A stretch of 39,292 bases of DNA from an uncultured Gammaproteobacteria bacterium (GTDB lineage Bacteria; Pseudomonadota; Gammaproteobacteria; Steroidobacterales; Rariloculaceae), in assembly GCA_913041665.1 (NCBI GenBank), contig CAJWKT010000007.1, positions 1 through 39,292 on the forward strand, given 5' to 3'. Positions 1 through 39,292 of this stretch are shown one piece after another. The stretch's first letter is position 1. Each line of letters begins with the position of its first letter. A program made the position numbers and the translations under genes. The notes beneath the pieces were generated by a model that saw nothing but the letters and a program-made list of their open reading frames with translations, was not told where the DNA came from and did no database searches.

Positions 1-33
1 TGTGACGTGGGGGAACTTGATGACATAGAGCTG
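1..33. repeat. 33-base direct repeat, copy 1 (paralogous receptor coding sequence)
   Basis: Identical to bases 1101-1133. Both copies encode the same stretch just after the lipoprotein linker of two tandem DctP-like receptors. This indicates a gene duplication or conversion rather than a mobile repeat. Confidence 0.9.
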
Positions 34-141
34 ACCTTGCGGGAGATCTCCATCATTTTCACCACCACAGCTCGCTACGAGCGCCATCAACCCTAATAGC
101 CAAAAACGGCTGCTCCCTAGGCCTAAGTATGTGTTCAACAT
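1..141 (-). CDS. TRAP transporter solute receptor (DctP-like) lipoprotein, 5' part only
   Basis: This ORF is missing from the supplied track. It starts at an ATG on the minus strand (base 141) and stays open for 47 codons to the window edge, so only the N-terminus is visible. It shows a lipoprotein signal with lipobox LVAS followed by Cys25 and CGG, then the mature start LYVIKFPHVT, which is the same as in the next gene (201-1235). The 33 bases at 1-33 are identical to 1101-1133. Family knowledge: DctP-type receptors bind organic acids in the periplasm and deliver them to DctQM permeases, which may lie beyond the edge. It is the third gene of a run with the second receptor and the RidA-like gene, 59 bases after the receptor stop. 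The call rests on resemblance to its neighbour. Confidence 0.8.
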   Translation of the reverse strand, partial: MLNTYLGLGSSRFWLLGLMALVASCGGENDGDLPQGQLYVIKFPHVT

Positions 142-200
142 GTATATTTCCCCGTTGGACTTGATTTTAGGGGGATTTTAACCTGTGTGGGTCCACTCGC

Positions 201-1235
201 CTAATTGCCAACTTCCATAAAACTGGCACTGCGCGCAGCTTCAATAAGTTCTGGCCCTATTTCATCAGAAAATCTGACCCAAACCGGTTGCATACGATTT
301 TGCCAGGAAAGTATCTCATCATTTGAAAGCGTCAAAATTTCGGTACGCTGGGAAGCAGCAATCTTTAATCGGCTGTCTTCGTTAATGGCGGCTGCCCGCG
401 CATTACCCCAGGCAGTAACCTCAGCCATGATCTCCTCTAAGCCCTCTCTAATATCCCCGGGCAGTGACTGCCAAAATTGGGCATTTACAGCAACCAAATA
501 CCCCACGTACCCATGATTGGTATACATAAAATAAGGCTGTACTTCATAGAATTTGGATGAATAGATGTTGGACCAAGTATTCTCAAAAGCGTCCACCGCG
601 CCTGTCTGAAGTGCCTGATAAATCTCGCCAAATGCCATCTTTTGGGGACTACCGCCAATTGCAATCATCTGGGCCTGCAGAACGTCGGATTCCATGATCC
701 GGAATTTCAGTCCGTTTGCGTCGTCCGGCTGTAGCAAGGGGCGTGTGGCCCCAAACTGCTTCATCCCATTGTGCCAAAAGGCCAATCCCAAAAAACCTTC
801 CTCAACGAGATCACCCAGCAACCCCCTACCTCCTGTGCTCGCTTGAAAGCGTTCGACCGCTTCAAGATCTGGAAAAAGAAATGGCAGATCAAAAATCTGG
901 AATCGCTGCGTGAGCCGATCGAACTTGGAAAGGGCCACCGCAATCATCTGGATCTCTCCAAAGGCCAGCGCCTCCAGCGAGTCGTCATCGTTCATTAGCT
1001 GACTGGATGGGTACACCTCTACATCCACTCGCCCGGGAAAGCGAGCTTCGGCAAGATCCTCGAAGCGTGCCGCAGTTTGGCCCTTTGGCGTACCAGGAGC
1101 TGTGACGTGGGGGAACTTGATGACATAGAGCTGTTGTGATGGGTCTTCAGATCCACCCCCACAACTAGCCAGCAAACCAGCAAGCACTAGCCCACCAACG
1201 CAGCGTTTTACCGGAGACAAAATTAGGGTCGACAT
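201..1235 (-). CDS. TRAP transporter solute receptor, DctP family lipoprotein
   Basis: The protein has 344 residues when started at the ATG at 1235. The track start at 1307 would add 24 residues that overlap the upstream gene. The chosen start is preceded by TTGGAA and gives a clean signal with lipobox LLAS and Cys25, followed by CGGG. Mature sequence LYVIKFPHVT opens a DctP fold. Arg179 in KFRI corresponds to the conserved arginine that pairs with the ligand carboxylate in this family, and ALQTGAVDAFENT around 208-220 is the typical hinge and ligand segment. It binds a periplasmic organic acid for a TRAP permease, but no DctQ or DctM lies in the window. A second receptor follows at 141. The ligand cannot be read from sequence. 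An aromatic or branched acid would fit the nearby catabolic genes, but that is inference. Confidence 0.93.
   Translation of the reverse strand: MSTLILSPVKRCVGGLVLAGLLASCGGGSEDPSQQLYVIKFPHVTAPGTPKGQTAARFEDLAEARFPGRVDVEVYPSSQLMNDDDSLEALAFGEIQMIAVALSKFDRLTQRFQIFDLPFLFPDLEAVERFQASTGGRGLLGDLVEEGFLGLAFWHNGMKQFGATRPLLQPDDANGLKFRIMESDVLQAQMIAIGGSPQKMAFGEIYQALQTGAVDAFENTWSNIYSSKFYEVQPYFMYTNHGYVGYLVAVNAQFWQSLPGDIREGLEEIMAEVTAWGNARAAAINEDSRLKIAASQRTEILTLSNDEILSWQNRMQPVWVRFSDEIGPELIEAARSASFMEVGN
1101..1133. repeat. 33-base direct repeat, copy 2
   Basis: Identical to bases 1-33 and lies inside the complete DctP-like receptor gene. It marks the paralogy of the two tandem receptors. Confidence 0.9.
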
Positions 1236-1251
1236 ATGGTTTCCAAAAAAT

Positions 1252-1755
1252 TTAATCGATGACGGCCATTGCGTTAATTTCGATAAGACAATGCGGATCC
1301 GTAGCAAGCTCTACCACCTGAAAAGTCGTAGTTGCTGGCTTATTATCACCGAAATACTCAGCCCAGACCCTATTAAGCGCGTCCTGATCTGCAATGTTCG
1401 TTAAATAACGATTCGCAGTGACTACATCGCTAAAGGTAGCCCCAGCAGCTTCAAGGCCTTTCTTTAGATTCTCTAATGCCCACCTTGCCTGTTGCTCCAT
1501 ATCTCTCGGCATGCTGGAAAATTCCTCTGGGCGGTGCGGATGGGAATGGTAGACAGGCGCTGCTGTAACCCCTGCAAGGTAGACTGCTGTCCCGCCCGTC
1601 ACCTTTATAGCAGGAGCGTATGGCATCCAAACATCTGGGGCATCGGGCCAGTGAACGTGCTCAATGGATTTTGTTGTTGCTACCTCTTGACCATTCGCAC
1701 GAGCGACCATGATCAGAATGAATAGTGCGCCTGCCAATCGACTCAGGTGAAACAT
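1252..1755 (-). CDS. Exported RidA/YjgF-family protein lacking the deaminase arginine
   Basis: The protein has 167 residues, longer than the usual ~130 because of an N-terminal signal peptide (hydrophobic ALFILIMVARANG). The start at 1755 has a strong AAGGAG site eight bases upstream. The body is the RidA/YjgF/UK114 fold: YLAGVTA, the central helix QARWALENLKKGLEAAG, DVVTANRYLT, and the C-terminal IEINAMAVI with Glu159 at the family's catalytic-pocket glutamate. The arginine that binds the imino-acid carboxylate in true RidA (motif PAR-S-T) is replaced: the sequence is KPATTTF, with Thr142 at that position. It is therefore probably not a canonical enamine/imine deaminase. It is the first gene of the leftward run with the TRAP receptors (16 bases between them), so it may act in the periplasm on a compound taken up by them. 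That role is inference. Confidence 0.88.
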   Translation of the reverse strand: MFHLSRLAGALFILIMVARANGQEVATTKSIEHVHWPDAPDVWMPYAPAIKVTGGTAVYLAGVTAAPVYHSHPHRPEEFSSMPRDMEQQARWALENLKKGLEAAGATFSDVVTANRYLTNIADQDALNRVWAEYFGDNKPATTTFQVVELATDPHCLIEINAMAVID

Positions 1756-1930
1756 AGTACCGACTCCTTAAATAGACAAAAACTCAGGCTGAAAAGACCC
1801 ACAAAAAAAAGTTACCCAATAATACATTCGTAGTGCAGACTCTTGAAATGAATAACTCTAATATAACGATCGGTCCTGCTCGCCACACTCAGTTTTTTAG
1901 TCTATATTTTTAGGGACTTTTTCTTAAATC

Positions 1931-1949
1931 AGGCCCACAGGCAGGGCCT
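1931..1949. promoter_or_regulatory. 6-bp perfect inverted repeat in a divergent intergenic region
   Basis: AGGCCC and GGGCCT flank a 7-base spacer, between the leftward RidA/receptor run and the rightward hydrolase. It could be an operator for one or both units. No T-tract follows on either strand, so a terminator is unlikely. Confidence 0.3.
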
Positions 1950-1974
1950 CCTTATTCCAGCTCTGTAGAATTCG

Positions 1975-2002
1975 TTCAAATACATGGGCGGACTGATACA
2001 AT
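1975..2002 (+). promoter_or_regulatory. Candidate sigma-70 promoter for the 2028 gene
   Basis: TTCAAA (1975-1980) and TACAAT (1997-2002) are separated by 16 bases and lie about 25 bases before the start codon. The match is moderate and was judged by eye. Confidence 0.35.
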
Positions 2003-2027
2003 AAAACCAGAATTTTGGAGCGAAAGG

Positions 2028-2918
2028 ATGAATATCATAAAAACGACAATGGTAGTTGCAGTGGCAATGGTTGGCACACAGGCGCTAGGACAAGATTTTT
2101 CACAGGTACAGATCAGGACCACTGAGGTTGCCGAAGGTATTTATATGCTGGAGGGCTCCGGGGGTAATCTAGGTCTGTCTGTGGGTACGGACGGCGCTTT
2201 TCTGATAGATGATCAATTTGCCCCTCTTAGCGAAAAGATTTCGGCGGCGATTGCAGACATCACTAACGATGACGTGCGGTTTTTAGTCAACACACACTGG
2301 CACGGTGACCACACAGGTGGCAATGAAAATTTTGGCAATGCGGGCGCTATAATCGTGGCCCACGATAACGTCCGAGCCCGGATGAGTACCGAGCAGTTCA
2401 GGGAAATCTTTGACCAGCGCATTCCAGCCTCTCCAGCAACGGCATTACCTATAGTGACTTTTGCAGACAGAACTACATTCCATTGGAATGGACAAAGAAT
2501 CGTTGTAAAGCACGTCGAAAATGCCCATACAGACGGGGATTCGGTTGTCTGGTTTGCCGATGCCGATGTATTTCATCTCGGTGATGTATTTTTTAACGGG
2601 TTCTATCCCTTCGTCGATGTTTCAAGCAATGGTTCGCTGGAAGGCTACATTAGTGCGGTTGAAGGCGTCCTCATGAGGACCACCGAAAACACGACAATCA
2701 TCCCGGGTCATGGACCGCTTGCCAATGCGAACGATCTAAGGGCTTATTTAGAAGTACTTCGGACAGCTCGTGAGCGTATTCAGTCTGCGATTGATGGTGG
2801 GATGTCCGAAGATGAGGCAGTGGCCGCAGACCTGATGGCGGACTATGATGAGCAGTGGGGGGGCGGTTTCATGAATCCGGAGAACTTTGTTCGCTTGTCC
2901 TACAAGAGCTTGCAGTAG
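2028..2918 (+). CDS. Exported metallo-beta-lactamase-fold hydrolase
   Basis: The protein has 296 residues with a Sec signal peptide (MVVAVAMVGTQALG, cleavage near residue 21). The start has GGAG seven bases upstream. The metal site is complete: HWHGDH at 90-95 (His90, His92, Asp94, His95), His167 in AHTDGD, Asp186 in HLGDVFF, and His228 in IIPGHG. This dinuclear metal pattern belongs to the MBL-fold hydrolases. The loop FYPFVDVSSNGSLEGYI is common in exported members of unknown substrate. The C-terminal segment (240-296) is an added helix-rich tail. It opens a rightward gene series with 143 bases before the next gene. It may hydrolyse a lactone, ester or thioester in the periplasm; a beta-lactamase role is possible but not indicated. 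Confidence 0.92.
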   Translation: MNIIKTTMVVAVAMVGTQALGQDFSQVQIRTTEVAEGIYMLEGSGGNLGLSVGTDGAFLIDDQFAPLSEKISAAIADITNDDVRFLVNTHWHGDHTGGNENFGNAGAIIVAHDNVRARMSTEQFREIFDQRIPASPATALPIVTFADRTTFHWNGQRIVVKHVENAHTDGDSVVWFADADVFHLGDVFFNGFYPFVDVSSNGSLEGYISAVEGVLMRTTENTTIIPGHGPLANANDLRAYLEVLRTARERIQSAIDGGMSEDEAVAADLMADYDEQWGGGFMNPENFVRLSYKSLQ

Positions 2919-3061
2919 GGCGGAAAAAAATAAAGACAATCTCGGGTTACTTTGTGTAAAAAATTTCATAGTCATTCATCTAAAGCACAACAAATGGCAA
3001 GACTGCGCATGGTTGACTGCAATCAATGCCTTAGGCTGAGAGAACCCTAGGAGAAAAATCA

Positions 3062-4363
3062 ATGGCCTCTAAGGTATCAGACCGTCAAATAATCAAGGAC
3101 TCGGACATCGACCCCCGGCATGATTGGTCGAGGCCTATCAATGCCCATGGCGTCATGAATGTGGACTTTGAGGAGCGAGTGGACTTTCGCCGGCTCCACC
3201 GGTACCGCTTGGCTAGAGCACGCCAGGCTCTCGAAGCCTCAGAATTGGGTGCCCTGCTGACCTTCGACAATAACAATATTCGCTACATCACCTCCACGAC
3301 TATTGGTGAGTGGTCCAGGGATAAGATGGCACGGTTTGCATTACTTGCCGGAGACGGGGAGCCACATCTATGGGACTTTGGTTCGGCAGCCATTCACCAC
3401 CGGATCTATGCACCGTGGTTGCAGCCTGTCTGCTGTCATGCCGGAAATGTAGGGCTGCGGGGCACAATTCCTCCAAATCAGGGACTCGTTAAACGAGCTG
3501 CGCAAGAGATTTATGATGTTCTTCAGGAACAGGGGGTGCAAAACATGCCAGTCGGCGTAGACATTTGCGAACCGCCCCTTCTTTTCGAACTTCAAAAATT
3601 GGGCCTGGAAATTCGAGATGGACAGCAAACCATGCTGGATGCACGTGAAATTAAAAGCAAAGACGAAATTATGCTGCTAAATACGGCTGCTGCTATGGTG
3701 GATGGCGTGTATCAGGATATCTACGAAGCCCTTAAACCAGGTGTGCGGGAGTCTGATATTGTTGCCATGGCTAGCAAACGGCTCTATGAAATGGGATCCG
3801 ATGACGTCGAGGCAATCAATGCAGTTGCAGGAGAACGCTGCAGCCCGCACCCACACAATTTCACCGACAGAATCATCCGTCCTGGGGATCAAGCTTTTTT
3901 TGACATTATTCAGGCTTACATGGGCTACCGTACCTGTTACTACCGCACCTTCAACGTGGGCCGGGCTACCGACGCACAAAGAGATGCATACAAAAAAGCG
4001 AGGGAGTGGATGGACCGAGCCATCGATCGTATCCGGCCGGCAGCAAGTACGGACTCAATAGCGAAAGTGTTCCCAAAAGCTGAAGAATTTGGATTCGCCG
4101 ATGAGATGGAGGCATTTGCCTTGCAATTCTGTCACGGTCTGGGTGTCGCATTACACGAGCGCCCCATTGTGAGCCGCCTTGTCTCTTTAGATTTTCCAAT
4201 GGAGATCAAGGAAGGTATGGTATTTGCCATAGAAACCTATTGCCCAGCCAGTGATGGTGTCTCAGCTGCACGCATTGAGGAAGAAGTGGTGGTAACAGCA
4301 GACGGTTGCCAAGTGATCACACTGTTTCCGGCAGAAGAACTTCCAGTGGCCAACGAATACTAG
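3062..4363 (+). CDS. M24-fold (creatinase/aminopeptidase-like) protein with a Cys in the metal site
   Basis: The protein has 433 residues and no signal peptide. The start has GGAG eight bases upstream. The N-terminal half (40-190) is a creatinase-type domain with LTFDNNNIRYIT, and the C-terminal half (215-425) is the pita-bread M24 domain. Metal-site positions: Asp281 (FFDIIQ) kept, His358 (CHGLGVALHERP) kept, Glu391 (FAIETY) kept, Glu406 (RIEEEV) kept. The second aspartate, normally in GYxxDxTRT, is Cys292 in GYRTCYYRTF. Overall layout resembles DddP (DMSP lyase) and other non-peptidase M24 enzymes more than Xaa-Pro peptidases, but the DddP-type aspartates are not all present. An aldehyde dehydrogenase follows after six bases, so the pair is likely co-translated and may split a small-molecule C-N, C-S or C-O bond. 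The substrate is unknown. Confidence 0.85.
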   Translation: MASKVSDRQIIKDSDIDPRHDWSRPINAHGVMNVDFEERVDFRRLHRYRLARARQALEASELGALLTFDNNNIRYITSTTIGEWSRDKMARFALLAGDGEPHLWDFGSAAIHHRIYAPWLQPVCCHAGNVGLRGTIPPNQGLVKRAAQEIYDVLQEQGVQNMPVGVDICEPPLLFELQKLGLEIRDGQQTMLDAREIKSKDEIMLLNTAAAMVDGVYQDIYEALKPGVRESDIVAMASKRLYEMGSDDVEAINAVAGERCSPHPHNFTDRIIRPGDQAFFDIIQAYMGYRTCYYRTFNVGRATDAQRDAYKKAREWMDRAIDRIRPAASTDSIAKVFPKAEEFGFADEMEAFALQFCHGLGVALHERPIVSRLVSLDFPMEIKEGMVFAIETYCPASDGVSAARIEEEVVVTADGCQVITLFPAEELPVANEY

Positions 4364-4369
4364 CCAATT

Positions 4370-5797
4370 ATGCAAACGATGCTCTTTATCGGCGGTGAAT
4401 GGCGCCCCGCTTCAGATGGCGGTACTTTTCCGGTTCTCGATCCTGCGACGGAAAAACCCATTACTGAGGTCTCCAATGCAACAGTGGAGGACGTAGCATC
4501 AGCTGTGCATGTTGCCTACATGGCAGGAAAAGGCTGGGCAAAAAAACTCCCTAGAGAAAGAGCTGAAGTTCTGCACAATGCGTTCAACCTGCTGACCGAA
4601 TGTAAACAGGAAATTGCGGAACTCATGACACTAGAGAATGGTAAAGCTCTGGAAGACTCCCTAAGCGAGGCAGCCTATGCGACGGAATTCTTCCGCTGGT
4701 ACTCCGAAGAGGCGGTCCGAAATACTGGCGAACTGACGCAATCACCCTCAGGTAGCAACAGGATAGTTGTGATCAACGAGCCCGTGGGGGTAAGCGTACT
4801 AGTGACACCGTGGAATTACCCTGCAGCGATGGCGACGAGAAAAATTGCGCCGGCACTGGCAGCCGGCTGCGCTGCCATTCTTAAGCCCGCATCCGACACA
4901 CCCCTCACGGCTCTTCGGGTCGCCGAAATCCTAACCGAGGCAGGCGTACCTCCCGGTGTGTTAAATGTAGTTCCTTCGCGACGCTCCGGCGAAGTGGTAT
5001 CGGCCATGCTGCACAATCCATTCGTACGCAAATTATCTTTCACCGGGTCCACCGAGGTCGGTAGAGCGCTTCTCTCTGAGGCCTCCGAGTGCGTCGTGAA
5101 CTGTTCTATGGAACTCGGCGGTAATGCTCCTTTTCTAGTTTTGGAAGATGCCGATATAGATGAGGCAATAAAAGGCGCGATGATTGCCAAGATGCGAAAC
5201 GGCGGGGAAGCCTGCACCGCAGCCAACCGATTCTACGCCCACGAGAAAATCTACAATGAATTCACCGACAAATTTGCTGCTGCCATGGCGGCATTGAAAG
5301 TCGGTCCCGGTCTTGAGCCGGGCGTACAACTTGGGCCGATGGTGAACGCTCAGGCCGTCAAGGATATCGATCGTCTGGTCCAAGACGCAACTGGCAAAGG
5401 GGCCAAGGTTTTAATAGGCGGTAGGCCAACCGCGGGTGTGGGTTATTACTATCCACCGACCGTGCTTGGCCATGTGCCAGCAAATGCGGATATCCTCAAA
5501 GAAGAGGTCTTTGGGCCGGTGGCACCGGTTGTGTCTTTCAACGATGAGCAGGAAGCTATCGAGCTTGCAAATGACACGGAGTACGGCTTGGTCTCGTATC
5601 TCTACACCAAAGATCTTGCGCGGGGAATGGCCATTTCCGAACAGCTTGAGGCGGGCATGATCGGGCTCAACCGCGGGTTGGTTTCTGACCCAGCAGCACC
5701 CTTTGGCGGGATGAAGCAGAGCGGACTTGGCCGAGAAGGGTCCTACGAAGGCATGATGGAGTACATGGAAAAGAAATACATCGCTGTCGAATGGTAA
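4370..5797 (+). CDS. NAD(P)-dependent aldehyde dehydrogenase, succinate-semialdehyde-dehydrogenase-like
   Basis: The protein has 475 residues, the standard ALDH length. Visible active-site elements: Asn149 in TPWNYP (oxyanion), Glu248 in MELGGNAP (general base), and Cys282 in GGEACTAANRF (nucleophile). EEVFGPVAPV is the NAD-site loop and the C-terminal APFGGMKQSGLGREGS is typical of the GabD group. It oxidises an aldehyde to the acid in the cytoplasm; the GabD-like signature suggests a short-chain semialdehyde. The gene begins six bases after the M24 stop with no clear ribosome binding site of its own, so translational coupling is likely. The chosen start is the first ATG and gives the normal N-terminus. 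Substrate assignment is inference. Confidence 0.94.
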   Translation: MQTMLFIGGEWRPASDGGTFPVLDPATEKPITEVSNATVEDVASAVHVAYMAGKGWAKKLPRERAEVLHNAFNLLTECKQEIAELMTLENGKALEDSLSEAAYATEFFRWYSEEAVRNTGELTQSPSGSNRIVVINEPVGVSVLVTPWNYPAAMATRKIAPALAAGCAAILKPASDTPLTALRVAEILTEAGVPPGVLNVVPSRRSGEVVSAMLHNPFVRKLSFTGSTEVGRALLSEASECVVNCSMELGGNAPFLVLEDADIDEAIKGAMIAKMRNGGEACTAANRFYAHEKIYNEFTDKFAAAMAALKVGPGLEPGVQLGPMVNAQAVKDIDRLVQDATGKGAKVLIGGRPTAGVGYYYPPTVLGHVPANADILKEEVFGPVAPVVSFNDEQEAIELANDTEYGLVSYLYTKDLARGMAISEQLEAGMIGLNRGLVSDPAAPFGGMKQSGLGREGSYEGMMEYMEKKYIAVEW

Positions 5798-5840
5798 TGA
5801 GCCCATCGCCTAAAAAAATATACAGGGGAGAAATTCTATA

Positions 5841-6788
5841 ATGCGCAAAACCGTTTTATTTGGATTGCTACTGGTACCCCTCGTTTCGCTTCCGCAACAG
5901 GATGTGAGTGAGCCCTTAGAGCCTGCTGTATTTGTTTTCACAGAGCCCGTTCAAAACTCGGACATTCCAGTGGACATCACACTCCTAGAAACGGTGGATG
6001 GGCTCTACACCGCCATGGGGGTGAGACGACCCAAGGGCAAAGGCCCCTTCCCGATCGTCATGTTTTTCACCGGAAACGGTGGTGGTGGCGTCCCGTGGGT
6101 GCGTCACCAGATTAACAACCGTGCCTACACCATGGAGCGGTTCCTCACCGAAGGCTACGCCGTAGCGTGGCTACGCTATAGGGCTGAGGTATGGTTCGAA
6201 TACACCCGGGTACCGCCATTGGAGGTCTCCACCCACCTAGCCCATCAACTGATGAACCGGCCGCCGCTGGAATACAACGATCTTAATACAATTGTGCAGT
6301 ACGTTAAGACCCTGCCTTACATAGACGAGAATAAAGTTGGCCTTATTGGCAACAGCCACGGCGGTGGGATGATTCTTAAGGCAACCGCGGAAGGGATGGA
6401 TATCGCGGCCGCTATTACCTCAGAGCCCGATGCCAGTGAAGTGTTGCAGATGGATCCGTCCAAGTTTAGTGGCGATGCCGAGTACCGAACAATGGACTCG
6501 GTGTTACCTTATCTTGATAAGAAAATTGCCATGGAAAGACTGAGCAGGATCAACACACCAATTCTGATGATGGGCCGTGAGGACGATCACCTTCAAGGAA
6601 TCTTTGAGACGACCTATGCTTGGATGCGCGAAGCCGGCGCAAATGTGGAATGGATTACCCACGACCACCCAATCCATGGTTACTTAATTCGGGTGCCTAA
6701 AGAAAACGGAACCTACAAACCAGATGATGTACAGCTAGAGGCCATCGACGAGGCACTGGAGTTTTTCGGTAAGCACATGGCCCCTTAA
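5841..6788 (+). CDS. Exported alpha/beta hydrolase (dienelactone-hydrolase/S9-like)
   Basis: The protein has 315 residues. A hydrophobic N-terminus (TVLFGLLLVPLVSLP) suggests export, although no clear Ala-X-Ala site is seen. The catalytic triad can be read: Ser172 in GNSHGGG (nucleophile elbow), Asp248 or Asp249 in GREDDHLQG, and His279 in HPIHGY. The oxyanion region is FFTGNGGGGVPWV. This pattern fits the dienelactone-hydrolase/prolyl-oligopeptidase-like alpha/beta hydrolases. The start has AGGGGAG upstream and lies 43 bases after the aldehyde dehydrogenase, so it probably belongs to the same transcript. It likely cleaves an ester, lactone or amide in the envelope; a peptidase role cannot be excluded. 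Confidence 0.9.
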   Translation: MRKTVLFGLLLVPLVSLPQQDVSEPLEPAVFVFTEPVQNSDIPVDITLLETVDGLYTAMGVRRPKGKGPFPIVMFFTGNGGGGVPWVRHQINNRAYTMERFLTEGYAVAWLRYRAEVWFEYTRVPPLEVSTHLAHQLMNRPPLEYNDLNTIVQYVKTLPYIDENKVGLIGNSHGGGMILKATAEGMDIAAAITSEPDASEVLQMDPSKFSGDAEYRTMDSVLPYLDKKIAMERLSRINTPILMMGREDDHLQGIFETTYAWMREAGANVEWITHDHPIHGYLIRVPKENGTYKPDDVQLEAIDEALEFFGKHMAP

Positions 6789-6908
6789 GAATTACTGGCC
6801 TCCCGAAGGGAAAAAAAGAACCGTACCACAAACGAGGTTGTTTCAAGTCAGTGTAACAATCACTGTCGCATAAGTTGAATTAACAAAGGTCAAAGGAGCT
6901 AAAACAAA

Positions 6909-7835
6909 ATGTCTAACTATACCCACACAATCGGCTGGATTGGAGCTGGCCGAATGGGCTACGCAATGGCAAAAAACCTTCTCGATGCGGGTTGTGATGT
7001 GTCCATATACAACCGGACACGAAGTAAAGCCGAGCCCCTAGCGGAATTCGGCGCCAAAATTGTAGACACGCCGAAAGATCTCTCTGATCGTGACATTGTT
7101 TTTACTATGGTGTCGGGCCCTGATGATCTCTTGAATGTGACCTTTGGAGAAAACGGCGTTCTGACAGCAGACACAAAAAAACCAAAGCTGTTGGTGGACT
7201 GCTCCAGTGTTTCTGAAGAAGCGTCCGCTGCAACACGAAAGAAAGCAAACAAAATAGATGTTGCTGTTCTGGCGGCACCAGTAAGCGGAAATGCCAAAGT
7301 CGTCAAAGCAGGAAAATTGACCATTGTGGCTTCGGGGCCTCGGCAGTCTTTTGAAATGGCTGAACCTTATTTGAATGCAATCGGTGTAGGTGCAACTTAT
7401 GTGGGTGAAAATGAACTTGCCCGAATGGTTAAAATCTGCCACAACTTGCTGCTGGGTGTGGTTACACAGAACCTATCGGAAATTACCGTGCTGGCTGAAA
7501 AGGGTGGCGTACCTCGCCATGCCTTTCTCGATTTCATCAATAAAAGCGTAATGGGCTCCATGTTCACACGCTACAAAACACCGGCCTTTGTAAACCTCGA
7601 TATGACACCCACTTTCACGCCCGAGCTCCTACGCAAAGACCTTGATCTCGGATTGGCTGCTGGAAAAAATCTGGGGGTTCCGCTTCCTGTGACACAACTT
7701 ACCCGCGACATGGTCCAAAAGACCATAGACGCCGGACACAGCGGGCGCGATTTTTCTGTACTACTGGAAGAGCAGGCTAAAGAATCGGGATTGGAGTTGA
7801 AACCGGAACACGTTGAGGTGGGAGACGGATTGTAG
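6909..7835 (+). CDS. 3-hydroxyisobutyrate-dehydrogenase-family NAD(P) oxidoreductase
   Basis: The protein has 308 residues. It has an N-terminal Rossmann motif IGAGRMGYAMAKNLL, then YNRTRSK (the basic residues suggest possible NADP use). DCSSVSEE and APVSGNAKVVKAGKL form the substrate loop of the beta-hydroxyacid dehydrogenases, and Lys175 in MVKICHN is the catalytic lysine. The C-terminal all-helical domain ends LLEEQAKESGLEL. It would interconvert a beta-hydroxyacid and a semialdehyde, which pairs logically with the semialdehyde-type ALDH upstream. AAAGGAG lies about ten bases before the start. It is separated from the hydrolase by 120 bases, so it may have its own promoter. Tartronate semialdehyde reductase or a related imine reductase are alternatives. 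Confidence 0.92.
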   Translation: MSNYTHTIGWIGAGRMGYAMAKNLLDAGCDVSIYNRTRSKAEPLAEFGAKIVDTPKDLSDRDIVFTMVSGPDDLLNVTFGENGVLTADTKKPKLLVDCSSVSEEASAATRKKANKIDVAVLAAPVSGNAKVVKAGKLTIVASGPRQSFEMAEPYLNAIGVGATYVGENELARMVKICHNLLLGVVTQNLSEITVLAEKGGVPRHAFLDFINKSVMGSMFTRYKTPAFVNLDMTPTFTPELLRKDLDLGLAAGKNLGVPLPVTQLTRDMVQKTIDAGHSGRDFSVLLEEQAKESGLELKPEHVEVGDGL

Positions 7836-7863
7836 TGGGCCTTCCTTAAGACGCTGTTCAATA

Positions 7864-7899
7864 AACGGCCTTCTTACTCCCTGGTACCATCCGGCCGTT
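7864..7899. terminator. Possible inverted repeat between convergent genes
   Basis: AACGGCC (7864-7870) and GGCCGTT (7893-7899) form a perfect 7-bp dyad around a 22-base loop, between the convergent dehydrogenase and CDGSH genes. No T-run follows, so a terminator function is only suggested by position. Confidence 0.25.
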
Positions 7900-7910
7900 C
7901 AATTAAATAA

Positions 7911-8153
7911 TTAATCTATGTTCCGGTGCGTGCCATCACAGCGAGGCTGATTCTGGGTTTGCTTGCATCCGCAGAAATAGACGGTACCTGATTCCTCAGC
8001 CTTGTAAGGCACAGGCCTGAATTCTGTGTCTTTATGGCTACCATCGCAAAACGGCTGATTTCCACTTCTTCCGCAACTGCACCAGAAATAAGTCTTCCCT
8101 TCTTCGGCCTCAACACCAAACGGAGTTTTGCTTGCAACCACTGCCTCAGACAT
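7911..8153 (-). CDS. Dual CDGSH-type iron-sulfur protein
   Basis: The protein has 80 residues. It carries two CDGSH motifs: CSCGRSGNQPFCDGSH (Cys25, Cys27, Cys36, His40) and CGCKQTQNQPRCDGTH (Cys61, Cys63, Cys72, His76). Each is the 3Cys-1His ligand set for a 2Fe-2S cluster. Bacterial tandem-CDGSH proteins of this size hold two clusters in one chain. There is no signal peptide, so it is cytoplasmic. The start has GAGGTG five bases upstream. It stands alone, convergent with the dehydrogenase on its left and divergent from the oxidoreductase on its right. Redox or Fe-S transfer roles are known for the family, but no partner can be identified here. Confidence 0.95.
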   Translation of the reverse strand: MSEAVVASKTPFGVEAEEGKTYFWCSCGRSGNQPFCDGSHKDTEFRPVPYKAEESGTVYFCGCKQTQNQPRCDGTHRNID

Positions 8154-8466
8154 CTTTACACCTCATATAATATAGCCAAAAAAATCATGCTTAAGCCGGA
8201 TGTAACACCAATAAATTCCCTGGAAAAGGAGTGTACTAGATCAACGGGACATTTAAACAGGATAGGAACAGTTATTACTCTGATTCAAAGAAGTTAAGTT
8301 CGGCTGCACAAAAACAATATCAAAAAAAACTAGTGTAGCGGGGCCTCTTATTATTCAGGTTGATTTGCACTGGGGACGGATCAAGTCTTCACCGCTTCAA
8401 TGCATTTCTTGGCCCTTGTGAGATAATGCCGCGCATTTTCAAGAAACAGGCACAGGAGAAAAATAA
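8154..8466. other. Intergenic region, 313 bases, divergent promoters presumed
   Basis: No gene was found. Track ORF 8034-8297 runs over the CDGSH gene on the other strand and looks like a shadow. TGAGATAATG near 8420-8428 resembles an extended -10 element for the rightward oxidoreductase, but without a good -35. No tRNA-like fold or repeat was seen. Confidence 0.5.
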
Positions 8467-9489
8467 ATGATTAGGACGGCTATTGTTGGCCTCGGATGGT
8501 GGGGGAAAACTTTGGTGGAATCGGTACAGGACAACAAACTCATACGCTTCACAGCGGCAACAACACGCTCACGATCAAAAGTACATAAAGAATTCTCCAA
8601 CCAGCACGGCATCGATCTAAGGGATAACTACAGCAGCCTCATAGAAGATCCTGACATTGATGCTATCTTGTTGGCAACACCACCAGCGCTACACCGGAAC
8701 GAAATTATCGCTGCAGCGGAAACCGGAAAACACATTCTTTGCGAAAAACCCTTCACCATGAATGCGAAGGAAGCGATGGAAGCCATCGAGGCTACTCGAA
8801 AGGCAGGCGTTGTTCTTGGAATTGGCTATAACCGACGCTTTCATCCATCTTGGATTGACCTGCGGAATCGAATTTTAGGAGGCGAACTAGGACAGATCCT
8901 CCACATGGAAGCAACCATGACAGGCCCTAATGGTCTGACGCTTCCCCCTGAGGCTTGGCGTGCTCAACGAGATCAAGCCCCCTGCGGCGGGCTGTTTCCA
9001 ATGGCAGTTCACGCAATTGACGGTATGATCAATCTCGGCGGTGAATTTCAGGAAGCATATGCTTACAGCCGCCGCGCGGTAGTACCAAACGAAGTTGACG
9101 ACACTACGTCTATGCTTCTGCAGATGAAGGACGGCACATCATGTTCCATCACCACTATCATGGCTACTGCTGGGAATTTTGGGTTTCGAGTGTTTGGGTC
9201 AAAAGGCTGGGCCTATCTGGGTGGCCAGACTCACGTGGCAGGCCAATCTTCGGAAGAAAGACGCAGCCGCCTATTTGGCTCCTATATTTTCCAGCCACTA
9301 AAGGGCGATGCTCTTTCGCTAGATGTACCAGAGTTTGATGTTAACCGTGCAGAACTTGAAGCTTTTGCGAACGCCTGCTCAGGGGGCCCTGATTACCCAA
9401 TTTCTCTAGAAGATACACTGCACTGCGTTTCAACCACCGACGCGGTTATTAAATCGGCTAACTCAGGAAAACCGGAATATGTTGTGTAA
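8467..9489 (+). CDS. Gfo/Idh/MocA-family NAD(P)-dependent oxidoreductase
   Basis: The protein has 340 residues. The N-terminal Rossmann fold starts AIVGLGWWGKTL, followed by AATTRSRSK (the basic residues after strand 2 suggest NADP). LLATPPALHRNEI comes next, then the family signature EKPF with Glu93 and Lys94. GIGYNRRFHPSW continues into the C-terminal alpha/beta domain with the PCGGLFPMAVHAIDGMINLGG segment, where the histidine of HAIDG is the usual catalytic position. The family oxidises or reduces sugars, inositols, amino-sugar acids or related compounds. AGGAG lies eight bases before the start. It is a single-gene unit and its substrate cannot be predicted from sequence. Confidence 0.93.
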   Translation: MIRTAIVGLGWWGKTLVESVQDNKLIRFTAATTRSRSKVHKEFSNQHGIDLRDNYSSLIEDPDIDAILLATPPALHRNEIIAAAETGKHILCEKPFTMNAKEAMEAIEATRKAGVVLGIGYNRRFHPSWIDLRNRILGGELGQILHMEATMTGPNGLTLPPEAWRAQRDQAPCGGLFPMAVHAIDGMINLGGEFQEAYAYSRRAVVPNEVDDTTSMLLQMKDGTSCSITTIMATAGNFGFRVFGSKGWAYLGGQTHVAGQSSEERRSRLFGSYIFQPLKGDALSLDVPEFDVNRAELEAFANACSGGPDYPISLEDTLHCVSTTDAVIKSANSGKPEYVV

Positions 9490-9588
9490 CCTACCCAAAT
9501 AATTTTCCTTCAGCCCAAAACGCAGTGAGTATCCAAATGACTCTTTATGCCTATAACTAAAGAACGCTAAAAATTCTAATACCACTAA

Positions 9589-9930
9589 CTATCCCCCCAA
9601 TGTCCTGAGATAGGCAATCACATCCCGCACATTGGGAGCCGTCATACTCTCTACGCGTTGCATTTTGCCCTTACCACGAACGATGAGCTGGCGAATTTCT
9701 AAGTCAGTCAGAGCCTGAGTTTCTGCTGATCCCAAATACCTGAACTCAATGTCCAGCGCTACCGATATTTCTCGATTACCCCGCGCATCTGCCCCATGAC
9801 ATCGTTGACACTTTGACTGATAAACTGAAAGTCCCGTTGCAGGATCCTGTGAAAATGCACTGCCTGTCAGAGCAAAAAACAGGAATACTGATCCGCAGAT
9901 CTTCCCAACCGACAAATTCGTGACCATCAT
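9589..9930 (-). CDS. Small periplasmic class I cytochrome c
   Basis: The protein has 113 residues with a signal peptide (SVFLFFALTGSAFSQ). There is one heme site, CQRCH (Cys41, Cys44, His45). The likely distal ligand is Met90 in GKGKMQRV; Met96 is the alternative. The C-terminal helix DVIAYLRTL is typical of small class I cytochromes. It is the last gene of the long leftward operon and its start overlaps the stop of the previous cytochrome by four bases (ATGA), a sign of coupled translation. It presumably carries electrons from the operon's dehydrogenases toward a terminal oxidase. The specific donor is unknown. Confidence 0.93.
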   Translation of the reverse strand: MMVTNLSVGKICGSVFLFFALTGSAFSQDPATGLSVYQSKCQRCHGADARGNREISVALDIEFRYLGSAETQALTDLEIRQLIVRGKGKMQRVESMTAPNVRDVIAYLRTLGG

Positions 9931-10310
9931 TCCTCGTTCAAAAGCGGTATGTCTTCCAAATCTAGTGAGGTTGAAGGTAGCGACCTGATGTAAGCATACA
10001 CATCAGCCAAATCCTGCTCAGAAACGTCCGGCCCAGCGTAAGCAGGCATACTAAAGCCCATTCCAAATCCACCGGGCATCTCAGGTGGATCACGGAGATA
10101 GTCTATGAAGTCTGGCAGGGTAAACAAAAGTGGATTAAGCCGCACTCTGGCCGTCTCCCCAGTGTACCCGTGACAGGCATAACAACTATAGGCGCTGTAG
10201 AGCTTCCTCCCGCTCTCAACATCGCCCTCCAGCTCCTGTGCCCAAGAAGCAGAGAGAGAAAGAAAAAACCCGATTACAGCCAAAGGCAACACCACAGAAA
10301 TATTCTTCAT
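9927..10310 (-). CDS. Periplasmic cytochrome c paired with the TPP enzyme
   Basis: The protein has 127 residues with a Sec signal (SVVLPLAVIGFFLSLSASWAQ). The heme site is CYACH (Cys43, Cys46, His47). Met88 in GFSMPAY is the likely sixth ligand, with the class I C-terminal helix LADVYAYIRSLP. The start lies 12 bases after the thiamine-diphosphate enzyme stop, preceded by GAGTGAGG. It overlaps the following cytochrome gene by four bases. The CYACHGYTG-type start and MPAY loop recall subunits that accept electrons from periplasmic dehydrogenases. Position suggests it serves the Tat-exported TPP enzyme or the amine dehydrogenase; this is inference. Confidence 0.93.
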   Translation of the reverse strand: MKNISVVLPLAVIGFFLSLSASWAQELEGDVESGRKLYSAYSCYACHGYTGETARVRLNPLLFTLPDFIDYLRDPPEMPGGFGMGFSMPAYAGPDVSEQDLADVYAYIRSLPSTSLDLEDIPLLNEE

Positions 10311-10322
10311 AACAGCCTCACT

Positions 10323-12236
10323 CTACCGCGGCTGGGTTACAACATCGACCAACGCTGGCTCGCCTGCTCGAACATGGGCAAGTGCACGCTGAAGCGCTGG
10401 ACCCAGATCATTCGGATCCTCAATGGGACCTTCACCATACATGCCGTAGGTCTCAGCCATTTTCGCGTAATTGATATTGGGATCGCGAAGGGTTGTTCCA
10501 ATGTGAGCCCTATCAGAGCCGCGCTTCCGTTCCGCACACTGGCGTTGCACAAACATCACTTCCGCGTGATAGGCACGATTATTATGCATCACGGTTAGAA
10601 GCGGGATTTTGTGATGCACAGCCGTCCACAAAACCCCTGGTGCATAGTTAAGATCCCCGTCAGTCTGAATATTGATGGAAAGCCGACCGTGTTTCTTATT
10701 GGCCAGTGCAGCACCAACCGAAGCAGGGGCATTGTAGCCAATACCAGCTGCACCTTGACCACCGATATAATGATAATGTTTTTCCACATTCCACAAGCGA
10801 CCCGGCCACTGACTGATGAAGTTCTGCCAAGAGACTAAAGACCAGTCATCATGCTTAACTTGCCCCCAAAGCTCTGCACACAAACGGGCCAGACTTACTG
10901 GAGTTGCATTCCAGCCATAGGCGGCATCAATACGGTTTTGTTCGTGATCAAGCGCATGTTCTGCCGCGATAATTTCGCCCCGGGCTTTCAACTCCCGCCT
11001 GCGGCCATCAGTGAGCAAAAGCCGAACTTCCTCGATCAGGGCTGGCAATGTGGCCTGTGCATCCGCTGCAATCGATAGATCTACCTCGGCATAGCGCCCG
11101 TAATCATGGATATTGCTGCCATGAAAAAGATCCACCGATGAAATACTGATTGTCCTTGCGCCGGTTCTTTGTGCGGCTCGGGCCTGGTTGTACATGTCAT
11201 TCACTTCGAGCGCCAAAATTACATCGGGCTCGTAGCCGAACCCACCCCTTCCGTAGAGTGGGTGACGCCAAGGGAAATTTACCCGCTCACTACCAGTTAC
11301 TGGAGTTTGCAAGAGTTCAGCGAGCTCTACCAGGAGATCAATACCTTCGGGTGTCCGAGCATAACGCTGCGCAGATATCAGGGGACTTTCCGCCTCAACA
11401 AGCATCCGGGCGGCCTCACGCACTGCATTGGCATCACCCTGCGGAGGTGCCGCCATGGTGAGTCTAGGAACCCTCGGCATTGATTTACCATCAATGGGCT
11501 CTCCCTGCATCTTGTGATCAATCACTACCAGAGTGGGCCCCATAGGCGGGGTCATGCCGATTTTGTAAGCACGAACTGCAGACTGCGCGAATCGTCCTAC
11601 TGATAGCGTTTCATCATCCCATTTCACAAAATCCCGGACCAGGGCACCTAGGTCTTGAGCACTGTGGTAAGCATTCACACCCCCGGCGGGGTCGTAGTGA
11701 TTCGCTGCCATAATATAAACGGGCACCCGATCAGCATACGCGTTGTAGATCGCCATGGAGCCATGCATCAGACCCACCGTGCCATGCAGAAGCGCCATCA
11801 TGGGCTTACCTTCGATCTTTGCGTAACCGTGAGCCATAGCCACCGCGGACTCTTCATGCAAACAGGTCAACAACTCAGGGCTCTTGTTGCCACCATAATT
11901 GATCAGCGATTCGTGCAGACCGTCAAAACTTGAGCCGGGATTAGTGGTTATGTAATCGAGATTGAGAGACTTAATGACATCTACCATAAAGTCCGATGTC
12001 GGGTTCTCTACAAAATGATAACCAGCTTGTTTAGTCGAAGGACCCACTATAGAGGTTAGCTCGGCCTGGGACGGCGGTAACGCACTCGGACGTGGATTAT
12101 CCGACTGCTGAGCATCAACAACGGGGGGCTTTGTCGCCAAGGCCGCCGCACCTACAGCTGCGCCCTTGAGAAAATTACGTCGATCTACCGCATTGTTATC
12201 CCGTGAAACCGGCTGGCGTTGCTTTCCTTTGCTCAT
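10323..12236 (-). CDS. Tat-exported thiamine-diphosphate enzyme, benzoylformate-decarboxylase-like
   Basis: The protein has 637 residues. It begins with a twin-arginine signal, DRRNFLKGAAVGAAAL (Arg19, Arg20), so it is predicted to fold in the cytoplasm and be exported with its cofactor. The PYR domain (about 75-240) carries the catalytic Glu128 in LHEESAVAMAHGYAK. A central domain follows, then the PP domain with TDGDLNY (526-531) and NN at 552-553. The family ThDP motif is GDG-x(24-27)-NN; here the first Gly is Thr525. DGDLNYAPGVLWTA resembles the benzoylformate decarboxylase pattern (GDGSANYSISALWTA, recalled). GGGAGG-like GGGAGG precedes the start. It follows a cytochrome c and amine-dehydrogenase genes and precedes two cytochromes. 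It may decarboxylate or oxidise a 2-oxoacid or aldehyde in the periplasm; the reaction is not established. A 123-base gap upstream may hold an extra promoter. Confidence 0.9.
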   Translation of the reverse strand: MSKGKQRQPVSRDNNAVDRRNFLKGAAVGAAALATKPPVVDAQQSDNPRPSALPPSQAELTSIVGPSTKQAGYHFVENPTSDFMVDVIKSLNLDYITTNPGSSFDGLHESLINYGGNKSPELLTCLHEESAVAMAHGYAKIEGKPMMALLHGTVGLMHGSMAIYNAYADRVPVYIMAANHYDPAGGVNAYHSAQDLGALVRDFVKWDDETLSVGRFAQSAVRAYKIGMTPPMGPTLVVIDHKMQGEPIDGKSMPRVPRLTMAAPPQGDANAVREAARMLVEAESPLISAQRYARTPEGIDLLVELAELLQTPVTGSERVNFPWRHPLYGRGGFGYEPDVILALEVNDMYNQARAAQRTGARTISISSVDLFHGSNIHDYGRYAEVDLSIAADAQATLPALIEEVRLLLTDGRRRELKARGEIIAAEHALDHEQNRIDAAYGWNATPVSLARLCAELWGQVKHDDWSLVSWQNFISQWPGRLWNVEKHYHYIGGQGAAGIGYNAPASVGAALANKKHGRLSINIQTDGDLNYAPGVLWTAVHHKIPLLTVMHNNRAYHAEVMFVQRQCAERKRGSDRAHIGTTLRDPNINYAKMAETYGMYGEGPIEDPNDLGPALQRALAHVRAGEPALVDVVTQPR

Positions 12237-12359
12237 GGCTGCCCTCCCATTTTTTTACTGCACCATTTTTTCTTTTATCCTAAATTCGGCATTCTAGACC
12301 TTATGCGTATCAACCGCAGACTACCTCGTAGTTTCACCGAAGGTAACATAGCTCTGAAT

Positions 12360-12767
12360 TTATGTTTCTATGAGAGACAAGAGCCGGTCCTTCGCATGCT
12401 CCACATCCACTAACGGGTCTTTCCGGTATCGACCGACTTCCTCAGCATCATATGGTTCAAAATCTCTCGGTAAGTTATCCGGGCTGAATTCATAAAGTAT
12501 CCAATTCAGGACTTCGGCTAATTCAGCATCATTGACAAGGGAACCAGAAACACCCGGGACCCGCACCAGAAACTCTCTGCCACCTTCCACCGAAAGGAAA
12601 CGGCCAACTCCGATCAAGGCGGGAATTTTTCCCGAAGTCCCGCCGCCATTAACAAGATGGCAACCCTGACAGTGCAAAATATAGTTGAAATGGGCTGATT
12701 CTGCGTTTGCTTCACTAAATAGGTTAAATACAAAAACTAAGACCGCTAACAGGAACGTTAAACGCAT
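12360..12767 (-). CDS. Cytochrome c without a methionine ligand, in the mauC position
   Basis: The protein has 135 residues with a signal peptide (LLAVLVFVFNLFSEANA). One heme site is present: CQGCH (Cys33, Cys36, His37), followed by LVNGGGTSGKIPALIG. There is no methionine after residue 1, so the usual Met axial ligand is impossible. Where a class I cytochrome would have MPG, the sequence reads VRVPGVSGS. His26, His32 or His124 could be ligands, or the heme may be five-coordinate. It starts four bases after the amine dehydrogenase small subunit, the place of the amicyanin gene in classical mau operons. The GAGGGA at the end of mauA probably acts as its ribosome binding site. It is the best candidate for the direct electron acceptor, but could also be a heme catalyst or a structural subunit. 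Confidence 0.92.
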   Translation of the reverse strand: MRLTFLLAVLVFVFNLFSEANAESAHFNYILHCQGCHLVNGGGTSGKIPALIGVGRFLSVEGGREFLVRVPGVSGSLVNDAELAEVLNWILYEFSPDNLPRDFEPYDAEEVGRYRKDPLVDVEHAKDRLLSLIET

Positions 12768-12771
12768 GGGC

Positions 12772-13317
12772 TCAGTTTCCCTCAGAAATACCTAATACGA
12801 GCGCTACGGTACTGTTGTAAGCAGTAGTTGAGGAAGCGAGGCACCAGTTAATATTGTTTGATTTTGCTGGCACATAGGTGGGCCTGTCATCTTCATTATT
12901 ATTACAAAAACACTGGCCACAACGACTCTGTCCACAACAGTCGTTGTATGAAATGAGGTAATCACGATTGTCAGCGGGATTGCGGCAAGTCCCTACCCAA
13001 GTGACGGCAGACATCTCTGTACCTGGGGGGCAAGAAGTCGCCGTACCCCCGCAACAGGCCGACATGAAACCATCGATTGAACAGTAGCGCCAATAGTCAC
13101 AGCTCTGCGGGTCACCAGCATCCCCCTCAATATCAGGATCCTTGAACCCCATATCAGCTGCCTGTGCACCTACCCGCGACATTGGCAATAACGGAATGGA
13201 GGCCGCGCCGAACAAAAATGTACCCAACTGGGATAAAAAACTACGACGTGAAGTGCGCCTAGCAAAATGCCTAGCACTTATTTCGAACCCCCGATCAATC
13301 CAATTTCTTTGCTGCAT
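12772..13317 (-). CDS. mauA: TTQ amine dehydrogenase light chain (aromatic-amine-dehydrogenase-like)
   Basis: This is the TTQ-bearing small subunit, 181 residues from ATG 13317. The track start at 13338 lies inside the AGGAGG site and is rejected. A long Tat leader (RRTSRRSFL, Arg24-Arg25) ends near AQA. Both TTQ tryptophans are present: Trp107 (AVTWVGTC) and Trp158 (NINWCL), 51 apart as in Paracoccus Trp57 and Trp108. Asp82 and Asp126 match catalytic Asp32 and Asp76. Numbering runs with a constant offset of 50. Cys89 and Cys133 match the extra pair I recall in aromatic amine dehydrogenase (aauA). Cys36 is Ser86 and the partner of Cys36 (Cys121) is Ser169, so one disulfide is missing as a pair. 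Thr170 keeps the catalytic threonine position. It follows mauD by one base. Aromatic or aliphatic substrate preference is not certain. Confidence 0.95.
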   Translation of the reverse strand: MQQRNWIDRGFEISARHFARRTSRRSFLSQLGTFLFGAASIPLLPMSRVGAQAADMGFKDPDIEGDAGDPQSCDYWRYCSIDGFMSACCGGTATSCPPGTEMSAVTWVGTCRNPADNRDYLISYNDCCGQSRCGQCFCNNNEDDRPTYVPAKSNNINWCLASSTTAYNSTVALVLGISEGN

Positions 13318-13318
13318 T

Positions 13319-13945
13319 TCAGGCCACCTCCTCCTCATTTATTTCTTTGCTCTGGGCTAACTCCATAAATTCCTGCAACGATGCGACGCCCCTCTCGCTA
13401 GCCTCAAACAGACTCTCAATGTGCTCTCGAGAATTGACGAGGCCTGTAGAGCGAATAACACCAGTTTCGTCGATTAGCACAGCATGCGGAAGTCTTCCAA
13501 CCCTGTACCCCAGACCAAGTTCCGTGGACAAAAAATATGGAAATTTTTCCAAACGATAATCCCTTACGAATGACTCGTGTTCCTTTCGCTCCCCATCGCT
13601 AGCCAAAAGAATATTCAACCACTTCTTTTCGCGATTGGAGATTGACTTAAGCGCAGGCAACAACGTTTTGCAGACCGGACAGGTTGGAGAAAGAAAAAAG
13701 AGTAAACGGCTGCGCGCGTTTGGAAATTCTCCACCAACCTGATGTAGCTCACCATTCAAATCTCGCAGATTTAATATCGGTGCAGCCTCTCCTACTTTCG
13801 GACCATTGCCAAGCACAAGTGCACCAGCCGGTGCGACCCTTTCGTAGAGAACTCCGATCTGACGAACCAAAGCAAACATCACTGCTACTGTCGCTAGCAC
13901 TACAATCCATAGCAACAGATTTGAAACCAATAGCCCGTTCAACAT
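13319..13945 (-). CDS. mauD: Methylamine-dehydrogenase accessory protein MauD (membrane-anchored thioredoxin fold)
   Basis: The protein has 208 residues. An N-terminal membrane anchor (LLLWIVVLATVAVMFALV, 10-28) is followed by a periplasmic thioredoxin-fold domain with redox motif CPVC (Cys89, Cys92) in FLSPTCPVCKTLLPAL. It matches MauD, which is required for correct disulfide formation in the cysteine-rich light chain. The start has AGGAG seven bases upstream, overlapping the mauE stop, and it ends one base before mauA. The order B-E-D-A is the classical mau/aau order. MauD here would serve a light chain with one disulfide fewer than usual. Confidence 0.94.
   Translation of the reverse strand: MLNGLLVSNLLLWIVVLATVAVMFALVRQIGVLYERVAPAGALVLGNGPKVGEAAPILNLRDLNGELHQVGGEFPNARSRLLFFLSPTCPVCKTLLPALKSISNREKKWLNILLASDGERKEHESFVRDYRLEKFPYFLSTELGLGYRVGRLPHAVLIDETGVIRSTGLVNSREHIESLFEASERGVASLQEFMELAQSKEINEEEVA
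13327..13332 (-). promoter_or_regulatory. Ribosome binding site that fixes the mauA start
   Basis: On the minus strand AGGAGG lies nine bases before ATG 13317. The ATG at 13338 overlaps this site and encodes MRRRW, so it is not the start. With 13317 the gene begins one base after the mauD stop. Confidence 0.75.
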
Positions 13946-13947
13946 AT

Positions 13948-14475
13948 TTATCTCCTGAGACGAGCAAGCTCGGGAACATTAGCAATCAGTCTATTGACTG
14001 TAGCGTAAACCGCCACAAGGGCGCCAACTGCAAAAATAATAGAGATGCTGTCCAGCCACAAAAATTCCCTGGGCTGTACGGGTAACAAACAAGCCAATGC
14101 TAGACCCGCTAACAACAGGTTCCGCCACACCAACCATCCACTCAGGGATTGCTGCGCTAGCCCCATACAACCGCAATCAATATATCGACGGCCTCTGAAA
14201 AGATTGATCCCGATCGCGGCAGCATATATCCCAAATAACCCAGCGCTACTTAGCAAAAAAAAGGAACGGGTGAATGGCAACACCACACCGATACTAAAAC
14301 AAAGCTCCATCCCCACGAGGGCCGCCGAAAAAGGAACTATCGTACTTTCAGGCACCAGTTGATAATCACGTAGGGTGGCAACAAAACCCTCAAAAACAAA
14401 CGCTTTTTTTACAGCTGCTGTAAACCATAAAAGTGCGAGAGCGTAGCAAATTACTAATTCAATAACCGGGTCCAT
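13948..14475 (-). CDS. mauE: Methylamine utilisation membrane protein MauE
   Basis: The protein has 175 residues with about four to five hydrophobic segments (8-25, 48-66, 72-92, 115-133, 145-163). The motif YIDCGCMG (Cys101, Cys103) is the conserved cysteine pair of the MauE family, which works with MauD to supply oxidising or isomerising equivalents for the light-chain disulfides. GAGGGTG precedes the start. It lies between mauB (14 bases) and mauD (2 bases), as expected for the mau order. It is an integral inner-membrane protein. Confidence 0.92.
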   Translation of the reverse strand: MDPVIELVICYALALLWFTAAVKKAFVFEGFVATLRDYQLVPESTIVPFSAALVGMELCFSIGVVLPFTRSFFLLSSAGLFGIYAAAIGINLFRGRRYIDCGCMGLAQQSLSGWLVWRNLLLAGLALACLLPVQPREFLWLDSISIIFAVGALVAVYATVNRLIANVPELARLRR

Positions 14476-14489
14476 TTTCTGATCACCCT

Positions 14490-15671
14490 CTATTGCGCTT
14501 GATTTCTTAGGGTCAGCCGGCCGCTCCCTGGTACGTTTTTCAGCTGCTCGTGTATGTATTCACCCGTGATCGCATTGCGAACAGAGACCCCACCCCCCAC
14601 CGTAACCAATACTGAGCCATCACCTTGGGTGACAAGTATGCCCGAGGCTCCATCACCGCTCGTTGAGCCAATGCCAGTAGTGGCACCAATCTCTTCATCC
14701 TCTCGCTCAGGCACAGCCTCCAGTCGTTGGACACGTTGCCGGGATTCGAGATCATAAACCCAGATTTCAGTACCATCCATGTCACCAGGATCATCTAATG
14801 GCTCCTCGCTCTGGCGGACCAACGAATAGAGTCGGCTGGTCGCCTGATGGATAACTAGGTGTTGCTTCCCCGCAATACGCCAGTTCTCGGCTCGATCCTC
14901 ATCAGTCAAAAGCGACCAGCTATCCTCGAACTGCAGCGTAGCGCCTGATACGTCCAATGGATGAACCACGCCACCGAAAGACACAAACAACCATTGGTCA
15001 CCATAACGCACGCCTGCCTCCGTAATCGGGTCACCCTCCGGATCAAAATAACCAGCTGTGCGCGTTTTCGACAGTTCTCCGCCATCCTCATCTAGCGTCA
15101 CTGAAAGCACGCCACCATCTGCGCACAGCATCAAATAACGACGCTCACCTGCCGGATAAACCAAACTGCACCCGGGCGTGGAAATTTCTCCAACGAACTC
15201 TCTTCTCTCAATATCAACAACACTCAGGGACGTCGCAGGCGTCAAGTTAAAGACTGCAAGAAAACGGTTTTCGTCGGATAGAGCCGTCGCGCCGTCGATA
15301 CTTCCCATGAGAGCTCTCTTCGGAGGAACGATAATCTCATCTACTGGTGCAAGTGTACTCGTATCAAAGATGGTAACCGTGTCCGTACGCTGGCCTCGGT
15401 TGCCTCGTGAGTAAAAACTCTCCACTGTAAACATGAAACGGTTGTCGGCAGAGAACGTAAAGGACGATCCCATCCCTCCGCCTGAGACCCCAGCTATGCC
15501 GAGAAACTTGTTGTCCATAACGTCTACTAGACTGGAGCCGATGAACACCCAATCTGGTTCCGGCTCAACCGGCAGAACCTCGGAGGCCCCATGACTATCG
15601 AATGTCTGAGCAAAGCAAACGTTGGTCCAAAAGATCGCAATAAACAAAAAAGATTGTATTTTTACATTCAT
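14490..15671 (-). CDS. mauB: TTQ amine dehydrogenase heavy chain (beta-propeller)
   Basis: The protein has 393 residues with a Sec signal peptide (FLFIAIFWTNVCFAQ). The body is a seven-bladed propeller typical of the amine dehydrogenase large subunit: GMGSSFTFSADNRFMFTVES, SFYSRGNRGQRTDTV, ERRYLMLCADGGVL and the C-terminal blade GTEIWVYDLESRQRVQRL. In the family it forms an alpha2-beta2 enzyme with the TTQ light chain and oxidises a primary amine to an aldehyde plus ammonia in the periplasm. Position upstream of mauE-D-A supports the call. It starts 22 bases after the DUF6152-fusion gene, so it is likely part of the same transcript. The light chain features favour an aromatic-amine-type enzyme (aauB), which I keep as an alternative name. 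Confidence 0.93.
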   Translation of the reverse strand: MNVKIQSFLFIAIFWTNVCFAQTFDSHGASEVLPVEPEPDWVFIGSSLVDVMDNKFLGIAGVSGGGMGSSFTFSADNRFMFTVESFYSRGNRGQRTDTVTIFDTSTLAPVDEIIVPPKRALMGSIDGATALSDENRFLAVFNLTPATSLSVVDIERREFVGEISTPGCSLVYPAGERRYLMLCADGGVLSVTLDEDGGELSKTRTAGYFDPEGDPITEAGVRYGDQWLFVSFGGVVHPLDVSGATLQFEDSWSLLTDEDRAENWRIAGKQHLVIHQATSRLYSLVRQSEEPLDDPGDMDGTEIWVYDLESRQRVQRLEAVPEREDEEIGATTGIGSTSGDGASGILVTQGDGSVLVTVGGGVSVRNAITGEYIHEQLKNVPGSGRLTLRNQAQ

Positions 15672-15693
15672 GTATTTAGTCGCTTTGAATCTT

Positions 15694-16938
15694 CTAATTT
15701 CCCAATCCAGGCAAAGCCAGATTATCTTGGTATAGGCAATTGGCTTCTTTCACATCAGATCTCAAGACCCGATCTCTGAACTTTGTGTGCTTCCATTCCC
15801 CTACCCAGTGCTCTGGGTCGACGAACATATATTCAGTCATCAGGGTGTTTCCGTCATTGAGTATTTGTATGCGCTCGATAATTTTCAGTTGACTACCCGT
15901 GACCACGCCTGCTTGCATCATATGATTTTCATCCGTGAATCCTTCAGTTTCCACAACCAATACATCTCCTTCCCAATGAGCTAAGGATTCGCCTCCCCAG
16001 TTGCGGTCAAGATAATTATCGGGCACACGGGGGCGCCCATCGAGATAGATGACCCGGTACTCGTTGTTCAGTCTAGAAATCATAAAAATTGCGGTAGAAT
16101 ATTGAAGCATCATCAAGGAACCGTAGCGTGTCATCATTCTGGGCATTCCAGCCGGATAACAGAAGGCCGTAGGGTCCCGAAAGCGATCCCCTTTTACCGC
16201 CGCCTCCTGATAAGCATCATAGAACGCTTGGCCTTTAGCCGTAAATTGAGGCTCCGGCTTAAATTCGTAGGAGCCATAATTTTCTCTCCATTGATCTTCC
16301 CCTCGATACTGCCACACGCCGGTCAGATCAAAGGATGAATTTTGTTGCTCTTTTTGCAAGTTACTAGGGTCTAATGCTCCGGATACCCGCCCTGTGCTAG
16401 TAGAATCCCCGGTTCCGAGACCATCAGAAATGATAGGCAATCTGTTGGGACGCGTTTTCCTCTCCCGCTCTTGCCACGTTTCTCCCGATGGCGGTGGAAC
16501 ATAGGCCGTCAAGGAGGGGATCACCTGTCGTTGTTGCTCCGGAGTCTCCGGCCCATCCATGGAATAAGCCACTCCATCTGCGGAAATCAGTCCCTGTAGC
16601 AACCCGCCGGGTTCACCGTTTCGCATGGGGTGAACACGGACAGTAATTTCATCACCTTCAGACACGACGTTTCGATCAAATCCCGCTGCAACCATTGTTG
16701 CAATGCTTTGTCCCTCAATTTTCCATAAAACATTAGTACCATCATCATTTTTTACATCCATATTGATGCTGAGGTGCGGGCTACGCCATATGAACTGAGT
16801 GACCTCTCCTGTTACTTGAAGGGATGAATTTGGCTCAAAAGCCACCGCTGAATGGTGAGCAAGTACTGTCGGAGATGAATACACAAACGCAAGCAAAACG
16901 ATCATTACACTGGTGGTTCTACTGATGACTTCTTCCAT
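15694..16938 (-). CDS. Exported DUF6152 fusion protein
   Basis: The protein has 414 residues. A signal peptide (VMIVLLAFVYSSPTVLA) appears to end at LA just before HHSAVAFEP, so the mature protein would begin with two histidines. Residues 28-125 are a DUF6152-type domain (VTGEVTQFIWRSPHLSIN). Residues about 205-414 form a second domain, DLTGVW through RVIYLDGRPRVP, AHWEGDVLVVETEGF, and ERIQILNDG. The same two modules occur separately in the two genes upstream (18007 and 16951). The function is unknown. It precedes mauB by 22 bases, so it is probably co-transcribed with the amine dehydrogenase and may assist it, for instance as a periplasmic binding or assembly partner. That is inference. Confidence 0.82.
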   Translation of the reverse strand: MEEVISRTTSVMIVLLAFVYSSPTVLAHHSAVAFEPNSSLQVTGEVTQFIWRSPHLSINMDVKNDDGTNVLWKIEGQSIATMVAAGFDRNVVSEGDEITVRVHPMRNGEPGGLLQGLISADGVAYSMDGPETPEQQRQVIPSLTAYVPPPSGETWQERERKTRPNRLPIISDGLGTGDSTSTGRVSGALDPSNLQKEQQNSSFDLTGVWQYRGEDQWRENYGSYEFKPEPQFTAKGQAFYDAYQEAAVKGDRFRDPTAFCYPAGMPRMMTRYGSLMMLQYSTAIFMISRLNNEYRVIYLDGRPRVPDNYLDRNWGGESLAHWEGDVLVVETEGFTDENHMMQAGVVTGSQLKIIERIQILNDGNTLMTEYMFVDPEHWVGEWKHTKFRDRVLRSDVKEANCLYQDNLALPGLGN

Positions 16939-16950
16939 GTTAGCTTCTCC

Positions 16951-17994
16951 CTATAACCTACGATCAGCACGATCAATGTATTCTTGCATTTTCCCTTCGT
17001 CGTACAACTGACGAAAAAATGAATCCGGATCACATTCATAGGGAAAAAGAACAGCATCAGCGTCACGATGCCATTGCCGACGGCGAATCGGTGGCCTCAA
17101 ATAATTCTCCGGATCATGTAACGTCATCACAACAGTCAGCATCGTGCCGTCTTCATTCAACTGGTAACGCTCCACGAACTTGGCATTCTCAGACACAGGC
17201 TCACCGAGAAAATCCCTGACATTTCGAGACAGCAAGGTCGTCTCAATTACGAATGTACCACCCTCCCAGTGCCCTGTGGAAAATCCCATGGGTGAGTGCG
17301 GATAATATTCGGGTGGTTCACGCCCATCCAGGTAGACTCGGCGTACTTCACTCCCCACCTCGTAAATAATTGTTATGCGACCTTCGTCAATCAACCACTC
17401 AGAAGGATAAGCTGACCATGCAATCATCGCTACGATTCCAGGTGAAACACAGCGAACATTTGGTTGGTCTAAATGCAGGAGATAATCCTGATGCCAAATT
17501 TTTGCCTCGGGGGTCAAATCCATGGAGTACTTGCGAAAATCCATGCCTGCTGCAGGTATCCAGGTACCGGACAAATCGGCGAGGCGAGGCTCTCCAACGA
17601 TTTCCACATTTTCACTGGCACGGCGAGCAGTCCAAAACGAGCCAGATTCGTTTGAATCGGGTTGGCCAATGATGCTCAGAGTACCGCTCATCACGTTATC
17701 AGTCAGTCTACCAAGTAGACGACGCTCAAAGATAAAGCCAGCAATATCACGGCTGTCTATGATGAGCTCGATCTGGTCGCCTCCAATATTGACTACGACA
17801 GGACCACCCTCAACATGTCCCATCCACTCTGAGCCTAGACGCTGCAACGCCAAAAGACCCACAACATCAGCTGGTGGCACAGCAAGTTCCAGCATCCAAT
17901 CACCAGAAAAGCCAGTTTCCTTTGATTCCTGAGCACAAACAGAGCCAAACAGGACCCCAAAACAAGCTATTAATGGACAAAACTTTTTAAGCAT
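16951..17994 (-). CDS. Exported protein sharing the C-terminal module of the DUF6152 fusion
   Basis: The protein has 347 residues with a Sec signal (FCPLIACFGVLFGSVCAQ). Residues 25-130 are a beta-rich region of unknown family (GDWMLELAVPPADVVG). Residues 135-330 hold the module shared with the 15694 gene: DLSGTWIP, EVRRVYLDGREPP, GHWEGGTFVIETT, and FVERYQLNEDGTM. The region is separated from its neighbours by 12 bases on each side. No enzyme motif was recognised. Many environmental proteobacterial genomes carry such exported modules near periplasmic dehydrogenases (general impression, unverified). It is likely periplasmic and may act in a complex with DUF6152. Confidence 0.8.
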   Translation of the reverse strand: MLKKFCPLIACFGVLFGSVCAQESKETGFSGDWMLELAVPPADVVGLLALQRLGSEWMGHVEGGPVVVNIGGDQIELIIDSRDIAGFIFERRLLGRLTDNVMSGTLSIIGQPDSNESGSFWTARRASENVEIVGEPRLADLSGTWIPAAGMDFRKYSMDLTPEAKIWHQDYLLHLDQPNVRCVSPGIVAMIAWSAYPSEWLIDEGRITIIYEVGSEVRRVYLDGREPPEYYPHSPMGFSTGHWEGGTFVIETTLLSRNVRDFLGEPVSENAKFVERYQLNEDGTMLTVVMTLHDPENYLRPPIRRRQWHRDADAVLFPYECDPDSFFRQLYDEGKMQEYIDRADRRL

Positions 17995-18006
17995 TTTTCT
18001 GCTTCG

Positions 18007-18411
18007 CTAATCGGTATGTCGGTAATCTAACAAGGCACCCGGGGGCAAAACCGTACCATCACCCAGTAGTACCGTCCTAATGTCGAGCAATTTCCTGCCA
18101 TCTCTGCCCCGGTTGCCGGTCATGATAACTTTGTCACCAACTTTGATACTATCCCGAGTCCAACTACCGCGTCTCTGGTAATTTGTAGCACTTCCTCCCC
18201 GAGTATCCCAGATCTCAGTATTCCCTGATTGGGTCTGAACTTCGACGTAATACCGAATATGTGGATTTCTAAACCAGACCCCTGTAACCACTCCTTCGAT
18301 AGTTACCACCTCTCGGATGAACTCTGCCGCAAACGAGTGATGGCCGTAGCCCAAAGTGGGCATGAGACCGAAGCTCAATAACAACCCATAAAAAAGACCT
18401 CGCACGAACAT
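18007..18411 (-). CDS. Exported DUF6152-type protein
   Basis: The protein has 134 residues from ATG 18411; the track start at 18489 adds an unlikely 26-residue leader. The chosen start is preceded by AGGGGG and gives a good signal (GLFYGLLLSFGLMPTLGYG). After it comes HHSFAAEF, then VTIEGVVTGVWFRNPHIRYYVEV, IWDTRGGS and VGDKVIMTGNRGRDG, the small beta-barrel pattern of DUF6152. The mature protein would begin with His-His. It is the first gene of the leftward 11-gene run, next to the divergent control region. Function unknown; metal binding by the N-terminal histidines is a testable idea. Confidence 0.85.
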   Translation of the reverse strand: MFVRGLFYGLLLSFGLMPTLGYGHHSFAAEFIREVVTIEGVVTGVWFRNPHIRYYVEVQTQSGNTEIWDTRGGSATNYQRRGSWTRDSIKVGDKVIMTGNRGRDGRKLLDIRTVLLGDGTVLPPGALLDYRHTD

Positions 18412-18481
18412 AACATTAGACCCCCTGTCTAAAATGTCACCACCCTCAGTATAGTGGGACAGCGTTACTAGCCAAACATCA

Positions 18482-18487
18482 ATTATC
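18482..18487 (-). promoter_or_regulatory. Candidate -10 element of the amine-dehydrogenase operon
   Basis: The minus strand reads GATAAT here, immediately after one arm of the 9-bp dyad and about 70 bases before the first gene start. No good -35 was seen, which would fit an activator-dependent promoter. Confidence 0.35.
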
Positions 18488-18488
18488 A

Positions 18489-18523
18489 CTTACTCCTGAA
18501 ATTACAAGCATACGAGGAGTAAG
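18489..18523. promoter_or_regulatory. 9-bp perfect inverted repeat, candidate operator
   Basis: CTTACTCCT (18489-18497) and AGGAGTAAG (18515-18523) are perfect complements with a 17-base spacer. The dyad lies in the divergent region between the amine-dehydrogenase operon and the TTT transporter and abuts the leftward -10 candidate. Arm centres are 26 bases apart, suitable for a dimeric regulator. A hairpin in the leader is the alternative. Confidence 0.5.
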
Positions 18524-18553
18524 GGGGAAATTTATACAGGTAGAAATTGGTAG

Positions 18554-18568
18554 GTCCGATAAACGGAC
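18554..18568. promoter_or_regulatory. GTCCG-ataaa-CGGAC dyad overlapping a -35 region
   Basis: A 5-bp perfect inverted repeat with a 5-base centre overlaps the place where the -35 of the tctC promoter should be. It could be an activator or repressor site. Confidence 0.4.
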
Positions 18569-18587
18569 GAGGAAAATGTTAGTTCTT

Positions 18588-18593
18588 TATAAT
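18588..18593 (+). promoter_or_regulatory. Consensus -10 (TATAAT) for the tctCBA operon
   Basis: TATAAT matches the sigma-70 consensus and is about 118 bases upstream of the tctC start. The -35 region is poor and is covered by the GTCCG dyad, which suggests regulation. Confidence 0.45.
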
Positions 18594-18710
18594 GAGATAC
18601 ATCAATATTCTCTCATTGCAATTCAGAAAAGGGTATGCCCTCCTACCCTTTCCTTAGACCTCATTCACAAAAATTGTTCAGCGCGAGAGTTTCCGGCTAC
18701 TCTAGCAAAT

Positions 18711-19691
18711 ATGCCTTTAACGCCCATTAAAAAGCGATTATTTCTAGGCTACCTGAATGCATCCAGCATCCTCGTATTTCTAGCTTATGGTACTTGTCTT
18801 GCCCAAGATGACTATCCGTCTAGGCCCATCAATGTTGTGACTCACACTTCGCCAGGGGGGGGTACCGATGCAACGGCTCGCTCGGTCATGGTTGGCACCA
18901 AGCTCGCACTAAATATCGATATGGCAGTGTTACCAAGAACGGGGGCCGGGGGCATTGTTGCTATGAATTATGTAAACAACCAGCCTCGGGATGGCTATAC
19001 AGTCCTTGCCATCACACCATCGCATCTCTTTGCCATTGCAAGAAACCAAGGTCCATTGCGCATCGAAGATCTTGTGGGTGTAGCCAGAGCAACGGATGAT
19101 CCTAGTATTGTTATGGTGCGCGCGGATAGCGCTGCTTCAACGCTTGAGGAATTATTTGAAATGGGTCGACGTCGACCAATCAAATGGGGCACCACGCAAA
19201 TTGGCGGAGGAGATCATATTTCCGCGGCTACTTTAGCTAAAGTGGCGAACACAAAAATTGCAGTCGTACCATTTTTCGGGGGTGGAGAAATTGTCACCAA
19301 TTTAATGGGTGGCAGCATCGAAGCCGCTGGACTGAATCTCACCGAGGCGCTTGATCAAATCAGACGAGGTGATTTTCGTGCCCTAGCAGTTATGGCAAAC
19401 GAACGACTTGCGGTTATTGATCATGTGCCAACCACGGTGGAATTAGGTTATGACACCGTCTATTCCACAGTCCGCGGATATGCGGTCCTCAAAGGCACGC
19501 CGGAAAACCGAATCCGAATACTCGAGCAAGGCATGCTTCAGGGGATGCATCATCCAAGCTACCAGGACTATCTACGGGGTGCAGGCTTAAGCCGCAATGC
19601 GATTGCGGGGCAAGAAACCTGGAACGCCCAAATTAATCAACTTTATCTGGAAGCGCGCCAAGCCATGGTCGATCTTGGGATTATTCGATAG
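18711..19691 (+). CDS. tctC: Tripartite tricarboxylate transporter substrate-binding protein (TctC/Bug family)
   Basis: The protein has 326 residues from ATG 18711. The track start at 18576 would place 45 extra residues before the signal peptide. The signal (KKRLFLGYLNASSILVFLAYGTCLAQ) leads into YPSRPINVVTHTSPGGGTDATAR, the standard Bug-family opening. GAGGIVAMNYV, KWGTTQIGGGDH and PFFGGGEIVTNLMGG are further family segments. Bug proteins bind carboxylates or other small anions in the periplasm and hand them to TctB/TctA. Its stop overlaps the tctB GTG start by one base. The ligand is unknown; the location opposite the amine-dehydrogenase operon hints at shared physiology. Confidence 0.95.
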   Translation: MPLTPIKKRLFLGYLNASSILVFLAYGTCLAQDDYPSRPINVVTHTSPGGGTDATARSVMVGTKLALNIDMAVLPRTGAGGIVAMNYVNNQPRDGYTVLAITPSHLFAIARNQGPLRIEDLVGVARATDDPSIVMVRADSAASTLEELFEMGRRRPIKWGTTQIGGGDHISAATLAKVANTKIAVVPFFGGGEIVTNLMGGSIEAAGLNLTEALDQIRRGDFRALAVMANERLAVIDHVPTTVELGYDTVYSTVRGYAVLKGTPENRIRILEQGMLQGMHHPSYQDYLRGAGLSRNAIAGQETWNAQINQLYLEARQAMVDLGIIR

Positions 19692-20149
19692 TGAAACCAC
19701 ACTCAGATACCCTCGTTGGAATCGTCCTACTCATCTTCTGTGGCATTGCTCTCTGGCTCACCTCAGGATTCACTGAAGTACCAATAATTCTTTCCCAAAA
19801 TATACCGCCAACCTTCTTCCCGCGACTGATTTTGATGATCATTGCAGGACTCAGCGTTGTTTTAATCTTGGGCGGGCTACGCTCTGAAAAAAAACCAAGC
19901 GCCGAAATACCGTCAGCTACTCTCATCACAGCATTGGTGATCACAGTTGCGGTTGCAGTAACTGATTTTGTGGGAATTTTCCCAGCACTATTTCTCGTGT
20001 CAGTTGTTTTGCCTTTGTGCTGGAAAGAACAGCGACTCCATTTTATTGTACTTCTGGCGCTTTCCCTGCCTACCAGTATCTATCTAATCTTCACGATAAT
20101 TCTCGGTGTGCAATTTCCCCACGGCCTCATTGCAGACGCTTTCTCCTGA
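19691..20149 (+). CDS. tctB: Tripartite tricarboxylate transporter small membrane subunit TctB
   Basis: The protein has 152 residues and starts with GTG sharing one base with the tctC stop, so translation is coupled. Four hydrophobic segments are visible (9-27, 40-62, 78-107 split, 116-140), the TctB pattern, with the conserved-type FFPRLI after the first helix. It supports the large TctA permease. The TctC, TctB, TctA order is standard. Confidence 0.93.
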   Translation: MKPHSDTLVGIVLLIFCGIALWLTSGFTEVPIILSQNIPPTFFPRLILMIIAGLSVVLILGGLRSEKKPSAEIPSATLITALVITVAVAVTDFVGIFPALFLVSVVLPLCWKEQRLHFIVLLALSLPTSIYLIFTIILGVQFPHGLIADAFS

Positions 20150-20154
20150 TCGCA

Positions 20155-21657
20155 ATGTTGCCTACAGGTTTTGATTTTGCTATCTCGGCGTTGGCCAACC
20201 CGTTTGTCCTAGGATTAATCGGACTTGGAACACTAGCAGGCGTACTCGTAGGTGCATTGCCTGGCCTATCATCTTCCATGGCAGTCGCACTACTTTTACC
20301 ATTCTCCATTTATCTTGATCCTATTCCTGCCATTGCCTTGCTCTCAGCTTTGTATTGTGCAGGAACTTTTGGCGGATCCATTACCGCTATCCTGATCAAC
20401 GCTCCTGGTGCCCCGCCAGCAGTGGCCACTGCCTTTGATGGTTACCCAATGGCGGTAAAGGGAGAAGCGGGGCGTGCTTTGGGTATGGCTGCGGTAGCTT
20501 CGGTTTGCGGAGGCATTTTCAGCGTCTTTGTGCTGCTTTTTACTGCACCAGTACTCGCACGCATTGCCTACAGCTTCGGACCCCCAGAGTATTTTGCTCT
20601 CGCTGTGTTCGGCCTATCTATGCTGGCTTCCATTAGCAGAGAGGCGCCAATAAAAAACCTTATCGGAGGCTGCCTGGGGCTCACGATCGCAACAATCGGA
20701 GTAGATTTAACAACAGGCGTAGAACGATTCACTTTCGGGGTTGCAGAACTCTATGGCGGCATTCATTTCATTCCAGTCTTGATCGGCCTGTTCGCAGTAA
20801 CAGAACTACTTTCGCAGGCCGCACGACTAGGGAAGGAAACACATAGCATCACCCTTGCTGCCTTAAAATTGCCCACTCGAGAAGATTTTAGACGCGTACG
20901 TGGAACAATTGCTCGATCCAGTGTCATTGGCACTTTGATTGGCGTGCTGCCAGCGGAAGGAGGCACCATCGCGGCTATGATCGGCTACAACGAGGCAAAA
21001 CGATGGTCGAAGGTGCCCGAGAAATTTGGAAAAGGCGCCATTGAGGCAGTGGCTGGACCGGAGGCTGCCAACAATGCCGCGACGGGCGGGGCTATGATCC
21101 CTACCCTAGCACTTGGGATCCCCGGAAGCGCTACTGCAGCAGTGATCTTGGCCGGACTTCAAGTGCACGGCCTGCGCCCAGGACCCTATCTCTTTGAGGA
21201 ACAACCGGGATTGATCTATAGCATTTTCTTTGCGATGTTGATTGCCAATGTACTTTTCCTTTTGATCGGCCTAGCGGGAGCTAAAATTTTTTCAAGAATT
21301 AGCTTGGTCCCAGCGACAATTCTATGGCCTATGGTATTTGCCCTTTGTTTTGTAGGTGCCTATGGACTCGAACAATCAATGGTGGACGTGTGGGTAATGC
21401 TCATTGCCGGCCTATTAGGGTTCGTCCTTAAATACCATGGATTTGGTCCCGCCCCTATCATAATGGGACTGGTACTTGGTGGTCTCATTGAAACATCTTT
21501 AGCGCAATCTATGATAATTTTTGACCAATCTTGGACGGGCTTTTTATCTCGACCAGTAGCAGTCATCTTCTTTGTTTTGGCCCTCAGCAGTATTTTTAGC
21601 TCTCCAATTCGGATGTTGTTTCGAAGTTACATGAACAAAATGGCAAAAAAAACGTAA
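20155..21657 (+). CDS. tctA: Tripartite tricarboxylate transporter large permease TctA
   Basis: The protein has 500 residues from ATG 20155, five bases after the tctB stop. The longer track ORF from 20017 overlaps tctB in another frame and is rejected. It has about 12 membrane segments. Signature regions include [51 protein letters not shown], and the second-half copy [20 protein letters not shown] with [17 protein letters not shown]. These are the duplicated TctA motifs. It completes a three-gene solute:cation uptake system. Confidence 0.96.
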
Positions 21658-21721
21658 GGTCATTGGCACAGCTCGCTCACAATTGAGGGCCCATAAAGAA
21701 TGTGACGTACGGATATACTAG

Positions 21722-21748
21722 TTGATATAGTAGGTGCTTCGCTATAAT
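21722..21748 (+). promoter_or_regulatory. Candidate promoter of the lectin-like lipoprotein gene
   Basis: TTGATA (21722-21727) and a consensus TATAAT (21743-21748) are 15 bases apart, slightly short, and lie about 50 bases before the start codon. Confidence 0.5.
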
Positions 21749-21795
21749 GACAAAATGAATCAAATAACAAATAGCCTACAAAAAATCTGGAAAAA

Positions 21796-22485
21796 ATGAT
21801 GTTTAAAACACTTAATCAAAAAAAATTCGTGGCGCTTCTGGCACTCGCAGCACTGACCTTAGTCGCGTGCGACCAGCAGGCACCTAATACTGAACCTTCC
21901 ACCGGACCAATGCCCGCACAAGACATGAGCTTCTTTATTACGAGTGAAGGCTCCGGTAATGGCGGTGACCTTGGCGGCCTTGAAGGTGCCGATTCTCACT
22001 GTCAAAACTTAGCAGAGGCCGCCGGAGCTGGAGACAAAAACTGGGTCGCATATCTTGGCACGGAGCCAGGGGGGGCTCGAGGAATTGACGCACGCAGCCG
22101 AATTGGCAACGGGCCTTGGCATAATGCAGCGGGTGAAATGATCGCTAAAGACATCGATGATCTGCATTTGAACGCTAATATTGTTAGAGGCACTGCACTC
22201 GATGAGAACGGTAATCGCGTACTTGGCCGAGGAGACTCAACAAACCGGCATGATATTCTCACCGGTGCAATGGAAGACGGCACGGCATTCTTCCCTGACG
22301 CCGAAGATCATACCTGCAACAACTGGACAAGCAGTGGTGAGGGCAGCGCCATGGTTGGTCATTTTGATCGTCAAGGTGGTGGGAACACTTCCTGGAACAC
22401 CGCACATCAATCCCGAAGCTGCTCCCTGGCAGACCTTCGGGCGACCGGTGGGGATGGCTTACTGTATTGTTTTGCGACTGACTAA
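21796..22485 (+). CDS. Lectin-like (C-type-lectin/endostatin-fold-like) lipoprotein
   Basis: The protein has 229 residues. A lipoprotein signal ends in TLVA before Cys25, followed by DQQAPNTEPS. After a short linker the domain begins MSFFITSEGSGNGGDLGGLEGADSHCQNLA and continues WVAYLGTE, GPWHNAAGEMIA, FFPDAEDHTCNNWTSSGEGSAMVGH and RSCSLADL to LYCFATD. Four cysteines in the domain can form two disulfides. This pattern occurs in environmental proteobacterial proteins annotated as lectin-like or DUF1554-like (recalled, not searched). It is probably anchored in the outer membrane and may bind a polysaccharide. Either ATG of the ATGATG start is possible. Confidence 0.8.
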   Translation: MMFKTLNQKKFVALLALAALTLVACDQQAPNTEPSTGPMPAQDMSFFITSEGSGNGGDLGGLEGADSHCQNLAEAAGAGDKNWVAYLGTEPGGARGIDARSRIGNGPWHNAAGEMIAKDIDDLHLNANIVRGTALDENGNRVLGRGDSTNRHDILTGAMEDGTAFFPDAEDHTCNNWTSSGEGSAMVGHFDRQGGGNTSWNTAHQSRSCSLADLRATGGDGLLYCFATD

Positions 22486-22587
22486 AAAGCCTGCCTCCAC
22501 ATAAGCAGCCAAGGTTGGTTTTTTTGCTGCTCTAAACAAATTTGTGGCGGGTATGTTTTTGAGAATCCTTGATAGGAGGGATTTGGG

Positions 22588-24792
22588 TTACGCAGTGCCT
22601 ATTTGATAGATAGTAAGTGCACCGACATAGCCCAAGATGGTCATATAGGTCCACGCAATAACCGGCCAACGCCAACTGTTGGTTTCTCTACCGATAACTG
22701 CGAGTGTCGCTGCACACTGAAGACACCAGGCATAAAACACAAGTAGGCCCAGCACCATCGGTAACGAATAAATAGGACGCCCATCGGGCCAGGTAACAGA
22801 CTGCAAACGCTCCGCTAGACTTACCTCGTCTGCCTGTCCTCCCACCGCGTAGATAGTTCCGAGAACAGCCACTACAACTTCACGCGCAGGAAACCCCGCT
22901 ATCACAGCAGCTGATACTCTCCAGTCCCAACCGAGTGGGACAAAAACTGGCTCTATTGCCTGACCGGCACGTCCCAGCAAACTCTGGGCTAGATGCTCAG
23001 CTGCAGCTTCATTGTCAACGCGGTCTAGCTCTACTTGAAGAGCTTGACCAGATAAAGATAACGCTGCCTCACCACGTGCCGCGATTCTCCCGTCTTCGAT
23101 AGAAGCCGAGCGAGGAAAATAGGCCAGCGCCCAGACCACGACAGCTACGGCAAAAATAATGGTTCCTGCGCGACGCAGAAAAATCCGGGCTCGATCAAAC
23201 AATTTCAATATAACAGACCTTAAATCTGGAAAGCGGAACTCCGGCAGGGCAAGCATAAAAATAGGATTGCTTCCTCGCAGCACGGACCTTTTTAAAAGCA
23301 GCGCTGTCCCTACACCGCCAGCGATTCCAAGGAGGTAAAGACCAAACAGAACTAAGCCCTGAAGATTAAGCGGGCCAAAACTCGTGCTTGGGACAAATGC
23401 CGCAATTAGCAAAGCATAGACAGGTAATCTGGCCGAACAGGTCATAAAGGGAGCTGCAAGAATCGTAGCAATCCGATCACGCCGATTTGGGATCACCCGG
23501 GTTGCCATGATCGCTGGCACGGCACAAGCAAAACTTGATAGCAATGGGACCACGGACTGACCCGAAAGGCCAAAGGATCTCATAGCACGATCCATCAGAA
23601 AGGCGGCCCGAGCCAAATATCCCGTATCTTCCATCAGGATGATGAATAAAAATAGTATGAGAATCTGTGGGAGAAAAATAACCACGCTACCGACACCGGC
23701 AACGATACCATCTACAAGGAAACTCGATAGAATGCCCGGCGGCAGCACGCCGCCGATCCAATTGCCTAGTGAACTCGTGGCACCATCAATCATACCCATA
23801 AGCGGCGCAGCCCAGGCAAAGACGGCCTGAAATACTACCCCCATTGAAAAAATAAATGAGAGCGCCGAAGGCCACGGCTGATTGAACCAATTAATTGCGG
23901 CACGGCCTAGTCGTGGTAATGGGGAAATCTGTCTTTGCAAATCACTCAGCCTTTCACGAATCCAGGTATACCTGTAGCGAGCCTCAGCGGCTAATGGTGG
24001 GGTATCACCGCAGAGGTCACGCCTCACTGCCAACAAATAGTCGAGACTGGAATCACCTGCTTCCACTCGCAATGACTCAACAATTTCAGGATCTCCATCT
24101 ATTATCGCGCGCTCGAGTTCCACCACCTGGAAGGCTGCAGCGGACTCACCAATTCTTTTTCGCAGCTCCTCAGCGGCATGACGGAGGTCAGGCCAAAAGA
24201 CAGGGGGCTCGGACTCGGACGGTACTGCCTCAAACATTCCGCTGATCGCATTTTTTAATTCTGAAAAACCAGAACCTCTGGTAGCAACTACTGGGAAAAT
24301 TGGAATGCCGCCAAGCCTTTTGCTGAGGCCCTCTATATCGATACGCATCCCTTCAAGATGAGCCATGTCAGTCATGGTCAGCGCAATAATCATGGGGTAC
24401 CCCATTTCTGATAGCTGCTGAACGAGGTAAAGCCCTTGATAGAGTCGGGTTGCATCCACAACTGCCAAAATCCCTTCGAGTTCAGGCGTACCCAATATTC
24501 GGCCCAACAGCACATCTACCGCAATACGCTCGTCAGTGGAATAGGGGCTCAATCCATAAATACCTGGTAGGTCAATCAGATCAAATGCCGAATCTCCAAT
24601 TGTGGCCCTGCCCACTCTCTTCTCTACCGTCACACCAGGATAGTTTGCTACCTTCTGACGCATTCCGGTCAGACGGTTAAAAACTGTGCTTTTACCCGTA
24701 TTAGGATTACCAACTACAGCAATAACTCGTTCTGCCCGGCGAATAACCGTCAAATTCTCAGCAGAGACATAAACTTCGCTAGAACTAGCCAT
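22588..24792 (-). CDS. feoB: Ferrous iron transporter FeoB
   Basis: The protein has 734 residues from ATG 24792; the track start uses an upstream TTG. It has an N-terminal G domain: G1 GNPNTGKS (28-35), G3 DLPG (74-77), and G4 TMTD (138-141), where the usual Asn of NxxD is Thr. G5 VATRGSG follows. Two gate-type membrane regions follow (about 300-560 and 610-734), with GFPAREVVVAVLGTIYAV and LSSFACAVPAIMATRVI typical of FeoB. It imports Fe2+ across the inner membrane. The start overlaps the feoA stop by eight bases. No feoC was seen downstream. Confidence 0.95.
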   Translation of the reverse strand: MASSSEVYVSAENLTVIRRAERVIAVVGNPNTGKSTVFNRLTGMRQKVANYPGVTVEKRVGRATIGDSAFDLIDLPGIYGLSPYSTDERIAVDVLLGRILGTPELEGILAVVDATRLYQGLYLVQQLSEMGYPMIIALTMTDMAHLEGMRIDIEGLSKRLGGIPIFPVVATRGSGFSELKNAISGMFEAVPSESEPPVFWPDLRHAAEELRKRIGESAAAFQVVELERAIIDGDPEIVESLRVEAGDSSLDYLLAVRRDLCGDTPPLAAEARYRYTWIRERLSDLQRQISPLPRLGRAAINWFNQPWPSALSFIFSMGVVFQAVFAWAAPLMGMIDGATSSLGNWIGGVLPPGILSSFLVDGIVAGVGSVVIFLPQILILFLFIILMEDTGYLARAAFLMDRAMRSFGLSGQSVVPLLSSFACAVPAIMATRVIPNRRDRIATILAAPFMTCSARLPVYALLIAAFVPSTSFGPLNLQGLVLFGLYLLGIAGGVGTALLLKRSVLRGSNPIFMLALPEFRFPDLRSVILKLFDRARIFLRRAGTIIFAVAVVVWALAYFPRSASIEDGRIAARGEAALSLSGQALQVELDRVDNEAAAEHLAQSLLGRAGQAIEPVFVPLGWDWRVSAAVIAGFPAREVVVAVLGTIYAVGGQADEVSLAERLQSVTWPDGRPIYSLPMVLGLLVFYAWCLQCAATLAVIGRETNSWRWPVIAWTYMTILGYVGALTIYQIGTA

Positions 24793-25021
24793 TGATAGGG
24801 ATAGGCTCAATTTTAAATTGTTGTGCCTGCTCCTTTCTCAGGGAAAGCGCAGTTCCGTAGACCTGAAATTCTAATGGATCACCGCCTAAGGAAGCTCTCA
24901 CGAAAACAATTTCAGTACCCTCTACGAGCCCCATCATCATCAGGCGCTCAACGCCAGGTGCGTCTGTCGAAATTGACTGGATCACAGCCTTGTCATTAGG
25001 TTTAAGGTCCGATAAATCCAT
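24785..25021 (-). CDS. feoA: Ferrous iron transport accessory protein FeoA
   Basis: The protein has 78 residues from ATG 25021, matching the FeoA length. The track start at 25063 is a GTG without a ribosome binding site. The SH3-like FeoA fold shows LSDLKPNDKAVIQSI, RLMMMGLVEGTEIVF, and YGTALSLRKEQAQQFKI. It acts with FeoB and overlaps its gene by eight bases. Two Fur-box-like sites lie just upstream, so repression by iron is likely. Confidence 0.93.
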   Translation of the reverse strand: MDLSDLKPNDKAVIQSISTDAPGVERLMMMGLVEGTEIVFVRASLGGDPLEFQVYGTALSLRKEQAQQFKIEPIPING

Positions 25022-25093
25022 ACTGGTCAAAGATGCCTTGCGAACAATTGGTTGCGAGAACACAACTACAATGGGATCACATGCTACTCTAAT

Positions 25094-25125
25094 TGAGAAT
25101 TACTCTCAAATAAGAATAGTTCTCA
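25094..25125 (-). promoter_or_regulatory. Two tandem Fur-box-like sites upstream of feoAB
   Basis: TGAGAATTACTCTCA (25094-25108) matches the Fur 7-1-7 pattern TGATAATnATTATCA at about 11 of 14 positions. TAAGAATAGTTCTCA (25111-25125) matches about 10 of 14. They are 17 bases apart. The distance to feoA (75-105 bases) suits a promoter operator, so iron-dependent repression is predicted. Confidence 0.7.
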
Positions 25126-25204
25126 ATTTCTAAGCAGATACAGTCAGTTTGGCTATCAGTCCAGCTGGATAGTGCTGCGTAGATACTAAAAAATTAAATG
25201 CGAC

Positions 25205-28135
25205 TCAATTAACCCCTAAGGCTTGTTGTACGACATCTCTCATTTCGGAACAGGGGGCATAGTTTGGATCCAGAGAAAAACACGTATCTATATAGGCCGC
25301 AGCCTCTGCTAGTTGCCCTCGATCAATTGAATCGTCTACCAAAAAAGGCAGCGGATAAATTTGATCGCCGTCAATTTCAAAAGAAAGCTTAAACAAACTT
25401 AGTGCCTCCTGTCTCTGCTCATCTTCCCATAATAGAAAGCCCGTGGCATTTAATGCTTCAAGGTTGTCGGGCAACAGAGTGAGAGACCGTTGATACTCCT
25501 CAAGTGCTAATTCGTATTGCTCTTGTTCAAGCGCGAGTCGGCCTGCCAACCTGTGTATTTCAGCAAGATAATGACTGGCTATAGGATGGGGAGCGGCTGC
25601 TTGTGCGGCGGCTCTTGCTTCAACCAACCAGGGATAATTTGCCCCAAGGGTACCCAAATGTGCTTTCATAATATGCGCCCTGGCTTCAAAGTATTGATCA
25701 AACCGTTTTTCTATATCAGCAGCCTCTTCTACTGATAGATTGCTTGTATCAATGAAGTTCGGTGCTTCCAAGATACGTCGATCTAGGTAATAGATTAAAT
25801 TCTCGTTCTCGGTATTGCGGAGAATAGAGCGCGGAGCGAGAAACTCGATGATCGGGTAATCGTCAGTGTTGAGGGGCAAATCACTCCCGATTTCCGGTAT
25901 TAGTGTCTCGTCGAACATATAATTGGCCAAAAAATCAAGTTCATTATCGATCCCGATCTCACTCAAATCCCGTGCAATATCCGGATGACGGACACGCTCC
26001 CTGAGCAACTCATAATTAACTACGATCGGCTCTTCTGAGCCTATAAGCAAAATGTCATTGAAAGCGAACCATGCAGTCACGTGCGAAAAAACCTGATTAA
26101 ATGTTTTTACAATGATGCGAGATTCCTCTAGGCCAAGCTGATACAAGGGAAGATACTGACACATGATGCCGCCCGGTTTCAGGGCGCGGCGAGCATTTTC
26201 AAAATGCTCAATATCATACAAGTATCCCGATCCCATAAAGAAAGGGTCAAGCGGATCCTCGGTGATTACATCGTATTTTTTTGTGGTCGTAATTAAGTAA
26301 TTCCGCCCATCGTCAAAAATAATATTGGCATTTGGCTGATCCAGCGCTGAGCGGTTATATCTCGCAAACTGCCGTGCGCCCTCGACAACCTCCGGTGAGA
26401 TTTCGATGACATCAGTAAGTCCACCGTGCCTTAGTAGAGCACCGAAAGTCATGCCCGCACCGAGGCCGATCACCATTGAGTCCTGCGGATTTGGGTGTAA
26501 TAACATGGGAAGGTGCCCAAGCAAATACTGATTAGCAACATCAGTTAGCAAGGTTGAGGCCATAGGCTTTCCATTGATAGTGATCGTGTCCGGCTCTGTG
26601 AGGCTTCCTGTAACAGAAACATTCACGTTCACCCCCTCGCGGTAATAGTGCAAGTGCTTACTCATCTGACTCTCTATCATGGATGCCGCATTTGGATAAC
26701 GCAGCCAATACGGCCCAGCATCAATTAATAGGGGGTTCCAAGGAGAATAGATCAACATGGATAGAACGACGAGAACTACACCACCAACTGGCGCTGCAAT
26801 CCGCATCCCCCTCTCCGCGAGAGGCATTGCGATCGCGACCGCGAGTAAAACTCCGGCCACACCCATGGCTGCAATGGTCACTTGCGTTCCCAACATGGGT
26901 AGAAAAACAAACCCCCCGAGGAATGAACCCAACACCCCACCCACAGTGTTCACAGCGTAGACGACACCCACATCCCGACCAGAGTCTGCTGAACGCTGAG
27001 CAAAAACAGTGGCCACCAATGGAAATGCAGCGCCAAACATTAAAGTAGGGATGAGAAAAACGATTGTGGCGGTAAAAGCCTTGCTCAGTAATTCCAGAAA
27101 AAACGGGCTAAAAACCTCTGAAGAAAACCCGGCCAAACCAAGAGACAAACTCACATAAAAAGCTGGAAGACTATCAAAGTAACTAACACTCAATAACGAA
27201 TAAACGGAGGCTAAGATTTCTACCAGTACGAGCATACCAACCGCCGAGCGAATCTTTGGGAGCAAGCGTGTTGAAGCCGCGCTACCTAGACCTACCCCCG
27301 CAATAAAAATACTCAACATCAACCCAAATGTGTAAACAGAAGTACCCGTGATCTGGATAAGTAGCCTAAACCAAGCAACTTGATAGGCCATCGATATAAA
27401 GCCTGCAACACCAAACAGAGTGAGAATGTATTTCTGAACACCGCTATGGAAATATCGTGCCGCAGGTTGCTGCACCGCTTTCTCACGGGCTTCTTTTTTA
27501 AACACCAACCAGGCAAATACTGCGATGGCGATATTTATAAAACCTGCCAGGTAAAGACTGCCATTGACGCCAAGAAGTGGGATAAGACTGGTCGCTGCCA
27601 GCAGTGTACCCAAAGCGGCCCCAAGAGAATTCACCGCATACAAACGTCCGGCGCTTTCTGCTACACCTGCATCGTTCTTGGCAACCAGCTTCACCAATAC
27701 CGGCAGTGTTGCGCCCAACAAAGTCGTCGGAATCAGTAAGGCTATAAATGAGAGGGCAAATCGGAGGGCAGTTAACCGAACCGGGGTGTCTCCTAAGAAT
27801 GGATACAGAAGACTATGCGACCAATCGATTGCGTCAAATAACAGAGGGCTCGCAAAACCAAACAATCCAATAGCGAACTCCAATCCAATATAGAGGTATA
27901 AGGGACTCCTAACATGATCAACCCGTCGACCGATCAGATAGGCCCCTAAAGCCAGCCCGGCGAAGAAAACCGTCAGGATCGTTGTCACAGAATAAACAGT
28001 AGAACCGAAAATCAGGGTCAATTTTCGGTTCCACATGATCTCGTAAATCAGCCCAGTGGCCCCGGAGAGGAAAAAGAGTAAATACAGGACCCAGGTATAT
28101 AGACTTCTCGCATTACCCTGCGTTAACAAACTCAT
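25205..28135 (-). CDS. Fused MFS-type membrane protein, spermidine-synthase-like domain and TPR tail
   Basis: The protein has 976 residues. Residues 12-470 hold about 13-14 membrane segments as two similar halves: SGATGLIYEIMWNRKLTLIF/LYAVNSLGAALGT and AGFISMAYQVAWFRLLIQIT/VYAVNTVGGVLGS. Residues 540-780 form a spermidine-synthase-like Rossmann domain: VIGLGAGMTFG (556-565), VIEISPEVVEGARQF, and EDPLDPFF with Asp627 in the catalytic-aspartate region. Residues 865-970 contain tetratricopeptide-like repeats. Such MFS/spermidine-synthase fusions are common in bacteria and mostly uncharacterised; TPR tails are less frequent. It probably sits in the inner membrane with the transferase domain in the cytoplasm. 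Transported or aminopropylated substrate unknown. Confidence 0.92.
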   Translation of the reverse strand: MSLLTQGNARSLYTWVLYLLFFLSGATGLIYEIMWNRKLTLIFGSTVYSVTTILTVFFAGLALGAYLIGRRVDHVRSPLYLYIGLEFAIGLFGFASPLLFDAIDWSHSLLYPFLGDTPVRLTALRFALSFIALLIPTTLLGATLPVLVKLVAKNDAGVAESAGRLYAVNSLGAALGTLLAATSLIPLLGVNGSLYLAGFINIAIAVFAWLVFKKEAREKAVQQPAARYFHSGVQKYILTLFGVAGFISMAYQVAWFRLLIQITGTSVYTFGLMLSIFIAGVGLGSAASTRLLPKIRSAVGMLVLVEILASVYSLLSVSYFDSLPAFYVSLSLGLAGFSSEVFSPFFLELLSKAFTATIVFLIPTLMFGAAFPLVATVFAQRSADSGRDVGVVYAVNTVGGVLGSFLGGFVFLPMLGTQVTIAAMGVAGVLLAVAIAMPLAERGMRIAAPVGGVVLVVLSMLIYSPWNPLLIDAGPYWLRYPNAASMIESQMSKHLHYYREGVNVNVSVTGSLTEPDTITINGKPMASTLLTDVANQYLLGHLPMLLHPNPQDSMVIGLGAGMTFGALLRHGGLTDVIEISPEVVEGARQFARYNRSALDQPNANIIFDDGRNYLITTTKKYDVITEDPLDPFFMGSGYLYDIEHFENARRALKPGGIMCQYLPLYQLGLEESRIIVKTFNQVFSHVTAWFAFNDILLIGSEEPIVVNYELLRERVRHPDIARDLSEIGIDNELDFLANYMFDETLIPEIGSDLPLNTDDYPIIEFLAPRSILRNTENENLIYYLDRRILEAPNFIDTSNLSVEEAADIEKRFDQYFEARAHIMKAHLGTLGANYPWLVEARAAAQAAAPHPIASHYLAEIHRLAGRLALEQEQYELALEEYQRSLTLLPDNLEALNATGFLLWEDEQRQEALSLFKLSFEIDGDQIYPLPFLVDDSIDRGQLAEAAAYIDTCFSLDPNYAPCSEMRDVVQQALGVN

Positions 28136-28519
28136 TGATTCACACCGATGGCTAAATTGCCCAACAAAATTGGTCTATCCCATCGCACACTTGAAAGCAC
28201 GGATTGTTAATAGCGTTTTTTTCACTGTAGATCTCCAAAATATTTTGATGTGGCTATCTTTAGTCTTATCTCCAAAAGACAAAGGTAAGCAGCTTGAAAT
28301 TCATCCGACGGAACATTGTGCCAGCGCCAGTTTCCCTTACCAAGCCACCCAGAAAAATTGCCTGATTTGGCCCCTTCCGAGATCACACCAACAAAGGCCG
28401 AAAGATCTGGTTTTGGGCATACAGATGACCAAGCGTTTTGTCCGGACCTCCCAATATACATGGGGTTATGGGGCCCAATCAGCGCAGATCCCCTTAATCA
28501 GCCTAGTTGAACGAAGAAG

Positions 28520-28690
28520 ATGAGGGAAACCAAAGACCCAAATTTGGCTCTATCCACTGTGATTCTGCCATCATCCAAGCTCCTTAAAGGCATACAAAAC
28601 CTAGCATCTGAGAAAATTTCCTTCTTAAAACAAGGGTTTCAGCCATATCAAAGGGCCAATGATAAGTATTGGCAATTGAAAGCCCCCTAG
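28520..28690 (+). CDS. Possible small ORF, 56 residues
   Basis: Open from ATG 28520 to TAG 28690. It has only a weak purine tract (GAAGAAG) before the start. The sequence MRETKDPNLALSTVILPS... is polar and without signal peptide or known motif. It may be chance; comparison with relatives would tell. Confidence 0.2.
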   Translation: MRETKDPNLALSTVILPSSKLLKGIQNLASEKISFLKQGFQPYQRANDKYWQLKAP

Positions 28691-28717
28691 CTTTAAGTTA
28701 TCGTTTGGCCCAGTTAT

Positions 28718-28784
28718 GCGGGGCGCGAGGGGAAGTCGAGATCCCCTGTGGGACCGCAGTGATAGATGCAACCTTTTCGGTTGC
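28718..28784 (+). ncRNA. Candidate structured leader RNA upstream of the 28834 gene
   Basis: Nested stems can be read: GCGG (28718-28721) with CCGC (28754-28757) enclosing AGGGGA (28728-28733) with TCCCCT (28742-28747). A separate hairpin GCAACC-ttttc-GGTTGC spans 28768-28784. It ends about 50 bases before the start codon. Parts (GAGGGGAAG, CCGCA) echo cobalamin-riboswitch core words, but the order and spacing do not fit well. No family is assigned. Confidence 0.35.
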
Positions 28785-28833
28785 TGAAGTCTCCTATAGA
28801 GTGTAAGTACAAAAACGAATTTGGGGGTATCTC

Positions 28834-29553
28834 ATGAAATCAACGCTTTTTGGGCTAATAGCTGCCTTTTTTGCAATTTCAGCTACTGGTGAGGCACAGG
28901 CACGGCTATCCCTGCCAAGAGTCGGCGTAAATCCGGTTCGCATAGTAATAAATAATGCGGATGCAGGAACCGTAGCACGGTTAAAAGCATCGCAAGATGC
29001 AATCAACACAGCTAGAGACACGGTCGGGGCCTACAAAAAGGCGGGTGACAAAGAAGCCACTAAGGCCGCCCTAAAGGATCTCCGCTCAAAACAACGCGAA
29101 AGGGACAAGTTTGTCAGAAAAACGATCTCTGGCAGCGACGATCTCAAGGCCGCCTTACAAACTGAGGTTAGAGCCGCAAGAGTAGCCACTGCCAAAAAGA
29201 GGGCTACGGTAAGAAAAGATGTTGGAAGCCGGATTGCAGCCGCGGCTACTGCTGACCAGCAGGCGTCATTGGAAGCAAACAAAGCGACAATCGGGGGCGT
29301 CATAGCGGAGCTTAGAGCCGCCCGAAAAGGTGGGGCTAGCAAGGCAGATACTCAGGATTTGAGAAAACAATTGGCCGGCTTGCAAAAAAGTCAGAAACAA
29401 GTTGTGGGTGAAATCTTAAAGGCTAATGAAGCTTTAAGCGCCGCATTAAAATCTGAGGCCAAAGGCAGAGCACTTGAGGCCCGCAGATCTGTAAAGGGTC
29501 AAGGAAAAAACCGCCGTAACGTCAGACAACGTCGCGCTACTAAAAAGTCATAG
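28834..29553 (+). CDS. Exported basic, Ala/Lys/Arg-rich helical protein of unknown function
   Basis: The protein has 239 residues with a signal peptide (STLFGLIAAFFAISATGEAQA, cleavage near residue 23). The mature protein is almost all predicted alpha helix, rich in Ala, Lys and Arg, with repeated KDLRSKQRERDK-, ELRAARKGGASKADTQDLRK-like segments, and a highly basic tail (GKNRRNVRQRRATKKS). Coiled-coil formation is likely. No enzyme motif was seen. GGGGG precedes the start at seven bases. It has its own terminator, so it is a monocistronic unit. Binding to anionic polymers or cell-surface material would suit its charge, but that is a guess. Confidence 0.8.
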   Translation: MKSTLFGLIAAFFAISATGEAQARLSLPRVGVNPVRIVINNADAGTVARLKASQDAINTARDTVGAYKKAGDKEATKAALKDLRSKQRERDKFVRKTISGSDDLKAALQTEVRAARVATAKKRATVRKDVGSRIAAAATADQQASLEANKATIGGVIAELRAARKGGASKADTQDLRKQLAGLQKSQKQVVGEILKANEALSAALKSEAKGRALEARRSVKGQGKNRRNVRQRRATKKS

Positions 29554-29575
29554 GAGATATCCCTCCTACAAGATG

Positions 29576-29609
29576 CACGCGCGCTCCTTGGGCGCGCGTG
29601 TTTTTTTTT
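29576..29609 (+). terminator. Strong rho-independent terminator
   Basis: A 9-bp perfect GC-rich stem, CACGCGCGC (29576-29584) with GCGCGCGTG (29592-29600), closes a 7-base loop and is followed by nine T residues (29601-29609). It ends the transcript of the basic helical protein. Confidence 0.95.
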
Positions 29610-29702
29610 GCACGCTGAACGAAACACGATAAATCACTCCCCAAATTAAGGGCGTTCTTTGTGCGGCAGAAAATGCAACTTTTTCACTTCTAGACACATC
29701 TT

Positions 29703-31100
29703 ATGGGTATAAACCGCCGAAGAATGGACTCAGGCATCATGGGTATTTGGAAGCTATTAAATCAAGCACTGCATCTCGCTTTTGTTTTCTGTTTGCTACA
29801 AGTGCAGGTACATGCCGTAACTTTCGAAGAGGCTTCTGAAAATTTTGAGAAGGGTGCTTATGAAAATGCAAAAATACAATTTGAACAGCTAGCCACGGAA
29901 CACCCCAACGATATCGAAATCACTTATGCCTTGGGTCTCATCAATTTTGTATTGGATAACCATGATGAGGCTTCACCCTACTTCGAGACGCTTCTTGTTA
30001 CTGAATACGAACAAATTTCTACCTACTACCTTGCCATGATCGCATATGGGCGGGGTGAAACGGATATCGTAATAGATAGGCTCAACCGAGTAGCCAACCA
30101 AACCATTGACCTCGAAGCCAGTGAGCTTGCAAGTGATGCTCTGTCGCAAATCGGCCTAGAAAAACTGTACCAGGAACTGTCTTCCAACGAATTTCTGGAA
30201 ACATCCAGTAACTATGGGTATCTGGAACTCGGCGTAAGCCAACAAGACGGCATCGTTGACCCGGACAATTTAGTCGGGCTGGATGAGCATGACAGTGCTC
30301 TTGAATATATTTTTGCGGGTAATCTGAACATTAGAAGCACGGAGATATCAGACACCAATTTTGGTGGATCAGTGTTTCAACAAAAATATTCCAATTTTAA
30401 CGACTACGATATCTCCGCCATAAATATATATATAGGGCAGCAACGCTGGTTTGGTGCGCAACAGTGGGGGCTAACCCTTTCGGCAAATCAAATTTGGCTG
30501 GCTGGCGAAGATTACCTGAGTCAAGTGGATCTACAGCTTAAAGACGAAATACTTCTAGTTGGAAAATACATCGTCAGCTTGAGTGCACAATACAGTGACA
30601 TTGATAGTGATGATCCACTATTTGATCGATATGCGGGAAAATCTTCCGAGCTCATGGTCGAAATCCGAGGCGGAAGTAATCCCTATTGGCAAATAGATTA
30701 CACCTATCTTTACGAGGATAAAGAAAACTGGAAATCCATTGATATTAATACCGCTTATACGATCTTTGATATATACACTAGCTACTCAGGCGATGTTCAT
30801 GAGCTAGGTGGCCAGCTAGAATGGAGCATTAATAACTTGTGGGCAACTCGTTATGCGTTGATTTTACGCCAATCTTATAACACAGGACGTGATGTATTTT
30901 TGTTTAATGCAACCGACCGGTTTTCTACTGCTTTAGCAAGAGAAAGCAAACGAATTTATTTTGAAACGGAACTCATACGTACAATCTCGGATAATATTTT
31001 TCTAAGGGCCCGCTACGAATACCTCGACAATGACTCAAACATTGACCGTTTTGATTTTGGAAGTAATCTCATTTCCCTGTCTTTTAATTATATTTTTTAG
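29703..31100 (+). CDS. TPR-containing outer-membrane beta-barrel protein
   Basis: The protein has 465 residues from the first ATG; starts at residues 8 or 13 are equally possible and would give a shorter signal (LLNQALHLAFVFCLLQVQVHA). Residues 45-155 contain tetratricopeptide repeats (FEEASENFEKGAYENAKIQFEQL; ALGLINFVLDNHDEASPYFE). Residues about 190-465 alternate polar and aromatic residues, as in an outer-membrane barrel (YLELGVSQQDG, QIDYTYLYEDKENW, RARYEYLDNDSN), and end SFNYIF with the C-terminal aromatic. The fold suits an outer-membrane exporter or surface-assembly protein. Its stop overlaps the next gene's possible GTG. Confidence 0.8.
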   Translation: MGINRRRMDSGIMGIWKLLNQALHLAFVFCLLQVQVHAVTFEEASENFEKGAYENAKIQFEQLATEHPNDIEITYALGLINFVLDNHDEASPYFETLLVTEYEQISTYYLAMIAYGRGETDIVIDRLNRVANQTIDLEASELASDALSQIGLEKLYQELSSNEFLETSSNYGYLELGVSQQDGIVDPDNLVGLDEHDSALEYIFAGNLNIRSTEISDTNFGGSVFQQKYSNFNDYDISAINIYIGQQRWFGAQQWGLTLSANQIWLAGEDYLSQVDLQLKDEILLVGKYIVSLSAQYSDIDSDDPLFDRYAGKSSELMVEIRGGSNPYWQIDYTYLYEDKENWKSIDINTAYTIFDIYTSYSGDVHELGGQLEWSINNLWATRYALILRQSYNTGRDVFLFNATDRFSTALARESKRIYFETELIRTISDNIFLRARYEYLDNDSNIDRFDFGSNLISLSFNYIF

Positions 31101-31111
31101 TGGGCTATCGA

Positions 31112-32248
31112 ATGCGCACGGTTAGCATTATCTTTTTGTCAGGCTTCCTGAGCTCTTTGCTGGTTGCCTGTGGAGGCGGAGGCGGAGGGGGTAATCCTTC
31201 ACCAACTCCTACTCCTACTCCTACTCCTACTCCTACTCCCATCTCATACAATAAAAACCTAGATGTAGAACAACTGGGCGGTTCTTTTGACACGGATGCA
31301 GGCGTAATGAGTTACCGGACTTACCAGGAAACGGGTGCCATGTGGGTTTCGACTGGAGATCCGACTACTGAGCTATCAATAAGTGTTGATGGAACAAAAA
31401 CCACAAAATTTAGTCGCACATACTCTTTTACACCAACAAATGGATCAACCAATCTAGATGTGAGTATGAGTTTCGAGCAAGTTTCCCTAGCTGATGTAAT
31501 CTATTTAGACGTCGGAAATGACCTAGATGGATATCTCTACTGGGAGTCAGACTGGGGGCTATCTCCACCTGATGACACGTCATCCAGCTATGAGTGGAAT
31601 TATCGATCATTCGGTTTTTATTCAGATATAGGCGAAGAATTTCTTGGCGTGGATTATGTAAATATTTTTGTAGCTGATCTTGATTATGGTGACGATCTTT
31701 CCTCTGGTTTTGACATATGTGATGTATCTGATAGCACCTGCGTTGACAACATTCAGGATAAGGACGTTCTGGCCGGCGCGTTCGGAGATTTTACGCAGAC
31801 GAGCGATATGCCTACGAGTGGCACGGCAACTTATACGACAAAGGCCCTCGGTCTTTGGCACCCTAATTTGCTGGAGACAGAATCCAGTATTCCACACTGG
31901 CCAGCGTATGAGGGTGATGCAACAATTACCGTGAATTTTGGGCAGGGAACCCTTAGCGGTGATATCACTCTAGATTACGTGTTTCCAGACAGAAAGGCTG
32001 AGAGCAGTACCTGGAACCAGGTAAGCGGCATATCTGCGGGCACTATTAAATTAGTCGCTACGATCTCATCCAACGAATTCCAAGGAACCGCAACCTGGAA
32101 TACCGATATTGCCAATTATGGGACAGGGGAGATCAGTGGGCATTTTTTTGGGCCAGATGCCGAAGAATTAGGTGGATGGTCTTACGTTTATGATGGCAAT
32201 GATCAGGACTGGGCGGAGATCATGATAAGCTTTCTAGGACATCAATAA
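31112..32248 (+). CDS. Lipoprotein with Pro-Thr repeat linker
   Basis: The protein has 378 residues from ATG 31112; a GTG at 31100 is an alternative that overlaps the upstream stop. A lipoprotein signal ends SSLLVA before Cys, followed by a run of glycines and a repeated Thr-Pro linker encoded by a hexamer repeat. The remaining part is beta-rich, with Asp/Gly/Ser-rich segments (TVNFGQGTLSGDITLDYVFP, TGEISGHFFGPDAEELGGW) resembling the transferrin-binding-protein-like or Slam-dependent surface lipoprotein barrel. That similarity is my reading, not a search result. It directly follows the TPR-barrel gene, and a TPR plus barrel protein next to such a lipoprotein recalls Slam/substrate pairs. Confidence 0.75.
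   Translation: MRTVSIIFLSGFLSSLLVACGGGGGGGNPSPTPTPTPTPTPTPISYNKNLDVEQLGGSFDTDAGVMSYRTYQETGAMWVSTGDPTTELSISVDGTKTTKFSRTYSFTPTNGSTNLDVSMSFEQVSLADVIYLDVGNDLDGYLYWESDWGLSPPDDTSSSYEWNYRSFGFYSDIGEEFLGVDYVNIFVADLDYGDDLSSGFDICDVSDSTCVDNIQDKDVLAGAFGDFTQTSDMPTSGTATYTTKALGLWHPNLLETESSIPHWPAYEGDATITVNFGQGTLSGDITLDYVFPDRKAESSTWNQVSGISAGTIKLVATISSNEFQGTATWNTDIANYGTGEISGHFFGPDAEELGGWSYVYDGNDQDWAEIMISFLGHQ
31205..31240. repeat. Tandem hexamer repeat encoding a Thr-Pro linker
   Basis: Five perfect copies of ACTCCT and one imperfect copy. Each unit adds two codons, so slippage would change linker length without breaking the frame. Confidence 0.9.
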
Positions 32249-32348
32249 GAATACTATCTAGATTCATGAGTGAATCGAATCCAATACAAAAATTCCTTGC
32301 TGATTAAGGCTCGCCTCACTCTAGGAATCTAAAAACACAGGAAACATT

Positions 32349-33260
32349 ATGGCTCAGTCAATTTTCCGCGGTGTTCTAGTTCCAGCCTTGACACCATTTA
32401 AAAAAAATCTTGAGCCCGATACAGATGCCTTTCTTACTCACTGTCAGTGGCTTCTTCAGCAGGGTGCAGCCGGTCTCGCAGTTTTTGGTACTACAAGCGA
32501 AGGCAATTCACTCGTTGCGGAAGAACGCATGAACCTGCTGGAGGCACTGATTGCAGGTGATATTTCTCCAGCCAGGCTGATGCCTGGCACTGGTACCTGC
32601 GCTCTACCGGAAACAGTGCGGCTCACCAAACATGCGGTCTCCAGAGGTTGCGCAGGCGTACTGATGTTACCTCCTTTTTACTACAAGGCTGTAAATGATA
32701 ATGCGCTCTTTGCTAGCTACTCGGAAGTCATTCAGCGAGTTGGCCATTCAGATCTGCGCATCTATCTCTACCACATTCCCCCGGTTGCCCAGGTCCCGAT
32801 CTCGCTCACGCTGATCGGAAGGCTGCTCAAGCACTACCCCGATGTTGTGGTAGGTCTCAAGGATAGCTCGGGGGACTGGAATCACACCGAAGCGGTGCTT
32901 CGAGAATATCCGACGCTCGCGACATTTTGCGGTTCAGAAATATTTCTTCTCGACACATTGCGACATGGGGGCTCAGGGTCCATCACAGCGACCGCTAACG
33001 TCAACACAAAAAATATTTGTGCTGTTTTTGAGCACTGGAAAAAACCGAATGTCGACCAACGTCAGGCACAAATTACTGCGGTCCGGAGAATACTTGAGGG
33101 GTATGCACCGATTCCAGCATTGAAATCCATAGTGGCCGAATTTTATGAATCACCCGAGTGGAAAACAACTCGTCCACCTTTAAATGCACTCAGTACCGAG
33201 GAAGAAAAATCTTTAATGGGAGCTCTAGGTAGATTCGGCTTTAGTATGGCCAATCAGTGA
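32349..33260 (+). CDS. Dihydrodipicolinate synthase/N-acetylneuraminate lyase family aldolase
   Basis: The protein has 303 residues, the family norm. It is a class I aldolase TIM barrel: GTTSEGNSL (pyruvate carboxylate site), PGTGTCALPETVRL, LMLPPFYYK, Tyr141 in YLYHIPP, and the Schiff-base Lys171 in VGLKDSSGDW. SITATANVN follows. AGGA is six bases before the start. The role is uncertain: lysine biosynthesis needs only one DapA and this copy sits between surface-protein genes and a SIMPL gene, so a catabolic lyase is equally likely. Confidence 0.93.
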   Translation: MAQSIFRGVLVPALTPFKKNLEPDTDAFLTHCQWLLQQGAAGLAVFGTTSEGNSLVAEERMNLLEALIAGDISPARLMPGTGTCALPETVRLTKHAVSRGCAGVLMLPPFYYKAVNDNALFASYSEVIQRVGHSDLRIYLYHIPPVAQVPISLTLIGRLLKHYPDVVVGLKDSSGDWNHTEAVLREYPTLATFCGSEIFLLDTLRHGGSGSITATANVNTKNICAVFEHWKKPNVDQRQAQITAVRRILEGYAPIPALKSIVAEFYESPEWKTTRPPLNALSTEEEKSLMGALGRFGFSMANQ

Positions 33261-33285
33261 TTACAAATACATGAGGAGAATGAGT

Positions 33286-33981
33286 GTGAGACAACTGCTA
33301 GCGGGACTACTGATTTTTTGTGCTTGCCTCCAAGCTAGCGCACAAGACTCCAGCCTGACTTATGATCGAATTAACCTTAGCGTTAATGCTCAAAGAGAGA
33401 TCGAAAATGATTTGTTGATTGCTTCTCTTTACACACAAGAAGAAGCACTCCAACAAAATCAAGTAGCGGAGCGTATTAATGCCACAATGCAGTGGGTACT
33501 TGATATAACTGACGAAGAGCGTTCGGTACAAATGCAAACAACACAATACAACACCTATCCTGTTAGAGACCGTAATAATCGTCTTACAGGGTGGCGCGGA
33601 CGGCAGGGAATTCGCCTGCAAAGTACTGATGTGAAAACATTGACGAGATTGCTAGGTGCCTTACAGCAAAAGCTAGCTATCGAATCGATGACCTATGGGA
33701 TTTCCCAAGCATCGCGCAATGTCGCTGAGGAAGGCCTTATAACCGAAGCAATCACGCAATTTCAAAAACGGGCCGAACTAATAACCAGCGAGATGGGTCG
33801 TACTGATTATCGGGTTGTAGCTATGAATATCAACACGCAACCAAACCGTCCATCGCCCCTACCCTATCAAAGCCGGGCCCTGGCAATAGAAGCTGATATT
33901 GCAGCACCTGTCGTAGAGCTGGGGCTGCAAACGGTAGTTGTCTCAATCTCCGCCACCATCGAGCTCGATACACCCCGTTAA
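33286..33981 (+). CDS. Exported SIMPL-domain (DUF541) protein
   Basis: The track starts this ORF at ATG 33271, but AGGAG (33274-33278) lies inside that start and one base before ATG 33280. GTG 33286, seven bases after AGGAG, gives the best spacing; the protein then has 231 residues. A signal peptide (QLLAGLLIFCACLQASAQ) is followed by a SIMPL fold: LTYDRINLSVNAQREIENDLLIASLY, ERSVQMQTTQYNTYPV, GWRGRQGIRLQS and a C-terminal VVVSISATIELDT. SIMPL proteins are periplasmic or surface, with unclear function. It follows the aldolase closely, so it may be on the same transcript. Confidence 0.87.
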   Translation: MRQLLAGLLIFCACLQASAQDSSLTYDRINLSVNAQREIENDLLIASLYTQEEALQQNQVAERINATMQWVLDITDEERSVQMQTTQYNTYPVRDRNNRLTGWRGRQGIRLQSTDVKTLTRLLGALQQKLAIESMTYGISQASRNVAEEGLITEAITQFQKRAELITSEMGRTDYRVVAMNINTQPNRPSPLPYQSRALAIEADIAAPVVELGLQTVVVSISATIELDTPR

Positions 33982-34262
33982 GTCACGAGAACTTATGAAA
34001 AGGTATAGACCATAAAAAATGTAACCTGAAACAGATTTAAATTTTTCGTTGTCTTCAAAATTTTCTTTGTCAATTCACGGAAAATTGGAAAACTTAAATT
34101 ATGAAAAGACCGTCTACTTTTGAATTTATCCTTGAAAATATTATTGTCATTTGTATTTAATAGTAGTTGTATTTTCTTTAATTAATACCGCAAAAGCTAA
34201 TGTGAACATAGACGATTCCATAAAAAACTCAGGTCACGTGTTTCTGGCTATTTAGCCTTGAT

Positions 34263-35384
34263 TTAATGGCAAACGTTATTGGAGAGTCCGATACTAAAGG
34301 CGCCGGCACCACTATATACAGCCGGAATATATCTTATTTCTTGCTTCTCCAGATCGATGACGGCTACCTCAGCTCCATCTTGGAAGGCAACATAGGCGGT
34401 GCGACCGTCTGCAGACCCTAATGCGTCCAGTGGAACGTGGTTGAATTTCCCAGATCGGACCACAGATTTCTGAATATTGTCGTATATATAAAAACTTGGG
34501 TTCTCAGTACTCGCGAGCAAATTCATCCGGTCGAAACGACCCACCGTCACCAGATCAATACCTTCACCGATAATCTGGTCTACGTATTGCTCAAAGCGGT
34601 TTTGCTCAACGGAAAGAAATCGCCCGGTAGCTTTGTCCATCATGTATAAAAACACCCCTTCCGGGGTGGTATAGGGCCGGGCCGGGTCCTCACCAACCTC
34701 GAAGGATCGGTATATCACTTTAGAAAATGCATTGAGGCTGTACACTTCGCCAGACGTCTCGTTCGCTACGTACACATAGCGACCATCTAGGCTTCGGCTT
34801 GGTGATGAGAACTGTTGGTCCCCTCCCTCCGTTAGGCTAATCTCTATTGTTTTACGGACATTGGTATCGATGAGTCCAACTGTGCCGGCCTTACTATTAC
34901 TGTAATAAATATCGATTTCATTCGGGTCAAACAGAACATCTGTCGTGGGTGGAAAATCTTCTAAGGAAAACAAAATTGTCCCGGCATAGGCAGAAAAGAG
35001 CACAAAGCCGCCATCGCGGCTATCCGTAAAACCGATCTTTGAGCCGGTAGTGTCCATCACCATATGCCTAGGTACAATGGGCAACTTCACTCTCTTGGCG
35101 ACCAGTTTATTTTTCAGGTCGTAGAGGGTAACTAACCTCTGTTCAATGTTGGTATAGACCAGAACCGGCGCATGGGGAGTCGCCACCAGATCATCCACTT
35201 TGTAATCTGTTTCTATCCTGAATATCACTTCCTCTTCTCTAAGATCAATCACATCAATGATAGGCTCCAACCCATCAGCAACAAACATCAATCGCAAAGG
35301 ATTCGAGATATCAACCGCTGCCGACGCTGAAGCCGTCCAAACATACCCAGTTACCAGCAAAAGAAATAAGGGTAAGTTTCTCAT
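34263..35384 (-). CDS. Exported YVTN/WD-like beta-propeller protein
   Basis: The protein has 373 residues with a Sec signal (LPLFLLLVTGYVWTASASA). Repeating blades such as GSKIGFTDSRDGGFVLFS, IDIYYSNSKAGTVGLIDT, GRYVYVANETSGEVYSLN and GRTAYVAFQDGAEVAVIDLE give about seven propeller blades. It is the last gene of a four-gene leftward run, 24 bases after the CcdA-type gene. Its size and location resemble an amine-dehydrogenase-type heavy chain, but no light chain is encoded nearby. A structural or sensing role in a periplasmic complex is possible. Confidence 0.85.
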   Translation of the reverse strand: MRNLPLFLLLVTGYVWTASASAAVDISNPLRLMFVADGLEPIIDVIDLREEEVIFRIETDYKVDDLVATPHAPVLVYTNIEQRLVTLYDLKNKLVAKRVKLPIVPRHMVMDTTGSKIGFTDSRDGGFVLFSAYAGTILFSLEDFPPTTDVLFDPNEIDIYYSNSKAGTVGLIDTNVRKTIEISLTEGGDQQFSSPSRSLDGRYVYVANETSGEVYSLNAFSKVIYRSFEVGEDPARPYTTPEGVFLYMMDKATGRFLSVEQNRFEQYVDQIIGEGIDLVTVGRFDRMNLLASTENPSFYIYDNIQKSVVRSGKFNHVPLDALGSADGRTAYVAFQDGAEVAVIDLEKQEIRYIPAVYSGAGAFSIGLSNNVCH

Positions 35385-35408
35385 TTTTCTCGAGTCCTCG
35401 GTGTAAGC

Positions 35409-36767
35409 TTAATTCAATCCAAGATAGGGATAAATAATATCGCTAACAGTATGAAAATTGTCGGTCACCAGAATCAAGCCGAAGGCAATAATCACTGCCA
35501 TGCTTGCATAGCTCAATCTCTTTGCGTGCCGCGCTAGCAGGACAAGGATACTGTCCACTCTTGAAATGTAGTAGGCTGAAAGTAGGAATGGAATTGCAAT
35601 GCCAATCGCGAATGTCAACATGATTCCAGCTCCAATAGCTGCACTACCAATTGCGCCCACGTACACAATAAGGGTCGCTACGATGGCACCACCAAAACAA
35701 GCGGTACAACCAAGCGCGTAACCCATGGATGCAACTACCGTTCCTGCCGTATCCCTAAACGACAAATTCTGCATAGCCCGCGAGTCAGGAATCTTGCAGG
35801 CTAAGTCCCTAGTGCCCCTCAGCCCTACCCAGATACCCAAAGCAATAACAACTAACCCTGAGATGACAGCAATCAGACGACTGTACTCGGCAAATAACAG
35901 TTGGGCCTGGTGCCCAATCGCACCAATTAATGCGCCTGCGAGCGTATACAAAACCACAAATCCCAGCACAAAGGCAATCGCGATCTGGAGAATTTTGCGT
36001 CGTATGATCGGTGTCATCTGAATCTGGGAGCCGCTTCCACCCGGTAGAGTAGAAAACCCAGCGATCACACCGCCAAACATCACCACTAACTGAAGCAAGC
36101 AGGGCGTCAGAACAGAAGACAAGAGCCCGGCACCCAATGCAAGTACCGCTATAGGTGTGACATCGGCTCTCGATTTAAGTTCTTCTGGAAGACTGTACGG
36201 TGCATCCCAGGCACCCACAAAGGTAAGCTTTTGCTCACTTCCCAAATAATAATTAGAGACATACAACCGCATGCTACCAGCCCCATCGATATCAATTAGG
36301 TTGCCTTGTATATCTCGCTTGGGAAAGCTGTACACAGTGACCCGATGATGTTGCGCATTTCTTGGTCCGTCAGATATATCAGGAAAATACTCCTTCTCGC
36401 CCACTTTCAACAATACATCCGGCACTTCGGCTGCGAGAGAGTCCGCGTGAACAGTTTCGCTTACAAAAAATACTAGGTTTCTGTCTGGGCGTAAATTACC
36501 GACGACACTAGCCCGATCCACATACTGAAAATATTCATCGCTTGCGAATGTGGCGGTCAATTCCAACTCTCTGGTATACACGAGCTCACGGGTCAGATAT
36601 CGAGACACGCTACCCGCTTTTATGAGACGGCTATGATCCCCAACACCGCGCAGTAACTGCTTTCCCTGAACAAAATAAGGAAACACTAGCCAAGACGAAG
36701 CAATCAGAAGCCCGATCAATAGCAGCGCCCCTAACTTGATCGGATTGACTCGCGCTATAGTTACCAT
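35409..36767 (-). CDS. CcdA/DsbD-type thiol-disulfide membrane protein with periplasmic N-domain
   Basis: The protein has 452 residues. An N-terminal anchor (12-32) leads to a periplasmic region (35-200) that is beta-rich. Residues 205-452 hold about six membrane helices with Cys223 in LTPCLLQ and Cys354/Cys357 in GCTACFGGA, the two redox-active cysteine positions of the CcdA/DsbD family. The family moves reducing equivalents from cytoplasmic thioredoxin to periplasmic partners, for example for cytochrome c or Cu-site thiols. Its stop and the Sco start sit close together with no gap (36767/36768). The attached N-domain is unusual for CcdA and resembles DsbD organisation, but its fold is not recognised. 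Confidence 0.88.
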   Translation of the reverse strand: MVTIARVNPIKLGALLLIGLLIASSWLVFPYFVQGKQLLRGVGDHSRLIKAGSVSRYLTRELVYTRELELTATFASDEYFQYVDRASVVGNLRPDRNLVFFVSETVHADSLAAEVPDVLLKVGEKEYFPDISDGPRNAQHHRVTVYSFPKRDIQGNLIDIDGAGSMRLYVSNYYLGSEQKLTFVGAWDAPYSLPEELKSRADVTPIAVLALGAGLLSSVLTPCLLQLVVMFGGVIAGFSTLPGGSGSQIQMTPIIRRKILQIAIAFVLGFVVLYTLAGALIGAIGHQAQLLFAEYSRLIAVISGLVVIALGIWVGLRGTRDLACKIPDSRAMQNLSFRDTAGTVVASMGYALGCTACFGGAIVATLIVYVGAIGSAAIGAGIMLTFAIGIAIPFLLSAYYISRVDSILVLLARHAKRLSYASMAVIIAFGLILVTDNFHTVSDIIYPYLGLN

Positions 36768-37379
36768 CTAGCGTGCCTTCCAGTCCTGCCGAACAGCCAA
36801 AAGAATTTCTTCCGGGGAAACATTCACCGCAAATATATTTTGCAAGTCACCGTTGGGACCTATTAGATAGATATTGGCGGTATGCTGCACGGTGTAGTTG
36901 CTCTGTGTCTTGGTTACAGCGTAACTCAATTTAAAATTACTTGCCGCGGTGTTGATCTGTTCATAATCACCACTTAGGCCTATCATTCTGTCTCCAAAGG
37001 CAGATGCGTAATTATCGGTCACCATTGGTGTATCGCGCTCCGTATCCACGCTTACAAAAATACCAACTGCATCTCTCTCCGTTGCCTCCAGTACACTAGC
37101 CATATTGAAGGCCATAAGCGGACAAATCTGCTCACAGTGCGTAAAACCAAAAGCCAGAAGCACGTACTGCCCGCGGAAATTCTCCTCGGTAACGGTCACC
37201 CCGTTCCGGTCTAACAGCTCAAAACTCGCCTTGATGCCATGGAAATTATTGATTGAAGCCATGTCGGCGACATTACCAAGGTTGTGATGCAAATGTTCAC
37301 CCTGACCTTGGGAAAAAGCGGACCCTCTAGGTAGTACAACCAGAAACATCGCATACAATATGACGTACTTTTTTACCAT
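36768..37379 (-). CDS. Sco1/SenC-family copper/redox protein
   Basis: The protein has 203 residues with a signal peptide (YAMFLVVLPRGSAFSQ). The thioredoxin fold carries the Sco motif CEQICP (Cys82, Cys86) in GFTHCEQICPLMAFN and the conserved His166 in VQHTANIYL. FVSVDTERDTP is the other family signature. Sco proteins bind Cu and deliver it to CuA sites or act as thiol-disulfide oxidoreductases. A histidine-rich stretch (GEHLHHNLG) follows the signal. It lies between a CcdA-type gene and a cytochrome c/propeller fusion, so it probably matures a copper or heme site of that system, because no cytochrome oxidase genes are near. Confidence 0.93.
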   Translation of the reverse strand: MVKKYVILYAMFLVVLPRGSAFSQGQGEHLHHNLGNVADMASINNFHGIKASFELLDRNGVTVTEENFRGQYVLLAFGFTHCEQICPLMAFNMASVLEATERDAVGIFVSVDTERDTPMVTDNYASAFGDRMIGLSGDYEQINTAASNFKLSYAVTKTQSNYTVQHTANIYLIGPNGDLQNIFAVNVSPEEILLAVRQDWKAR

Positions 37380-37433
37380 GTCCCTATCTGTCTACCTACC
37401 TCAATGTGCTAACAAGGAGCCTAGCCAGCGCCA

Positions 37434-39176
37434 CTACATCAAAGGGCGACCAAGGGCTGGATTCACGCCGTTATGAAACCCTCCCTGATCACGCACCACG
37501 CGAGACTGGCCTTGCTCGTCATAGTGCACCCAAATAAGCCCGTGAGCGTCTCCGTTTTGAGGCATGTCGATTTTATGGGTGATTTCCTTGGTCTTAGCGT
37601 CATATACATAGATACGGCCCTCACCGTTACTCGTTGACCACATTTCCTTACCATCCGGTGAAAGCAGGACATGATCCGCCTTGTAGGCACCATAAAGCGT
37701 CTCTACTGCGTGACCATTGGAAGTGTCTATCACGGTGATGGTTCGGCCCAAATGGTGTGCACCCTCACCTTTATCAGCGACCCAAAGCTCAGTCTCATCA
37801 GCATTCAGGCTAGCTCCGTACGGCCCGATTCCAGTGCCATTACTCCACTCTATCGCTCCAGTCACCAAGTTAATCTTGGAAACATTAGAGGAACTAGCAA
37901 TCACATAGAGTGCCTCCTTTTTTGAGTCTACGACTGCCCAATTAGGCCGGTAACCGGGAACGGGAATTTCTTGAACCACTTCCCACGTTTTCGCATCTAT
38001 TTTAGCGACCCAAAAGGGCTTCATCGCCACTAATTTACCTTGATACAGATTAATGACACCCCTCATTCCCGTTGAACGTCCTGGCCCATAGCCTCCAGGC
38101 TCCATTAAAGCGTAGATGTACTCGTAGTCCCGGTCCGTCCAAACTGTATAGATCATGCCACCCATATCAATATCTTTAACGCCACCTACTACGGTATCAG
38201 TCTCCGGGTCATACAGCATGAGACCCAGCCCATTCGGATCTCTCGTAAACATATCAAACAGGATGTAATCACCAAAAACCTGGGCATGATGAAGACGCCC
38301 GCCTATGGTTACCTGCTTAATTGGTTGCAACGTGAGTGCATCGACTTTGAGTAAGGTCGCTGAACCCAAAACCGTTTCCTCTAAATCAATGTCTCCATTC
38401 GGCCGGCCGCCAATGATATAAGCGTATCGACCATCGGGTGACATCGCAGAAGTGTGTACTGTGGCACGAAGTTCTTCCGGGATTGCGTAGCTGGCTATAA
38501 TTTCCTTCGTCTCCGCGTCACCAACCACTATCTGGTTCCTAGTTGGTAATTGATAGCCGTCAAAAAGCACCTGAGGAGTGCTGTTCGTTCCCACATTCTC
38601 ATAAAAATAAGTGCGGCCTGGTTGTGGCTTGAATTTCGGTTCCCCCGGATCAAACTCCGCTAAGACCTGGTTTTCATAGTGACTTAGTACGCTCCCCTCT
38701 TTGGCGCGTCGCTCCCAGCTTGTGAGAACCGTGCCAAACGATTCAATGGCCTCAACGGCCAAATCGCGTTCTGTTTTCATGAAGTCGTGGTCAGGTTTCT
38801 GGTTGGCTTTTACAAAAGCGAGCGAATCTCGGTACTGCTGAGGAAGCTCTGGATCCAGAGGAAGTCCACCAAGGGTTCGAATGTACATGGAGATTGCAAC
38901 CAAATCTTCATCGCTGGGATTTAACTCCGAGATGATGACCTGCATCATAGGATTACTCTCAAACTGGGCAAATATATCTGCGGCCGAAGGACCAAAATGC
39001 AGGCTCGGGCCCACAAGTCCTTCACCGGTTTCTTTGTGGCATACCCAGCAACCTACTGGCTTAGCATGGAAAAGCTCTTCTCCTCGGGCAAACAGGATAT
39101 CCATTTCGCTCTGGGCAATGACGGTACCGCCCAGAAAGGATGAAATCATAAAAGAGAAAAATAACTTTCTTTTCAT
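37434..39176 (-). CDS. Exported cytochrome c fused to a beta-propeller
   Basis: The protein has 580 residues with a Sec signal (LFFSFMISSFLGGTVIAQ). Residues 25-105 form a class I cytochrome c with heme site CWVCH (Cys43, Cys46, His47) and Met77 or Met78 in NPMMQVI as the likely ligand. After a linker (110-190), residues 190-580 form a propeller with YVTN-like blades: GRYAYIIGGRPNGDIDLEE, DETELWVADKGEG and SPDGKEMWSTSNGEG. The architecture resembles cytochrome cd1 nitrite reductase (cytochrome c plus eight-bladed propeller), but I do not see heme d1 biosynthesis genes here. It is the first gene of the leftward four-gene operon, presumably a periplasmic electron-transfer dehydrogenase or oxidoreductase. 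Substrate unknown. Confidence 0.87.
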   Translation of the reverse strand: MKRKLFFSFMISSFLGGTVIAQSEMDILFARGEELFHAKPVGCWVCHKETGEGLVGPSLHFGPSAADIFAQFESNPMMQVIISELNPSDEDLVAISMYIRTLGGLPLDPELPQQYRDSLAFVKANQKPDHDFMKTERDLAVEAIESFGTVLTSWERRAKEGSVLSHYENQVLAEFDPGEPKFKPQPGRTYFYENVGTNSTPQVLFDGYQLPTRNQIVVGDAETKEIIASYAIPEELRATVHTSAMSPDGRYAYIIGGRPNGDIDLEETVLGSATLLKVDALTLQPIKQVTIGGRLHHAQVFGDYILFDMFTRDPNGLGLMLYDPETDTVVGGVKDIDMGGMIYTVWTDRDYEYIYALMEPGGYGPGRSTGMRGVINLYQGKLVAMKPFWVAKIDAKTWEVVQEIPVPGYRPNWAVVDSKKEALYVIASSSNVSKINLVTGAIEWSNGTGIGPYGASLNADETELWVADKGEGAHHLGRTITVIDTSNGHAVETLYGAYKADHVLLSPDGKEMWSTSNGEGRIYVYDAKTKEITHKIDMPQNGDAHGLIWVHYDEQGQSRVVRDQGGFHNGVNPALGRPLM

Positions 39177-39292
39177 TAGGTTAGATCCTATGTAGAGTGT
39201 CGAATTGTTCCCATTTTATCTTAAATATCGACCTAGATGTTATTGGAGGCTGCAGATACGAAAAAAAGGGAAGCGCGAGTCTTACAGTGAAT

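Follow-up and report, generated by a model that had tools for sequence, protein, structure and literature searches.

Three neighbouring genes on the minus strand of a 39,292-nucleotide stretch of DNA from an uncultured gammaproteobacterium (the whole stretch is hereafter the window) present two protein modules both apart and joined, which raises the question of whether these modules work together and, if so, in what role. One module, D, is the DUF6152 domain (PF19649), and its partner, M, is a module carrying the motifs YLDGR and HWEG. When the open reading frames were re-read on the minus strand, the coordinates that the original prediction had given for the three genes proved correct, and the gene order is 18007-16951-15694 (Table 1). 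For 18007, the ATG at 18411, as chosen in the original prediction, is most likely the start rather than the upstream GTG at 18489, because a clean predicted signal peptide then ends just before HHS, with cleavage between GYG and HHS.

Table 1 Features of the three genes carrying D and M, with window coordinates and the basis of each assignment.
Feature	Position	Strand	Basis
Standalone D gene (18007): signal peptide and DUF6152, 134 aa, ATG start	18007..18411	minus	PF19649, E = 1.7e-18
His-His, predicted mature N-terminus of standalone D	18337..18342	minus	Sequence and family statistic of small residues at -1/-3
His of Asn-Pro-His turn, proposed third metal ligand of standalone D	18259..18261	minus	Sequence; Pro-His in 237/238 D domains
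M-only gene (16951): signal peptide, extra N-terminal beta domain and M, 347 aa	16951..17994	minus	M profile, E = 5e-40; AF2
Extra N-terminal beta-rich domain of 16951, approximate bounds	17617..17925	minus	AF2 strands, low confidence
M module of 16951, predicted calycin/FABP-like barrel, approximate bounds	17032..17568	minus	BLASTP, M profile, AF2, Foldseek
Fused D-M gene (15694), 414 aa	15694..16938	minus	PF19649, E = 4.8e-21; M profile, E = 1e-37; AF2
Predicted signal peptide of fused protein, ending in VLA before HHS	16858..16938	minus	Sequence and family statistic
D domain of fused protein, predicted OB-fold	16600..16857	minus	Pfam, AF2, Foldseek
His-His, predicted mature N-terminus of fused protein	16852..16857	minus	Invariant in 33 paralogues and a 101-row alignment
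His of Pro-His turn, fused protein	16774..16776	minus	P27-H28 (mature numbering) invariant in 101 proteins
M module of fused protein, predicted calycin/FABP-like barrel	15736..16320	minus	BLASTP, alignment, AF2, Foldseek

The original prediction had described 18007 as DUF6152 alone, 16951 as the partner module without DUF6152 and 15694 as a fusion of the two, and profile searches bore out this division. In Pfam searches PF19649 matched 18007 (E = 1.7e-18, 66.9 bits) and 15694 (E = 4.8e-21, 75.1 bits), both well above the curated cut-off of 27 bits, and gave no match to 16951 up to E = 1. An M profile matched 16951 and 15694, and YLDGR and HWEG are present in both sequences. The M regions are homologous by BLASTP (residues 256-379 of 15694 against residues 178-299 of 16951, 30% identity, E = 3e-10), and 15694 and 18007 aligned over their D parts at 23% identity (E = 5e-8). 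Homology of the shared C-terminal regions, on which the predicted fusion hung, was also upheld at the level of predicted structure, as M had the same topology of one strand, a helical insert and eight strands in the AF2 models of 15694 and 16951, which share part of their alignments and are thus not fully independent. The product of 16951 had no Pfam or NCBIfam match in profile searches, and its predicted extra beta-rich domain (residues ~24-126) had only two other carriers among the loci read, in L042 and L134.

The claim that D and M act together in the periplasm was supported by 35 fusions, adjacency, co-divergence, co-occurrence across the phylum and secretion signals, and a functional link between them is well supported. 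Of the 39 standalone D genes, 24 had an M-bearing gene no more than 100 bp away in the same orientation, compared with a chance rate of ~4% by rough estimate (2 sides × ~0.55 same-strand close neighbours × ~77/2,200 genes); two of the 15 D genes lacking such a neighbour were at contig ends. Separate D-M pairs co-diverged among the paralogues of the window's genome (Mantel r = 0.31, p = 8e-4, 20 pairs) and among pairs of other genomes (r = 0.62, p = 2e-4, 21 pairs), where shared ancestry contributes too. Outside the bacterial family of the window, all sampled genomes with M also had D (8/8), and in each of these the listed match positions placed at least one D within ~1 kb of M or in the same frame. 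Secretion-type N-termini were recognized by a simple hydropathy test in 29 of 32 M-only, 37 of 39 D and 31 of 33 D-M proteins, with those of the M-only proteins being of signal-peptide or lipoprotein-like type. Because adjacency, co-divergence, co-occurrence and secretion signals agree beyond the original fusion, the Rosetta-stone inference for D and M is well supported. A tree of D domains implied a minimum of nine changes between fused and standalone forms; it is poorly resolved, includes at least two 'standalone' rows at contig ends and carries no weight in this argument.

The trio is not special to its place, being one of some 50 D/M loci in the genome. Profile searches of the 2.25 Mb assembly (173 contigs, 86% complete) returned 75 D and 82 M matches, and the stretches read around D contained 39 D-only, 35 fused D-M and 34 M-only genes, counted as mechanical open reading frames in a fragmented genome in which two standalone D genes are at contig ends. 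The resulting ~110 D/M genes would amount to ~1 in 20 genes if the genome holds ~2,200, which is an estimate. Profile searches found D in every one of the 22 genomes of the window's family, with 4 to at least 95 matches apiece, in none of the 17 examined from the order's other families, and in 41 of 398 other genomes of the phylum sample, usually as one copy. All records of this uncultured family in the collection are metagenome-assembled genomes, which their depositors labelled Gammaproteobacteria, Proteobacteria, Rhodospirillaceae, Arenicellaceae, Porticoccaceae or Cellvibrionales; relatives of the fused gene were searched with a four-row subfamily alignment. The D-M expansion is shared by the whole bacterial family. 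It is also old, since the fused paralogues of the genome are mostly 20-50% identical to each other. An assembly artefact or a recent tandem duplication was rejected as the source of the copy number on the same identities and on the occurrence of D in 22/22 family genomes. At L024:458-2005 (plus strand), a gene for a secreted protein with two tandem M modules and no D is followed by a standalone D gene.

What D might do is suggested by its histidines. His-His and Pro-His are among the invariant D residues in an alignment of 33 fused proteins, and HH occurred in 149 of 150 D domains. The residue at -1 was always A, G, S or T (149/149) and that at -3 was A, V, S, L, T, G or I, once C (149 D domains), a pattern that reads as a signal peptidase I site directly before HH. 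As this pattern precedes HH, mature D very likely begins with His-His, with the cleavage itself predicted. Under a looser start filter, HH and Pro-His were present in 237 of 238 D domains, and the sole domain lacking HH also lacked Pro-His. The third D histidine, that of Pro-His, is near-invariant, and a second conserved histidine is available as a candidate ligand. The signature extends to more distant members of DUF6152 elsewhere in the phylum: in all 20 taken from other families, HH after a signal peptide and Pro-His were both found. The window's D proteins share it with these members of the Pfam family and differ from them in their association with M, by fusion or pairing, and in their huge expansion.

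In the literature searched, we found no paper naming DUF6152 or PF19649, no description of the His-His/Pro-His signature, no report of measured metal binding by any DUF6152, and no described function, metal site or partner for the family. The signature of D fits the principle of N-terminal-histidine metal proteins. An invariant N-terminal histidine together with an internal one is the sequence hallmark of histidine-brace proteins (PMC10952591). Binding of Ni, Co or Cu has been demonstrated for four new N-terminal-His classes found by signal strapping, namely DUF4198, DUF6702, Ang-1 and Ang-2 (PMC12537917). As is predicted for D, the proteins of these classes are secreted, expose a histidine at their N-terminus once the signal peptide is removed, and carry further histidines or other ligands in the chain. 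Their folds are beta-sandwich or immunoglobulin-like, in contrast to the predicted OB-fold of D. DUF6152 does not figure among the four classes, for none of which pairing with a calycin barrel or a comparable expansion is described.

Structure models pointed to a separate fold for each module. In the AF2 model of mature 15694, built with 100 homologues, D was confident (mean pLDDT mostly 84-97; residues 1-10 mean 84) and had five main strands with a helix between the third and fourth, M was also confident, and the linker was disordered. Foldseek aligned 88 columns of this model to lysyl-tRNA synthetase in the PDB (rmsd 3.9), which we read as D superposed on the OB domain, such that D is predicted to be an OB-fold. 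M of 15694 matched the barrels of CRBP, CRABP and FABP (best E = 3.4e-3, probability 1.00), and the top match of the 16951 model was CRABP2 (E = 2.4e-4, probability 1.00). These similarities to known barrels are modest, with E of 2e-4 to 3e-3 and an rmsd of 5-8 across gapped alignments. We therefore describe M as a predicted calycin/FABP-like antiparallel barrel with helices after strand 1, a helical insert after the first strand being what it shares with FABP, CRBP, CRABP and other calycins, the top Foldseek matches of two models. It differs from these in being secreted and bacterial, in having an invariant Cys pair (residues invariant in M of the 33 fused proteins include C260, R295, G316, E355, D374 and C401), and in sequence, as M and D-M profiles retrieved no PDB chain even at E = 10. 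The 67 M modules of the genome had no credible Pfam or NCBIfam match, and judged by these searches M is an unnamed domain without sequence homology to any known calycin family.

From the two-module architecture, pairing, expansion, histidine signature and predicted folds that these computations establish, we infer the following as the best explanation. D and M would be halves of one secreted protein, made either fused or from adjacent cognate genes. The signal peptide of D would be cut just before the invariant His-His, and the N-terminal amine, the two histidines and the Pro-His histidine could then together coordinate a single transition metal, most likely copper or nickel, in a site resembling a histidine brace. 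The M barrel, probably closed by one disulfide, would bind a small, mostly hydrophobic or carboxylate ligand. Within the window's bacterial family, D-M has multiplied to tens of deeply diverged copies, apparently matching many small molecules, while elsewhere D is usually a single copy beside a DUF6644-like membrane protein. Taken as a whole, the reading of D-M as a secreted two-module protein with a metal site in D, a small-ligand barrel in M and many ligand versions has, in our judgement, an even chance of being right.

In 18 of 20 distant loci, a small membrane-protein gene of one family adjoined D on the same strand; longest-ORF calls were misleading in these GC-rich genomes, and the DUF6644-like neighbour was revealed by all-against-all clustering. 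The neighbours tested matched DUF6644 (PF20349), some above and some below the cut-off, and one matched DUF2214 better than DUF6644. Within the window's family, at least five genomes had D followed by two DUF6644 genes, and at L022:9136-10155 (plus strand) in the window's genome two tandem DUF6644-like genes diverge from a standalone D. The arrangement is like that of CopC-CopD, in which the gene for a small secreted N-terminal-His protein lies beside that for a multi-span membrane protein, and DUF6644 and CopD may be distantly related; by Pfam, however, the neighbours of D match DUF6644 or DUF2214 and not CopD, and D matches only DUF6152. Among the N-terminal-His metal proteins, Ang domains are similarly joined to membrane permeases (PMC12537917).

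With such neighbours, D could be a metal chaperone or sequestrator that feeds nearby metalloenzymes or a permease, and M only a docking domain, in keeping with CopC-CopD and the permease-linked proteins. There is no obvious need for 75 diverged metal chaperones per cell, however, and DUF6644 was not expanded alongside D (0-8 matches per family genome). Nor were the neighbouring genes mainly metalloenzymes; by raw Pfam tally the expanded D/M loci had varied neighbours, including TRAP transporter parts, sulfatases, metallo-beta-lactamases, glutathione transferases, amidohydrolases, TonB receptors, PQQ dehydrogenase and oxidoreductases. We consider a chaperone unlikely, and the copy number and divergence of D-M lead us to favour a role tied to many small molecules over one in metal supply alone. 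A single dominant neighbour function around the D/M loci was also looked for, and none appeared in the Pfam tallies.

Many diverged copies would suit substrate-specific enzymes better than metal delivery, and D may instead be a copper-dependent oxidase or peroxygenase with a true, LPMO-like histidine brace, to which M presents the substrate, each copy being an enzyme for a different molecule in periplasmic catabolism. The brace hallmark in D and the predicted barrel fold of its partner are consistent with such chemistry, but N-terminal-His proteins studied experimentally were mainly binders with no notable oxidase activity (PMC12537917), and D is in many cases encoded by itself or with a DUF6644-like neighbour. 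An oxidase seems improbable to us. We are similarly doubtful that D-M constitutes a new class of periplasmic metalloenzyme, combining an OB-fold, an N-terminal tri-histidine copper site and an interchangeable calycin substrate barrel in tens of versions per genome; if true, it would mean that one bacterial family attacks many different small molecules outside the cytoplasm.

The trio lies directly upstream of a MauB-E-D-A-like cluster on the same strand, and the original prediction had hinted at a partnership with amine dehydrogenase subunits. This divergent methylamine-dehydrogenase-like cluster (window 12360-15671, minus strand) has a cytochrome c-like gene adjoining the light chain. Its heavy chain scored 127 bits (equivalog cut-off 454) and its light chain 169 (cut-off 197), MauD was above its cut-off, and the amine substrate may be other than methylamine. 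A light chain occurred in 7 of the 22 family genomes, and a D-M gene at the edge of 4 of these 7 clusters would fit a trio that serves the cluster, perhaps in the maturation or docking of its subunits. However, the other three clusters, in three genomes of one genus, had no D or M within the 19 kb read; in three genomes of another genus, the fused gene lies beside the cytochrome at the opposite end of the cluster, and, of the window's genes, it resembles the M gene most, with only 28-29% identity; and the window's genome has ~50 other D/M loci elsewhere and a single light-chain gene. The hinted partnership is therefore not general, on these seven clusters it is rejected as the general role of D-M, and the already weakened idea that the trio serves its own neighbour is very unlikely.

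Two further loci were noted in the window. Adjoining the amine dehydrogenase cluster, positions 10323-12236 (minus strand) encode a thiamine-pyrophosphate enzyme of the benzoylformate decarboxylase/acetolactate synthase type. Its sequence includes what looks like a twin-arginine signal, RRNFLKG (Pfam TAT_signal, E = 1e-4), and an exported enzyme of this kind, if real, would be unusual. Positions 34263-39176 (minus strand) hold, by eye, SCO1-like, DsbD/CcdA-like, YVTN beta-propeller and cytochrome-propeller genes, and look like a further locus for a periplasmic dehydrogenase or one of nitrite-reductase type.

That D binds no metal, its His-His and Pro-His being structural or needed for export and D-M being only a ligand-binding protein, would agree with the usual binding of nucleic acids, sugars or proteins by OB-folds without metal and with the absence of direct metal evidence from the literature found, but it is the least probable of these alternatives given three invariant histidines, two of them at a predicted new N-terminus, that are conserved in distant families of the phylum but lost together in the sole exception.

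By the estimate above, about one-twentieth of the genes of a small genome are spent on a kind of protein without a described function. For DUF6152 across Pseudomonadota, metal binding by the N-terminal His-His is a concrete and cheap hypothesis. The analysis also defines the unnamed partner domain M, and it indicates what to seek in uncultured bacteria with dozens of such genes.
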